In this document: positions 1-44,152 of the stretch, in pieces | Position numbering within the stretch: the stretch's first letter is position 1 | How the letters are laid out: every line of letters starts with the position of its first letter | Assembly: GCA_017309115.1 (NCBI GenBank) | Contig: JAFLEF010000060.1 | Location: 1 to 44,152, forward strand | Reading direction: 5' to 3' | DNA from: Verrucomicrobiota bacterium | GTDB lineage: Bacteria; Verrucomicrobiota; Verrucomicrobiia; Limisphaerales; UBA9464 | DNA: 44,152 nt | The notes under the pieces: model-generated | Seen by the model: the letters and a program-made list of their open reading frames with translations, nothing else | Told to the model about the DNA's origin: nothing | Databases searched by the model: none | Program-made: the position numbers and the translations under genes

Positions 1-4
1 GGGA

Positions 5-253
5 AACGCGTGATTCGCCGGGACGTCGGCGGCTCGGGTGGAACCTCGCCCTACCGGGGGGTGGGGAAAGCTGAGAGCTGAGAGCTGAGAGCTGAGAGGT
101 CGGAAGGGGAAGGGATCGGGAAGCGGTGGGGCGACGCTCGGCGGAGCCGTACGTGTGTGGACGGGTAACGCGTGATTCGTCGGGACGTCGGCGGCTCGGG
201 TGGAACCTCGCCCTACCGGGGGGTGGGGAAAGCTGAGAGCTGAGAGGTTGGAA
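5..253. repeat. Imperfect direct repeat, two copies 162 bp apart, with internal GCTGAGA heptamers
   Basis: A block beginning AACGCGTGATTCG at 5 recurs at 167 with very few changes as far as the heptamer tract. The block contains the 19-mer at 37-55 and 199-217 (starts GGTGGAACC, ends CCCTACC). After it, the heptamer GCTGAGA is present four times at 70-97 in the first copy but only twice at 232-245 in the second, which is typical of slipped-strand change. No coding potential is apparent, and no other gene is visible in 1-283. The reverse complement of the 19-mer recurs at 5208-5226, so it is a dispersed intergenic motif. Confidence 0.85.
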
Positions 254-269
254 GGGGGAGGGTCACCCC

Positions 270-302
270 TTACCCCTTACCCCTTACCCCTTACCCCTTA
301 CC
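270..302. repeat. TTACCCC heptanucleotide tandem repeat
   Basis: Four full TTACCCC units lie at 270-297, followed by a partial unit. Read on the minus strand they are GGGGTAA repeats, and the stop codon of the PH-domain gene (284-286) is one of these TAA triplets. Unit-number changes would therefore shift or move the C-terminus of that protein. Confidence 0.85.
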
Positions 303-1045
303 GTGCGCAGGGCGCGCACTTCGGCGAGAACTTCGCGGGCGGCGGCGACGGCGTCGGAGGAATCACGGGAGGTCGGTTCCGGGAGGGATTCGACCGCTTC
401 GGGGTCGCCCAGGCCGGTGTCGCGCTGACGTCGCAGGTGTTCTTGGATGAGATCACGGATCTCCGGCGCATTGTCGACACCGTGGAAGTAGGCCACATGG
501 GTTTCCTCACCGGTTTGCCCTTCCTTGAGGGATGCCCCGCCGCCAGCACTCCGAAGCTTCAAGTCGGCAATGCCCAGAAACCGCTGCCAGGGGTTCTGCT
601 GAATCGACAGTTCCTGAATGTTGGCAAAGGTCATGGTGAGTTCCTCAACCGTCCAAATGCCCCGCCGCAAGCGCAGGCTGCGATCGGTCACCAGGTACCA
701 CCGGAGCTCGTAGTCCAACCGGGCAATCAGGAAGCTCACCGGCAACTGAATCAGAAAGCCGAACAACCCCAGGATCTCCAAAACGAGGATGACCGGTTCG
801 TAGCTGCGAACTTGGGGGAACGCCGAAAACAGGCGCTCGGCCAGTCCGCTGCGGAGAAGGGTGAGCGCAACGATCAGGCCGACCAGCGTGGAGAGTTGCC
901 GTAATCCCCACAGGAATAGCTGGAGCCGCCAGAAATTGGGTGCCGCCCGAAAGACACGCAGAGAACCCACCGCTCCGGAGGGCGGGGACGGTTCGGGCGG
1001 AACCCGCAGCCACTCCAGCAATGGGGCGCGAAAGGACTTCAGCAT
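284..1045 (-). CDS. PH domain-containing membrane protein (YdbT/DUF304-like)
   Basis: This 253-aa protein has two hydrophobic segments (about residues 43-65 and 85-107), followed by a bacterial PH (bPH2, DUF304) domain at about 112-195. The domain shows the family pattern of a Y-x-V-T-D-R-x-L stretch, an RRGIW-type turn and an 'F-A-N-I-Q-E-L-S-I-Q-Q-N' strand. Such proteins are usually inner-membrane proteins of unknown biochemical role, often encoded in pairs (YdbS/YdbT of Bacillus). The start overlaps the end of the upstream PH-domain gene by 7 bases, so the two are probably co-translated. The C-terminal tail after residue 205 is low complexity, and its last residues and stop codon come from a GGGGTAA repeat. 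Family assignment is good; function is unknown. Confidence 0.8.
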   Translation of the reverse strand: MLKSFRAPLLEWLRVPPEPSPPSGAVGSLRVFRAAPNFWRLQLFLWGLRQLSTLVGLIVALTLLRSGLAERLFSAFPQVRSYEPVILVLEILGLFGFLIQLPVSFLIARLDYELRWYLVTDRSLRLRRGIWTVEELTMTFANIQELSIQQNPWQRFLGIADLKLRSAGGGASLKEGQTGEETHVAYFHGVDNAPEIRDLIQEHLRRQRDTGLGDPEAVESLPEPTSRDSSDAVAAAREVLAEVRALRTVRGKG

Positions 1046-1605
1046 GACGCGTCCTTTCCAGATTCGGATGTCGCGGCGTTCCCGGTGGGCACAGGAGGCG
1101 GCAGGGATTCGCGTAATTGACGGAGTTCCGCGGCGATCTCCCGCAGCACCTGGGTTAGCTCATCCGGAGAGGAGGACGCCGAGGGAAGTGCGGCTCCGGT
1201 CGGACGAGCGGACGACGTGACTCCCCGCATGCGCTGATACAGAAAATCCCGGAGCGCTTCGTAGTCGGGGAATCCTTCCAACGTCATTTCGGCGCCGGCA
1301 TTGCCCGCGGCGGTTTGCAGGTCGATTCGGGCCAGTCCCAGCCAACGTTCCACCACGTTCGCGCGAATCTGGATGTCCTGGATGCGGGCGTAGTTCAGGA
1401 CGATCTCCCGGCGAAACAGAATGCCCCAGCGCACGGAGATGCCCTCGTTGTCGAACCGATACCGCAACGTGTGGTAACGGAAGTAGAGCGGTAACGCCAG
1501 GATCGGCCAGAGCGGGGGAATGATCAGCGCCGACAGGAGGTAATACGTCAGCAAACGCGGATCGGGACGTTCGCGCGGCTGGAACGGAGCGGCGGGTTGT
1601 TCCAT
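1039..1605 (-). CDS. PH domain-containing membrane protein (YdbS-like)
   Basis: This 188-aa protein has one strongly hydrophobic hairpin (about residues 20-42) followed by a bPH2 domain (about 45-135). The domain shows 'RYRFDNEGISVRWG' and then 'IVLNYARIQDIQI', the strand pattern of DUF304 proteins. The C-terminal 50 residues are Ser/Pro/Ala-rich and probably disordered. It is the first gene of a PH-domain pair, with the second overlapping its 3' end by 7 bases. It starts 68 bases after the sugar-acid kinase gene on the same strand, so read-through from that operon is possible, but no functional link is evident. It probably lies in the inner membrane with the PH domain cytoplasmic, as in other pairs. 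Confidence 0.8.
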   Translation of the reverse strand: MEQPAAPFQPRERPDPRLLTYYLLSALIIPPLWPILALPLYFRYHTLRYRFDNEGISVRWGILFRREIVLNYARIQDIQIRANVVERWLGLARIDLQTAAGNAGAEMTLEGFPDYEALRDFLYQRMRGVTSSARPTGAALPSASSSPDELTQVLREIAAELRQLRESLPPPVPTGNAATSESGKDASC

Positions 1606-1673
1606 GGGGTCAGCCTACTCGAAGGGCGCGACGCGAAGCGAGGGAGGAAGCAGATCCGGGTGAGCCTGGGCCG

Positions 1674-3011
1674 TTAACTTCTCCCCAGGTCAAAGAGGTC
1701 GGAGAAAAGGCCATCCCGGCCGACTTGCCCGCCCTTGAACACGAACTCGCAGCGGTCCGCTGGGCGGCCGGGGGCGCAAACCCGACACAGGGGAGAGCCT
1801 GGAGCCACGGGCCTCAGATACTCCAGTGATTCGATTCCCAGCGCTCGCGCCACTTCCGTGGAGGTGTCGCCACCACAGACCATCACCCGCCGCGAATCGA
1901 CGGTCTGCAACCAGGTGTCGACCACTTCTGCGAGCAGCTGACACATCCGCCGGGTGAAGTCGGTCCGGGTCGTTCCGTTCAGCTCGAGCTGGGGCGCCGT
2001 GTTTCCCCGACGAGTGGCCACCACCGGGGAGTTTCCGGCTTGGGCTTCCCGGCGGACCTCGGACAGGACGCGGGCTCGCTCCGCCGATTCCGTCGCGGGA
2101 TCCCTGAACCGTTCGAGGTTCAGCGGGACTTCGACATAGCCCTGCTGGAGGGCGTGATTCAGCTGCCGTTCGGTCACCGGAGAACAGCTGCCGGAGACCA
2201 CCAGAATCTGCGCGGGTTTGGAGACCTGGGGAGCGGGCGGCGCCGGCGGCAGTTCGCCGCGTTCCCGCCACGCCGCGAGCAGCGCGTATTCCAGCCCGCT
2301 GGAACCGACGCAGAAAAGCGGTTGATGTGTCGAGGCAAGGCTGAGCACGTGTTCGCCTACCTGGATGAGGTGCCGGGACTCCACGGTATCGAACAGAACG
2401 ATGGGCGGAGTTCCCTGTCCGAAGTCGGGGAGCGCCGACGACAACTGGAGGACATTGATAAGGTGGACCGGTAGGGACGTTTGTTCGGCGAGAATCAGCC
2501 TCAGGTCCGACTCGTGCATCGGCGTCACCGGGTGCCGTTGCATCGTGGGATGGCGATCGAGTCGGAAGGGCTCGGAATCCAGACCGGATCGGGCGAAGAG
2601 GTTTCCGAACGCCAGATACCGTCCGAGCGTGGGAGCGCTGACCACGAGAGGGGTGGGATGTTCCCCAAAAACTTCGCGGCCCAGTTCAATGGCCTTCCCG
2701 ATGGAACCGACGGTGGGCGAGGAATCGAACGTCGAGCAGATTTTGTAGTGCAGCAGTGGAGCCCCGCTGGCGTGCAGCGCGCGAAAGGCGGGAGGAAGGC
2801 GTTCCGCCATTTCGTCCGGGGAGAACATGCGGGAACCTCCGGCGATGCCGAATCCCTGAAGCTCAGGAAACCGGCGGAGTTGGTCGGGTGCGGGCGGTTC
2901 GAGGAAGAGACGGGTGCGGATCCCGGCATGGGCGAGCGCTTCCAGAACGTCGGTCGAACCCGTGAAGTCGTCCCCGTAGTACGCCAGGAGCAATGGGCTC
3001 TTGGGTCGCAT
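1674..3011 (-). CDS. Four-carbon acid sugar kinase family protein (DUF1537), candidate 3-oxo-isoapionate kinase
   Basis: This 445-aa protein has the two-domain DUF1537 layout. The N-terminal substrate-binding domain opens with 'YYGDDFTGSTD' (residues 11-21), the family signature. The C-terminal nucleotide-binding domain has 'CGGDTSTEVARALGI' (about 379-393) and a 'KGGQVG' loop near 426-431. DUF1537 enzymes phosphorylate sugar acids such as erythronate, threonate or 3-oxo-isoapionate. Its ATG overlaps the stop codon of the RuBisCO-like gene (TAATG), so the two are translationally coupled. In the D-apiose/isoapionate pathways a DUF1537 kinase (OiaK) makes the 4-phosphate that a RuBisCO-like protein (OiaX or OiaT) then cleaves, so that assignment is the best inference. 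Other four-carbon sugar acids remain possible. No dehydrogenase or transporter of the pathway lies next to it. Confidence 0.8.
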   Translation of the reverse strand: MRPKSPLLLAYYGDDFTGSTDVLEALAHAGIRTRLFLEPPAPDQLRRFPELQGFGIAGGSRMFSPDEMAERLPPAFRALHASGAPLLHYKICSTFDSSPTVGSIGKAIELGREVFGEHPTPLVVSAPTLGRYLAFGNLFARSGLDSEPFRLDRHPTMQRHPVTPMHESDLRLILAEQTSLPVHLINVLQLSSALPDFGQGTPPIVLFDTVESRHLIQVGEHVLSLASTHQPLFCVGSSGLEYALLAAWRERGELPPAPPAPQVSKPAQILVVSGSCSPVTERQLNHALQQGYVEVPLNLERFRDPATESAERARVLSEVRREAQAGNSPVVATRRGNTAPQLELNGTTRTDFTRRMCQLLAEVVDTWLQTVDSRRVMVCGGDTSTEVARALGIESLEYLRPVAPGSPLCRVCAPGRPADRCEFVFKGGQVGRDGLFSDLFDLGRS

Positions 3012-4285
3012 TAGCGGGAGCCGAACTTGGCCAGGGTGGCCGCCAGTTCGGGGTGCGATGCGGCGTACTCCGCGAGGGGAACACCGGTGACCGCTGCTTC
3101 CCAGGCCTGTTGCAGGGCGCGAAGTCCGGCCGCGGGTCCCAGCGGATGCGCCATGATGCCTCCTCCGGCGACGTACAGGAGATCAGTGGTTCCCGCCTGC
3201 CGATACGTCTCGGGCGCTTGTCCGCCCCACTGGCCGGAGCTGACCACCGGCACCACGGTGTCATCGGGACGGAACAGCGGCGTGAGACAGGCCCGGATGC
3301 TGCGGACCACGGATTCATCGGGTTCCCAGAACTTGTTCTGCAGTCCGTTGACGTGCAGATGATCCACGCCCGCGAGCCGCCAGAGTTTCTGCCAGGCAGT
3401 GTACTCCACGCCGAGAAAGGGGTGACGGCAGTACATACCCCAACCGTTTCGGTGGCCGTGAATGGGCAGGGCGGAATGCCGGCGCAAGGCCGTTATTCCC
3501 GGCAGGCCGACGCTGTGAATGCTGGCCATGATGCAGGTGCCCCCGGCGGCGAGCACGGTGTCGTGATGCCGGTACATGGCGTCGAGTTCGTCGGTGATGT
3601 TGAAGGCGTACATCACTTTGCGACCGCTGCGTTCGGCCAGTTCGTGGATGACGGGCATCACGGCGTTCACGCGATCGGCGAGGGGCGAATGCGGCGGGTT
3701 CGCCATGAGTTCATCGTCCTTGATAAAATCGATGCCGGCTTCGCCCAGCGTGCGGACCAGTTCGGCGGTTTGGTTCGGAGTGAGCCCGACGCTGGGCTTG
3801 ATGATGGTGCCGATCAGTGGCCGCGCGAACACGCCGGCGAAGGTCCGGGTGCCGGCGATGCCGAACTGGGGTCCGGGATACCGCTCCGCGAAGGCGGGAG
3901 GGAGAGCGAGGTCGAGGAGTTTGCAGCCGCTGTGTTCCGCTAGTTCGTAAAGGTTGCCGCAGACCGTGGCGAGCAGGGTGGGCAGGTTGGCGCCGACATT
4001 GGCCAAGGGGAACGAAAGGGTGAACTCCGCGCGCTGATAGGTAATGGGGCCGGTGACGCCCTTGGGTCGGCGCGAGCCGGGCAGGCTGGGCGTGGAGACC
4101 TGATCGAGCCGTTGCAGGTCGATGACCTGGGCGCGGGCGCGGGCCTTGAGTTCCTCGGTTTCGCCGGGGACTGGTAGGAAGGTTCCGGAGGACTGTTCTC
4201 CGGCGATCATCTCGGCGGCCTGTTCGACCGGCAGGGCGGTTTCGATTCGGTAACGGGCGAGGATTCGGTCGGGAGGTGCAGTCAT
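3011..4285 (-). CDS. RuBisCO-like protein (form IV type), candidate 3-oxo-isoapionate-4-phosphate decarboxylase/transcarboxylase
   Basis: This 424-aa protein belongs to the RuBisCO large-subunit superfamily. Recognisable motifs are 'GTIIKPSVG' (159-167; K163 aligns with the active-site Lys of the GxxKPxxG motif), 'DFIKDDE' (186-192; K189 as carbamylated Lys with D191 and E192 as Mg ligands), 'HGHR' (276-279), a loop-6-like 'LQNKF' (315-319; K318), 'SSGQWGG' (349-355) and the phosphate-binding 'GGG' (374-376). Unusually for a RuBisCO-like protein, most catalytic positions are kept, so an enolate chemistry with Mg is expected. The organism shows no Calvin-cycle gene here (no small subunit or phosphoribulokinase). 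The coupled DUF1537 kinase points to sugar-acid catabolism (OiaX/OiaT-like) rather than CO2 fixation or methionine salvage. The choice between decarboxylase and transcarboxylase/hydrolase cannot be made by eye. Confidence 0.85.
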   Translation of the reverse strand: MTAPPDRILARYRIETALPVEQAAEMIAGEQSSGTFLPVPGETEELKARARAQVIDLQRLDQVSTPSLPGSRRPKGVTGPITYQRAEFTLSFPLANVGANLPTLLATVCGNLYELAEHSGCKLLDLALPPAFAERYPGPQFGIAGTRTFAGVFARPLIGTIIKPSVGLTPNQTAELVRTLGEAGIDFIKDDELMANPPHSPLADRVNAVMPVIHELAERSGRKVMYAFNITDELDAMYRHHDTVLAAGGTCIMASIHSVGLPGITALRRHSALPIHGHRNGWGMYCRHPFLGVEYTAWQKLWRLAGVDHLHVNGLQNKFWEPDESVVRSIRACLTPLFRPDDTVVPVVSSGQWGGQAPETYRQAGTTDLLYVAGGGIMAHPLGPAAGLRALQQAWEAAVTGVPLAEYAASHPELAATLAKFGSR

Positions 4286-4696
4286 GGAACTCGGCGGTGT
4301 GGCGGCGTCAGGAGAGCGGGCGCGAGCCGACTCGCGCTTGCAACCGCTGGTTTTTCACTCGGACGATTTTCGTCGAGGAGCGAAGGAAGGCGGGAAGGGG
4401 GTTGAATCTGGAAAACATGAAAACAGGAAGGGGAGCGGGAGAGGGGGAGAAAGCGGGAAAGCGGGAGGGGGAGACTTGGAGAGCCTCTGGTAGGGATGGA
4501 CCGCTGGCTCGTCCCCGCGCTTCCGAGCGAAGCGAAGGAGTGCGGATTTTGGTGGTCAGCGTGGAACGGCACACCCGCGTCGAAGACGAATCAGGGAGGT
4601 GTCTCCCGCGGAGGACGCGGAGATCGCGGAGGAGGGAACGAATTTGGAAAACGTGAAAACAGGATGAGCCGTGAGGCAGAAAATCGGGGAGGGTTT
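4286..4696. other. Non-coding purine-rich intergenic stretch with repeats
   Basis: I see no gene here. The 25-base motif at 4404-4428 (GAATCTGGAAAACATG then AAAACAGGA) recurs at 4640-4664 with two substitutions. A 9-base unit CGCGGAGRW is repeated three times at 4607-4633. The stretch between is G/A-rich (4380-4480). Such text suggests dispersed non-coding repeat elements. The second 25-mer ends about 30 bases before the remnant of a PEP-CTERM gene, which it may have truncated. Confidence 0.6.
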
Positions 4697-5102
4697 ATCC
4701 GCAGATTCGACATTCCGGCGGATGCCAGGTCGCTCCAGTTTTTCCATCAACGACCCTTTATCACGTCGATGATCTGCAGGTGTTTGTGGGAGGAGAACTC
4801 CGTTCCCTTGTCGCCCTGCCGGATGTTCCCACTGGTGATCCGGAGATTCCCTTCTTTCGCTACCTGGCAGTGGATGTGAGCCCGTTCGCGGGCCAGACCG
4901 TTGAACTGCGCTTCGAGTTCCGCAGCCGGGGCTACGATGATTTTTCGGTAAGTCCCCGCTTACCCGCCAACCCAACGCGCAAAGCCACATCTTTGATGAT
5001 CTGTCGTTCAGTCCGCTGCCGGTCGTCCCCGAGCCAGCAAACTGGGCACTTCTGGGCTTGGGAGGGGCGGCGCTGGGATGGGTTACGCGGCGTCGGTCGT
5101 GA
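4697..5102 (+). pseudogene. Remnant of a PEP-CTERM-anchored secreted protein, frameshifted twice
   Basis: Three frames in succession carry pieces of one C-terminal protein region. The first frame (about 4697-4767) reads 'RRFDIPADARSLQFF'. The second (about 4762-4945) reads 'VDDLQVFVGGELRSLVALPD' and continues to 'VELRFEFRSRGYDD'. The third (about 4983-5102) reads 'SHIFDDLSFSPLPVVPEPAN', then a hydrophobic helix 'WALLGLGGAALGW' and the basic tail TRRRS before TGA. VPEP + transmembrane helix + Arg cluster is the tripartite PEP-CTERM sorting signal processed by exosortase. No start codon or signal peptide precedes it, and two frameshifts are needed, so the gene is dead and 5'-truncated. It implies that the genome encodes, or recently encoded, an exosortase/PEP-CTERM system elsewhere. 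Confidence 0.75.
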
Positions 5103-5128
5103 ATCGGCGAGGGGGGCGTGGTCGAGTG

Positions 5129-5206
5129 GGAGCGCTGGCGTCTCGCCGGCGTGTTTCTTATGCTCCTCCCATCTTCGGAAACTGGCCGGCGAGACGCCAG
5201 CGCTCC
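5129..5206. repeat. Perfect 22-bp inverted repeat element (hairpin, REP/MITE-like)
   Basis: The left arm at 5129-5150 begins GGAGCGCTGGCGTCTCG, and the right arm at 5185-5206 is its exact reverse complement; the spacer is 34 bases. It lies just after the stop of the PEP-CTERM remnant. Immediately after it, 5208-5226 carries the reverse complement of the 19-mer found at 37-55 and 199-217. No transposase is present. A dispersed palindromic element is the likeliest explanation; there is no T-run for an intrinsic terminator. Confidence 0.8.
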
Positions 5207-5380
5207 GGGTAGGGCGAGGTTCCACCGCGAGCTCGGCAGACTTCTCCCTTCTCCGAAGCATCTGAGTGAATCTGCCTCCATCTGCCTCCGATCGGCGGCA
5301 CCAATGGCCTCGCGGGTCGTCCAAAGGTTTGCCTCGGTTCTTTGTTCCCGCGTAGCGTCGGACGCGTTGGTGCGACACCC

Positions 5381-6778
5381 ATGGCTACTTCGAGTGACTT
5401 CCTGACGGGCGTTATTGAGGGCTTCTACGGAACTCCCTGGACGCCGGGAGAACGGTTTGAATTGTTCGCCGCCATGCCGGGGTGGGGCCTGAATACTTAC
5501 CTGTACGGCCCCAAAGACGATTTGCACCACCGGGCACGGTGGCGTCAGACCTATCCACCGGCCGAGGCAGAGCATCTTCGGGAGGTCATCGCCGGATGCC
5601 AGGCCCGGGGAATTCGCTTCATTTACGCGCTGGGTCCCGGATTGGACATTCGCTACAGCGAGAAGGGTGATCGGCTTGCCATTCAACAGCGGTTCGAACA
5701 GTTGCTGTCGCTCGGGTGCCGGGACTTCTGCCTGCTCTTCGATGACATTCCCGACCAGATGGCTCCCGCCGATCGGGAACACTGGGGTTCCTTCGCCTCG
5801 GCTCATGCGGGTGTAGCGAACGAGATCTTCCGTTGGGTTCGACCGCACGCCCCGGAAGGCCGCTTTATCTTCTGTCCGACGCCCTACTGCGGTCGGATGG
5901 CGTCCCGACAGTTGGGTGGACCGAACTATCTCGCCACGGTCGGACGGGAACTGGCGCCCGAGATCGAAGTGTTCTGGACCGGGCCCGAGATCATTTCGCG
6001 GGAAATCACCGTGCCGCATTTGCGGGAACTTCAGGGTCTGCTGCGTCGGAAGCCGCTGCTCTGGGATAATATCCACGCCAACGACTATGACGGGCATCGG
6101 TTCTTCTGCGGGCCCTATGCTGGGCGTCCGCCAGAGATTCTCCGGGAAGTGACGGGCATTCTGACGAATCCCAACACCGAGTTCGCGCTCAACCGGATTC
6201 CCTTCCAGACCTTGGGTGCCTTTGTTCGCGGCCAGGGCGGTTCGTGGGATCCGCGGGCGGCCTATCTCGCCGCCGTGGCGGACTGGTTGCCGAAGTTTGC
6301 GACCACCGGAAAACCGCTGACGGCGGAGGATCTGGCCTTGCTGGGCGACTGCTACTACTTGCCCTTCGAATTGGGCAGTGGCGCGCAGTCGTTGCTGGCG
6401 CAGGTGATGCACGTGGTGAGTCAACCGCCGGCTCAGTGGGGTGCGGCGGGAGTCGAGTTGCGGGAGCGGGTGGTCCGACTCAAGGAGCTCTGCTTTCGTC
6501 TGACGGAGCTGGTCGACCGATCCTTGTTTGCCGCGCTTAACCGGCGCATCTGGGAGTTACGGGAGGAGATGGATCTCCTGGAACGTTTCCTCACTCACCA
6601 CTCCGACCCGGCCCAATCCGGGCAGCCGTTTCAGTCGGATTTCCATCAAGCGCGGACTTATCGCGGAGGATTGGTGGCGCAATTGCAGCGGCAGTTGGTG
6701 CAGCATGCCGATGGCTCGTTCACACCCCGGGATCCGGCCGATCCCGACTCGCAGACCGCACGGCTTTTTCTGCCATGA
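5381..6778 (+). CDS. GH84 family beta-N-acetylglucosaminidase (O-GlcNAcase-like)
   Basis: This 465-aa protein is a glycoside hydrolase family 84 catalytic domain. It opens with 'GVIEGFYGTPWT' (residues 10-21), the family hallmark at the first barrel strand, and has the adjacent catalytic aspartates in 'LLFDDIPD' (D121, D122), which act in substrate-assisted catalysis. 'LLWDNIHANDYDG' follows further on, giving the Asn/Asp residues that hold the sugar. No signal peptide is visible, so it is probably cytoplasmic. The ATG at 5381 is preferred to an in-frame TTG 39 bases upstream because the family homology begins just after it. The stop overlaps the start of the GNAT gene (ATGA), and a permease follows, so it should release GlcNAc from imported glycoconjugates. 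Hyaluronidase-like specificity is an alternative. Confidence 0.9.
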   Translation: MATSSDFLTGVIEGFYGTPWTPGERFELFAAMPGWGLNTYLYGPKDDLHHRARWRQTYPPAEAEHLREVIAGCQARGIRFIYALGPGLDIRYSEKGDRLAIQQRFEQLLSLGCRDFCLLFDDIPDQMAPADREHWGSFASAHAGVANEIFRWVRPHAPEGRFIFCPTPYCGRMASRQLGGPNYLATVGRELAPEIEVFWTGPEIISREITVPHLRELQGLLRRKPLLWDNIHANDYDGHRFFCGPYAGRPPEILREVTGILTNPNTEFALNRIPFQTLGAFVRGQGGSWDPRAAYLAAVADWLPKFATTGKPLTAEDLALLGDCYYLPFELGSGAQSLLAQVMHVVSQPPAQWGAAGVELRERVVRLKELCFRLTELVDRSLFAALNRRIWELREEMDLLERFLTHHSDPAQSGQPFQSDFHQARTYRGGLVAQLQRQLVQHADGSFTPRDPADPDSQTARLFLP

Positions 6779-7404
6779 GTACCTTTCGCATTCGCGACGC
6801 CCAGCCCAGCGATGAGGCCGGCGCGTATCATGTGTGCCTCAAGACCGGGAATTTCGGACAAGATGGTGAGCCGTTCTATCGGGACGATCCGGCTGCGTTG
6901 GGTCGGATTTTCGTGGGGCCGTATCTGGCCTTCGAACCGGAGTTCAGTCTGATCCTGGAGGATGATCAGGGAATCTGCGGCTACGCTCTGGGCGCTCTGG
7001 AATCCCGGACGTTCTTCGATCGCTACGAACGCGAATGGCGGCCGAAGTTGTGCGCGCAGTTTCCCGATCCTGTGGGAGACCCGTCGACGTGGACTCGGAG
7101 TCAGCTGGTGCACTCGTGGTACCACCATCCGGACTACACCTGCCCGGAACCCTATGCCGAATATCCGTCGCACCTGCACATCGATCTGTTGGACCGCGCG
7201 CAGGGCCGGGGCTTCGGACGCACGATGCTGAATCAGGTGATGGACCGGTTGCGCCATCGGGGATCGCCTGGCGCGCACCTGGGAGTCAGCCTGATGAACG
7301 TTCCCGCGCAGGGCTTCTATCGAAAGCTGGGATTCCAGGAGTTGCTGCGGGTCGGCAGCGGTACGGACGGCTGCATCTACATGGGCAAGCACCTGCGGTC
7401 CTGA
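6775..7404 (+). CDS. GNAT family N-acetyltransferase resembling the C-terminal domain of animal O-GlcNAcase
   Basis: This 209-aa single-domain GNAT protein has the acetyl-CoA P-loop in 'QGRGFG' (143-148), matching Q/R-x-x-G-x-G/A. It is preceded by 'YPSHLHIDLL' (130-139) and followed by 'HLGVSLMNVPAQGFYRKLGF', the usual strand 5 and helix 4 of the fold. These two stretches are very like the pseudo-acetyltransferase domain at the C-terminus of human O-GlcNAcase, where the binding loop is degenerate; here the loop looks intact. The gene overlaps the GH84 gene by four bases (ATGA), so the bacterium encodes as two coupled genes what animals encode as one fused protein. A possible substrate is a hexosamine or hexosaminyl compound. 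Real acetyltransferase activity is likely but unproven. Confidence 0.8.
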   Translation: MSTFRIRDAQPSDEAGAYHVCLKTGNFGQDGEPFYRDDPAALGRIFVGPYLAFEPEFSLILEDDQGICGYALGALESRTFFDRYEREWRPKLCAQFPDPVGDPSTWTRSQLVHSWYHHPDYTCPEPYAEYPSHLHIDLLDRAQGRGFGRTMLNQVMDRLRHRGSPGAHLGVSLMNVPAQGFYRKLGFQELLRVGSGTDGCIYMGKHLRS

Positions 7405-7414
7405 ACGAACTTTC

Positions 7415-8662
7415 ATGAATCGAAGCACCTCCTTTTTGAATCGCTGGCTGGTGCCGTTTCTGACGGCTCTGGGCGAGAATCCCTACATGTCGGCTATTCG
7501 CGCCGGCATGGTGTCAGTGGTGCCCCTGACCATTATTGGCGGTCTGTTTTTGGTGATCGCGTTTTTGCCTGTTCCTGGGTGGGAAAAGCGGATCGAGCCG
7601 TATAGCCAACTCCTCCAGGTGCCAGTGACGGCGACGTTCGGGTTGCTGGCGGTCTTCGTGTCGTTCGCGATCGGCTACGATCTGGGCAAGCAGTTCAAAC
7701 AGGAGGCGATTGTCAGCGCGTCCATGTCGACGCTGATCTTTCTGATGATCCAGTTGAAGCTCGACGATCTCTCACTGCCGATGGATGGGCTGGGATCCAA
7801 GGGCTTGTTCAGTGCGATCATCATCGCCCTGATTACGGTGCGCGTGCAGCGATTCTTCACGGATCAGAATCTGGTCATTCGCATGCCGAAAAACGTGCCA
7901 CCCGTGGTGTACGAGTCGTTCCTGTCGTTGAGTCCGATGGTGTTTTTGGTGGTGGTGTTTTGGATCATCCGGTTTGTCATTGGCTGGGACATCAACGCCA
8001 GCATTCAAACGCTCTTCTCCCCGCTCGTCTTTGCCTTGAACACGCTGCCCGGCATTCTGGTGTATGCCTTTCTGGTGACCCTGTTGTGGTCGGTGGGCAT
8101 CAACGGGGACAACACGCTGGATGCCTTGGTGGCGCCGGTGTTCCTGCAGTTCCTCACGGCCAATGTGGAGGCGGCCAAGGCCGGGTTGCCGATGCCCTAC
8201 ATCACCGCTCAGGGATTCTTCACCAGCTTTGTGAATGTCGGCGGCACTGGGGCGACCATTGCGCTGGCGCTGGTCATGCTGAACTCGAAGGAACCCGGGT
8301 ACCGCAAGGTGAGTCGTCTGTCCCTGCCGACCCAGATTTTTGGGATCAACGAACCGATCTTCTTCGGATTCCCGATCGTGCTGAATCCGATCTTCATGGC
8401 GCCGTACATTCTGAACGCGTTGTTGCTGACCGCCGGGAGCTATCTGCTCATGGACTGGGGTCTCATTCGGAAGCCGTTTGTGAATGTCCCGTGGACCACG
8501 CCGCCGGTCATTGGCCACTTTTTGGTGTCAGGCGGCGACTGGCGGGCGGCGGTTTGGGGCGTGGTTTCCATTCTGATGGCGATGACGATTTACTATCCGT
8601 TCGCCCGGGCGGCGGAGCGTCAGCGGTTGCAGGCGGAGGCGCAGGGAACGGCCCACGAGTAG
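7415..8662 (+). CDS. PTS EIIC-type sugar permease (cellobiose/chitobiose ChbC-like), no EIIA/EIIB nearby
   Basis: This 415-aa polytopic membrane protein has about 10 hydrophobic segments and belongs to the lactose/cellobiose/chitobiose EIIC family. It shows 'GTGATIALAL' (277-286) and the signature 'FGINEPIFFGFPIVLNP' (309-325), in which E313 corresponds to the substrate-binding Glu. The other conserved site, normally His in a G-I-H-G context, reads 'VGINGDN' (227-233; N230). Neither an EIIA, an EIIB nor a phosphocarrier HPr is encoded in the window. The gene follows the GNAT gene by 10 bases and forms the end of a GH84-GNAT-permease operon, so a GlcNAc-containing di- or oligosaccharide is the likely cargo. 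The stop codon TAG is already inside the 112-bp tandem repeat. Confidence 0.8.
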   Translation: MNRSTSFLNRWLVPFLTALGENPYMSAIRAGMVSVVPLTIIGGLFLVIAFLPVPGWEKRIEPYSQLLQVPVTATFGLLAVFVSFAIGYDLGKQFKQEAIVSASMSTLIFLMIQLKLDDLSLPMDGLGSKGLFSAIIIALITVRVQRFFTDQNLVIRMPKNVPPVVYESFLSLSPMVFLVVVFWIIRFVIGWDINASIQTLFSPLVFALNTLPGILVYAFLVTLLWSVGINGDNTLDALVAPVFLQFLTANVEAAKAGLPMPYITAQGFFTSFVNVGGTGATIALALVMLNSKEPGYRKVSRLSLPTQIFGINEPIFFGFPIVLNPIFMAPYILNALLLTAGSYLLMDWGLIRKPFVNVPWTTPPVIGHFLVSGGDWRAAVWGVVSILMAMTIYYPFARAAERQRLQAEAQGTAHE

Positions 8663-9100
8663 CCGCGGAGGGAACGACGCGCTGACTTCCCGGGACGACT
8701 GCACGGGCTGGGTTGCGGGGGACGCGTGGGGAAGGGAATGGCGCCTTCTGCCGTCGGCGGCTACGGGTGCGTAGCCGCGGAGGGGACGACGCGCTGACCT
8801 CCCGGGACGACTGCTCGTGCGGGATTGCGGGGGACGCGTGGGGAAGGGAATGGCGCCTTCTGCCGTCGGCGGCTACGGGTGCGTAGCCGCGGAAGGAACG
8901 ACGCGCTGACCTCCTGGGACGACTGCTCGTGCGGGATTGCGGGGGACGCGTGGGGAAGGGAATGGCGCCTCCTGCCGTCGGCGGCTACGGGTGCGTAGCC
9001 GCGGAGGGAACGACGCGCTGACATCCCGGGACTACTGCCCGGGCTGGTTTGCGGGGGCCGCGTGGGGCGGGGAATGGCGCCTCCTGCCGTCGGCGGCTAC
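8659..9100. repeat. Tandem array of four 112-bp units with hairpins at the junctions
   Basis: Units start with GTAGCCGCGG at 8659, 8771, 8883 and 8995, giving an exact 112-base period; the fourth lacks the last 6 bases. Each unit starts with GTAGCCGC and ends with GCGGCTAC, so each can pair end to end. At every junction GCGGCTAC-GGGTGC-GTAGCCGC forms an 8-bp hairpin (for example 8757-8778). The array fills the entire gap between two convergent genes: it begins within the permease stop codon and ends six bases before the stop codon of the metallophosphoesterase gene. The period is not a multiple of three, so apparent reading frames across it are not genes. It may act as a bidirectional transcription block, but this is inference. 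Confidence 0.9.
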
Positions 9101-9106
9101 GGGGGT

Positions 9107-10114
9107 TCAGGCCGGGAGGAACTCGACGTCGAGGTAGGCTCCGGTGGCGTTCGCTTCGGTGACGATCTGGGGGATGCCGTTGACCACATCGAGTGAGGCG
9201 CGGTGGATGTGTCCGGCGAAGACACCGAGCAGATTCGGCGTGGCGAACACTTCCCGATGAAAGGTGCGCGTGACGGCGGTGTGTCCCGCAACCGGCCAGC
9301 GGGGGCGTCGTTCCAGCTCGAAGTTTCGATCGGTCGCGGCGTTCCATTCCGGATGTCCGCAGCCGAATCCCACGGAGCGTCCCGGGGCGTACAGCGGGAT
9401 GTGCACCAGGAGCACCAGTGGTTGGCCGGTGCGGACTTGGGCCCGGTAGAATTCCAACTGTTCGGGAAGGATCTCGTAGTGGGAGTTGTCCAGGGAGACG
9501 AAGCGGACCCCGCGCACCTCCCGAACCGATTGGAGCGGCGAATCGCCCTGATACAGCGGGGCGAGGCGTTGACGGGTCCAAGTGGCTCGCAGTTCGTCCA
9601 GGGATCCGGGCATTCCCTCGTAATGCCAGTCATGATTGCCAGCCACGTACACATACGGGAGGGCGGCCTGTTGCAGGCGTTGCTGCACCCATTCGATGGC
9701 TGCCTCCGAGGGGAAACTGAAGATATCGCCGACCAACGCGAGCAGTTCCACTTGGGAACTCCGGGCTTGGGCCAAAGTGGCTTCGAAGCAGGCGTTGGGG
9801 TGGGTGGGTTCGCGGGTTTGGAAGTGCTGGGTTTGGTTGTAGGCCTTGGCCATTCGTCCGCTGTATTGCCGGAACGGTTCCCCACGGGCGTCGTCAACAA
9901 AGAGATGGGTATCGGCCGCGACCAGAATTCGGAAGGGCTCCCGAACGGCGGGGCAGAAAAAGCGAACCCGATTGGCATCCAAGGCGAAGGTGCCGCGGGA
10001 GGAACGCCGGGTGATCTTCGGATTCCGTTGTTCCGCCGGCGAGTCGGCAGTCGCCGGGGACAGGGCGGCTCCGGCACTGGCGGCCGTCAGCAGGGCGAAG
10101 GTGCGGCGATTCAT
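9107..10114 (-). CDS. Calcineurin-like metallophosphoesterase with Tat signal peptide
   Basis: This 335-aa protein begins with a twin-arginine signal ('NRRTFALL', residues 2-9, then an Ala-rich hydrophobic stretch ending near residue 23). The metallophosphoesterase motifs follow in order: 'ADTH' (67-70), 'VGD' (128-130), 'GNHD' (159-162), a later 'LLVHIPLY' and 'GHIH' near the C-terminus. These residues bind a dinuclear metal centre. It should be exported folded, already loaded with metal, to the periplasm and hydrolyse phosphomono- or phosphodiesters; the exact substrate cannot be read from sequence. It stands alone on the minus strand, convergent with the permease and divergent from deoC. 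Confidence 0.85.
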   Translation of the reverse strand: MNRRTFALLTAASAGAALSPATADSPAEQRNPKITRRSSRGTFALDANRVRFFCPAVREPFRILVAADTHLFVDDARGEPFRQYSGRMAKAYNQTQHFQTREPTHPNACFEATLAQARSSQVELLALVGDIFSFPSEAAIEWVQQRLQQAALPYVYVAGNHDWHYEGMPGSLDELRATWTRQRLAPLYQGDSPLQSVREVRGVRFVSLDNSHYEILPEQLEFYRAQVRTGQPLVLLVHIPLYAPGRSVGFGCGHPEWNAATDRNFELERRPRWPVAGHTAVTRTFHREVFATPNLLGVFAGHIHRASLDVVNGIPQIVTEANATGAYLDVEFLPA

Positions 10115-10238
10115 GGGCGGAGGAGTGCGGCAAAAATCTCCACCTCGTGGACCCCGGGAACAAGTATGAATCCCGTCCGGTTACCCTCCGCCCGAGTTCC
10201 CGATTGATCCCGACGGATTCGAACGGCAGCGTTTCGCC

Positions 10239-10922
10239 GTGCCTTTGACGCCTGCGGAACTTGCTGCCCTGATTGATCACACCTTGCTGCGGCCGGATGC
10301 GGTCACGGCGGACTATCAACGGCTTTGCGCCGAAGCCCGCCAGTTCGGTTTTCATTCGGTCTGCGTGCCTGGATCCCGGGTCGTTCAGGCGGCGCACTGG
10401 CTGGAGGACAGTCCGGTCAAGGTGGCGGCGGTGGTCGGGTTTCCCCATGGCGTGGCGGATTCCGATGCGAAGCGGTTCGAAACGGAAAGTGTGATTGATC
10501 TGGGAGCGCAGGAGATCGATGTCGTGCTCAATGTCGGGCGATTGAAGGAGGGCGACGACAAGTATGTTCTGCGGGAACTGCGGGATGTCGTGGAGTCGGC
10601 CGATAGTGTGCCGGTGAAGGTGATTCTTGAGTGTGCGTTGCTGACCGAGGAGGAGAAGCGGCGCGCCTGTTCGCTGGTGGTGGAATCCGGCGCCCGGTTT
10701 GTGAAGACGAGCACGGGCTACAGCAGCGGCGGAGCGACGGTGGAGGATGTGGCGTTGTTGCGCTCGTGCGTCGGGCCGAAGTTTGGCGTTAAGGCGTCGG
10801 GTGGGATTCGGGATCGGGCGACGGCACTCGCCCTGATTGCGGCGGGAGCCACCCGACTGGGAACGAGTTCCGGTCCGGCCATTGTCCGCGCCGAGGCGGT
10901 TCAGACCAACGGCGGTTACTGA
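10239..10922 (+). CDS. deoC: Deoxyribose-phosphate aldolase
   Basis: This 227-aa class I aldolase cleaves 2-deoxy-D-ribose 5-phosphate to acetaldehyde and glyceraldehyde 3-phosphate in deoxynucleoside salvage. The DeoC signature is clear: 'IDHTLLRPDA' (12-21), 'EIDVVLNVG' with D94, 'FVKTSTGY' with the Schiff-base K156, and 'GVKASGGIR' with K185. The length is normal for the short bacterial form. The start is GTG at 10239; no in-frame ATG lies close upstream and no strong ribosome binding site is visible. Its 3' end overlaps the convergent mqnC gene by seven bases. Confidence 0.92.
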   Translation: MPLTPAELAALIDHTLLRPDAVTADYQRLCAEARQFGFHSVCVPGSRVVQAAHWLEDSPVKVAAVVGFPHGVADSDAKRFETESVIDLGAQEIDVVLNVGRLKEGDDKYVLRELRDVVESADSVPVKVILECALLTEEEKRRACSLVVESGARFVKTSTGYSSGGATVEDVALLRSCVGPKFGVKASGGIRDRATALALIAAGATRLGTSSGPAIVRAEAVQTNGGY

Positions 10923-12157
10923 ACGGCGGCCAGCGGGGCCGATACTGCCGGTGAAGGCGTCACCAACCGATACGCGTTGTCGCGTTGGCGGGGTTCGTAG
11001 CCGAGATCGCGAATCAACCGCTGCATATCGGCGACCGTCATGCGAAAGGTCGTTCCCGCCGCGCTGACCACATTCTCCTCGATCATGATCGAGCCCAGAT
11101 CATTGGCGCCGTACTTCAAGGCGACCTGACCCACTTCGAGTCCCTGGGTGACCCAGGAGCTCTGCACGCTGGGAAGGTTATCCAGATAGATGCGGCTCAG
11201 CGCCTGGGTGCGCAGGTAGGCCTGAGCGCCAACGGTGGGCACCTTGAGCACGGCGTTCTCGGGTTGAAAGGTCCAGCAAATGAAGGCGGTGAAGGCGCCG
11301 CCGCGCAGCGCGCCGGATTCCAGGGCCCGGGAATAGGCGCGGGCTTGGGTCATGGGATCGGCGGTAATTGGGGCGGCGATGCCCGGATGCTGCGCGGCCA
11401 ATCGGGCGAGGGAGCGGTCCTGCTGGGCGCGGACGACTTCGAGATGTTCCAGCCGATCCTCCAGCGTTTCCACGTGACCGAACATCATGGTGATCGAACT
11501 GGGCAGACCAAGTCGGTGTGCCGTGTCCATCACGCCCATCCATTCCGCGGTGTTGGCCTTCAGCGGGGCAATGCGTTGGCGTACGCGGTCCACCAGGATT
11601 TCCCCGCCGCCACCGGGAACCGAACCCAGGCCGGCTTCGACGAATTCGCGCAGCAAATGCTCCACTGGTTCACCGAATACCTCCTGAAAGTGGACAAACT
11701 CGCTGGGGCTGAATCCGTGCACGTTGAACCCGGGATACTTCGTGCGGATGTGGTTCAGCAGATCGAGGTACCATTTCTTCGAGAGTTTCGGATGGTGGCC
11801 TCCCTGCATCAGGATCTGCGTTCCGCCGAGCGCGATGGTTTCCTCGATCTTCCGGTCCATCTCCTCGTGCGTGATCACGTAGGAGTCGGCGTCCTTCTCC
11901 GTCCGCCAGAACGCGCAGAACTTGCAGTAGACGTTGCAGACGTTGGTGTAGTTGACGTTGCGATCGACGATGTAGGTGACGAGGTCGTTACCCCGGCCGC
12001 CGTAGGCCTCGCCGCGCAGGAGCTGACGGCGGCGATCGGCCAGAACGCCCAGTTCGCTGAGGGGCAGGGTGTTCAACTGCCGGGCTTCGGCCAGGGAGAT
12101 CCGGCCACCATCCCAGACCTTCTGCAGCAGCGAATCGAGCGAAGGATCGTAAACCAC
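10916..12157 (-). CDS. mqnC: Cyclic dehypoxanthinyl futalosine synthase (radical SAM)
   Basis: This 413-aa radical SAM enzyme has the cluster motif C74-x3-C78-x2-C81 in 'YTNVCNVYCKFCAF', the wording typical of MqnC rather than MqnE. It is followed by 'GGTQILMQGGHHP' and 'GSVPGGGGEILVDRVR', also characteristic. MqnC cyclises dehypoxanthine futalosine in the futalosine route to menaquinone, so this bacterium probably makes menaquinone by that pathway; the other mqn genes are not in the window. Length and motif order match the family. The convergent deoC gene overlaps its last codons. Homoserine dehydrogenase lies 80 bases upstream on the same strand, with no metabolic link obvious. Confidence 0.92.
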   Translation of the reverse strand: MVYDPSLDSLLQKVWDGGRISLAEARQLNTLPLSELGVLADRRRQLLRGEAYGGRGNDLVTYIVDRNVNYTNVCNVYCKFCAFWRTEKDADSYVITHEEMDRKIEETIALGGTQILMQGGHHPKLSKKWYLDLLNHIRTKYPGFNVHGFSPSEFVHFQEVFGEPVEHLLREFVEAGLGSVPGGGGEILVDRVRQRIAPLKANTAEWMGVMDTAHRLGLPSSITMMFGHVETLEDRLEHLEVVRAQQDRSLARLAAQHPGIAAPITADPMTQARAYSRALESGALRGGAFTAFICWTFQPENAVLKVPTVGAQAYLRTQALSRIYLDNLPSVQSSWVTQGLEVGQVALKYGANDLGSIMIEENVVSAAGTTFRMTVADMQRLIRDLGYEPRQRDNAYRLVTPSPAVSAPLAAVQ

Positions 12158-12237
12158 GGGGTCAGCTTACTCTGGCGTCACGTGGCGGCAACCTTGCCGT
12201 GGGGCGGTGGAGTCCCGGTCGGCGGGCGTTCCCTGCC

Positions 12238-13584
12238 TTATTCCAGCGTTTCCACGCGGATCATGACGGGCGGCGCTTTGACGGCCGTCAACTTGGCCAC
12301 GGCGCCGAGTGCCCGCCGGATCGCAGCATTGGGCGCATCGTGAATCATGAGAATGACCGGCACAGCTTCCCCGGCGTGTCCTTCGGGTTGGATAATGGAC
12401 GAGATGCCGATACCCGCCTTGGCCAGCACTCCGGCAATTCGGGCAAACACTCCCGGCCGGTCGAGTACGCTGAGGCGCACGTAGTAGCGGGAGACGAGGT
12501 CATCCAGGGACGCAACGCAGCCATTGCCTTCGTGGGCGACGAAGGGAGGCACGCGGCGGTGCGAACCGTGCTTGAGATCGAGGGCGGCATCCGCGAGATC
12601 GCTCAGCACCGAACTGGCCGTGGCATCGGCTCCGGCCCCTCGACCGTAGAACAGCGTGTCTCCGACCACATCGCCGCGGACGGCAATGGCGTTGAAGGCG
12701 TGATTCACCGAAGCCAGCACGTGGGAATTCGGGATTAGCGCCGGATAGACCGAAACCTGGACCGGGCAGGGCGAGGCGTTCTTCTTGGATTTGCGTTTCG
12801 CTCCTCCGGGCGTGGGAACTCCGCTCTTCACGATGCCCAGCAGCTTGATCGTATAACCCAGCTGGGCGGCGAACTGGATGTCCAGCGTCGTGATGTGGCG
12901 GATGCCTTCGGTATGGATCTGCTGCGGCTGGACCCAGAATCCGTGGGCGAGTGACGCCAGAATGCCGGTTTTGTGCGCGGCGTCGTGACCATCGATGTCC
13001 AGGGAGGGTTCGGCCTCGGCGTAGCCCAATCGTTGGGCGTCCTGGAGTACGTCCTCGAAGGCGGCGCCTTCGAGCTTCATCCGGGTGAGGATGTAATTGC
13101 AGGTGCCGTTGACGATCCCGGCGATTTGGAGGACGCGGTTACCGGCCAAGGATTCCCGGAGAACCTTGATGATGGGAATGCCGCCGGCGACGGACGCTTC
13201 GTAGTAGAGGTTGGCTCCGGAGCGGGCGGCTTCAGCGAACAGTTCTTCGCCGTGAGCGGAGAGGAGGGCCTTGTTGGCCGTGACGACGGGTTTCTTGAGG
13301 CGCAGGGCGGTGCGGACCACGTCCCTGGCCGTGGTGGTGCCGCCCATGAGTTCGGCCACGATATGGACGTCGGGATCTTCGACCACCTTCCGCCAATCAT
13401 CGGTGATTCGATCGGCGGGGAGGGGCAGACTCCGGGTCTTGTTCAACTGCCGGACGGCCAGCCGGGTCACCTGAAGGGAGAGTCCCAAGCGGGACGACAA
13501 AAGCGGGCCATTACGTTCCAGAGCGGCGAGGACACCTCCGCCGACTGTTCCGCCTCCGACTAATCCAAGATTCACCTGCTGCAT
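12238..13584 (-). CDS. hom: Homoserine dehydrogenase with C-terminal ACT domain
   Basis: This 448-aa enzyme of the threonine/methionine branch reduces aspartate semialdehyde to homoserine. It has a Rossmann motif 'GLVGGGTVGGG' (7-17), 'TANK' with K105, and the catalytic region 'YAEAEPSLDIDGHDAAHK' (188-205, K205). An ACT regulatory domain (about 367-448, 'RLSVLDRPGVFARIAGV') suggests feedback control by threonine. Unusual is a short insert of about 20 residues at 254-273, rich in Lys and Pro, between the 'KLLGI' strand and the 'VQVSVYPALIP' strand. It is a monofunctional form with no aspartokinase fused. It is divergent from the secreted hydrolase gene at 13698. Confidence 0.93.
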   Translation of the reverse strand: MQQVNLGLVGGGTVGGGVLAALERNGPLLSSRLGLSLQVTRLAVRQLNKTRSLPLPADRITDDWRKVVEDPDVHIVAELMGGTTTARDVVRTALRLKKPVVTANKALLSAHGEELFAEAARSGANLYYEASVAGGIPIIKVLRESLAGNRVLQIAGIVNGTCNYILTRMKLEGAAFEDVLQDAQRLGYAEAEPSLDIDGHDAAHKTGILASLAHGFWVQPQQIHTEGIRHITTLDIQFAAQLGYTIKLLGIVKSGVPTPGGAKRKSKKNASPCPVQVSVYPALIPNSHVLASVNHAFNAIAVRGDVVGDTLFYGRGAGADATASSVLSDLADAALDLKHGSHRRVPPFVAHEGNGCVASLDDLVSRYYVRLSVLDRPGVFARIAGVLAKAGIGISSIIQPEGHAGEAVPVILMIHDAPNAAIRRALGAVAKLTAVKAPPVMIRVETLE

Positions 13585-13697
13585 ACTGGAGCCGCGGACC
13601 CTGCCCGGGCTGGGGCTCCGGGGCCAACGGTTTTTCCAGCGGTTCGCAGAGTTAGAGTTCAGTTGTTTGGTCGAAGGGGAAACGACAGAGTGGAGGT

Positions 13698-14723
13698 ATG
13701 CGAGGGCGGTTTGGATTGGGAGTTTTGGGGTGGCTAACCCTGGTGGTGACGATGGCGTGGGCGGCTGACGACACGGTCCTGCGGGGCCGGTTGGAGACGA
13801 TCATGGGGCCGTTTCCCTCCGCCGATCGGCGGGGCCCGTTGGACGTGCGGGTCGAGTCTGTGGAGAATCTGGGTGCTTTCGAACGCCGTCGGATCACCTA
13901 TCAGAGCGAACCCGGTAGCCGCGTGCCGGCGTACCTGCTGATTCCGCAGGCGGCGCTGGCCCCGGGCGTCACCCGATCCTTTCCGGCGGTCCTGGGATTG
14001 CATCAGACGCATCCGGCGGGTTCCAAGGTGGTCGTGGGATTGGGTCAGTCGCCGGATGACGAGTATGGCGTTGAACTGGTCCGTCGCGGATTCGTTGTGT
14101 TGGCGCCGCCGTATCCGTGGCTCGCCGAGTACGAACCGGACCTGGCCGGGTTGGGCTACGCGAGCGGGACCATGAAGGCGATCTGGGATAATTCCCGAGG
14201 GCTGGATTTGCTCGCCTCCCTACCGTACGTCGCGACCAACCGCGGCTTCGGTTGCATCGGCCATTCCCTGGGCGGTCATAATGGTTTGTTCACGGCCGCC
14301 TTTGATTCGCGAATCAGCGTCGTGGTCACCAGTTGTGGCTTCGACTCGTTTCGCGACTACTACGACGGAAATCCCGCAGTGTGGCAGCCGGAGAAAGGGT
14401 GGTGTCAGACCCGCTACATGCCGCGGTTGCTGGAATACCGGGGCCGTTTGGACGAACTGCCGTTCGATTTTCCGGACGTGCTGACCCTGATTTCTCCCCG
14501 ACCCGTCTTTATCTCGGCTCCGAAAGGGGATTCCAACTTTCGCTGGCAGAGTGTCGACCGAGTGGTGGAAAAAGCCCGGACGCAGGCCGAAGCGGCGGGG
14601 CGAACACCTCACCTCACCGTGGTTCATCCGGAGAGCGTCCATCGGTTTCCGCCGGAGCAGCGGGAGCAGGCTTACCGCGAGTTGGAGGCGGTCTTGCGGC
14701 CGGCCGCCCCGGCGAAGCCATAG
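13698..14723 (+). CDS. Secreted alpha/beta hydrolase (dienelactone hydrolase/acetyl xylan esterase-like)
   Basis: This 341-aa protein has an N-terminal signal peptide (hydrophobic core about residues 6-20, cleavage near AWA-AD at 22-23). The alpha/beta-hydrolase fold carries a nucleophile elbow 'GHSLGG' (S190), with the probable partners D278 in 'APKGDSN' and H315 in 'ESVHRF'. The strand 'LHQTHPAG' (101-108) probably forms the oxyanion-hole region. It probably acts on esters outside the cytoplasm, but the substrate is not evident. GGAGG lies only one base before the ATG, an unusually short spacing, so a slightly later start is possible. The ceramidase-like gene follows after 51 bases on the same strand. 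Confidence 0.8.
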   Translation: MRGRFGLGVLGWLTLVVTMAWAADDTVLRGRLETIMGPFPSADRRGPLDVRVESVENLGAFERRRITYQSEPGSRVPAYLLIPQAALAPGVTRSFPAVLGLHQTHPAGSKVVVGLGQSPDDEYGVELVRRGFVVLAPPYPWLAEYEPDLAGLGYASGTMKAIWDNSRGLDLLASLPYVATNRGFGCIGHSLGGHNGLFTAAFDSRISVVVTSCGFDSFRDYYDGNPAVWQPEKGWCQTRYMPRLLEYRGRLDELPFDFPDVLTLISPRPVFISAPKGDSNFRWQSVDRVVEKARTQAEAAGRTPHLTVVHPESVHRFPPEQREQAYRELEAVLRPAAPAKP

Positions 14724-14774
14724 ACCGGTCCTTGGCTTGGGGCGCCAAGTGGGGTTTGATGGCGGTGGTTCGCC

Positions 14775-16361
14775 ATGAAATCTCCCGCCGCTCGATTCTT
14801 CCTCCAATCCCTCTTGGGGTTGGTGGTGCTATTGCTGCTCCTGGCCACACTCCTGTTGGGCCGGGCCGCCTGGGTGTTCCGCGATCGATTTCCCGGTTAC
14901 ACCGTCGATGTCCAGATTGATGGCCGGGCTTCGGCAGCGGCTCCGCGACCGCTGCAGGTCGGCTTCGGTCGGGTGAAGATCAACCCGCCCATCGGCGGGA
15001 CCAATCCCCCAGTGTGGGTCGCCGGTTTTGATCAGGGTCGCGCGGCCACCGGCATTCACGACGACCTGTACGTGGTCGCAATGGTGTTGGATGACGGCTA
15101 TTCCCGAGTGGGCATCGCTTCGGTCGATTCCATCGGGATGTTCCACGATGACGTCGTGCGCATCCGGGAACGGTTGCGGGTCGACTTGAAGCTCGACTAC
15201 GTGGTGGTGTGTGCGACGCATAATCACTCCACTCCCGACCTGATGGGACTTTGGGGACCCAGTCCGTTCCAGAGCGGGATCAATCCCGCCTATCGGGAAC
15301 TGGTCATTGCATCGGCAGCGGACGCCCTGGCCACCGCGGTCGCCACTTTGGCGCCGGCAGAGATGTCACTGTTTGAGGTGAAAGTGGATCCCCAGGGATT
15401 GGTGGCCGACACCCGGAAGCCGGAGGTCTATGATCCGGATTTACGAATGATGCTGTTCCGGGATCCGAAATCGCGTCAGGTGCTAGGGTCTCTGGTGGGT
15501 TGGGCGAATCATCCGGAGACACCCTGGTCGGAGAACACTGAGCTCACCGCCGATTTTTGTGGGGTGATTCGCGACGCGCTGGAGAAGGGGATTGTTTACG
15601 ACGGTCAGGTAAAACTGGCGGGCTTGGGCGGAACCCATGTCTTCGTTAACGGGGCGGTGGGCGGTCTGATGACGACTCATCCGAGCACGACCGTTCGGGA
15701 CGTGTTCTTGAACGAGGACTTCAAGACCCCATCGCACGACAAGACTCGGGCGTTGGGAAACAATCTGAGCAAACGACTGCTGGAACGGGTGAAGACTACG
15801 GAAGTCGCGGGAACCACGGCGGCACCGCTGCGAGTGCAGGCTCGGACTCTGGAACTGCCCATTGCCAACCACGGCTTCATATTGGCCAGCATGCTGGGAC
15901 TGCTCGATCGCGGGCACAGCCGGTGGCAAAACTTCCGTACTGAGGTGGCGTTGATCCAGGTCGGCGACGCCAGCATCGCGTGCATTCCGGGCGAGATTTA
16001 TCCGGAGATTGTGAATGGTGGAATTGTGCGGGCCGCCGAGAGCGACTTCGACATCGAGCCGCTGGAAGTGCCGCCGATCCGGGATCTGATGCCGGGTAAG
16101 GTGAAGTTCCTGTTCGGCCTCGCGAACGACGAGATTGGATACATCATTCCCAAATCCCAGTGGGACGTTAGCCCGCCCCATTTGTTTGGCGCCAACAAAG
16201 CCCCGTACGGGGAGGTGAATTCGGTCGGTCCGGAGACGGCCTTCCTCTTGCATTCGGCGATCCGGCAATTGATTGAGGCAGCCAATGATTCGGGTTCAGC
16301 GGCCAAACCGACTGCTCCCCACACGAATCCCGTCGAATCCACAGCCAGTCACACCAAGTAA
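14775..16361 (+). CDS. Neutral/alkaline ceramidase N-terminal domain-like protein, membrane-anchored
   Basis: This 528-aa protein has one N-terminal hydrophobic anchor (about residues 8-30) and then a periplasmic domain of the neutral/alkaline non-lysosomal ceramidase family. It starts with 'QVGFGRVKINPP' (61-72), has the zinc-binding motif 'ATHNHSTPD' (147-155, H149 and H151), and a further His in 'GWANHPET' (H246). Late motifs include 'VGDASIACIPGEIYPE' and 'FLFGLANDEIGYIIP'. Only the catalytic-type N-terminal domain is present, as in many bacterial relatives whose substrates are unknown; true ceramide cleavage should not be assumed. It may act with the preceding secreted esterase. The C-terminal 25 residues are Thr/Ser/Pro-rich and probably disordered. 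Confidence 0.82.
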   Translation: MKSPAARFFLQSLLGLVVLLLLLATLLLGRAAWVFRDRFPGYTVDVQIDGRASAAAPRPLQVGFGRVKINPPIGGTNPPVWVAGFDQGRAATGIHDDLYVVAMVLDDGYSRVGIASVDSIGMFHDDVVRIRERLRVDLKLDYVVVCATHNHSTPDLMGLWGPSPFQSGINPAYRELVIASAADALATAVATLAPAEMSLFEVKVDPQGLVADTRKPEVYDPDLRMMLFRDPKSRQVLGSLVGWANHPETPWSENTELTADFCGVIRDALEKGIVYDGQVKLAGLGGTHVFVNGAVGGLMTTHPSTTVRDVFLNEDFKTPSHDKTRALGNNLSKRLLERVKTTEVAGTTAAPLRVQARTLELPIANHGFILASMLGLLDRGHSRWQNFRTEVALIQVGDASIACIPGEIYPEIVNGGIVRAAESDFDIEPLEVPPIRDLMPGKVKFLFGLANDEIGYIIPKSQWDVSPPHLFGANKAPYGEVNSVGPETAFLLHSAIRQLIEAANDSGSAAKPTAPHTNPVESTASHTK

Positions 16362-16374
16362 CTCGATTCAATTC

Positions 16375-17169
16375 ATGAAAACCAAAGACGGCAAATTGAA
16401 GCGGAAACACTACGAAACCGAACTGCGCCGATTGCAGGTGGAATTGTGTCGGCTCCAGGACTGGGTTCGGCAGGAGGGCTTGCGAGTCATCATCGTCTTT
16501 GAAGGCCGGGACGGGGCGGGCAAGGGCGGAACCATTCGGGCACTAACCGAGCGGGTCAGTCCGCGGGTGTTTCGCGTGGTGGCGTTGCCCGCGCCTTCCG
16601 ACCGGGAAAAGAGTCAGCTCTACATTCAGCGTTACCTGGCACATTTCCCGGCGGCCGGTGAAGTCGTGATCTTCGATCGCAGTTGGTATAATCGAGCGGG
16701 GGTGGAGAAGGTGATGGGCTTCTGTTCCCAAGAGCAGCTCCACAGTTTCCTGAAGCAGGTCCCGGAGGTGGAGAAGCACTTCATCCATCAGGGGATTATC
16801 CTGATTAAATTCTGGCTCGAGGTGAGCAACGAGGAGCAGGCCCGCCGATTTGAGGCCCGCATTGAAGATCCGATCCGCCAATGGAAGCTGAGCCCGATGG
16901 ATCTGCCGTCGCGGGAGCGTTGGTATGACTACTCCCGGGCGCGGGACGCCATGTTGAAGGCGACCGACACCAAGATCTCACCGTGGTACATCCTGCGTTC
17001 CGACGACAAGAAGCGGGCGCGGCTGAACTGTCTGGCGCAGATTCTGAAACTGATTCCCTATCAGCCCGTGAAGAAACCCAAGATTAAGCTGCCGGGCCGC
17101 TCCAAGAAGGGCGCCTATGACGACGTCGCCAGTCTGAAGGGGCGACGGTTTGTCCCGGAGAAGTACTGA
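16375..17169 (+). CDS. ppk2: Polyphosphate kinase 2 family protein
   Basis: This 264-aa kinase of the PPK2 family has Walker A 'GRDGAGKGG' (44-52), Walker B-like 'FDRSWYNRAG' (100-109) and the lid region with 'NEEQARRFEARIEDPIRQWK'. These enzymes transfer phosphate between polyphosphate and nucleoside di- or monophosphates. The ATG at 16375 is chosen because the PPK2 homology starts within a few residues and because an earlier in-frame ATG (16273) would overlap the preceding gene by about 90 bases. The downstream VIT-like gene starts 8 bases after the stop, so a three-gene operon is likely. The class (ADP- or AMP-preferring) is not decidable by eye. Confidence 0.92.
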   Translation: MKTKDGKLKRKHYETELRRLQVELCRLQDWVRQEGLRVIIVFEGRDGAGKGGTIRALTERVSPRVFRVVALPAPSDREKSQLYIQRYLAHFPAAGEVVIFDRSWYNRAGVEKVMGFCSQEQLHSFLKQVPEVEKHFIHQGIILIKFWLEVSNEEQARRFEARIEDPIRQWKLSPMDLPSRERWYDYSRARDAMLKATDTKISPWYILRSDDKKRARLNCLAQILKLIPYQPVKKPKIKLPGRSKKGAYDDVASLKGRRFVPEKY

Positions 17170-17177
17170 CCGTTCCT

Positions 17178-17837
17178 ATGAGGCTGCTGCCTGGTTCCCA
17201 GCGACGGATTCTCGAGCCGATCGAACGTATCTCGGAGGTCCTTTTTGGACTGATCATGGTGTTAACCTTCACCAGTTCCCTGAGTGCGGCGCAGGCGGGA
17301 CGATCGGAGATTCGAACCATGTTGTTCGGCGCTTTGGGCTGCAATTTGGCCTGGGGCCTGATTGACGGGATCATGTATCTGATGGCCTGCCTGAGCGGAC
17401 GGGCGGAGGAGTTGCGGTTGCGTCGAGCGCTGCGATCGGCAGCGGACGCTCCCTCGGCGGGGCGGCTCTTGGAGGCGGTTTTGCCCGCGGAGGTATCGTC
17501 GGCGCTGAAGGCGGACGACTTTGAGCGAATTCGCCTGACCGTGCGGGATCAGCCCGATCCGGAGAAGTATCCGCGCTGGACCCGGGACGATTGGCTGGGA
17601 GCCGTGGCCGTGTTTTGCTGGGTGTTTGTTTCCACCTTTCCGGTAGTTCTGCCGTTTGTGTTGATGGACGAGCCGCGGCGGGCCTTGCGGATGTCCAATG
17701 GCATTGCGATCGCGATGTTGTTCCTCACGGGTTGGTCGTTTGCGCATTGTGCCGGGTTGCGTCCATGGCGGACGGGGGTGGCGATGGTGTTCCTCGGTTT
17801 GGGCTTGGTGGCCATCACCGTGGCGTTGGGAGGCTGA
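17178..17837 (+). CDS. VIT1/CCC1-like integral membrane protein
   Basis: This 219-aa protein has about five hydrophobic helices: two early ones (about 22-40 and 52-72), a soluble loop (about 75-135) and three late ones (about 140-162, 172-190, 197-216). The first pair, 'RISEVLFGLIMVLTFTSSLS' and 'GCNLAWGLIDGIMYLMA', resembles the paired helices of VIT1/CCC1 Fe/Mn transporters and related membrane proteins. The family match is partial and metal transport is only a suggestion. It sits between ppk2 (8-base gap) and the small barrel protein (TGATG overlap). Polyphosphate binding of divalent metal would fit such a neighbourhood, but this is inference. Confidence 0.6.
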   Translation: MRLLPGSQRRILEPIERISEVLFGLIMVLTFTSSLSAAQAGRSEIRTMLFGALGCNLAWGLIDGIMYLMACLSGRAEELRLRRALRSAADAPSAGRLLEAVLPAEVSSALKADDFERIRLTVRDQPDPEKYPRWTRDDWLGAVAVFCWVFVSTFPVVLPFVLMDEPRRALRMSNGIAIAMLFLTGWSFAHCAGLRPWRTGVAMVFLGLGLVAITVALGG

Positions 17838-18511
17838 TGAAGACGCGTTTGTGGATCGCGGTGGGAGTATTCGGGTTGGGGGTGATGTCACTCGGGCGGG
17901 CCGAGTCCTCGGAAACCAACGCCGTAGCGTCGGCCGCGTCGTCGTCGCCGACGGCGACAACTCCCCACTGGGAGTACTCCGGCACCGTCATGGGATATCT
18001 CGTTCCGGACTCCCAGGACTACGTGCAACCCACGCTGACGGCGGATCGGGCCGGGCTGCATTTGGAGGCGCGATACAATTACGAAGCCTTGGAATCGGGT
18101 TCGCTGTGGATTGGTTGGAATCTTGGCTTTGGCCAGACTGTGGAAGTGGCGGTGACCCCGATGGTGGGTGGGGTGGTGGGCAATCTGCGGGGCGTGGCGC
18201 CGGGGTGTTTGGCCACGATTAGTTGGTGGAAGCTCACGCTCTACTCGGAAGCGGAATACGTGTTCGATCTGGGCGGCCCGGCGTCGGCTGACGACTTCTT
18301 TTACAGTTGGTCCGAGTTATCGCTCGCGCCGGTGGAGTGGATGCGGTTTGGCGTGGCGCTGCAACGAACACGGGTGTTTTCGACAGGCTTGGAGGTGCAG
18401 CGCGGCGTGCTGCTGGGCGCGTCCTGGAAGTCGGTCGATTTCACTGCGTACGTGTTCAACTTCGGCTGGGAGGATCCCACGGTGGTGCTGTCGCTGGGGG
18501 TTTCGTTCTGA
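17837..18511 (+). CDS. Predicted outer-membrane beta-barrel protein
   Basis: This 224-aa protein has a signal peptide (Lys-Thr-Arg n-region, hydrophobic core about residues 5-19, cleavage near GRA-ES). It continues with many alternating hydrophobic/polar strands ('GLHLEARYNYE', 'SLWIGWNLGF', 'WWKLTLYSEAEYVFDL', 'WMRFGVALQRTRVF') and ends in Phe ('LSLGVSF'), as outer-membrane barrels do. The ATG at 17837 is chosen because it shares bases with the stop of the VIT-like gene (TGATG) and gives a signal peptide; longer in-frame starts overlap that gene. It is probably an 8- to 10-strand barrel of unknown function, co-expressed with the two upstream genes. Confidence 0.7.
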   Translation: MKTRLWIAVGVFGLGVMSLGRAESSETNAVASAASSSPTATTPHWEYSGTVMGYLVPDSQDYVQPTLTADRAGLHLEARYNYEALESGSLWIGWNLGFGQTVEVAVTPMVGGVVGNLRGVAPGCLATISWWKLTLYSEAEYVFDLGGPASADDFFYSWSELSLAPVEWMRFGVALQRTRVFSTGLEVQRGVLLGASWKSVDFTAYVFNFGWEDPTVVLSLGVSF

Positions 18512-18541
18512 GCCGGAACGATGGCGAAGTTAAACCGCGGA

Positions 18542-20404
18542 TCAGGAAGCCGGAACTTGGGCTTCAGCCGCCCAGTCGAGCCAGAAGCCGAGCACGAGCA
18601 ACGTCCACAGAGATCGGGCGTGGTCAGCCCGGCGATCGACGTGTTCCTGCAGCAGCTGCTGGGCAACGCCCTGATTGAGATTCAAAAGGGCGAGGGAATT
18701 GCCGTCCAAGCGTTCTGCGGCCCAATTCCGCAGGGGGCCTCGCAACCAACTGGAGAGCGGTACAGAAAGTCCCCGTTTGCGCCGATGCACCAGGGAATGG
18801 GGCAGGTACTTCAGCGCATAGCGTTTCAGGAACACTTTGGTCGTCAGGCCGCGAACTCTTTCCTCGGGCGGCAGTGTCGCCGCGAAATCCAGCACGCCCT
18901 GATCCAGGAAGGGTGCGCGCAGTTCCAGCGCGGAACTCATGCTGGCCCGATCGGCCTTGGTGAGCAGACCTTCCGCGAGGGGCACTTCCAGATCCCATTG
19001 CTGGACGCGATCCAGCAGGACGGGGCCTTGGGGAAGTTCGCCGGGAAGCTCCGCGGGTGGTACCCCGAGCCGCGCCATTAATTCCGGAGAGATGTTGGAG
19101 TTCCAGAGCTGATGCCGGGCCATGCCGTCGAGATCGGTTCCGGCAACAAAGCGTTTGAGCAGATACGACACCGTGACCTTTTTATCGCTCGGCGGGAGAG
19201 CCTGAACGCCCTGGCGGAAGAGGTGGCGGATCCAGCCGGGAAACCGCTGGTAGGTTTCCGCGGCGCCTACGCCGAGGTAGGTGGGGTACCCTCCGAACAA
19301 TTCGTCGGCACCTTCGCCCACTAGGGTCATGCGGTAGGATTGCGCGGCGGCGCGGGATAGCAGGGCGGCCGGCAGCCAGGCGGGATCCGCCAAGGGTTCC
19401 CCAACTCGTCGCACCAGGTCGGGAAGTTCCTTCGGGATATCCTCGGGACTCACCCAGACCGATTCCATCTGCATGCCGAGTCGTTGGGCTACGTCTTCGG
19501 CGAAGTTGCCTTCGTCGAAGGACGCTTCGCGAAAACGGACGGTGTAGCCGCGCAGGGGACGTTCCGGTCGCAGTGAGCGCGCCACGGCAGCCACCAGGGA
19601 AGAGTCGAGACCGCCGCTGAGGAACACCGCGAAGTCGATGTCCACGTCACTTTGTCGGCGCACCGCTTCCCGAAAGATCGGGTCGAAGTGGTCGAGAGTG
19701 GGCGGAGACTTGGTCTGTCGGCAGATGGGCCAGCGCCAGTAGCGACGGCGTTGCAGTTGGCCGCCCTGGTGGGTGATCAGTTCTCCGGGAGCCAGCTTGT
19801 CGACCTCGGCGAAGGGCGACCGGGGCGCGGCGAAATTGCCGAACTGAAGGTATCCACGAAGTCGGACGGGAGAGGGCGTCAGCGGTCGCAGACCGCCGGC
19901 GACCAGCGCGGCGATCTCGCTGGCAAAGACCAATCCGTGTTCGTCGAAATGAAAGAACAGGGGGCGTTCCCCGGCGCGGTCGCGGGCCAGGCAGACCAGG
20001 CCCGAGCGGGGATCCCACACGGCGAGGGCAAAGGCGCCGACCAGACGTTCGACAAAGGCCGGACCCAACTCGAGGTAGAGACCGGGAAGAACTTCCACAT
20101 CGCTGCCCACCGGCACGGTTCGGCCTCGTTCCTCGAGCCACTGCCGCAGTTCCCGATGGTTGTCGATCTCCCCGTTGCAGACCACGACCACACCACTGGC
20201 GGAGTCGACTGAAGGCTGGCTGGGGTCCTGGACGCCCCGAATGGCGAGTCGAGTAGCGCCGAGGACGGCGTGGTCTGGCCCGGCGGAGCCCACGGCGTTG
20301 GGACCGCGATGGCGCAAGGCCTCGAGCATGGTATCCACCCGTTGCCGATTCCGGGCGGGAACACTCGGTTCATCAAACCCTACCACCCCACAAATGCCGC
20401 ACAT
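18542..20404 (-). CDS. asnB: Asparagine synthase (glutamine-hydrolysing)
   Basis: This 620-aa class II glutamine amidotransferase fused to a synthetase domain has the processed-type N-terminus M-C-G-I-C-G, with Cys2 as glutaminase nucleophile. It continues with 'LRHRGPNAVG' (30-39), 'CNGEIDNHRELR' (76-87; Asp where Tyr is usual) and the ATP PP-loop 'SGGLDSS' (263-269), then 'GEGADELFGGYPTYL'. It makes asparagine from aspartate, or amidates a carboxylate on a cell-surface glycan or secondary product, as paralogues near glycosyltransferases sometimes do. The ATG directly follows the stop of the GT39 gene (TGAATG), with a strong GGAGGG ribosome binding site at 20412-20417 inside that gene. Convergent with the barrel-protein gene. 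Confidence 0.88.
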   Translation of the reverse strand: MCGICGVVGFDEPSVPARNRQRVDTMLEALRHRGPNAVGSAGPDHAVLGATRLAIRGVQDPSQPSVDSASGVVVVCNGEIDNHRELRQWLEERGRTVPVGSDVEVLPGLYLELGPAFVERLVGAFALAVWDPRSGLVCLARDRAGERPLFFHFDEHGLVFASEIAALVAGGLRPLTPSPVRLRGYLQFGNFAAPRSPFAEVDKLAPGELITHQGGQLQRRRYWRWPICRQTKSPPTLDHFDPIFREAVRRQSDVDIDFAVFLSGGLDSSLVAAVARSLRPERPLRGYTVRFREASFDEGNFAEDVAQRLGMQMESVWVSPEDIPKELPDLVRRVGEPLADPAWLPAALLSRAAAQSYRMTLVGEGADELFGGYPTYLGVGAAETYQRFPGWIRHLFRQGVQALPPSDKKVTVSYLLKRFVAGTDLDGMARHQLWNSNISPELMARLGVPPAELPGELPQGPVLLDRVQQWDLEVPLAEGLLTKADRASMSSALELRAPFLDQGVLDFAATLPPEERVRGLTTKVFLKRYALKYLPHSLVHRRKRGLSVPLSSWLRGPLRNWAAERLDGNSLALLNLNQGVAQQLLQEHVDRRADHARSLWTLLVLGFWLDWAAEAQVPAS

Positions 20405-22135
20405 TCAGGAACCCTCCTGGGGAGGCAGCAGGACGCCGAAGTAGCGTTGCGGCAGATCCTGCACGGTGGCTCCCCGGCGGGCGGCCAGCTCCTTGAGCCA
20501 GCGTTCGTCGGTGTCGCGGGCCATCAGGTACACCGGAGTGCGGCGGGAGTTCAGCCAGCGATCAAAGTTTTGAAATTCGACCAGGCCTGCCGGCCAGTCG
20601 GTGCTTTTGCGCAGGGCGAACTTCACGTAGTTGCTGGAGAGTTCGCCGCCGTCGGTGGTGATCAGGGTTCCGGTTCGGCGCAGATAGAACGGTAATCCGT
20701 TCGGCATGCAGCGGTAAAAGGCCAACTCGGTATTGGCGGGAAGGGTCGGCATCTGGGCGGCCATGGCGCGGGCCGAACGGCGTTCGTAAATGACCGAGAA
20801 GATCCCCGAACCCAGGACCACCAGCAGCACGGGCAGGAGTCCGAAGGCCACGGTGGCGACGGCGGTGCGTCGCCGGAACCAGGCCCAGAACGAGAGGATC
20901 AATACACTCAGGGTCAAAATCAGCAGCGGCAGGAACGCGAAACGGTACGGATTGAGATCCACTTTGGGCAACGGCCACGGCGACCACTGAGTTTGCGGGG
21001 CGAAGAGGAACAGGGCGAGGAGTGCGGCTGCGGCCAGTGCGGCCAACACCAGGGACATTCGCCGAAGGATTCGTCCGGCGAGCCCAGCGGGTTGGCTTAC
21101 GGCGCGTTCCAGGAATAGGGCGGTCAGGCAACCGAAGGGCAGGGTAATGCTGAGCACGTATCCGGGGAGCTTGGATTTCGAGAGGGAGAAGAAGACCACC
21201 ACGACGACGCACCAGACGATGGCAAAGTGGGTCGCGCGGTTGAGGGATTGCCAGCGTTTGAGGGCCGTCCAGGCGGCTTCGGGCAGGAGCAGGCTCCAGG
21301 GAAAGAACGTGGCCGGAATGATCCACGCATAGAAGTAGATCGGCTGCGTGCGGCGGAACTTGACGGTGGTAAACCGGTTAAAGGTTTCCTCGACGAGTCC
21401 GTAGTAGGGGAAGTCCGGTTGTGCCAGGGAGACACCGACAAACCAAGGCAGCACGATCCCCACGAAGACGAGGGCATTCAGCGGATGAAACAAGCGGAGC
21501 AGGGCTTTGGGTCGCCGGTCCACCAGATGGAACACGCCGAGAACCAGCAGGGGAACGGCCAATCCGACCGGTCCTTTGACCAAGGTTGCGACCCCGGCAG
21601 CCGCTGCGGACACCAAATACCAGCGTCGGCGTAGCGAGCCTTCCTGAGTTTCCGCCCAATAACCGGCGATGATGGAGGCGCAGACAAACAGCCCGAGCGC
21701 GATGTCGAAGATGACGATGCGGGCGTGGATGAAGAAGAGCGGGGTTGTACCCAGCACCAGCACGGTCCAGATCGCGACCTGAGGTCCGAATTCCTTTCGG
21801 GCAAAGACAAACGCCAATCCCAACGTGGCAAAGGCAAACAGGGCCGAGGGCAAACGGGCGGCGAACTCGTGATCGCCTAGCGCGGCCAGGGACAGGGCGA
21901 CGGCCTTGAAGTAGAATGCCGGTTTATCGAGGTAAACTTGGTCGTTGTAGGTGGGAACAAGCCAGGCGCTCCGCACTTTCATTTCGCGGGCGACCTGAGC
22001 GTTGCGACCTTCGTCCGGCTGGATCAGTGGCAGGCTTCCCATCTGAAACGTGACGGCCAGAAATGCCGCCAGGAGCGCGAAGATGAGCCAGTACCACCCG
22101 GCACGGGACGGCGTGGGTAACGTCGTCGTATTGAT
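20405..22135 (-). CDS. GT39/ArnT-like membrane glycosyltransferase, start codon unclear
   Basis: This polytopic protein of the PMT/ArnT family transfers sugars from polyprenyl-phosphate donors. It has 'PLIQPDEGRNAQVAREM' with the conserved Asp-Glu just after the first helix, 'DKPAFYFK', and about 11 further hydrophobic segments. The first ATG in frame (22042) would give 545 aa but starts inside the catalytic entry loop. The 31 codons upstream, from 22135, encode a convincing first transmembrane helix ('WYWLIFALLAAFLAVTF'). They contain no ATG, GTG or TTG, and a TAG closes the frame at 22145-22147. A GGAGGG motif at 22136-22141 stands six bases before an ACG (22127-22129). A rare start codon or a small local error is therefore likely. 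The gene is coupled to asnB downstream. Confidence 0.82.
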   Translation of the reverse strand: MNTTTLPTPSRAGWYWLIFALLAAFLAVTFQMGSLPLIQPDEGRNAQVAREMKVRSAWLVPTYNDQVYLDKPAFYFKAVALSLAALGDHEFAARLPSALFAFATLGLAFVFARKEFGPQVAIWTVLVLGTTPLFFIHARIVIFDIALGLFVCASIIAGYWAETQEGSLRRRWYLVSAAAAGVATLVKGPVGLAVPLLVLGVFHLVDRRPKALLRLFHPLNALVFVGIVLPWFVGVSLAQPDFPYYGLVEETFNRFTTVKFRRTQPIYFYAWIIPATFFPWSLLLPEAAWTALKRWQSLNRATHFAIVWCVVVVVFFSLSKSKLPGYVLSITLPFGCLTALFLERAVSQPAGLAGRILRRMSLVLAALAAAALLALFLFAPQTQWSPWPLPKVDLNPYRFAFLPLLILTLSVLILSFWAWFRRRTAVATVAFGLLPVLLVVLGSGIFSVIYERRSARAMAAQMPTLPANTELAFYRCMPNGLPFYLRRTGTLITTDGGELSSNYVKFALRKSTDWPAGLVEFQNFDRWLNSRRTPVYLMARDTDERWLKELAARRGATVQDLPQRYFGVLLPPQEGS

Positions 22136-22141
22136 CCCTCC
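22136..22141 (-). promoter_or_regulatory. Ribosome binding site-like GGAGGG upstream of the GT39 frame
   Basis: GGAGGG on the minus strand stands six bases from an in-frame ACG at 22127-22129 and nine from the next ACG. It is the only good Shine-Dalgarno match placed to start the frame ahead of the first transmembrane helix, which supports initiation upstream of the first ATG at 22042. Confidence 0.5.
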
Positions 22142-22333
22142 AGCCTACGGTGATGGTCGGGCGTAGCAATCAAATCCCGGGGCGAAGCCAAGGGTCATCA
22201 AGTCTCTTGAACCAAGGTCTAGTGGTGCGGGTGGATTCGCTTTGAGACGGTGCAAAGGGCGGTTTGAATCCGAAACAGTTCGGTTCCAAGATTCCGCTTT
22301 TCCCGCATTCCCATACCGACAAGTCTTCCTGCC

Positions 22334-23773
22334 ATGTTCACTCCTCCGACCCGGACTCGAACGGTTTCCCACCCGGAATCATCCCCGCCCACCGGCCGGC
22401 CGCGGGCCATCCTGGGATGGTTGAGCCTGGGATTGGCACTCGTGGGGAGCGGTTGCCTGCACGCTCCGTTGAATCCGCCGAAGGAATCCGTGCAGCCCGG
22501 TCCTGGATACTATTTCAGGACCCATGTACCGGCGTCGCTGGATGGAGGGGAAACCTTGTTCCTGGTGGCCTTTTCCGGCGGAGGAACGCGGGCGGCGGCG
22601 ATGGCGTACGGTGTCTTGGAGGAACTGCGCCGAACTCCCGTGCCGAGCAGCCAGCCACCGCGGAAACTGGTCGAGGACATCAATGTGATCTCCTCCGTTT
22701 CGGGGGGCAGTTTCCCGGCCGCGGCTTATGCGTTGTTCGGAGACGAGATGTTTGATTCCTTCGTCACCAATTTCCTCAAGCGAAACGTGCAGGGGAAACT
22801 GGTCGGAAAGACACTTAGTCCCTGGAACTGGCCGCGGATCGGGTCGCCTTGGTACGGGCGCTCCGACATGGCGGCCAAGTACTACGACGAGATCCTGTTC
22901 AAGGGCGCCACGTTTGGGGATATCAAGCCCGGTCGGCGTCCTTTCGTGCTCCTGAACACGACCGAAGTTTCCACCGGACTTCAGTTCTGGTTCACCCAGG
23001 ATGTCTTCGACAACATTTGCTCCGATTTGTCGAACTATCCGGTGTCCCGGGCGGTGGCCGCGTCGTCCGCCGTGCCCGTTCTGCTCTCGCCGATTACGCT
23101 CAAGAACTACGGAGGCGAATGTGGCTATGTGCCGCCGGAGTGGCAGTCGGCGAAAGCTCAGGCCGGTGACGGGATGGCCTTGTTGCGCCGGGGCGAAGAA
23201 CTGGCGGAACTGCGAAACCGAACCAATCGGCCGTATCTACATCTGGTGGACGGTGGGGTGGCAGACAACCTCGGATTGCGCCCACTCCTGGAGGGATTGG
23301 CGTATTTGGAGTCGGTTCCCAGCAGTCGCCAAGGCGTCGACCTCAGCGCGTTGCGGCGGGTGGTGTTGTTGTCGGTGAACGCTCATTCGTCTCCGGAGAA
23401 CGATTGGGACGAAAAGGAATCGCCACCGGGGATGCTGGCGTTGGCGGTGGCGTCTTCGGGCATCACCATGGAGCGATACTCGCGCGACACCATCGCGCTG
23501 ATGGCCAATCTGGTGGCGAACTTGGAACGAAAGACGAAGGACCTGCGGGGGGCGGGTGCCTCGGAGCTTCGGTTCTTTCCGATTGAGATCAGCTTCGACA
23601 ATCTTTCCGATCCGGCGGAACGGCGATATTTCCTGAATGTACCGACCTCCTTTTTTCTGTCGGATCAGGCGGTGGATCGGTTGCGGGACGTGGGTGGGAA
23701 ATTGTTGCGCGATTCGCCGCAATTCCAGGCGCTGCTGCAGGATTTGGCAGCCCGGCCGGGGACGGCTCGCTGA
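22334..23773 (+). CDS. Patatin-like phospholipase, predicted lipoprotein
   Basis: This 479-aa protein has an N-terminal hydrophobic segment ending in a lipobox-like 'LVGSGC' (C41), so it is probably lipid-anchored; the residue three before Cys is Gly, which is less usual. The patatin domain follows: oxyanion hole 'FSGGGTRAAAMAYGV' (80-94), nucleophile S123 in 'SSVSGGSF', and the Asp of the dyad in 'LVDGGVADNLGL'. Patatin enzymes use a Ser-Asp dyad to hydrolyse acyl esters of phospholipids. Periplasmic or outer-membrane location is inferred. The gene stands alone, divergent from the GT39 gene and 157 bases before the SNF2 gene. Confidence 0.85.
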   Translation: MFTPPTRTRTVSHPESSPPTGRPRAILGWLSLGLALVGSGCLHAPLNPPKESVQPGPGYYFRTHVPASLDGGETLFLVAFSGGGTRAAAMAYGVLEELRRTPVPSSQPPRKLVEDINVISSVSGGSFPAAAYALFGDEMFDSFVTNFLKRNVQGKLVGKTLSPWNWPRIGSPWYGRSDMAAKYYDEILFKGATFGDIKPGRRPFVLLNTTEVSTGLQFWFTQDVFDNICSDLSNYPVSRAVAASSAVPVLLSPITLKNYGGECGYVPPEWQSAKAQAGDGMALLRRGEELAELRNRTNRPYLHLVDGGVADNLGLRPLLEGLAYLESVPSSRQGVDLSALRRVVLLSVNAHSSPENDWDEKESPPGMLALAVASSGITMERYSRDTIALMANLVANLERKTKDLRGAGASELRFFPIEISFDNLSDPAERRYFLNVPTSFFLSDQAVDRLRDVGGKLLRDSPQFQALLQDLAARPGTAR

Positions 23774-23930
23774 TCCAGCGGGGCGGGGAATCAGGCGGCG
23801 GAAGGCTGGCTCGATAGAGTTTGACCTCGGTTGTCCACGCCATTTTTTGTGCACTTCCTTGTTGACCGTCATTGGGGGCTGAGGAGAGAAGATAGTGCAT
23901 TACGTCTGCTTGACCGTTTTCTGATTTCAC

Positions 23931-27272
<3,342 letters not shown>

Positions 27273-27280
27273 GCCTTGTG

Positions 27281-27308
27281 AGACGGGGCCTCGGGAGGGG
27301 TTCCGTCT
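27281..27308 (+). terminator. Possible hairpin terminator after the SNF2 gene
   Basis: AGACGG at 27281 pairs with CCGTCT at 27303-27308, and the inner bases can extend the stem with G-T pairs. It lies nine bases after the SNF2 stop. No T-run follows, so intrinsic termination is doubtful. Confidence 0.3.
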
Positions 27309-27350
27309 GAGTTGAGGAACGCGAGACCGTCAGGGTTTCCGAAAACTTCC

Positions 27351-30300
27351 ATGCGTGACTGGATCAGACTGGGTCGGTGGGCGTTGGGAATGGTTTTGGG
27401 GACCCTGAACTGGGCGGGCTCAGCGGCGGACGGATTCCGGAGCACGCCGCTGGTTCTGCCGACGGAAGGTCAGGCGGGCTTTGTAACGCGGACTCCGGAA
27501 GAGACTGGAGTCCGGTTTATCAATCGGCTGGGAGTGGAGCGGTCGCTGACCAATCACATTCTGCTCAATGGTTCGGGCGTGGCCCTCGGGGACGTGGATG
27601 GGGATGGTCGAACTGATCTGTTTCTGGCCGGATTGGAAGGCGGCAGTGCCTTCTATCGAAATCTGGGCGGGTGGAAGTTTGCCGAGCAAACCGCCTCGGC
27701 GTTTGCGGAGGCGGATCAACTGCGGCGATTGGATGCCACCGGTGCGGTCTTGGCCGACGTGGAGGGTGATGGTGATTTGGATCTGTTGCTGAATTCGGTC
27801 GGTGGCGGAACCCAATGCTGGCGGAACGACGGCACCGGGAAGTTTCGCAACGTCACGTCAGAATCCGGTCTCGCCAGCCGGTCGGGGGCGAGTTCCCTGG
27901 CCTTGGCGGATGTGGACGGCGACGGGGATCTGGATCTGTACCAGGTGAATTACCGGACCTCGACGATTCGGGATGAGTTTCAGCAGCGCTTTGAAATCAA
28001 GCCGGTGAACGGCCGTCCCACCGTGGTGGCGGTGAATGGCCGATCCGCTCAGGAGCCGGATTTGGTGGGTCGGTTTTCGTTGGATGAAAACGGGCGAATC
28101 ACCGAGCACGGCGAGGCGGATGTGTTGTACCGCAATCTGGGCGGCGGGCGCTTCGAAGCGGTGTCCTGGACCGGTGGAACGTTTCGAAATGAAGCGGGTC
28201 AACCGTTGAGTTCCCCGCCGTATGACTGGGGCTTGGCGGCGCAGTTCCGGGATTTGAACGGCGACCGGGCCCCGGATTTGTACGTGTGCAACGATCTGGG
28301 TTCGCCGGATCGAATCTGGCTGAACGATGGTCAGGGCGGCTTTCGGGCACTGCCGCGAACCTCGGTACGCAAGACCAGTTGGTTTTCGATGGGCGTTGAT
28401 TTCGGCGATCTGAATCGCGACGGCTGGGATGACTTTGTCGTGACCGACATGTTGAGTCGGGATCCGGTGCAACGTCAGGTCGAAGCGGCGGCGCGGGGAG
28501 CGGATGCTGAGGATTTCTTGGGAAGCGAAGCCCGGCCCCAAAACGCCCGGAACACGGTGTTCCTGGGCTTGGGCGGAACATTGTTCTCGGAGGTCGCCTG
28601 GGCCGCGGGCCTGGAGGCGTCGGACTGGTCGTGGTCGCCGGTTCTGTTGGATGTAGATCTCGATGGCTGGGAGGATTTGCTGATCTCCACCGGTTTTGAG
28701 CGAAACGTACAGGACGTGGACGTCGCGGACGAGATCGAGCGAATACGGCAGCGGGACAAACTTCCCGACGCGGCGGCGCTGCAATTGCGGAAGCGGTTTC
28801 CGTCCCTGGCTCAGCCCAACTTGGCCTTTCGAAATTTGGGTCAGGTGAAGTTCCAAGAGGTGAGTCGGGCCTGGGGATTTGACCGGGTGAGCATCGCCCA
28901 GGGAATGGCTCTAGCCGATTTGGATCAGGATGGGGATTTGGACGTGGTGCTGAACGAGCTGAATGGTCCGGCGCAGTTGCTGGAGAACCGGACGACGGCG
29001 GCGCGGCTGGAAGTTCGCCTGCGCGGGCGAGCCCCGAACGCTCAGGGCATTGGCGCCCGGCTGACGATTTCCGGCGGACCGGTGCGCCAGACTCAGGAGG
29101 TCATTTCAGGCGGCCGCTATGCTTCCGGTGATGATCCGGTCCGAGTGTTCGCCGCAGGAACGACCACCAATCGGCTGACCGTGGAGGTGGTTTGGCGCAG
29201 CGGTCGGCGATCGGTGGTCGCGGACATCGTACCGAATCAGAGAATTGAAATCGCCGAACCCGATTCCGAGCCCGAGTCGGTGAAGTCCGGGGAGTCAGCC
29301 CCGCTGTTTTCCGATGTTAGCGATCGCTTGCGTCACCGGCATCGGGATCAGTTTTTTGACGATGTGACCCGGCCTCCTTGGCTTCCCCGTTCCCTGGCGT
29401 ATTTGGGGCCGGCCGTGTGTTGGGGTGACTTAAACGGGGACGGAGCGGACGACTTGGTGATTGGAAGTGGCCGGGGAGGACGTCTAGCGGCGTTTTTGAA
29501 TGACGGTCGGGGCGGTTTTCTGGCGGACGAACGGCCCGTCTGGGAACGGCCGGCGGCGCTCGATAACGGCGGTGTTCTGATTTTCCCCAAGGGGACCAAT
29601 CGGCCGGATGTCCTGGTGAGTTTCAGCAACTACGAAGCGCCAAAAGCCCTGGGCGGCGTCCGGGTGATTGATCTGACGTTGGGAGCGATGCGCTTGGGTG
29701 GGCCTTCGTTGCCCGCCGCGATTGGACCCTTGGCCCTGGGGGATGTGGATGGTGATGGAACTCCGGAGCTGTTCGTGGGCGGACGGGTCGGGCCGGGGAC
29801 TTATCCGGAGTCGGCGCCGTCGGCGTTGTTCCGCAGAACCGAGGACGGTTGGGCGAAAGACGAAACGAATTCGGCGGCCTGGGGGAAGCTGGGATTGGCG
29901 ACGGCGGCGGTCTTTACGGACCTGGATGGGAATGGCCAATCCGATCTGGTGGTGGCGACTGAGTGGGGTGCCTTGCGAACGTACTTCAACCAGGGGGGAA
30001 GACTCGAGGAGCGCGATTGGGCACTGGAATGGTCCGAACCCGGGCGTCCGGCCCGGCTGAGTGAGCTGACGGGGTGGTGGCAGGGCGTGGCGTCGGTGGA
30101 TCTGGATGGGGATGGTCGGCTCGATTTGGTGGCAGCCAACTGGGGTTCCAATAGTCGATACCGGTCCGGTGACGTGCGCTTGTACGCGGCGGATTTGGAC
30201 ACGAACGGGGTGGTGGAGTTACTCGAGACGGTTCCCCAAGGGGGCCGGGAATGGCCGCAAACATCGTGGGCCCGACTGGCGGAGATTTGGCCGGCGTTGC

Positions 30301-31037
30301 GCGAGCGTTTCCCGACCCGGCGGTCCTTTGGTCAAGCTACGGTCGCAGAACTCTTGGGTCAGCCGGGTCGGGGGGTGCGATCTTGGCGGGCGGCGACGCT
30401 GGAGTCGGTGGCTTTATTGAATCGGGGAGACCGCTGGTTGGTCCGGCCATTACCGGCCGAAGCCCAGCGGGCGCCGGCCTTTGGGGTGGCGGTGGCGGAT
30501 TTTGACGGGGACGGTGCGGAGGACGTGGTGCTGAGCCAAAACTTCTTTGGTTCCCAGCCTGAGACCGACCGGGACGACGCAGGTTGGGGCTTGTTTCTTA
30601 GGGGGGACGGTCGGGGCGGATTCACGGCCTGGACTCCCGGAGATTCGGGAATTCTGGCGCCCGGGGAGCAGCGAGGGTCGGCGGTGGCGGATTTTGATCA
30701 GGACGGGCGTCCGGATTTGGTCATTACCCAGAATCGGGAATCGACCCAGTTGTATCGGAATGCGGGCGGTCGGCCAGGCTTGCGGGTCCGGTTGGAGGGG
30801 GTGGGCGGTAATCCGACGGGTCTGGGAGTTCAGGTACGGGCAGTTTTTGGAGCGGAGCGAATGGGCCCAGTGCGGGAGATTCAGGCCGGCTCCGGCTATT
30901 GGTCGCAGAACAGTCCGGTGGTGGTTTTGGCGGCTCCCGAGCCGGTCACCTCATTGTGGGTCCGTTGGCCGGGCCAGGCGGGAATCCAGATACCGGTCGA
31001 GGTCGGAGCCAAAGAAGTTCGGGTGCGGCTTCCGTAG
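27351..31037 (+). CDS. Secreted VCBS/FG-GAP repeat protein with two ASPIC/UnbV domains (copy A, CRTAC1-like)
   Basis: This 1,228-aa protein has a signal peptide (RLGRW n-region, then a hydrophobic stretch, cleavage near GSA-AD). The body is a run of calcium-binding FG-GAP/VCBS blades with D-x-D-G-D-G-x-x-D loops ('GDVDGDGRTD', 'ADVDGDGDLD', 'ADLDQDGDLD'), a first UnbV/ASPIC domain at about 551-636 ('GIGARLTISGG'), a second set of blades (about 680-1130), and a second UnbV domain at about 1141-1228. This is the architecture of CRTAC1-like proteins doubled. The N-terminal half has type-1 features, with a long loop at about 208-254. It is the most diverged of the four paralogues. ATG at 27351 is preferred over TTG at 27312 because it gives a clean signal peptide. 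A surface or secreted binding role is inferred; no enzyme motif is seen. Confidence 0.85.
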   Translation: MRDWIRLGRWALGMVLGTLNWAGSAADGFRSTPLVLPTEGQAGFVTRTPEETGVRFINRLGVERSLTNHILLNGSGVALGDVDGDGRTDLFLAGLEGGSAFYRNLGGWKFAEQTASAFAEADQLRRLDATGAVLADVEGDGDLDLLLNSVGGGTQCWRNDGTGKFRNVTSESGLASRSGASSLALADVDGDGDLDLYQVNYRTSTIRDEFQQRFEIKPVNGRPTVVAVNGRSAQEPDLVGRFSLDENGRITEHGEADVLYRNLGGGRFEAVSWTGGTFRNEAGQPLSSPPYDWGLAAQFRDLNGDRAPDLYVCNDLGSPDRIWLNDGQGGFRALPRTSVRKTSWFSMGVDFGDLNRDGWDDFVVTDMLSRDPVQRQVEAAARGADAEDFLGSEARPQNARNTVFLGLGGTLFSEVAWAAGLEASDWSWSPVLLDVDLDGWEDLLISTGFERNVQDVDVADEIERIRQRDKLPDAAALQLRKRFPSLAQPNLAFRNLGQVKFQEVSRAWGFDRVSIAQGMALADLDQDGDLDVVLNELNGPAQLLENRTTAARLEVRLRGRAPNAQGIGARLTISGGPVRQTQEVISGGRYASGDDPVRVFAAGTTTNRLTVEVVWRSGRRSVVADIVPNQRIEIAEPDSEPESVKSGESAPLFSDVSDRLRHRHRDQFFDDVTRPPWLPRSLAYLGPAVCWGDLNGDGADDLVIGSGRGGRLAAFLNDGRGGFLADERPVWERPAALDNGGVLIFPKGTNRPDVLVSFSNYEAPKALGGVRVIDLTLGAMRLGGPSLPAAIGPLALGDVDGDGTPELFVGGRVGPGTYPESAPSALFRRTEDGWAKDETNSAAWGKLGLATAAVFTDLDGNGQSDLVVATEWGALRTYFNQGGRLEERDWALEWSEPGRPARLSELTGWWQGVASVDLDGDGRLDLVAANWGSNSRYRSGDVRLYAADLDTNGVVELLETVPQGGREWPQTSWARLAEIWPALRERFPTRRSFGQATVAELLGQPGRGVRSWRAATLESVALLNRGDRWLVRPLPAEAQRAPAFGVAVADFDGDGAEDVVLSQNFFGSQPETDRDDAGWGLFLRGDGRGGFTAWTPGDSGILAPGEQRGSAVADFDQDGRPDLVITQNRESTQLYRNAGGRPGLRVRLEGVGGNPTGLGVQVRAVFGAERMGPVREIQAGSGYWSQNSPVVVLAAPEPVTSLWVRWPGQAGIQIPVEVGAKEVRVRLP

Positions 31038-31226
31038 GGGTTCGTTGTGGTGTACCCCAAAGCGGTTATCAACTTCTCAACTTTGGAGATTACCCGCTCG
31101 ACAAGCTCCCCTGCTTACCTCAAAAACGGCAAGATTGATTTGCATCACGCAAGATTCTTCCCGGGGTGAAATGCGTCTGGCCGTGGGTCAAGTGCGCGAT
31201 TTTCGGGGCGAAATGGCGGATGTGAA

Positions 31227-31255
31227 TTACCAGTTCTGGCGGCACCGAGCATAAA
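31227..31255 (+). promoter_or_regulatory. Possible sigma-70-like promoter of the Ig/LamG-like protein gene
   Basis: TTACCA (31227-31232), a 17-base spacer and CATAAA (31250-31255) each match the -35 and -10 consensus at four of six positions. The start codon is at 31277, so the leader would be very short, and no Shine-Dalgarno sequence is visible. The 239-base gap 31038-31276 is otherwise empty and less GC-rich than its surroundings. Confidence 0.25.
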
Positions 31256-31276
31256 CTTGGTCGCTGCATTCCAACC

Positions 31277-34200
31277 ATGAAATTCCATCGAACAATACTA
31301 CCTGCCGCAGTCGCGGCCATGGCAGTTCAGATGGTCTCCGCGCAGGAGATCACTCCGAAGTGGTATCAACACATCAACGGAAGCTTTGGCGTCGCCGAAG
31401 CTGACAAGTTGCCGATCCTGAAAAAGGCCGGCCAACCGGGGACGATCAACCTCAATGGCACCGACTTGATGGACGCCTACAGCCAGTTGATTCGCTATGA
31501 TGCGACTCGCCTGCTGTTGGGTATCCGCGAAAACGGTATCAATGAAGGCGACGCCAACAATTCCGCCGAAACGAAGGCGCTGGCGGCGGCTTATCCGGAT
31601 CGGTCGCTGATCTGGCTCGACGCGGCCACGGGCAAGCCCTTGGGTATCGCATGGAAGGAATCTCTGACCCCGACTAGCGACATCGGAATCGATGTCACGG
31701 CGGAGGGGCAGGGAAGCCAGAGCAACAACAACAATGCTTGGTGGCGGGTGGCCCTAGACGAGGGTCCTGAAGGTCAGCGGGCGCTGTATTCCCACTTCAA
31801 GCACATTGTCCTGCGCTATGCTCCGAAGGTGGGCGGCGGCTGGGAAACCACCCCGACGGTGGTTTATGAAGAACAAGTCCGCGGCGTGGGCGACGGCCTG
31901 AGCAACGGCGACGGCTTCAACAGCTGGCGCTACCGTGACTTCAAGGTTCGCGGTTCCGGTGTCAACACCGTGATCTACGTCGGCGGCGGCACTTGGCGCG
32001 CGGGTCATCATCCGCAAGTCCTCGTGACGACGGACGGAATGAACTTCAAGCCGAAGGGCCGCGTAGATAACCGTGACAACGGTGCCCGCCGTAATGATTA
32101 CGCCCTGGGTGGTCTCTCCTCCTTCCCGGTGGAGTACCCCAACAACTACGGTGGCGATTCGAGCCAGAAGATCTCGGTCGTGTACGCCGGTCACTTCCCG
32201 GGCACCGGTTGGCCGGCCCGTCCGAACCGCTACACCTCGAATCCCCTTAATCCGTTCCCGACGCCTGCCTACAACGCGCAGCCCGATGTGGCTCTGTACG
32301 TTCGCAACGAGACCGCCTTCGGTGGTCTCCCGGCGTTCAACTGGGAAGCGGCCGGCAAAGACGGACTGCCCATCGACAATGCCGTCGACGGCGTGACCCG
32401 TTACGACGGTAACTGGAACGTCGGTATGGAGACGGATCCTTCGCTGGAATACATCGTCTCCTTCTCCTCTCCGTCTTGGAACAACCAGTTCCCCGACGTG
32501 AATGGCGAGAACGTGCGTAAACCCGGTTGGTTGGCCATCCATCGTCTCGACGGTTCCATCGCCAGCGGCAACAGCGCGTTGAAGATGGACTTCGTGGAAA
32601 ATGACGAAGTTTATGCGCCAGACACCAACACCGCGGAAACCGGTCATGACTACCTCTATGATCCTGGAATCCAGGTGATTCCGGACACCACGGCCGCCGC
32701 GAACCTCGACAAGTCGGAAGTGCTCATCGCGATGGGTTCGGCTGGCTTCGGTGTGTTCACGGTGCAGAACGTGGGTGCGACGATCGTCTCCAATCCGATC
32801 AACCAGACGGTGGCGGCTGGTACGGACGTGACCATCACGGCCAACGTGACGGGCAGCCCGAACGACTTCCAATGGTACCTCGACGGACAGCCGCTGCCGG
32901 CTAAGTCCTACTACTTGGGCACCACCAAGAAGTCGACCCTCAAGATCCCGGCGGTCACCACGGCCGACGCGGGCACCTACCAGTTGAAGTGGACCAACCC
33001 GATTACGGGTGCGGGCCAGACGACCGAAGCGACCTTGACCGTCACGGGTAACGCCGTCCGGTTGACCGCCGCTCAGATCGTTCCGGAGAATCCTCTCCCG
33101 GTGACCATCCCGAATGGCTCCGTGGTGGCGACGGGTGAGAATGCGTTCACGGTCTCCGGACCTGGCCTTATCGCCTTCCCGTCCGCCTCGAACGCGGATC
33201 AACCTGGCGACGTCCAGGAGTTTGCCTATGAGTCCATCACGGGTGACTTCGACATCTCGGTCAAGTTGACCGGTTTGACCAGCGGACCCGTCACCGACCC
33301 GATCGATGCCAATGCCGGCGCCGGTCTGACGGCCCGGGTGAGCACCGCGGCGCTGAGCCCGTCGTTCAACCTGAACGTTTCCAACCCGCTGGGTGCGAAC
33401 CAAGTCCTGGTGAATGGCCGGGCGATCGAAGGTCAGAACTACACGGTGTTCAGCCGGACTTATCCGGGCGTCGTGGACGTCCTGCCGAATCAATGGCTGC
33501 GTATCCGCCGCGTGGGTGACTACTTCGCCGCCTACGTCGGAACCAACGGAACCACCTGGTCGCTGATCGGTCAGCGCTATCAGCAATGGCCGGCAACCCT
33601 CCTCGTGGGTGCTTACGCCTTCTCGGCGAGCTACATCACGGTGGACGGAACCCCGACCGGTGGGACGAACCTCGCCACGGCGACGTTCACCAACTACGGC
33701 CCGACCCCGATCACCGACACCACTGCCCCGACCCTCGTGTCCGTGGGTACGACCGACAAGGCCACCGTGGGTGTGAAGTTCTCGGAACCCGTGGCTTCTG
33801 CCTCGGCCGTTCTGCCGATCAACTACAAGCTCAGCCAGGGTAACGTGACCGCTGTTCGTATGGGCATCGGTGGCGACACGGTTTATCTGACCGTCACTGG
33901 TCTGACCTCCGACACCTTCACGGTGACGGTTCTGGGCGGCGTGACCGACACGGCCGGCAACTCGATTGCTGCCAACTCGATGGCCTCCGGCAAGTGGTCC
34001 AACTGGGCCTCCTCTGACATCGGTCTGATCCAAGATCCGGCTGTTCGTCCGACTCCGGGTGATGATCCGGGCCGGGTGGGTCAGGCGGTTGCCGTTTCTT
34101 CCGGCGACACCGAAACCGAAGTTGAAATCGTCGGTGGTGGTTCGAACGCCTGGAATCCGGGCGACTTCCTGCACTATCTCAACAAGCCGACTCCGATCAC

Positions 34201-35011
34201 CGGTGACTTCGACGTCATGGTGGAAGTCAGCCGTAACGACCGTCCGGCGAACACCGCTGGTTGGGCGAACTCGGGTCTGATGCTCCGCGAGTCGGTTTAC
34301 CTCCCGGGTCAAGACGGCACGGTCGATGGCACCAAGGTCGCCATGGTCGCCAACACGACCTACCTCGAAAACTCTGGACCGAACCGCGCGGCGATTCCGC
34401 TGTGGCGTGAAGAGCCCGGAGCCGGCTACGGCAACGGCAACGCCGGGTTCAACTGGTTCAACAATGAAATCGACGGCATCCGTGGTTACTACCTCGACTT
34501 GAACGCGGTAGACGCTGCTGGTACCAAGGATCCTGAGTCTTCCGACCTCTCGGCTCGCTGGCTGCGGATCCAACGCGTTGGCAACATCTTCAGCTTCTAC
34601 GCCTCCTACAACGGTAAGGTTTGGGAGAAGTATGCGGATGACAAGGAACTGCCCCTCGCGAGCAACCTGCTGTTCGGGTTCTCGACGATGAACGACACGG
34701 GTTCGAATCCTCCTCCGGGAAATGCCTATGCTGGCAACGGCATGGTGGGCACGGACTGGGAAGGTAACCAGAATCCGTCGAACTACTCCGTCCAACGCAT
34801 CCGTATCGGCACGAACGTGTCGCCGCGGTTCCCGGTGGTCACCCCGACCATCTCCATCACCACCACCCCGCTGGGTGTCGTGATCACCTACTCCGGCACC
34901 CTGTACTCCTCCGATACCCTCGGCGGAAACTACACTCCGGTCGCGGGCGCCACGAGCCCCTACCCGGTGCCGGCTGGAACGACGCAGAAGTTCTTCCGCG
35001 CTATGAATTAA
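31277..35011 (+). CDS. Large secreted Ig-like/LamG-like multidomain protein
   Basis: This 1,244-aa protein has a signal peptide (MKFHRT n-region, cleavage near VSA-QE at 22-23). The first 500 residues have no family I can name but show repeated strand-turn units ('VIYVGGGTWRAGHHPQVLVT'). Then come an I-set Ig-like domain (about 503-592, with 'FQWYLDGQPLP' and 'DAGTYQLKW'), a LamG/DUF1349-like sandwich (about 633-808), a Big_5/SbsA-like domain (about 813-906, 'VGVKFSEPVASAS'), a second LamG/DUF1349-like sandwich (about 913-1178), and a 60-residue C-terminal unit ending 'QKFFRAMN'. Codon use differs from its neighbours: strong C/T-ending, GGT/GGC and AAG preference and few G-runs, as in highly expressed genes. 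A strong terminator follows. Abundant secreted or surface protein; ligand unknown. Confidence 0.85.
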   Translation: MKFHRTILPAAVAAMAVQMVSAQEITPKWYQHINGSFGVAEADKLPILKKAGQPGTINLNGTDLMDAYSQLIRYDATRLLLGIRENGINEGDANNSAETKALAAAYPDRSLIWLDAATGKPLGIAWKESLTPTSDIGIDVTAEGQGSQSNNNNAWWRVALDEGPEGQRALYSHFKHIVLRYAPKVGGGWETTPTVVYEEQVRGVGDGLSNGDGFNSWRYRDFKVRGSGVNTVIYVGGGTWRAGHHPQVLVTTDGMNFKPKGRVDNRDNGARRNDYALGGLSSFPVEYPNNYGGDSSQKISVVYAGHFPGTGWPARPNRYTSNPLNPFPTPAYNAQPDVALYVRNETAFGGLPAFNWEAAGKDGLPIDNAVDGVTRYDGNWNVGMETDPSLEYIVSFSSPSWNNQFPDVNGENVRKPGWLAIHRLDGSIASGNSALKMDFVENDEVYAPDTNTAETGHDYLYDPGIQVIPDTTAAANLDKSEVLIAMGSAGFGVFTVQNVGATIVSNPINQTVAAGTDVTITANVTGSPNDFQWYLDGQPLPAKSYYLGTTKKSTLKIPAVTTADAGTYQLKWTNPITGAGQTTEATLTVTGNAVRLTAAQIVPENPLPVTIPNGSVVATGENAFTVSGPGLIAFPSASNADQPGDVQEFAYESITGDFDISVKLTGLTSGPVTDPIDANAGAGLTARVSTAALSPSFNLNVSNPLGANQVLVNGRAIEGQNYTVFSRTYPGVVDVLPNQWLRIRRVGDYFAAYVGTNGTTWSLIGQRYQQWPATLLVGAYAFSASYITVDGTPTGGTNLATATFTNYGPTPITDTTAPTLVSVGTTDKATVGVKFSEPVASASAVLPINYKLSQGNVTAVRMGIGGDTVYLTVTGLTSDTFTVTVLGGVTDTAGNSIAANSMASGKWSNWASSDIGLIQDPAVRPTPGDDPGRVGQAVAVSSGDTETEVEIVGGGSNAWNPGDFLHYLNKPTPITGDFDVMVEVSRNDRPANTAGWANSGLMLRESVYLPGQDGTVDGTKVAMVANTTYLENSGPNRAAIPLWREEPGAGYGNGNAGFNWFNNEIDGIRGYYLDLNAVDAAGTKDPESSDLSARWLRIQRVGNIFSFYASYNGKVWEKYADDKELPLASNLLFGFSTMNDTGSNPPPGNAYAGNGMVGTDWEGNQNPSNYSVQRIRIGTNVSPRFPVVTPTISITTTPLGVVITYSGTLYSSDTLGGNYTPVAGATSPYPVPAGTTQKFFRAMN

Positions 35012-35030
35012 GCTAAGCGCTTAAGTTTCA

Positions 35031-35066
35031 GGGGTCGGTCTTCGGACCGGCCCCTTTTTGTTTTTT
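35031..35066 (+). terminator. Strong intrinsic terminator with UUCG tetraloop
   Basis: A 10-bp stem (GGGGTCGGTC at 35031-35040 with GACCGGCCCC at 35045-35054, one G-T pair) closes a TTCG loop and is followed by TTTTTGTTTTTT (35055-35066). It lies 20 bases after the stop of the Ig/LamG-like gene and separates that gene from the next VCBS gene. Confidence 0.93.
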
Positions 35067-35175
35067 GAGGGTCAATCCGGGCTCGCGATTGAACTCACTC
35101 TTCGAATCAGTACGCTCCGGCAGCCACCGCGGTCGAATTCCGTTCCATGTTGTCCGCGGCCGGGCAGTTCCCCTG

Positions 35176-38100
35176 GTGAGCATTCGTCCCGTCCATCTAA
35201 AGCGTTGCGTGGGTTGGGCCGTCGCCGTGGGAATCGGTCTTCACCTCGCCGGAGGGATTCAGGGACTGGCGGCCGACGTTTCCGGAAGTGGCCGAGCGTT
35301 GGTCGTCCGGGCCGGTAAGGCGGGCTTCGTGCCCGTTCCCGCTCAGGATTCCAGGATCACCTTCGCCAATCGCGTGACGCCCCAGGAGATCGCCACCAAT
35401 CGACTATTGGAGGACGGCTCCGGAGTCGCCCTGGGTGACATCGATGGAGACGGGTGGTGCGATGTCTACTTCTGCAGTCTGGCCGGGCAGAACCGGCTGT
35501 ACCGGAACCTTGGCAACTGGACGTTTGAGGACCTCACAGCCCAAGCCGGAGTGGCCTGCCCGGGACAATCATCCACCGGCGCAGTTCTAGCCGATGTGGA
35601 CGGAGATCGGGATTTGGATCTCTTCGTGAATTCCCTCGGGGGAGGTACCCGCCTGTTTCGAAATGAGGGTTCCCAGCGTTTCAGCGAAGTGACGGATTCC
35701 GGCCTAGCTCGTCGTTACGGCAGCCATTCACTGGCTTTGGGAGATGTCGACGGGGACGGGGACCTCGACCTGTACGTGGCCAATTACCGCGCCACCACCG
35801 CCAAGGACTCGCCCGTGAAGGTCAAGGTGCGGCAGGTGGCCGGAGTGTGGGAGGTTCCCCCGGAACATCGGGAACAGTTTCGGGTCGATGTCAGTGGAGG
35901 GGCGGTGGCTCTGTTGGAGGTCGGGGAACCGGATCAGTTGTACCTGAATGACGGCCAGGGCCGTTTTACCGCAGTGTCGTGGACCTCGGGTCAGTTCCTC
36001 GACGAACAGGGTAAGCCGCTGACCGCGCCGCCGCGCGATTGGGGGTTGTCCGTGATGATTCGCGACCTGAATCAGGATGGGCTGCCGGACATTTACGTGT
36101 GCAACGATTACTTCACGCCCGACCGGGTCTGGATCAATCAGGGCCGGGCCGTGTTCCGACTGCTGTCCCCATTGGCCCTGCGGCAGACCAGTTGGGCGGC
36201 GATGGCGGTGGATGTCGCTGATATCAACCGGGACGGTTGGGATGATATTTTCGTCAGTGAAATGCTCAGCCGCGACCCGGTTCGGCGCCAGACCCAGACC
36301 AGTTTGCGGGAGGTGGCTCCGCTTCCGTCCTATGGGTGGGGCTGGCTTCCGGGGGACATCGAGCGAACGACTCAGGTCATGCGGAATACGCTGGCGCTGA
36401 ATCGAGGGGATGGAACCTATGCCGAGATCGGTCAATTGAGTGGGATTCATGCTTCGGAGTGGACGTGGGGCTGTCTCTTTCTGGATGTTGATCTCGACGG
36501 CTATGAAGATCTGCTGATTGCCAATGGGCACTCCCGGGACCTGGCCAATTCCGATTCCCTAGCGGCCATGGATCGTCTGCCCCCGGCCACGGATGCCGCC
36601 GCCCGGCTCAAGTCGCTCCATCTGTTCGGCCCCTTGCCCTTGCCGCATCTGGCGTTCCGTAACCGGGGGGATCTGACTTTTGCCGACGTGAGCCAAGACT
36701 GGGGCTTTAACCGGGTGGGTGTGGCTAACGGCATGGCCGAGGGGGATCTGGACAACGATGGGGATCTGGACGTGGTGCTGAACAACTTAAACGAGGAGGC
36801 GGTACTATTGCGCAATGAGGGCGGGGGAAGTCGGGTGGCGGTGAGATTGGTGGGGAGTGGGGGGAACACGCGGGGGATTGGAGCGCGAGTGACGTTGAAG
36901 GGTGGACCGGTGGAACAGGCGCAGGAGATCCTGAGCGGAGGACGATATTTGTCGGGCGGGGAAGCGCTGCGGGTGTTTGCGGCGGGCGGGGGAACGAACC
37001 TGAGCCTAGAGGTGAAGTGGCGGAGCGGAAAGGTGAGTGGGGTGGGGGGAGTGCCGGGAAACCGGTTGTACGAAATCGAGGAGTCGGGAGCCGAAGCGGT
37101 GACTGCGGTAAAACCACCCGAAGTGAAGCCCTTGTTGGTGGAGGTGAGTGAACGGTTGGGCCTAACAGTGGTGGACGAGGCGTACGATGACTTTGGGCGG
37201 CAACCGCTGTTGCCCCGGCGGCTCAGCAGCGAAGGTCCAGGAGTGAGCTGGGGAGATCTCAATGGAGACGGCGTGGAAGACCTGCTGGTGGGCAGTGGTC
37301 GCGGCGGCCGACTGCGAGTGCTGGGCGGGAACGGCCGGGGCGGTTTTGGAGAGGTGAAGGCGGCGGCGTGGAGTGGAGTGGTGACGGAGGATCAGACGGG
37401 GATCGTGAACTGGTCGGTGGAAGCCGGGACGAGCACGATTCTGGTGGGTCAATCGAACTACGAAACAGGCCGAACCGGCGCCGCGGTGAAGAGCTACGGG
37501 ATCTTTCTGGGAGACGTGCAAACCGGACCGGAACTGCCCGGCTGGGAGGCGAGCGTGGGACCGCTGGTGGTGGCGGATATGGACGGGGACGGGGATTTGG
37601 ACGTGTTCGTGGGCGGTCGAGTGGAGGCGGGGAAGTATCCGAAGTCGACGAGTTCCAAGATTTGGCGGCAGGAAGGCGGTCAATGGGTGCCGGATGAACG
37701 GAGCAATCAACTGCTGCGCGGGGTGGGGTTGGTGAGCGGCGCGGTGTGGACAGATCTGAACGGCGACGGCCTACCGGAACTGGTGCTGGCCCGGGAATGG
37801 GACAGTCTGAAGATCTACGGAAACCGGAGCGGTCAACTCCAGGACGACAGCGAGGCGTGGGGTGTGAGCCAAGCGAAAGGTCTGTGGACCGGTGTGACGG
37901 CGGGGGATCTGAACGGAGACGGGCGCCTGGATTTGGTGGTTGGGAACTGGGGTCGGAATAGCGGATACGAAGGCCGAGTGGAACCCAGTGTGTGGCATGG
38001 GGACGTGGATGGGAACGGGACGTGGGAAGTGGTGGAGAGTTACCGGGAAGGCGACCGGGAAGTGCCGCGCCGGGACTGGCGAACGGTGGGTCAGGCGGTG

Positions 38101-38865
38101 CCGGAAGTGGCGGGCCGGTTCACGAGTTACCGCAGCTACGGCGAAGCGAGTTTGGAACAGATTTACGGGGATGGTTTGAAACGCTTGGAACGGCGGACAG
38201 TGAACACGCTGGACTCAACGGTGTGGTGGAACCGGGGAACGCGGCTGGAGGGACAGGCACTGCCATTGGAAGCGCAGGTGTCGCCCGTGTTCGGAGTGAA
38301 CGTGGGGGATGTGGACGGCGACGGCCGGGAGGACGTGTGGCTGAGTCAGAACTTTTTCGGAGTGGATCGGGAGACGGGCCGAATGGATGCCGGCCGGGGC
38401 GTGTGGCTCCAAGGCCAAGGCGGAGAAAAACTGCGGGCTCTGAGCGGAGCGGAAAGCGGTGTGACGATCTACGGGGAATGCAGAGGTTCGGCGCTGGCGG
38501 ACTTTGATGGGGACGGCCGGGTGGACTTGGTGGTGGCGCAGAATGGCGGCCCGGTTCGGTTGTATCGGAATCAGGGGGCGAAAGCGGGCTTGCGGGTACG
38601 CCTGTTGGGCCTGCCCGGGAATGGCAACGCGATTGGGGCGGTGGTGCGGTTGGGGACGAAGGATCAGCCGGGACCGGCGCGGGAGATCCATGGTGGCTCG
38701 GGTTGGTGGTCGCAGGACAGTGCAGTGAGCGTGCTGGCGTGGCCCAGTGGCTCGGCCGAGTTGCAGGTGCGCTGGCCGGGCGGCCAGACCACCACGCATG
38801 CCGTCCCGGCCCAAGCTCGGGAAGTCCGCGTTAGTCCCAATGGGTCCCTGGAGGTGGTGCCGTGA
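35176..38865 (+). CDS. Secreted VCBS/FG-GAP repeat protein with two ASPIC/UnbV domains (copy B)
   Basis: This 1,229-aa protein has the doubled CRTAC1-like layout: signal peptide (HLKR n-region, cleavage near GLA-AD), FG-GAP/VCBS blades ('GDIDGDGWCD', 'GDVDGDGDLD', 'GDLDNDGDLD'), a UnbV domain at about 551-637 ('GIGARVTLKGG'), a second set of blades, and a final UnbV domain at about 1135-1229. GTG at 35176 is the likely start; an earlier in-frame TTG (35065) lies in the terminator. From 36751 to the stop the DNA is almost identical to copy C at a constant offset of 3,650 bases, while the N-terminal half is clearly different. Type-2 N-terminal half. The stop overlaps the GTG of copy C. Confidence 0.85.
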   Translation: MSIRPVHLKRCVGWAVAVGIGLHLAGGIQGLAADVSGSGRALVVRAGKAGFVPVPAQDSRITFANRVTPQEIATNRLLEDGSGVALGDIDGDGWCDVYFCSLAGQNRLYRNLGNWTFEDLTAQAGVACPGQSSTGAVLADVDGDRDLDLFVNSLGGGTRLFRNEGSQRFSEVTDSGLARRYGSHSLALGDVDGDGDLDLYVANYRATTAKDSPVKVKVRQVAGVWEVPPEHREQFRVDVSGGAVALLEVGEPDQLYLNDGQGRFTAVSWTSGQFLDEQGKPLTAPPRDWGLSVMIRDLNQDGLPDIYVCNDYFTPDRVWINQGRAVFRLLSPLALRQTSWAAMAVDVADINRDGWDDIFVSEMLSRDPVRRQTQTSLREVAPLPSYGWGWLPGDIERTTQVMRNTLALNRGDGTYAEIGQLSGIHASEWTWGCLFLDVDLDGYEDLLIANGHSRDLANSDSLAAMDRLPPATDAAARLKSLHLFGPLPLPHLAFRNRGDLTFADVSQDWGFNRVGVANGMAEGDLDNDGDLDVVLNNLNEEAVLLRNEGGGSRVAVRLVGSGGNTRGIGARVTLKGGPVEQAQEILSGGRYLSGGEALRVFAAGGGTNLSLEVKWRSGKVSGVGGVPGNRLYEIEESGAEAVTAVKPPEVKPLLVEVSERLGLTVVDEAYDDFGRQPLLPRRLSSEGPGVSWGDLNGDGVEDLLVGSGRGGRLRVLGGNGRGGFGEVKAAAWSGVVTEDQTGIVNWSVEAGTSTILVGQSNYETGRTGAAVKSYGIFLGDVQTGPELPGWEASVGPLVVADMDGDGDLDVFVGGRVEAGKYPKSTSSKIWRQEGGQWVPDERSNQLLRGVGLVSGAVWTDLNGDGLPELVLAREWDSLKIYGNRSGQLQDDSEAWGVSQAKGLWTGVTAGDLNGDGRLDLVVGNWGRNSGYEGRVEPSVWHGDVDGNGTWEVVESYREGDREVPRRDWRTVGQAVPEVAGRFTSYRSYGEASLEQIYGDGLKRLERRTVNTLDSTVWWNRGTRLEGQALPLEAQVSPVFGVNVGDVDGDGREDVWLSQNFFGVDRETGRMDAGRGVWLQGQGGEKLRALSGAESGVTIYGECRGSALADFDGDGRVDLVVAQNGGPVRLYRNQGAKAGLRVRLLGLPGNGNAIGAVVRLGTKDQPGPAREIHGGSGWWSQDSAVSVLAWPSGSAELQVRWPGGQTTTHAVPAQAREVRVSPNGSLEVVP
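38850..38855 (+). promoter_or_regulatory. Shine-Dalgarno GGAGGT for copy C, inside the end of copy B
   Basis: GGAGGT is six bases before the GTG at 38862 and is made of codons for the last residues of copy B (L-E-V). It fixes the GTG as the start of copy C and supports translational coupling. The same arrangement recurs at 42500-42505 before copy D. Confidence 0.8.
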
Positions 38866-41800
38866 CGTACCGATGGCTGCTATTCCTGCTGCTCTTGACC
38901 GTAGGTCGCGCGGCCGAGTTGTCCTGGCAGAGCCAACCGGGCTATCGCGTGGCGTACCTGACGGTGACCCCGGGCGCTCCGGGCTTTCGCCGCTTGGATT
39001 CGGCGGCCACCGGAGTTCGGTTTACGAATCAATTGTCCGAAGACGCGGTGGCCAAGAACCACATTCTCGACAATGGCTCAGGCGTGGCGTTGGGAGACTT
39101 CGACGGGGATGGCTGGTGCGATGTGTATTTCTGCCGCTTGGAAGGTCCCAATGCGCTCTTTCGCAATCGGGGGAACTGGACGTTTGAGGAGATTGCCGCG
39201 CCGGCCGGAGTGACCTGTGCGGATCAGTTGTCCACCGGAGCGGTCTTTGCGGATGTCGAGGGCGATGGCGATCTGGATTTGTTGGTGAATTCCCTGGGCG
39301 GCGGAACTCGGTTGTTTCTGAACAAGGGGGATCGCCAGTTTGAAGAGGCTTCTGATTCCGGTCTGGCCAATCGGCGAGGCAGCCATTCGTTCGCGCTCGC
39401 GGACGTGGATGGCGACGGCGATCTGGATGTCTATGTGACCAACTACCGTTCCACGAGCTTCAAGGGCCTGCCTGAGTCGGCGAAGATCCGATTGCGCAAT
39501 GTGAACGGCCAGTTGGTGGTGCCCCCGGATCAGGTCGATCAATTCCAACTGGCCCGGACGCCCGAAGGCACCGCGTTGCTGGAAATTGGTGAGCCGGATG
39601 CGCTGTTCTTGAATCAGGGGCAGGGTCGCTTTGTGCCAGAGTCCTGGACCCAGGGACGCTTTCGGGATGAACAGGGTCAGCCTCTCACTGGGCCGCCGCG
39701 GGATTGGGGCCTTTCTGCACAATTCCGGGATATCAATCGGGATGGCGCTCCGGACCTCTACGTGTGCAATGACTTCTTCTCGCCCGATCGGATCTGGCTG
39801 AATGATGGTCGGGGTCAGTTCCGGGCTCTTCCCCGGATGGCGTTGCGCCAGACCTCATTTGCCTCCATGGCGGTGGACTTCGGAGATTTGGATCGCGATG
39901 GTCAGGATGACTTCTTTGTCGCTGACATGCTCTCGCGGAGCCATCGCCAGCGGCAAGTTCAGCGGAGCAACTTTGAACTCACGCCGGTGCCCTGGTGGGG
40001 TTGGCCTTCCGATCGGGAAGGTCCGGAGAGCCGACCTCAGACCTTGCATAACACGCTGTTCTGGAATCGGGGCGATGGCACGTTCGCTGAAGTCTCGCAC
40101 TGGGGCAGAGTAGCCGCTTCGGAATGGACCTGGGGTGCGGTGTTTCTGGATACGGATCTGGACGGGTACGAGGATCTCCTGATTGCCAATGGGCATGGAC
40201 ATGACCTGACGGATTCCGACGCGCTGCAACTGCAGGCCGAGCGCTCCCGTGCCGGGCAATCAGTCCGCGGCATTTTTCCCCGCTTGCGCACGGCGAACCT
40301 GGCGTATCGGAACGAAGGCGGGCTGAAGTTCCGGGAAGTGGGGAAGGAATGGGGATTTGGGGTGGAAGGCGTGACGCAGGGGATGGCTGAAGGAGACCTG
40401 GACAACGACGGGGATCTGGACGTGGTGCTGAACAACTTAAACGAGGAGGCGGTGGTCCTGCGCAATGAAGGCGGGGGAAGTCGGGTGGCGGTGAGATTGG
40501 TGGGGAGTGGGGGGAATACGCGGGGGATTGGAGCGCGGGTGACATTGAAAGGTGGAGCCGTGGAACAGGCGCAGGAGATCCTGAGTGGTGGTCGATATCT
40601 GTCGGGAGGAGAAGCGCTGCGGGTGTTTGCGGCGGGCGGGGGAACGAACCTGAGCCTGGAAGTGAAGTGGCGGAGCGGGAAGGTGAGCGTGGTGCGGGGA
40701 GTGCAGGGAAACCGGCTGTACGAAATCAGTGAGTCGGGAGCCGAAGCGGTGCCTGCGGTAAAACCACCCGAAGTGAAGCCCTTGTTGGTGGAGGTGAGTG
40801 AACGGTTAGGCCTAACGTCGGTGGACGAGGCGTACGATGACTTTGGACGGCAACCGCTGTTGCCCCGGCGGCTCAGCAGCGAAGGTCCGGGAGTGAGCTG
40901 GGGGGATCTCAATGGGGACGGCGTGGAAGACCTGCTGGTGGGCAGTGGCCGGGGCGGCCGACTGCGAGTGCTGGGCGGGAACGGCCGGGGCGGTTTTGGA
41001 GAGGTGAAGGCGGCGGCGTGGAGTGGAGTGGTGACGGAGGATCAGACGGGGATCGTGAACTGGTCGGTGGAAGCCGGGACGAGCACGATTCTGGTGGGTC
41101 AATCGAACTACGAAACAGGCCGAACCGGCGCCGCGGTGAAGAGCTATGGGATCTTTCTGGGGGACGTGCAAACCGGACCGGAACTGCCGGGCTGGGAAGC
41201 GAGCGTGGGACCGGTGGTGGTGGCGGATATGGACGGGGACGGGGATCTGGACGTGTTCGTGGGCGGTCGGGTGGAGGCGGGGAAGTATCCGAAGTCGACG
41301 AGTTCCAAGATTTGGCGGCAGGAAGGCGGTCAATGGGCACCGGACGAACGGAGCAATCAGCTATTGCGCGGGTTGGGACTGGTCAGCAGCGCCGTGTGGA
41401 CGGATCTGAACGGCGACGGCCTTCCGGAACTGGTGCTGGCCCGGGAATGGGACAGTCTGAAGATCTACGGGAACCGGAGCGGTCAACTCCAGGACGACAG
41501 CGAGGTGTGGGGCGTGAGCCAGGCGAAGGGCCTGTGGACCGGGGTGACGGCGGGGGATCTGAACGGCGACGGGCGCCTGGATTTGGTGGTGGGGAACTGG
41601 GGTCGGAACACGGTTTACGAAGGCCGGGTGGAACCCAGTGTGTGGCATGGGGACGTGGATGGGAACGGGACGTGGGAGGTGGTGGAGAGTTACCGGGAAG
41701 GGGACCGGGAAGTGCCGCGTCGGGACTGGCGAACGGTGGGCCAGGCGGTGCCGGAAGTGGCGGGTCGGTTCACGAGTTACCGCAGCTACGGCGAAGCGAG

Positions 41801-42515
41801 TTTGGAACAGATTTACGGGGACGGCTTGAAACGCTTGGAACGGCGGACAGTGAACACGCTGGACTCAACGGTGTGGTGGAACCGGGGAACCCGACTGGAG
41901 GGACAGGCACTGCCATTGGAAGCGCAGGTATCGCCCGTGTTCGGAGTGAACGTGGGAGATGTGGACGGCGACGGCCGGGAGGACGTGTGGCTGAGTCAGA
42001 ACTTTTTCGGAGTGGATCGGGAGACGGGTCGAATGGATGCCGGCCGGGGGGTGTGGCTCCAAGGCCAAGGCGGAGAAAAACTGCGGGCCCTGAGCGGAGC
42101 GGAAAGCGGCGTGAAGATCTACGGGGAAGGCCGAGGTTCGGCGCTGGCGGACTTTGATGGGGACGGACGGGTGGACTTGGTGGTGGCGCAGAATGGCGGC
42201 CCCGTTCGGTTGTATCGGAATCAGGGGGCGAAGACGGGCTTGCGGGTACGCCTGTTGGGCCTGCCCGGGAATGGCAACGCGATCGGAGCGGTGGTGCGGT
42301 TGGGGACAAAGAACCAGCCGGGACCGGCGCGGGAGATCCATGGTGGCTCCGGTTGGTGGTCGCAGGACAGTGCGGTGAGCGTGCTGGCGTGGCCCAGTGG
42401 CTCGGCCGAGTTGCAGGTGCGCTGGCCCGGCGGCCAGACCACTACGCATGCCGTCCCGGCCCAAGCCCGGGAAGTCCGCGTTAGTCCCAATGGGTCCCTG
42501 GAGGTGGTGCCGTGA
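38862..42515 (+). CDS. Secreted VCBS/FG-GAP repeat protein with two ASPIC/UnbV domains (copy C)
   Basis: This 1,217-aa protein has a signal peptide ('YRWLLFLLLLTVGRA', cleavage near GRA-AE), a type-2 N-terminal set of blades ('GDFDGDGWCD', 'ADVDGDGDLD', with 'LLEIGEPDALFLN' near residues 240-252), a UnbV domain at about 539-625, a second set of blades and a final UnbV domain. GTG start overlaps the copy B stop (GTGA), with a good ribosome binding site. Its last 2,115 bases are nearly identical to those of copy B, and its first about 125 bases and the stretch from 40288 onward are nearly identical to copy D. The homogenised 3' half has a distinct, very G-rich codon style (GGG, GCG, GTG) unlike its own 5' half. 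Confidence 0.88.
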   Translation: MTYRWLLFLLLLTVGRAAELSWQSQPGYRVAYLTVTPGAPGFRRLDSAATGVRFTNQLSEDAVAKNHILDNGSGVALGDFDGDGWCDVYFCRLEGPNALFRNRGNWTFEEIAAPAGVTCADQLSTGAVFADVEGDGDLDLLVNSLGGGTRLFLNKGDRQFEEASDSGLANRRGSHSFALADVDGDGDLDVYVTNYRSTSFKGLPESAKIRLRNVNGQLVVPPDQVDQFQLARTPEGTALLEIGEPDALFLNQGQGRFVPESWTQGRFRDEQGQPLTGPPRDWGLSAQFRDINRDGAPDLYVCNDFFSPDRIWLNDGRGQFRALPRMALRQTSFASMAVDFGDLDRDGQDDFFVADMLSRSHRQRQVQRSNFELTPVPWWGWPSDREGPESRPQTLHNTLFWNRGDGTFAEVSHWGRVAASEWTWGAVFLDTDLDGYEDLLIANGHGHDLTDSDALQLQAERSRAGQSVRGIFPRLRTANLAYRNEGGLKFREVGKEWGFGVEGVTQGMAEGDLDNDGDLDVVLNNLNEEAVVLRNEGGGSRVAVRLVGSGGNTRGIGARVTLKGGAVEQAQEILSGGRYLSGGEALRVFAAGGGTNLSLEVKWRSGKVSVVRGVQGNRLYEISESGAEAVPAVKPPEVKPLLVEVSERLGLTSVDEAYDDFGRQPLLPRRLSSEGPGVSWGDLNGDGVEDLLVGSGRGGRLRVLGGNGRGGFGEVKAAAWSGVVTEDQTGIVNWSVEAGTSTILVGQSNYETGRTGAAVKSYGIFLGDVQTGPELPGWEASVGPVVVADMDGDGDLDVFVGGRVEAGKYPKSTSSKIWRQEGGQWAPDERSNQLLRGLGLVSSAVWTDLNGDGLPELVLAREWDSLKIYGNRSGQLQDDSEVWGVSQAKGLWTGVTAGDLNGDGRLDLVVGNWGRNTVYEGRVEPSVWHGDVDGNGTWEVVESYREGDREVPRRDWRTVGQAVPEVAGRFTSYRSYGEASLEQIYGDGLKRLERRTVNTLDSTVWWNRGTRLEGQALPLEAQVSPVFGVNVGDVDGDGREDVWLSQNFFGVDRETGRMDAGRGVWLQGQGGEKLRALSGAESGVKIYGEGRGSALADFDGDGRVDLVVAQNGGPVRLYRNQGAKTGLRVRLLGLPGNGNAIGAVVRLGTKNQPGPAREIHGGSGWWSQDSAVSVLAWPSGSAELQVRWPGGQTTTHAVPAQAREVRVSPNGSLEVVP
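42500..42505 (+). promoter_or_regulatory. Shine-Dalgarno GGAGGT for copy D, inside the end of copy C
   Basis: Identical to the site before copy C: GGAGGT, six-base spacer, GTG at 42512 overlapping the TGA of copy C. It supports a polycistronic B-C-D unit. Confidence 0.8.
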
Positions 42516-44152
42516 AGTACCGATGGCTGCTATTCCTGCTGCTCTTGACCGTAGGTCGCGCGGCCGAGTTGTCCTGGCAGAGCCAACCAGGCTATCGCGT
42601 GGCGAACCTGACCGTGACCCCGGGCGCTCCGGGCTTTCGCCGAATGGATTCGGCCGCCACCGGGGTTCGTTTCACGAATACGCTGGGAATGGCACTGTCG
42701 TTGACCAACACGCCGGTCAACAACGGATCGGGCTTGGCGTTGGGAGACTTCGATGGGGACGGCTGGTGCGATGTGTATTTCTGCCGCTTGGAAGGGCCCA
42801 ATGCGCTCTATCGCAATCTGGGGAACTGGACGTTTGAAGAGATCGCCGGGGCTGCAGGAGTCGCCTGTGCGGATCAGTTGTCCACCGGGGCGGTCTTTGC
42901 GGATATTGAAGGCGATGGCGACCTGGATTTGCTGGTGAATTCCTTGGGCGGGGGAACTCGGCTCTTTCTGAATGAAGGGAATCGTCGGTTTCGGGAGTCC
43001 ACGGAGGCCGGCTTGATCTCTCGATTCGGCAGCACGTCGTTGGCCTTGGCGGATGTGGATGGCGACGGGGATTTGGATCTGTACGTCGTGAACTATCGGA
43101 CGAGCACGATCCTGGATCAGCCCCAGACCCGTTTCAGCGTGGCCATGATTCAGGGGCGTCCGGTGTTAACCCGGGTGAATGGGGTGCCGGCGACTTCACC
43201 AGAAATGGTCGATCGCTTCACTTTGGGACCGGACGGATCGCCTCGGGAAGCGGGGGAAGCGGATGTGTTCTACCTAAATGAAGGCGGCGGTAAGTTTCGG
43301 CCCGCGTCGTTCGCGGAACGGTTCCAGGACGATGCCGGCAAACCTGCTTCGCCGCCGCTGGACTGGGGTCTCGCGGTGATGTTTCGCGATTTGAATCAGG
43401 ACGGCGCCCCGGACTTGTATGTCTGCAACGATACCGATTCGCCGGATCGAATTTGGATGAACGACGGCACGGGGCATTTCCAGGCGCTGTCTCCGTTGGC
43501 CCTGAGGCACACCAGCCTTTCCTCCATGGGACTCGATGTCGCGGACTTCAATCGCGACGGCTGGGATGATCTGTTCGTCGTGGACATGCTGGGCCGGCGG
43601 CACCTGGATCGCATGACCCAGTTGGAGAAGGCGCGGGTCGAACAAGGCCGTAGCGAACGCGAACGGCTCCAATTCCCGCACAACACGCTGTTCCTGAATC
43701 GGGGTGACGGGACCTACACCGAAGTGGCCCAGATGATGGGGTTGGCGGCGACGGATTGGTCCTGGACTCCACTGTTTCTGGATGTGGATTTGGATGGGTT
43801 CGAGGATGTCCTGATCGCCAACGGATTTCACCGCAACGTTCTCGACAGCGATGCGGCACTGAAAATCAACCAGGCCAAGACGGGACGGAAATTGACTCCG
43901 GCCGAGGAGTTGGATTTGCGGCGGCTCTTTCCCGACTGGCGCACGGCGAACCTGGCGTATCGGAACGAAGGCGGGCTGAAGTTCCGGGAAGTGGGGAAGG
44001 AATGGGGATTTGGGGTGGAGGGCGTGACGCAGGGGATGGCTGAAGGAGACCTGGACAACGACGGGGATCTGGACGTGGTGCTGAACAACTTAAACGAGGA
44101 GGCGGTGGTCCTGCGCAATGAGGGCGGGGGAAGTCGGGTGGCGGTGAGACTG
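42512..44152 (+). CDS. Secreted VCBS/FG-GAP repeat protein with ASPIC/UnbV domain (copy D), cut by the window end
   Basis: The reading frame is open for 547 codons from GTG at 42512 to the last base, so only the N-terminal half is present. It has the same signal peptide as copy C apart from one residue, blades with 'GDFDGDGWCD', 'ADIEGDGDLD', 'ADVDGDGDLD' and 'GDLDNDGDLD', and enters the first UnbV domain at the end of the window. The middle (about residues 199-475) is of the type-1 kind found in copy A ('VNGVPATSPEMVDRF', 'GEADVFYLN', a helix ending 'LDLRRLFPDW'). From 43941 on, the DNA is nearly identical to copy C from 40288. It is thus a hybrid between the two N-terminal types and the shared tail. 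Confidence 0.87.
   Translation, partial: MKYRWLLFLLLLTVGRAAELSWQSQPGYRVANLTVTPGAPGFRRMDSAATGVRFTNTLGMALSLTNTPVNNGSGLALGDFDGDGWCDVYFCRLEGPNALYRNLGNWTFEEIAGAAGVACADQLSTGAVFADIEGDGDLDLLVNSLGGGTRLFLNEGNRRFRESTEAGLISRFGSTSLALADVDGDGDLDLYVVNYRTSTILDQPQTRFSVAMIQGRPVLTRVNGVPATSPEMVDRFTLGPDGSPREAGEADVFYLNEGGGKFRPASFAERFQDDAGKPASPPLDWGLAVMFRDLNQDGAPDLYVCNDTDSPDRIWMNDGTGHFQALSPLALRHTSLSSMGLDVADFNRDGWDDLFVVDMLGRRHLDRMTQLEKARVEQGRSERERLQFPHNTLFLNRGDGTYTEVAQMMGLAATDWSWTPLFLDVDLDGFEDVLIANGFHRNVLDSDAALKINQAKTGRKLTPAEELDLRRLFPDWRTANLAYRNEGGLKFREVGKEWGFGVEGVTQGMAEGDLDNDGDLDVVLNNLNEEAVVLRNEGGGSRVAVRL

Follow-up and report, generated by a model that had tools for sequence, protein, structure and literature searches.

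Gene conversion acts on parts of receptor genes in the mammalian CEACAM receptors, whose domains and hosts differ from those of the genes described here, and the UGT1 locus provides its variants with a single shared exon set, reached by splicing. Those UGT1 variable-first-exon clusters, in the available text of their description (PMC1885805), place varied N-terminal parts on one constant C-terminal part, and the present genes do likewise; unlike UGT1, every gene here owns its tail, which recombination keeps alike. Long-lasting concerted evolution has been reported for prokaryotic genes (PMC6053082), in a prokaryote-wide survey whose available text treats the process gene by gene; a term search in the available part of its main text returned no use of 'partial' or of 'N-terminal'. 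Compared with that account, as far as its available text goes, the case presented here concerns the C-terminal part only, shows a recurrent internal boundary and involves proteins of a secreted type. Finally, bacterial integrin-type propellers are described as seven-bladed, sometimes in two tandem copies, in the available part of the relevant article (PMC3192720). The proteins of the present array have the same domains as these FG-GAP/UnbV propeller proteins and CRTAC1, and one of them, C, carries seven calcium-type motifs per half. Among the open-licence PMC papers searched, we recognised none that describes homogenised tails in FG-GAP/UnbV proteins.

The array and its gene parts

The window, that is the whole stretch of 44,152 nucleotides analysed, is all of contig C69 in a genome (G000) of 7.53 Mb and 111 contigs. 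Toward its 3′ end lie the family genes Y, B, C and D, the last of which reaches the contig end still open; B and C overlap by four bases, as do C and D, an arrangement suggestive of a single operon. The features needed below are these:

27312-31037, forward strand: gene Y, family member with two FG-GAP propeller regions, two UnbV stretches and its own tail; start codon uncertain
31277-35011, forward strand: gene A, unrelated large protein with I-set and Big_5 domains, between Y and B
35065-38865, forward strand: gene B, B-type head and shared tail; TTG start as listed, uncertain
35299-36747, forward strand: B head, clustering with heads G001:C64, G060:C69, G013:C166 and G062:C206
36748-38865, forward strand: B tail, made of the last propeller 1 motif, UnbV1, propeller 2 and UnbV2; 94.9% identical to the C tail
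38862-42515, forward strand: gene C, GTG start, overlapping B by four bases
38862-38990, forward strand: start block of C, 97% identical to D; includes an apparent signal peptide (by eye)
40286-42515, forward strand: stretch that C has in common with D, as far as D is assembled; the part homogenised between B and C runs from 40398
42512-44152, forward strand: gene D, D-type head; the contig stops 102 bases into the tail shared with B
43939-44152, forward strand: start of the shared tail in D, 98.6% identical to C over 214 bases; probably carries on in contig C9
L009:5293-7215, reverse strand: tail piece of contig C9, probable continuation of D

Y, B and C all exceed the Pfam cut-off for FG-GAP_3, FG-GAP and UnbV_ASPIC, which makes them members of the FG-GAP/ASPIC-UnbV (CRTAC1-like) family, with FG-GAP repeats in each half and two UnbV_ASPIC stretches; D, cut by the contig end, exceeds it for FG-GAP_3 and FG-GAP only. 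Of the 14 DxDxDG-like motifs in C, seven lie in the stretch that ends at residue 512 and the other seven beyond it. Among solved structures, human CRTAC1 (PDB 9etn, E 7.5e-34) comes closest in sequence, followed by YenB and integrin alpha propellers. B, C and D encode large double-propeller proteins that are probably secreted. A domain search did not place gene A, just upstream of B, in the family. Y does belong to it, yet shows no homogenisation with B to D; the heads closest to its own (67-80%, residues 181-470) are found in G001, G002, G004, G060 and G062. Among the 80 named relatives listed for the tail, the best (up to 50%) come mostly from Verrucomicrobiota metagenome genomes, one of them labelled Pedosphaera, and the weaker, more numerous ones mostly from Bacteroidota.

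The same tail reappears on contig C9 (7215 bases), which begins within it, at tail base 193, 93 bases beyond the point where D is cut. Beyond the end of the tail gene, C9 carries an arginyl-transferase-like gene, then genes for an Hpt protein and for a hybrid kinase. Because a tail fragment of the same-genus genome G002 (C267) also precedes a similar transferase gene, as judged by eye, C9 is probably the missing far end of D, further copies in between being conceivable.

Heads and tails of B, C and D

The alignment of B (36751-38865) with C (40401-42515) is gap-free at an offset of 3650 and extends through the four-base overlap with the next gene, while 108 of its 2115 bases differ (94.9% identity). 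The sequence-only reading of this DNA had described these 3′ halves as the same almost base for base at that offset. Its geometry was right and its wording somewhat strong, and its further expression, 'kept identical', goes too far for tails that are 94-99% alike here. In the B/C tail dS is 0.18 and dN 0.015 (dN/dS about 0.08), which points to purifying selection on this part, and in the head pS is 0.73 and dS about 2.8, near saturation. Homogenisation thus reaches synonymous sites, here as well as in a pair of G005 considered below (0.16 in the tail vs 1.65 in the head), and dS along the length of the genes, a check proposed at the outset, is not uniform.

A two-rate fit places the switch at residue 513 for both B/C (36748/40398, 2dlnL 612) and B/D, and at residue 475 for C/D (40286/43939, 2dlnL 148). 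At both pairs of positions the strings of differences pass from diverged to alike within a few bases; the edges first noticed as sharp are sharp to the base. C and D start alike, with 97% identity over 129 bases, are less similar in residues 27-180 (dS about 0.5) and then stay near saturation until the shared tail, where the last 214 assembled bases are 98.6% identical. The earlier claim that these two genes share about their first 125 bases, and then everything visible from 40288/43941, holds therefore at both ends; what lies between is not simply diverged. To the eye, an apparent signal peptide stands at the start of C and of D.

C9 brings a third tail into the comparison. Among the 121 polymorphic sites of the tail, 77 unite C with C9, and 44 consecutive ones unite the two against B (permutation p 5e-5, a run reached in 0 of 20000 shuffles); this unbroken run is the mark of a recent conversion tract.

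Head types and breakpoints across genomes

B-type heads are present in four other genomes (G001:C64, 74% in amino acids; G060:C69, 71%; G013:C166, 68%; G062:C206, 64%) and D-type heads in three (G013:C350, 66%; G060:C308, 64%; G009:C115, 63%), a comparison that confirms the pattern and makes it wider than first claimed. The heads closest to that of C, G062:C419 and G005:C24 (62-64%), group with it weakly. Inside one genome, the likeness of B-type to D-type heads is 54-56% (G000, G013, G060), and that of the corresponding tail starts 94% in nucleotides in G000 (27 codons), 100% in G013 (28) and 97% in G060 (67). Between genomes, the tails of this array are 51-60% identical in amino acids (residues 600-1210) and their starts 55-85% (residues 520-600), and B/D-type heads, at 63-74% between this genome and others, exceed the tails. 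Paralogs resemble one another more than orthologs, as in concerted evolution, for tails only (shared stretches 94-100% in nucleotides within a genome); that the paralogs are older than the species split appears in the head clades, which follow type across genera.

In the first trees (93-94 members), B and C joined a UBA11320 gene (L032), and D joined G013:C350, when heads were used (residues 185-505), and the tails of B, C and C9 formed one clade adjoining G013:C350. After addition of contig-end fragments, a 47-row head tree gave a five-genome B-type clade at 100/100 and joined D, G013:C350 and G060:C308 at 98/93; a wider D-type clade (100/100) takes in G009:C115 and a gene of our own genome (C2:109475-113251), the latter on a long branch. 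A 16-row head set recovers the D-type clade, G009:C115 included, at 99/96, and AU tests on it, for groups named after the first trees, rejected the clades B + D of this genome (p 5e-98), B + C + D (p 2e-5) and P + Q of G005, on which more below (p 1e-4). With 14 rows of tail starts, a short set of 219 columns, a clade of B-type tails, likewise named after those trees, was rejected (p 2e-52), and the pairs group by genome (G013 at 98/96, G060 at 97/94). The tail tree keeps B, C and C9 together, and likewise the G060 fragments and the G062 ones; a frame-broken G002 row has a very long branch there and is not relied on. Overall, head trees sort by type and tail-start trees mostly by genome.

A second array, with heads named P and Q, is organised in the same way. 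In G005, the heads of C277 and C210 are 53% alike, and from residue 473 onward their DNA agrees at 95% across 1332 bases; their heads pair with those of G062:C150 and C105 (61 and 62%), which have a tail start in common, with one difference in 151 bases, after an abrupt switch. Testing the idea on 12 further genomes (22 loci from 6 genomes compared) yielded a further pair, in G064: C276 has a P-type head (68% to G062:C150), C104 is of Q type in residues 390-470 (76% to G062:C105), and the two are 57% alike over these residues, then show one difference in 163 bases from about residue 476, a breakpoint read by hand.

This makes eight two-headed pairs in six genomes (three in G000, one each in G005, G013, G060, G062 and G064), with breaks at residues 473-513, in the neighbourhood of the head propeller's seventh motif: 507-513 in the B/D genomes G000, G013 and G060, and 473-478 in the P/Q genomes G005, G062 and G064. 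The C/D edge of the window (475) falls at the P/Q position. A long shared tail is found only in G000 (2115 bases) and G005 (1332). The stretch of G060 covers 238 bases with 8 differences, and those of G013, G062 and G064 measure only 124, 151 and 163 bases (0, 1 and 1 differences) because the contigs end; exact runs from the contig end (124, 119 and 131 bases, respectively) have the size of assembler overlaps. In these last three pairs the assembly shows two heads that run into one and the same tail start, and likeness of the whole tail is seen in G000 and G005 only.

Seven of the eight pairs came out of a within-genome survey of 394 pairs drawn from 157 genes or fragments of 35 genomes (a subset of the family genes; 25-codon windows, at least 92% identity), and in all seven the switch is sharp and the tail is the shared part; G064 was added later. 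On the head side, near-identity was limited to the start block of C and D and to exact end overlaps in two pairs, G013 C118/C137 and G063 C170/C269. Such exact overlaps of 92-141 bases at contig ends resemble those that assemblers leave and do not enter the count (two in G063, one in G043, G013 C137/C118, G005 C210/C242, G064 C240/C31, and both ends of G060:C308, 123 bases); the two just named lie in the head. One-headed near-identical pairs were also left out (G001 C30/C79 and C12/C96, G023 C360/C136, G062 C206/C415, G053 C305/C321), because strain mixture explains them equally well.

The split is present in some relatives from other genera and not in all arrays. In 26 loci of the named genomes, 0 of 42 same-locus pairs were homogenised at a threshold of 78% over 100 bases (one pair, L044, being two overlapping frames), hence adjacency by itself does not bring homogenisation. 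When 96 full-length and 12 partial genes were compared all against all, no within-genome stretch outside the window and C9 exceeded 81%, save 100% matches between adjacent genes, whose frames, taken from one stop to the next, overlap; the informative genes, cut by contig ends, entered only after that comparison. G009 has D- and Q-type heads, yet a homogenised pair was not seen among its fetched loci, and its D-type tail falls outside the B/C/D tail clade. In G062, the tail of the C-like gene C419 is mostly 50-70% identical in nucleotides to that of the B-type gene C206 (84% in a conserved window at 495).

Possible origins of the split

The data thus show tails that evolve in concert and heads that descend as orthologs: the tail is homogenised, the heads are diverged, breakpoints recur, and the phylogenies of heads and tails oppose each other. 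The reading that we favour, with a probability of roughly 80%, is long-lasting concerted evolution by gene conversion, acting from the last blade of the head onward, with heads that stay anciently diverged orthologous types. That recombination keeps the tails alike, as had been proposed from the letters of the window, is strongly supported by the dS contrast, the breakpoints, the incongruent trees and the recurrence of the pattern in five further genomes. What would be recopied repeatedly, between paralogs of the same genome, is the C-terminal part (last blade of propeller 1, UnbV1, propeller 2, UnbV2), and the N-terminal propellers are separate old types, inherited as orthologs across genera. 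Copying would proceed by homologous recombination between copies, the tails staying recombinable as they are still alike and the heads having presumably diverged beyond easy recombination. Less surely, selection might hold the heads apart, each binding a different target, and hold the tails alike, all copies docking on one partner or surface. It is possible that the different heads serve ligand diversification. Here concerted evolution ends within a protein, at almost the same position in each array, in two arrays and several genera, heads evolving as ordinary orthologs and tails as a genome-wide set, and the array makes a natural test of the limits of gene conversion and of a common partner for the shared C-terminal half.

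Neutral conversion, where only similar stretches recombine on either side of an old, inherited edge, remains a strong account and a real possibility. Tails would recombine as they are still similar, heads would have passed the similarity limit, and the split would be historical, with no selected constant-tail design. Breakpoints that are nearly constant for each array type across genera are what an inherited edge would give, and only two 10-codon windows are more conserved than the one at residue 510. However, window 470 does not stand out as conserved DNA (0.49), and no breaks fall in the windows at 430 and 180, which are more conserved; with one edge in a conserved motif and the other outside, local DNA similarity alone does not fix the edges. 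Furthermore, both array types have the same polarity, and no pair with a constant head and a variable tail turned up among the 394. In the opposite direction, one may imagine a bacterial constant/variable repertoire, which we hold to be doubtful: a set of secreted receptors or binding proteins, probably co-transcribed, that carry varied propeller heads on one common tail, with recombination confined past a blade boundary, selected for an interoperable common tail, kept across genera and largely hidden by assembly breaks at the head/tail junction.

If newly duplicated genes had lately had their heads replaced, head and tail trees would also disagree, but this is improbable: both head types coexist in three genomes per array, belonging to three genera for B/D and two for P/Q, and since the same two types coexist across genera the heads must be old and the tails young within each genome. 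Near-identical tails might be alleles of mixed strains or an effect of assembly, and several of the near-identical pairs, having one head only, could be strain variants; for the array itself this is quite improbable, as a single contig holds both B and C entire, with their 108 differences and a dS well above dN, and two-headed pairs cannot be alleles of one gene.

Antigenic cassette systems keep silent, incomplete donor cassettes beside one expressed gene, and their variable part changes fast between close relatives. A variable N-terminal part on a constant C-terminal one had brought antigenic variation to mind in the sequence-only reading, but antigenic or phase variation through cassette recombination is hardly credible: B and C read as complete open genes and D stays open as far as its contig goes, the head types are orthologs conserved from genus to genus (63-74%), more so than the tails (51-60%), and purifying selection acts on the tail. 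As for purifying selection alone, which the low tail dN (0.015) might suggest, it is refuted by synonymous sites that are alike in the tail (0.18) vs 2.8 in the head, and by tails that are merely 51-60% identical between genomes.

Returning to the concerted evolution that we favour, those who would look for it elsewhere should be warned that, in this family, contigs are prone to end where head and tail meet: 13 of 27 3′ cuts and 8 of 24 5′ cuts fall at residues 500-599, counts that may be biased upward, the loci having been partly chosen by tail matches.

A probable far end of gene D

Gene D, cut by the end of the window, probably has its 3′ end on another contig, C9:

L009:1-7215, one strand: probable 3′ end of gene D, then an ATE_C/acetyltransferase-like gene and genes for an Hpt protein and a hybrid histidine kinase

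Tail copies in related genomes

Upstream of the family head on contig C210 of genome G005 lies the end of a preceding copy's tail. Over 314 bases it is 97% identical to the tail end of the copy on contig C242 (L180:1-314 and L211:4628-4941), so that we must count at least two tails of this kind in G005, perhaps three. A further fragment comes from G002, of the same genus as the window genome:

L126:3138-4616, contig C267: tail fragment, matching the tail of gene C in two frames

Because its similarity is split, with residues 731-1049 matched in one frame and 1047-1214 in another, either the frame is broken here or the sequence contains an error.

Matches under other taxonomic labels

Two metagenome records titled Akkermansia muciniphila (L029, L037) encode the family at 41-46%; this label may be wrong. 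Tail homologs (42-43%) also appear in MAGs labelled as other phyla, Caldithrix sp. (L030) and Gemmatimonadetes (L039), each with two adjoining family genes, reflecting either transfer or mis-binning.

Oddities beside family genes

Antisense to gene A, which encodes a large Ig/Big_5 protein outside the family, runs an open frame of 1013 codons (window 31754-34795, minus strand), likely a by-product of base composition. In genome G004, just outside the start of a minus-strand family gene on contig C392, is found a repeat (L131:5600-6008) with a spacing of 162 bases and 98% identity over 247 bases.
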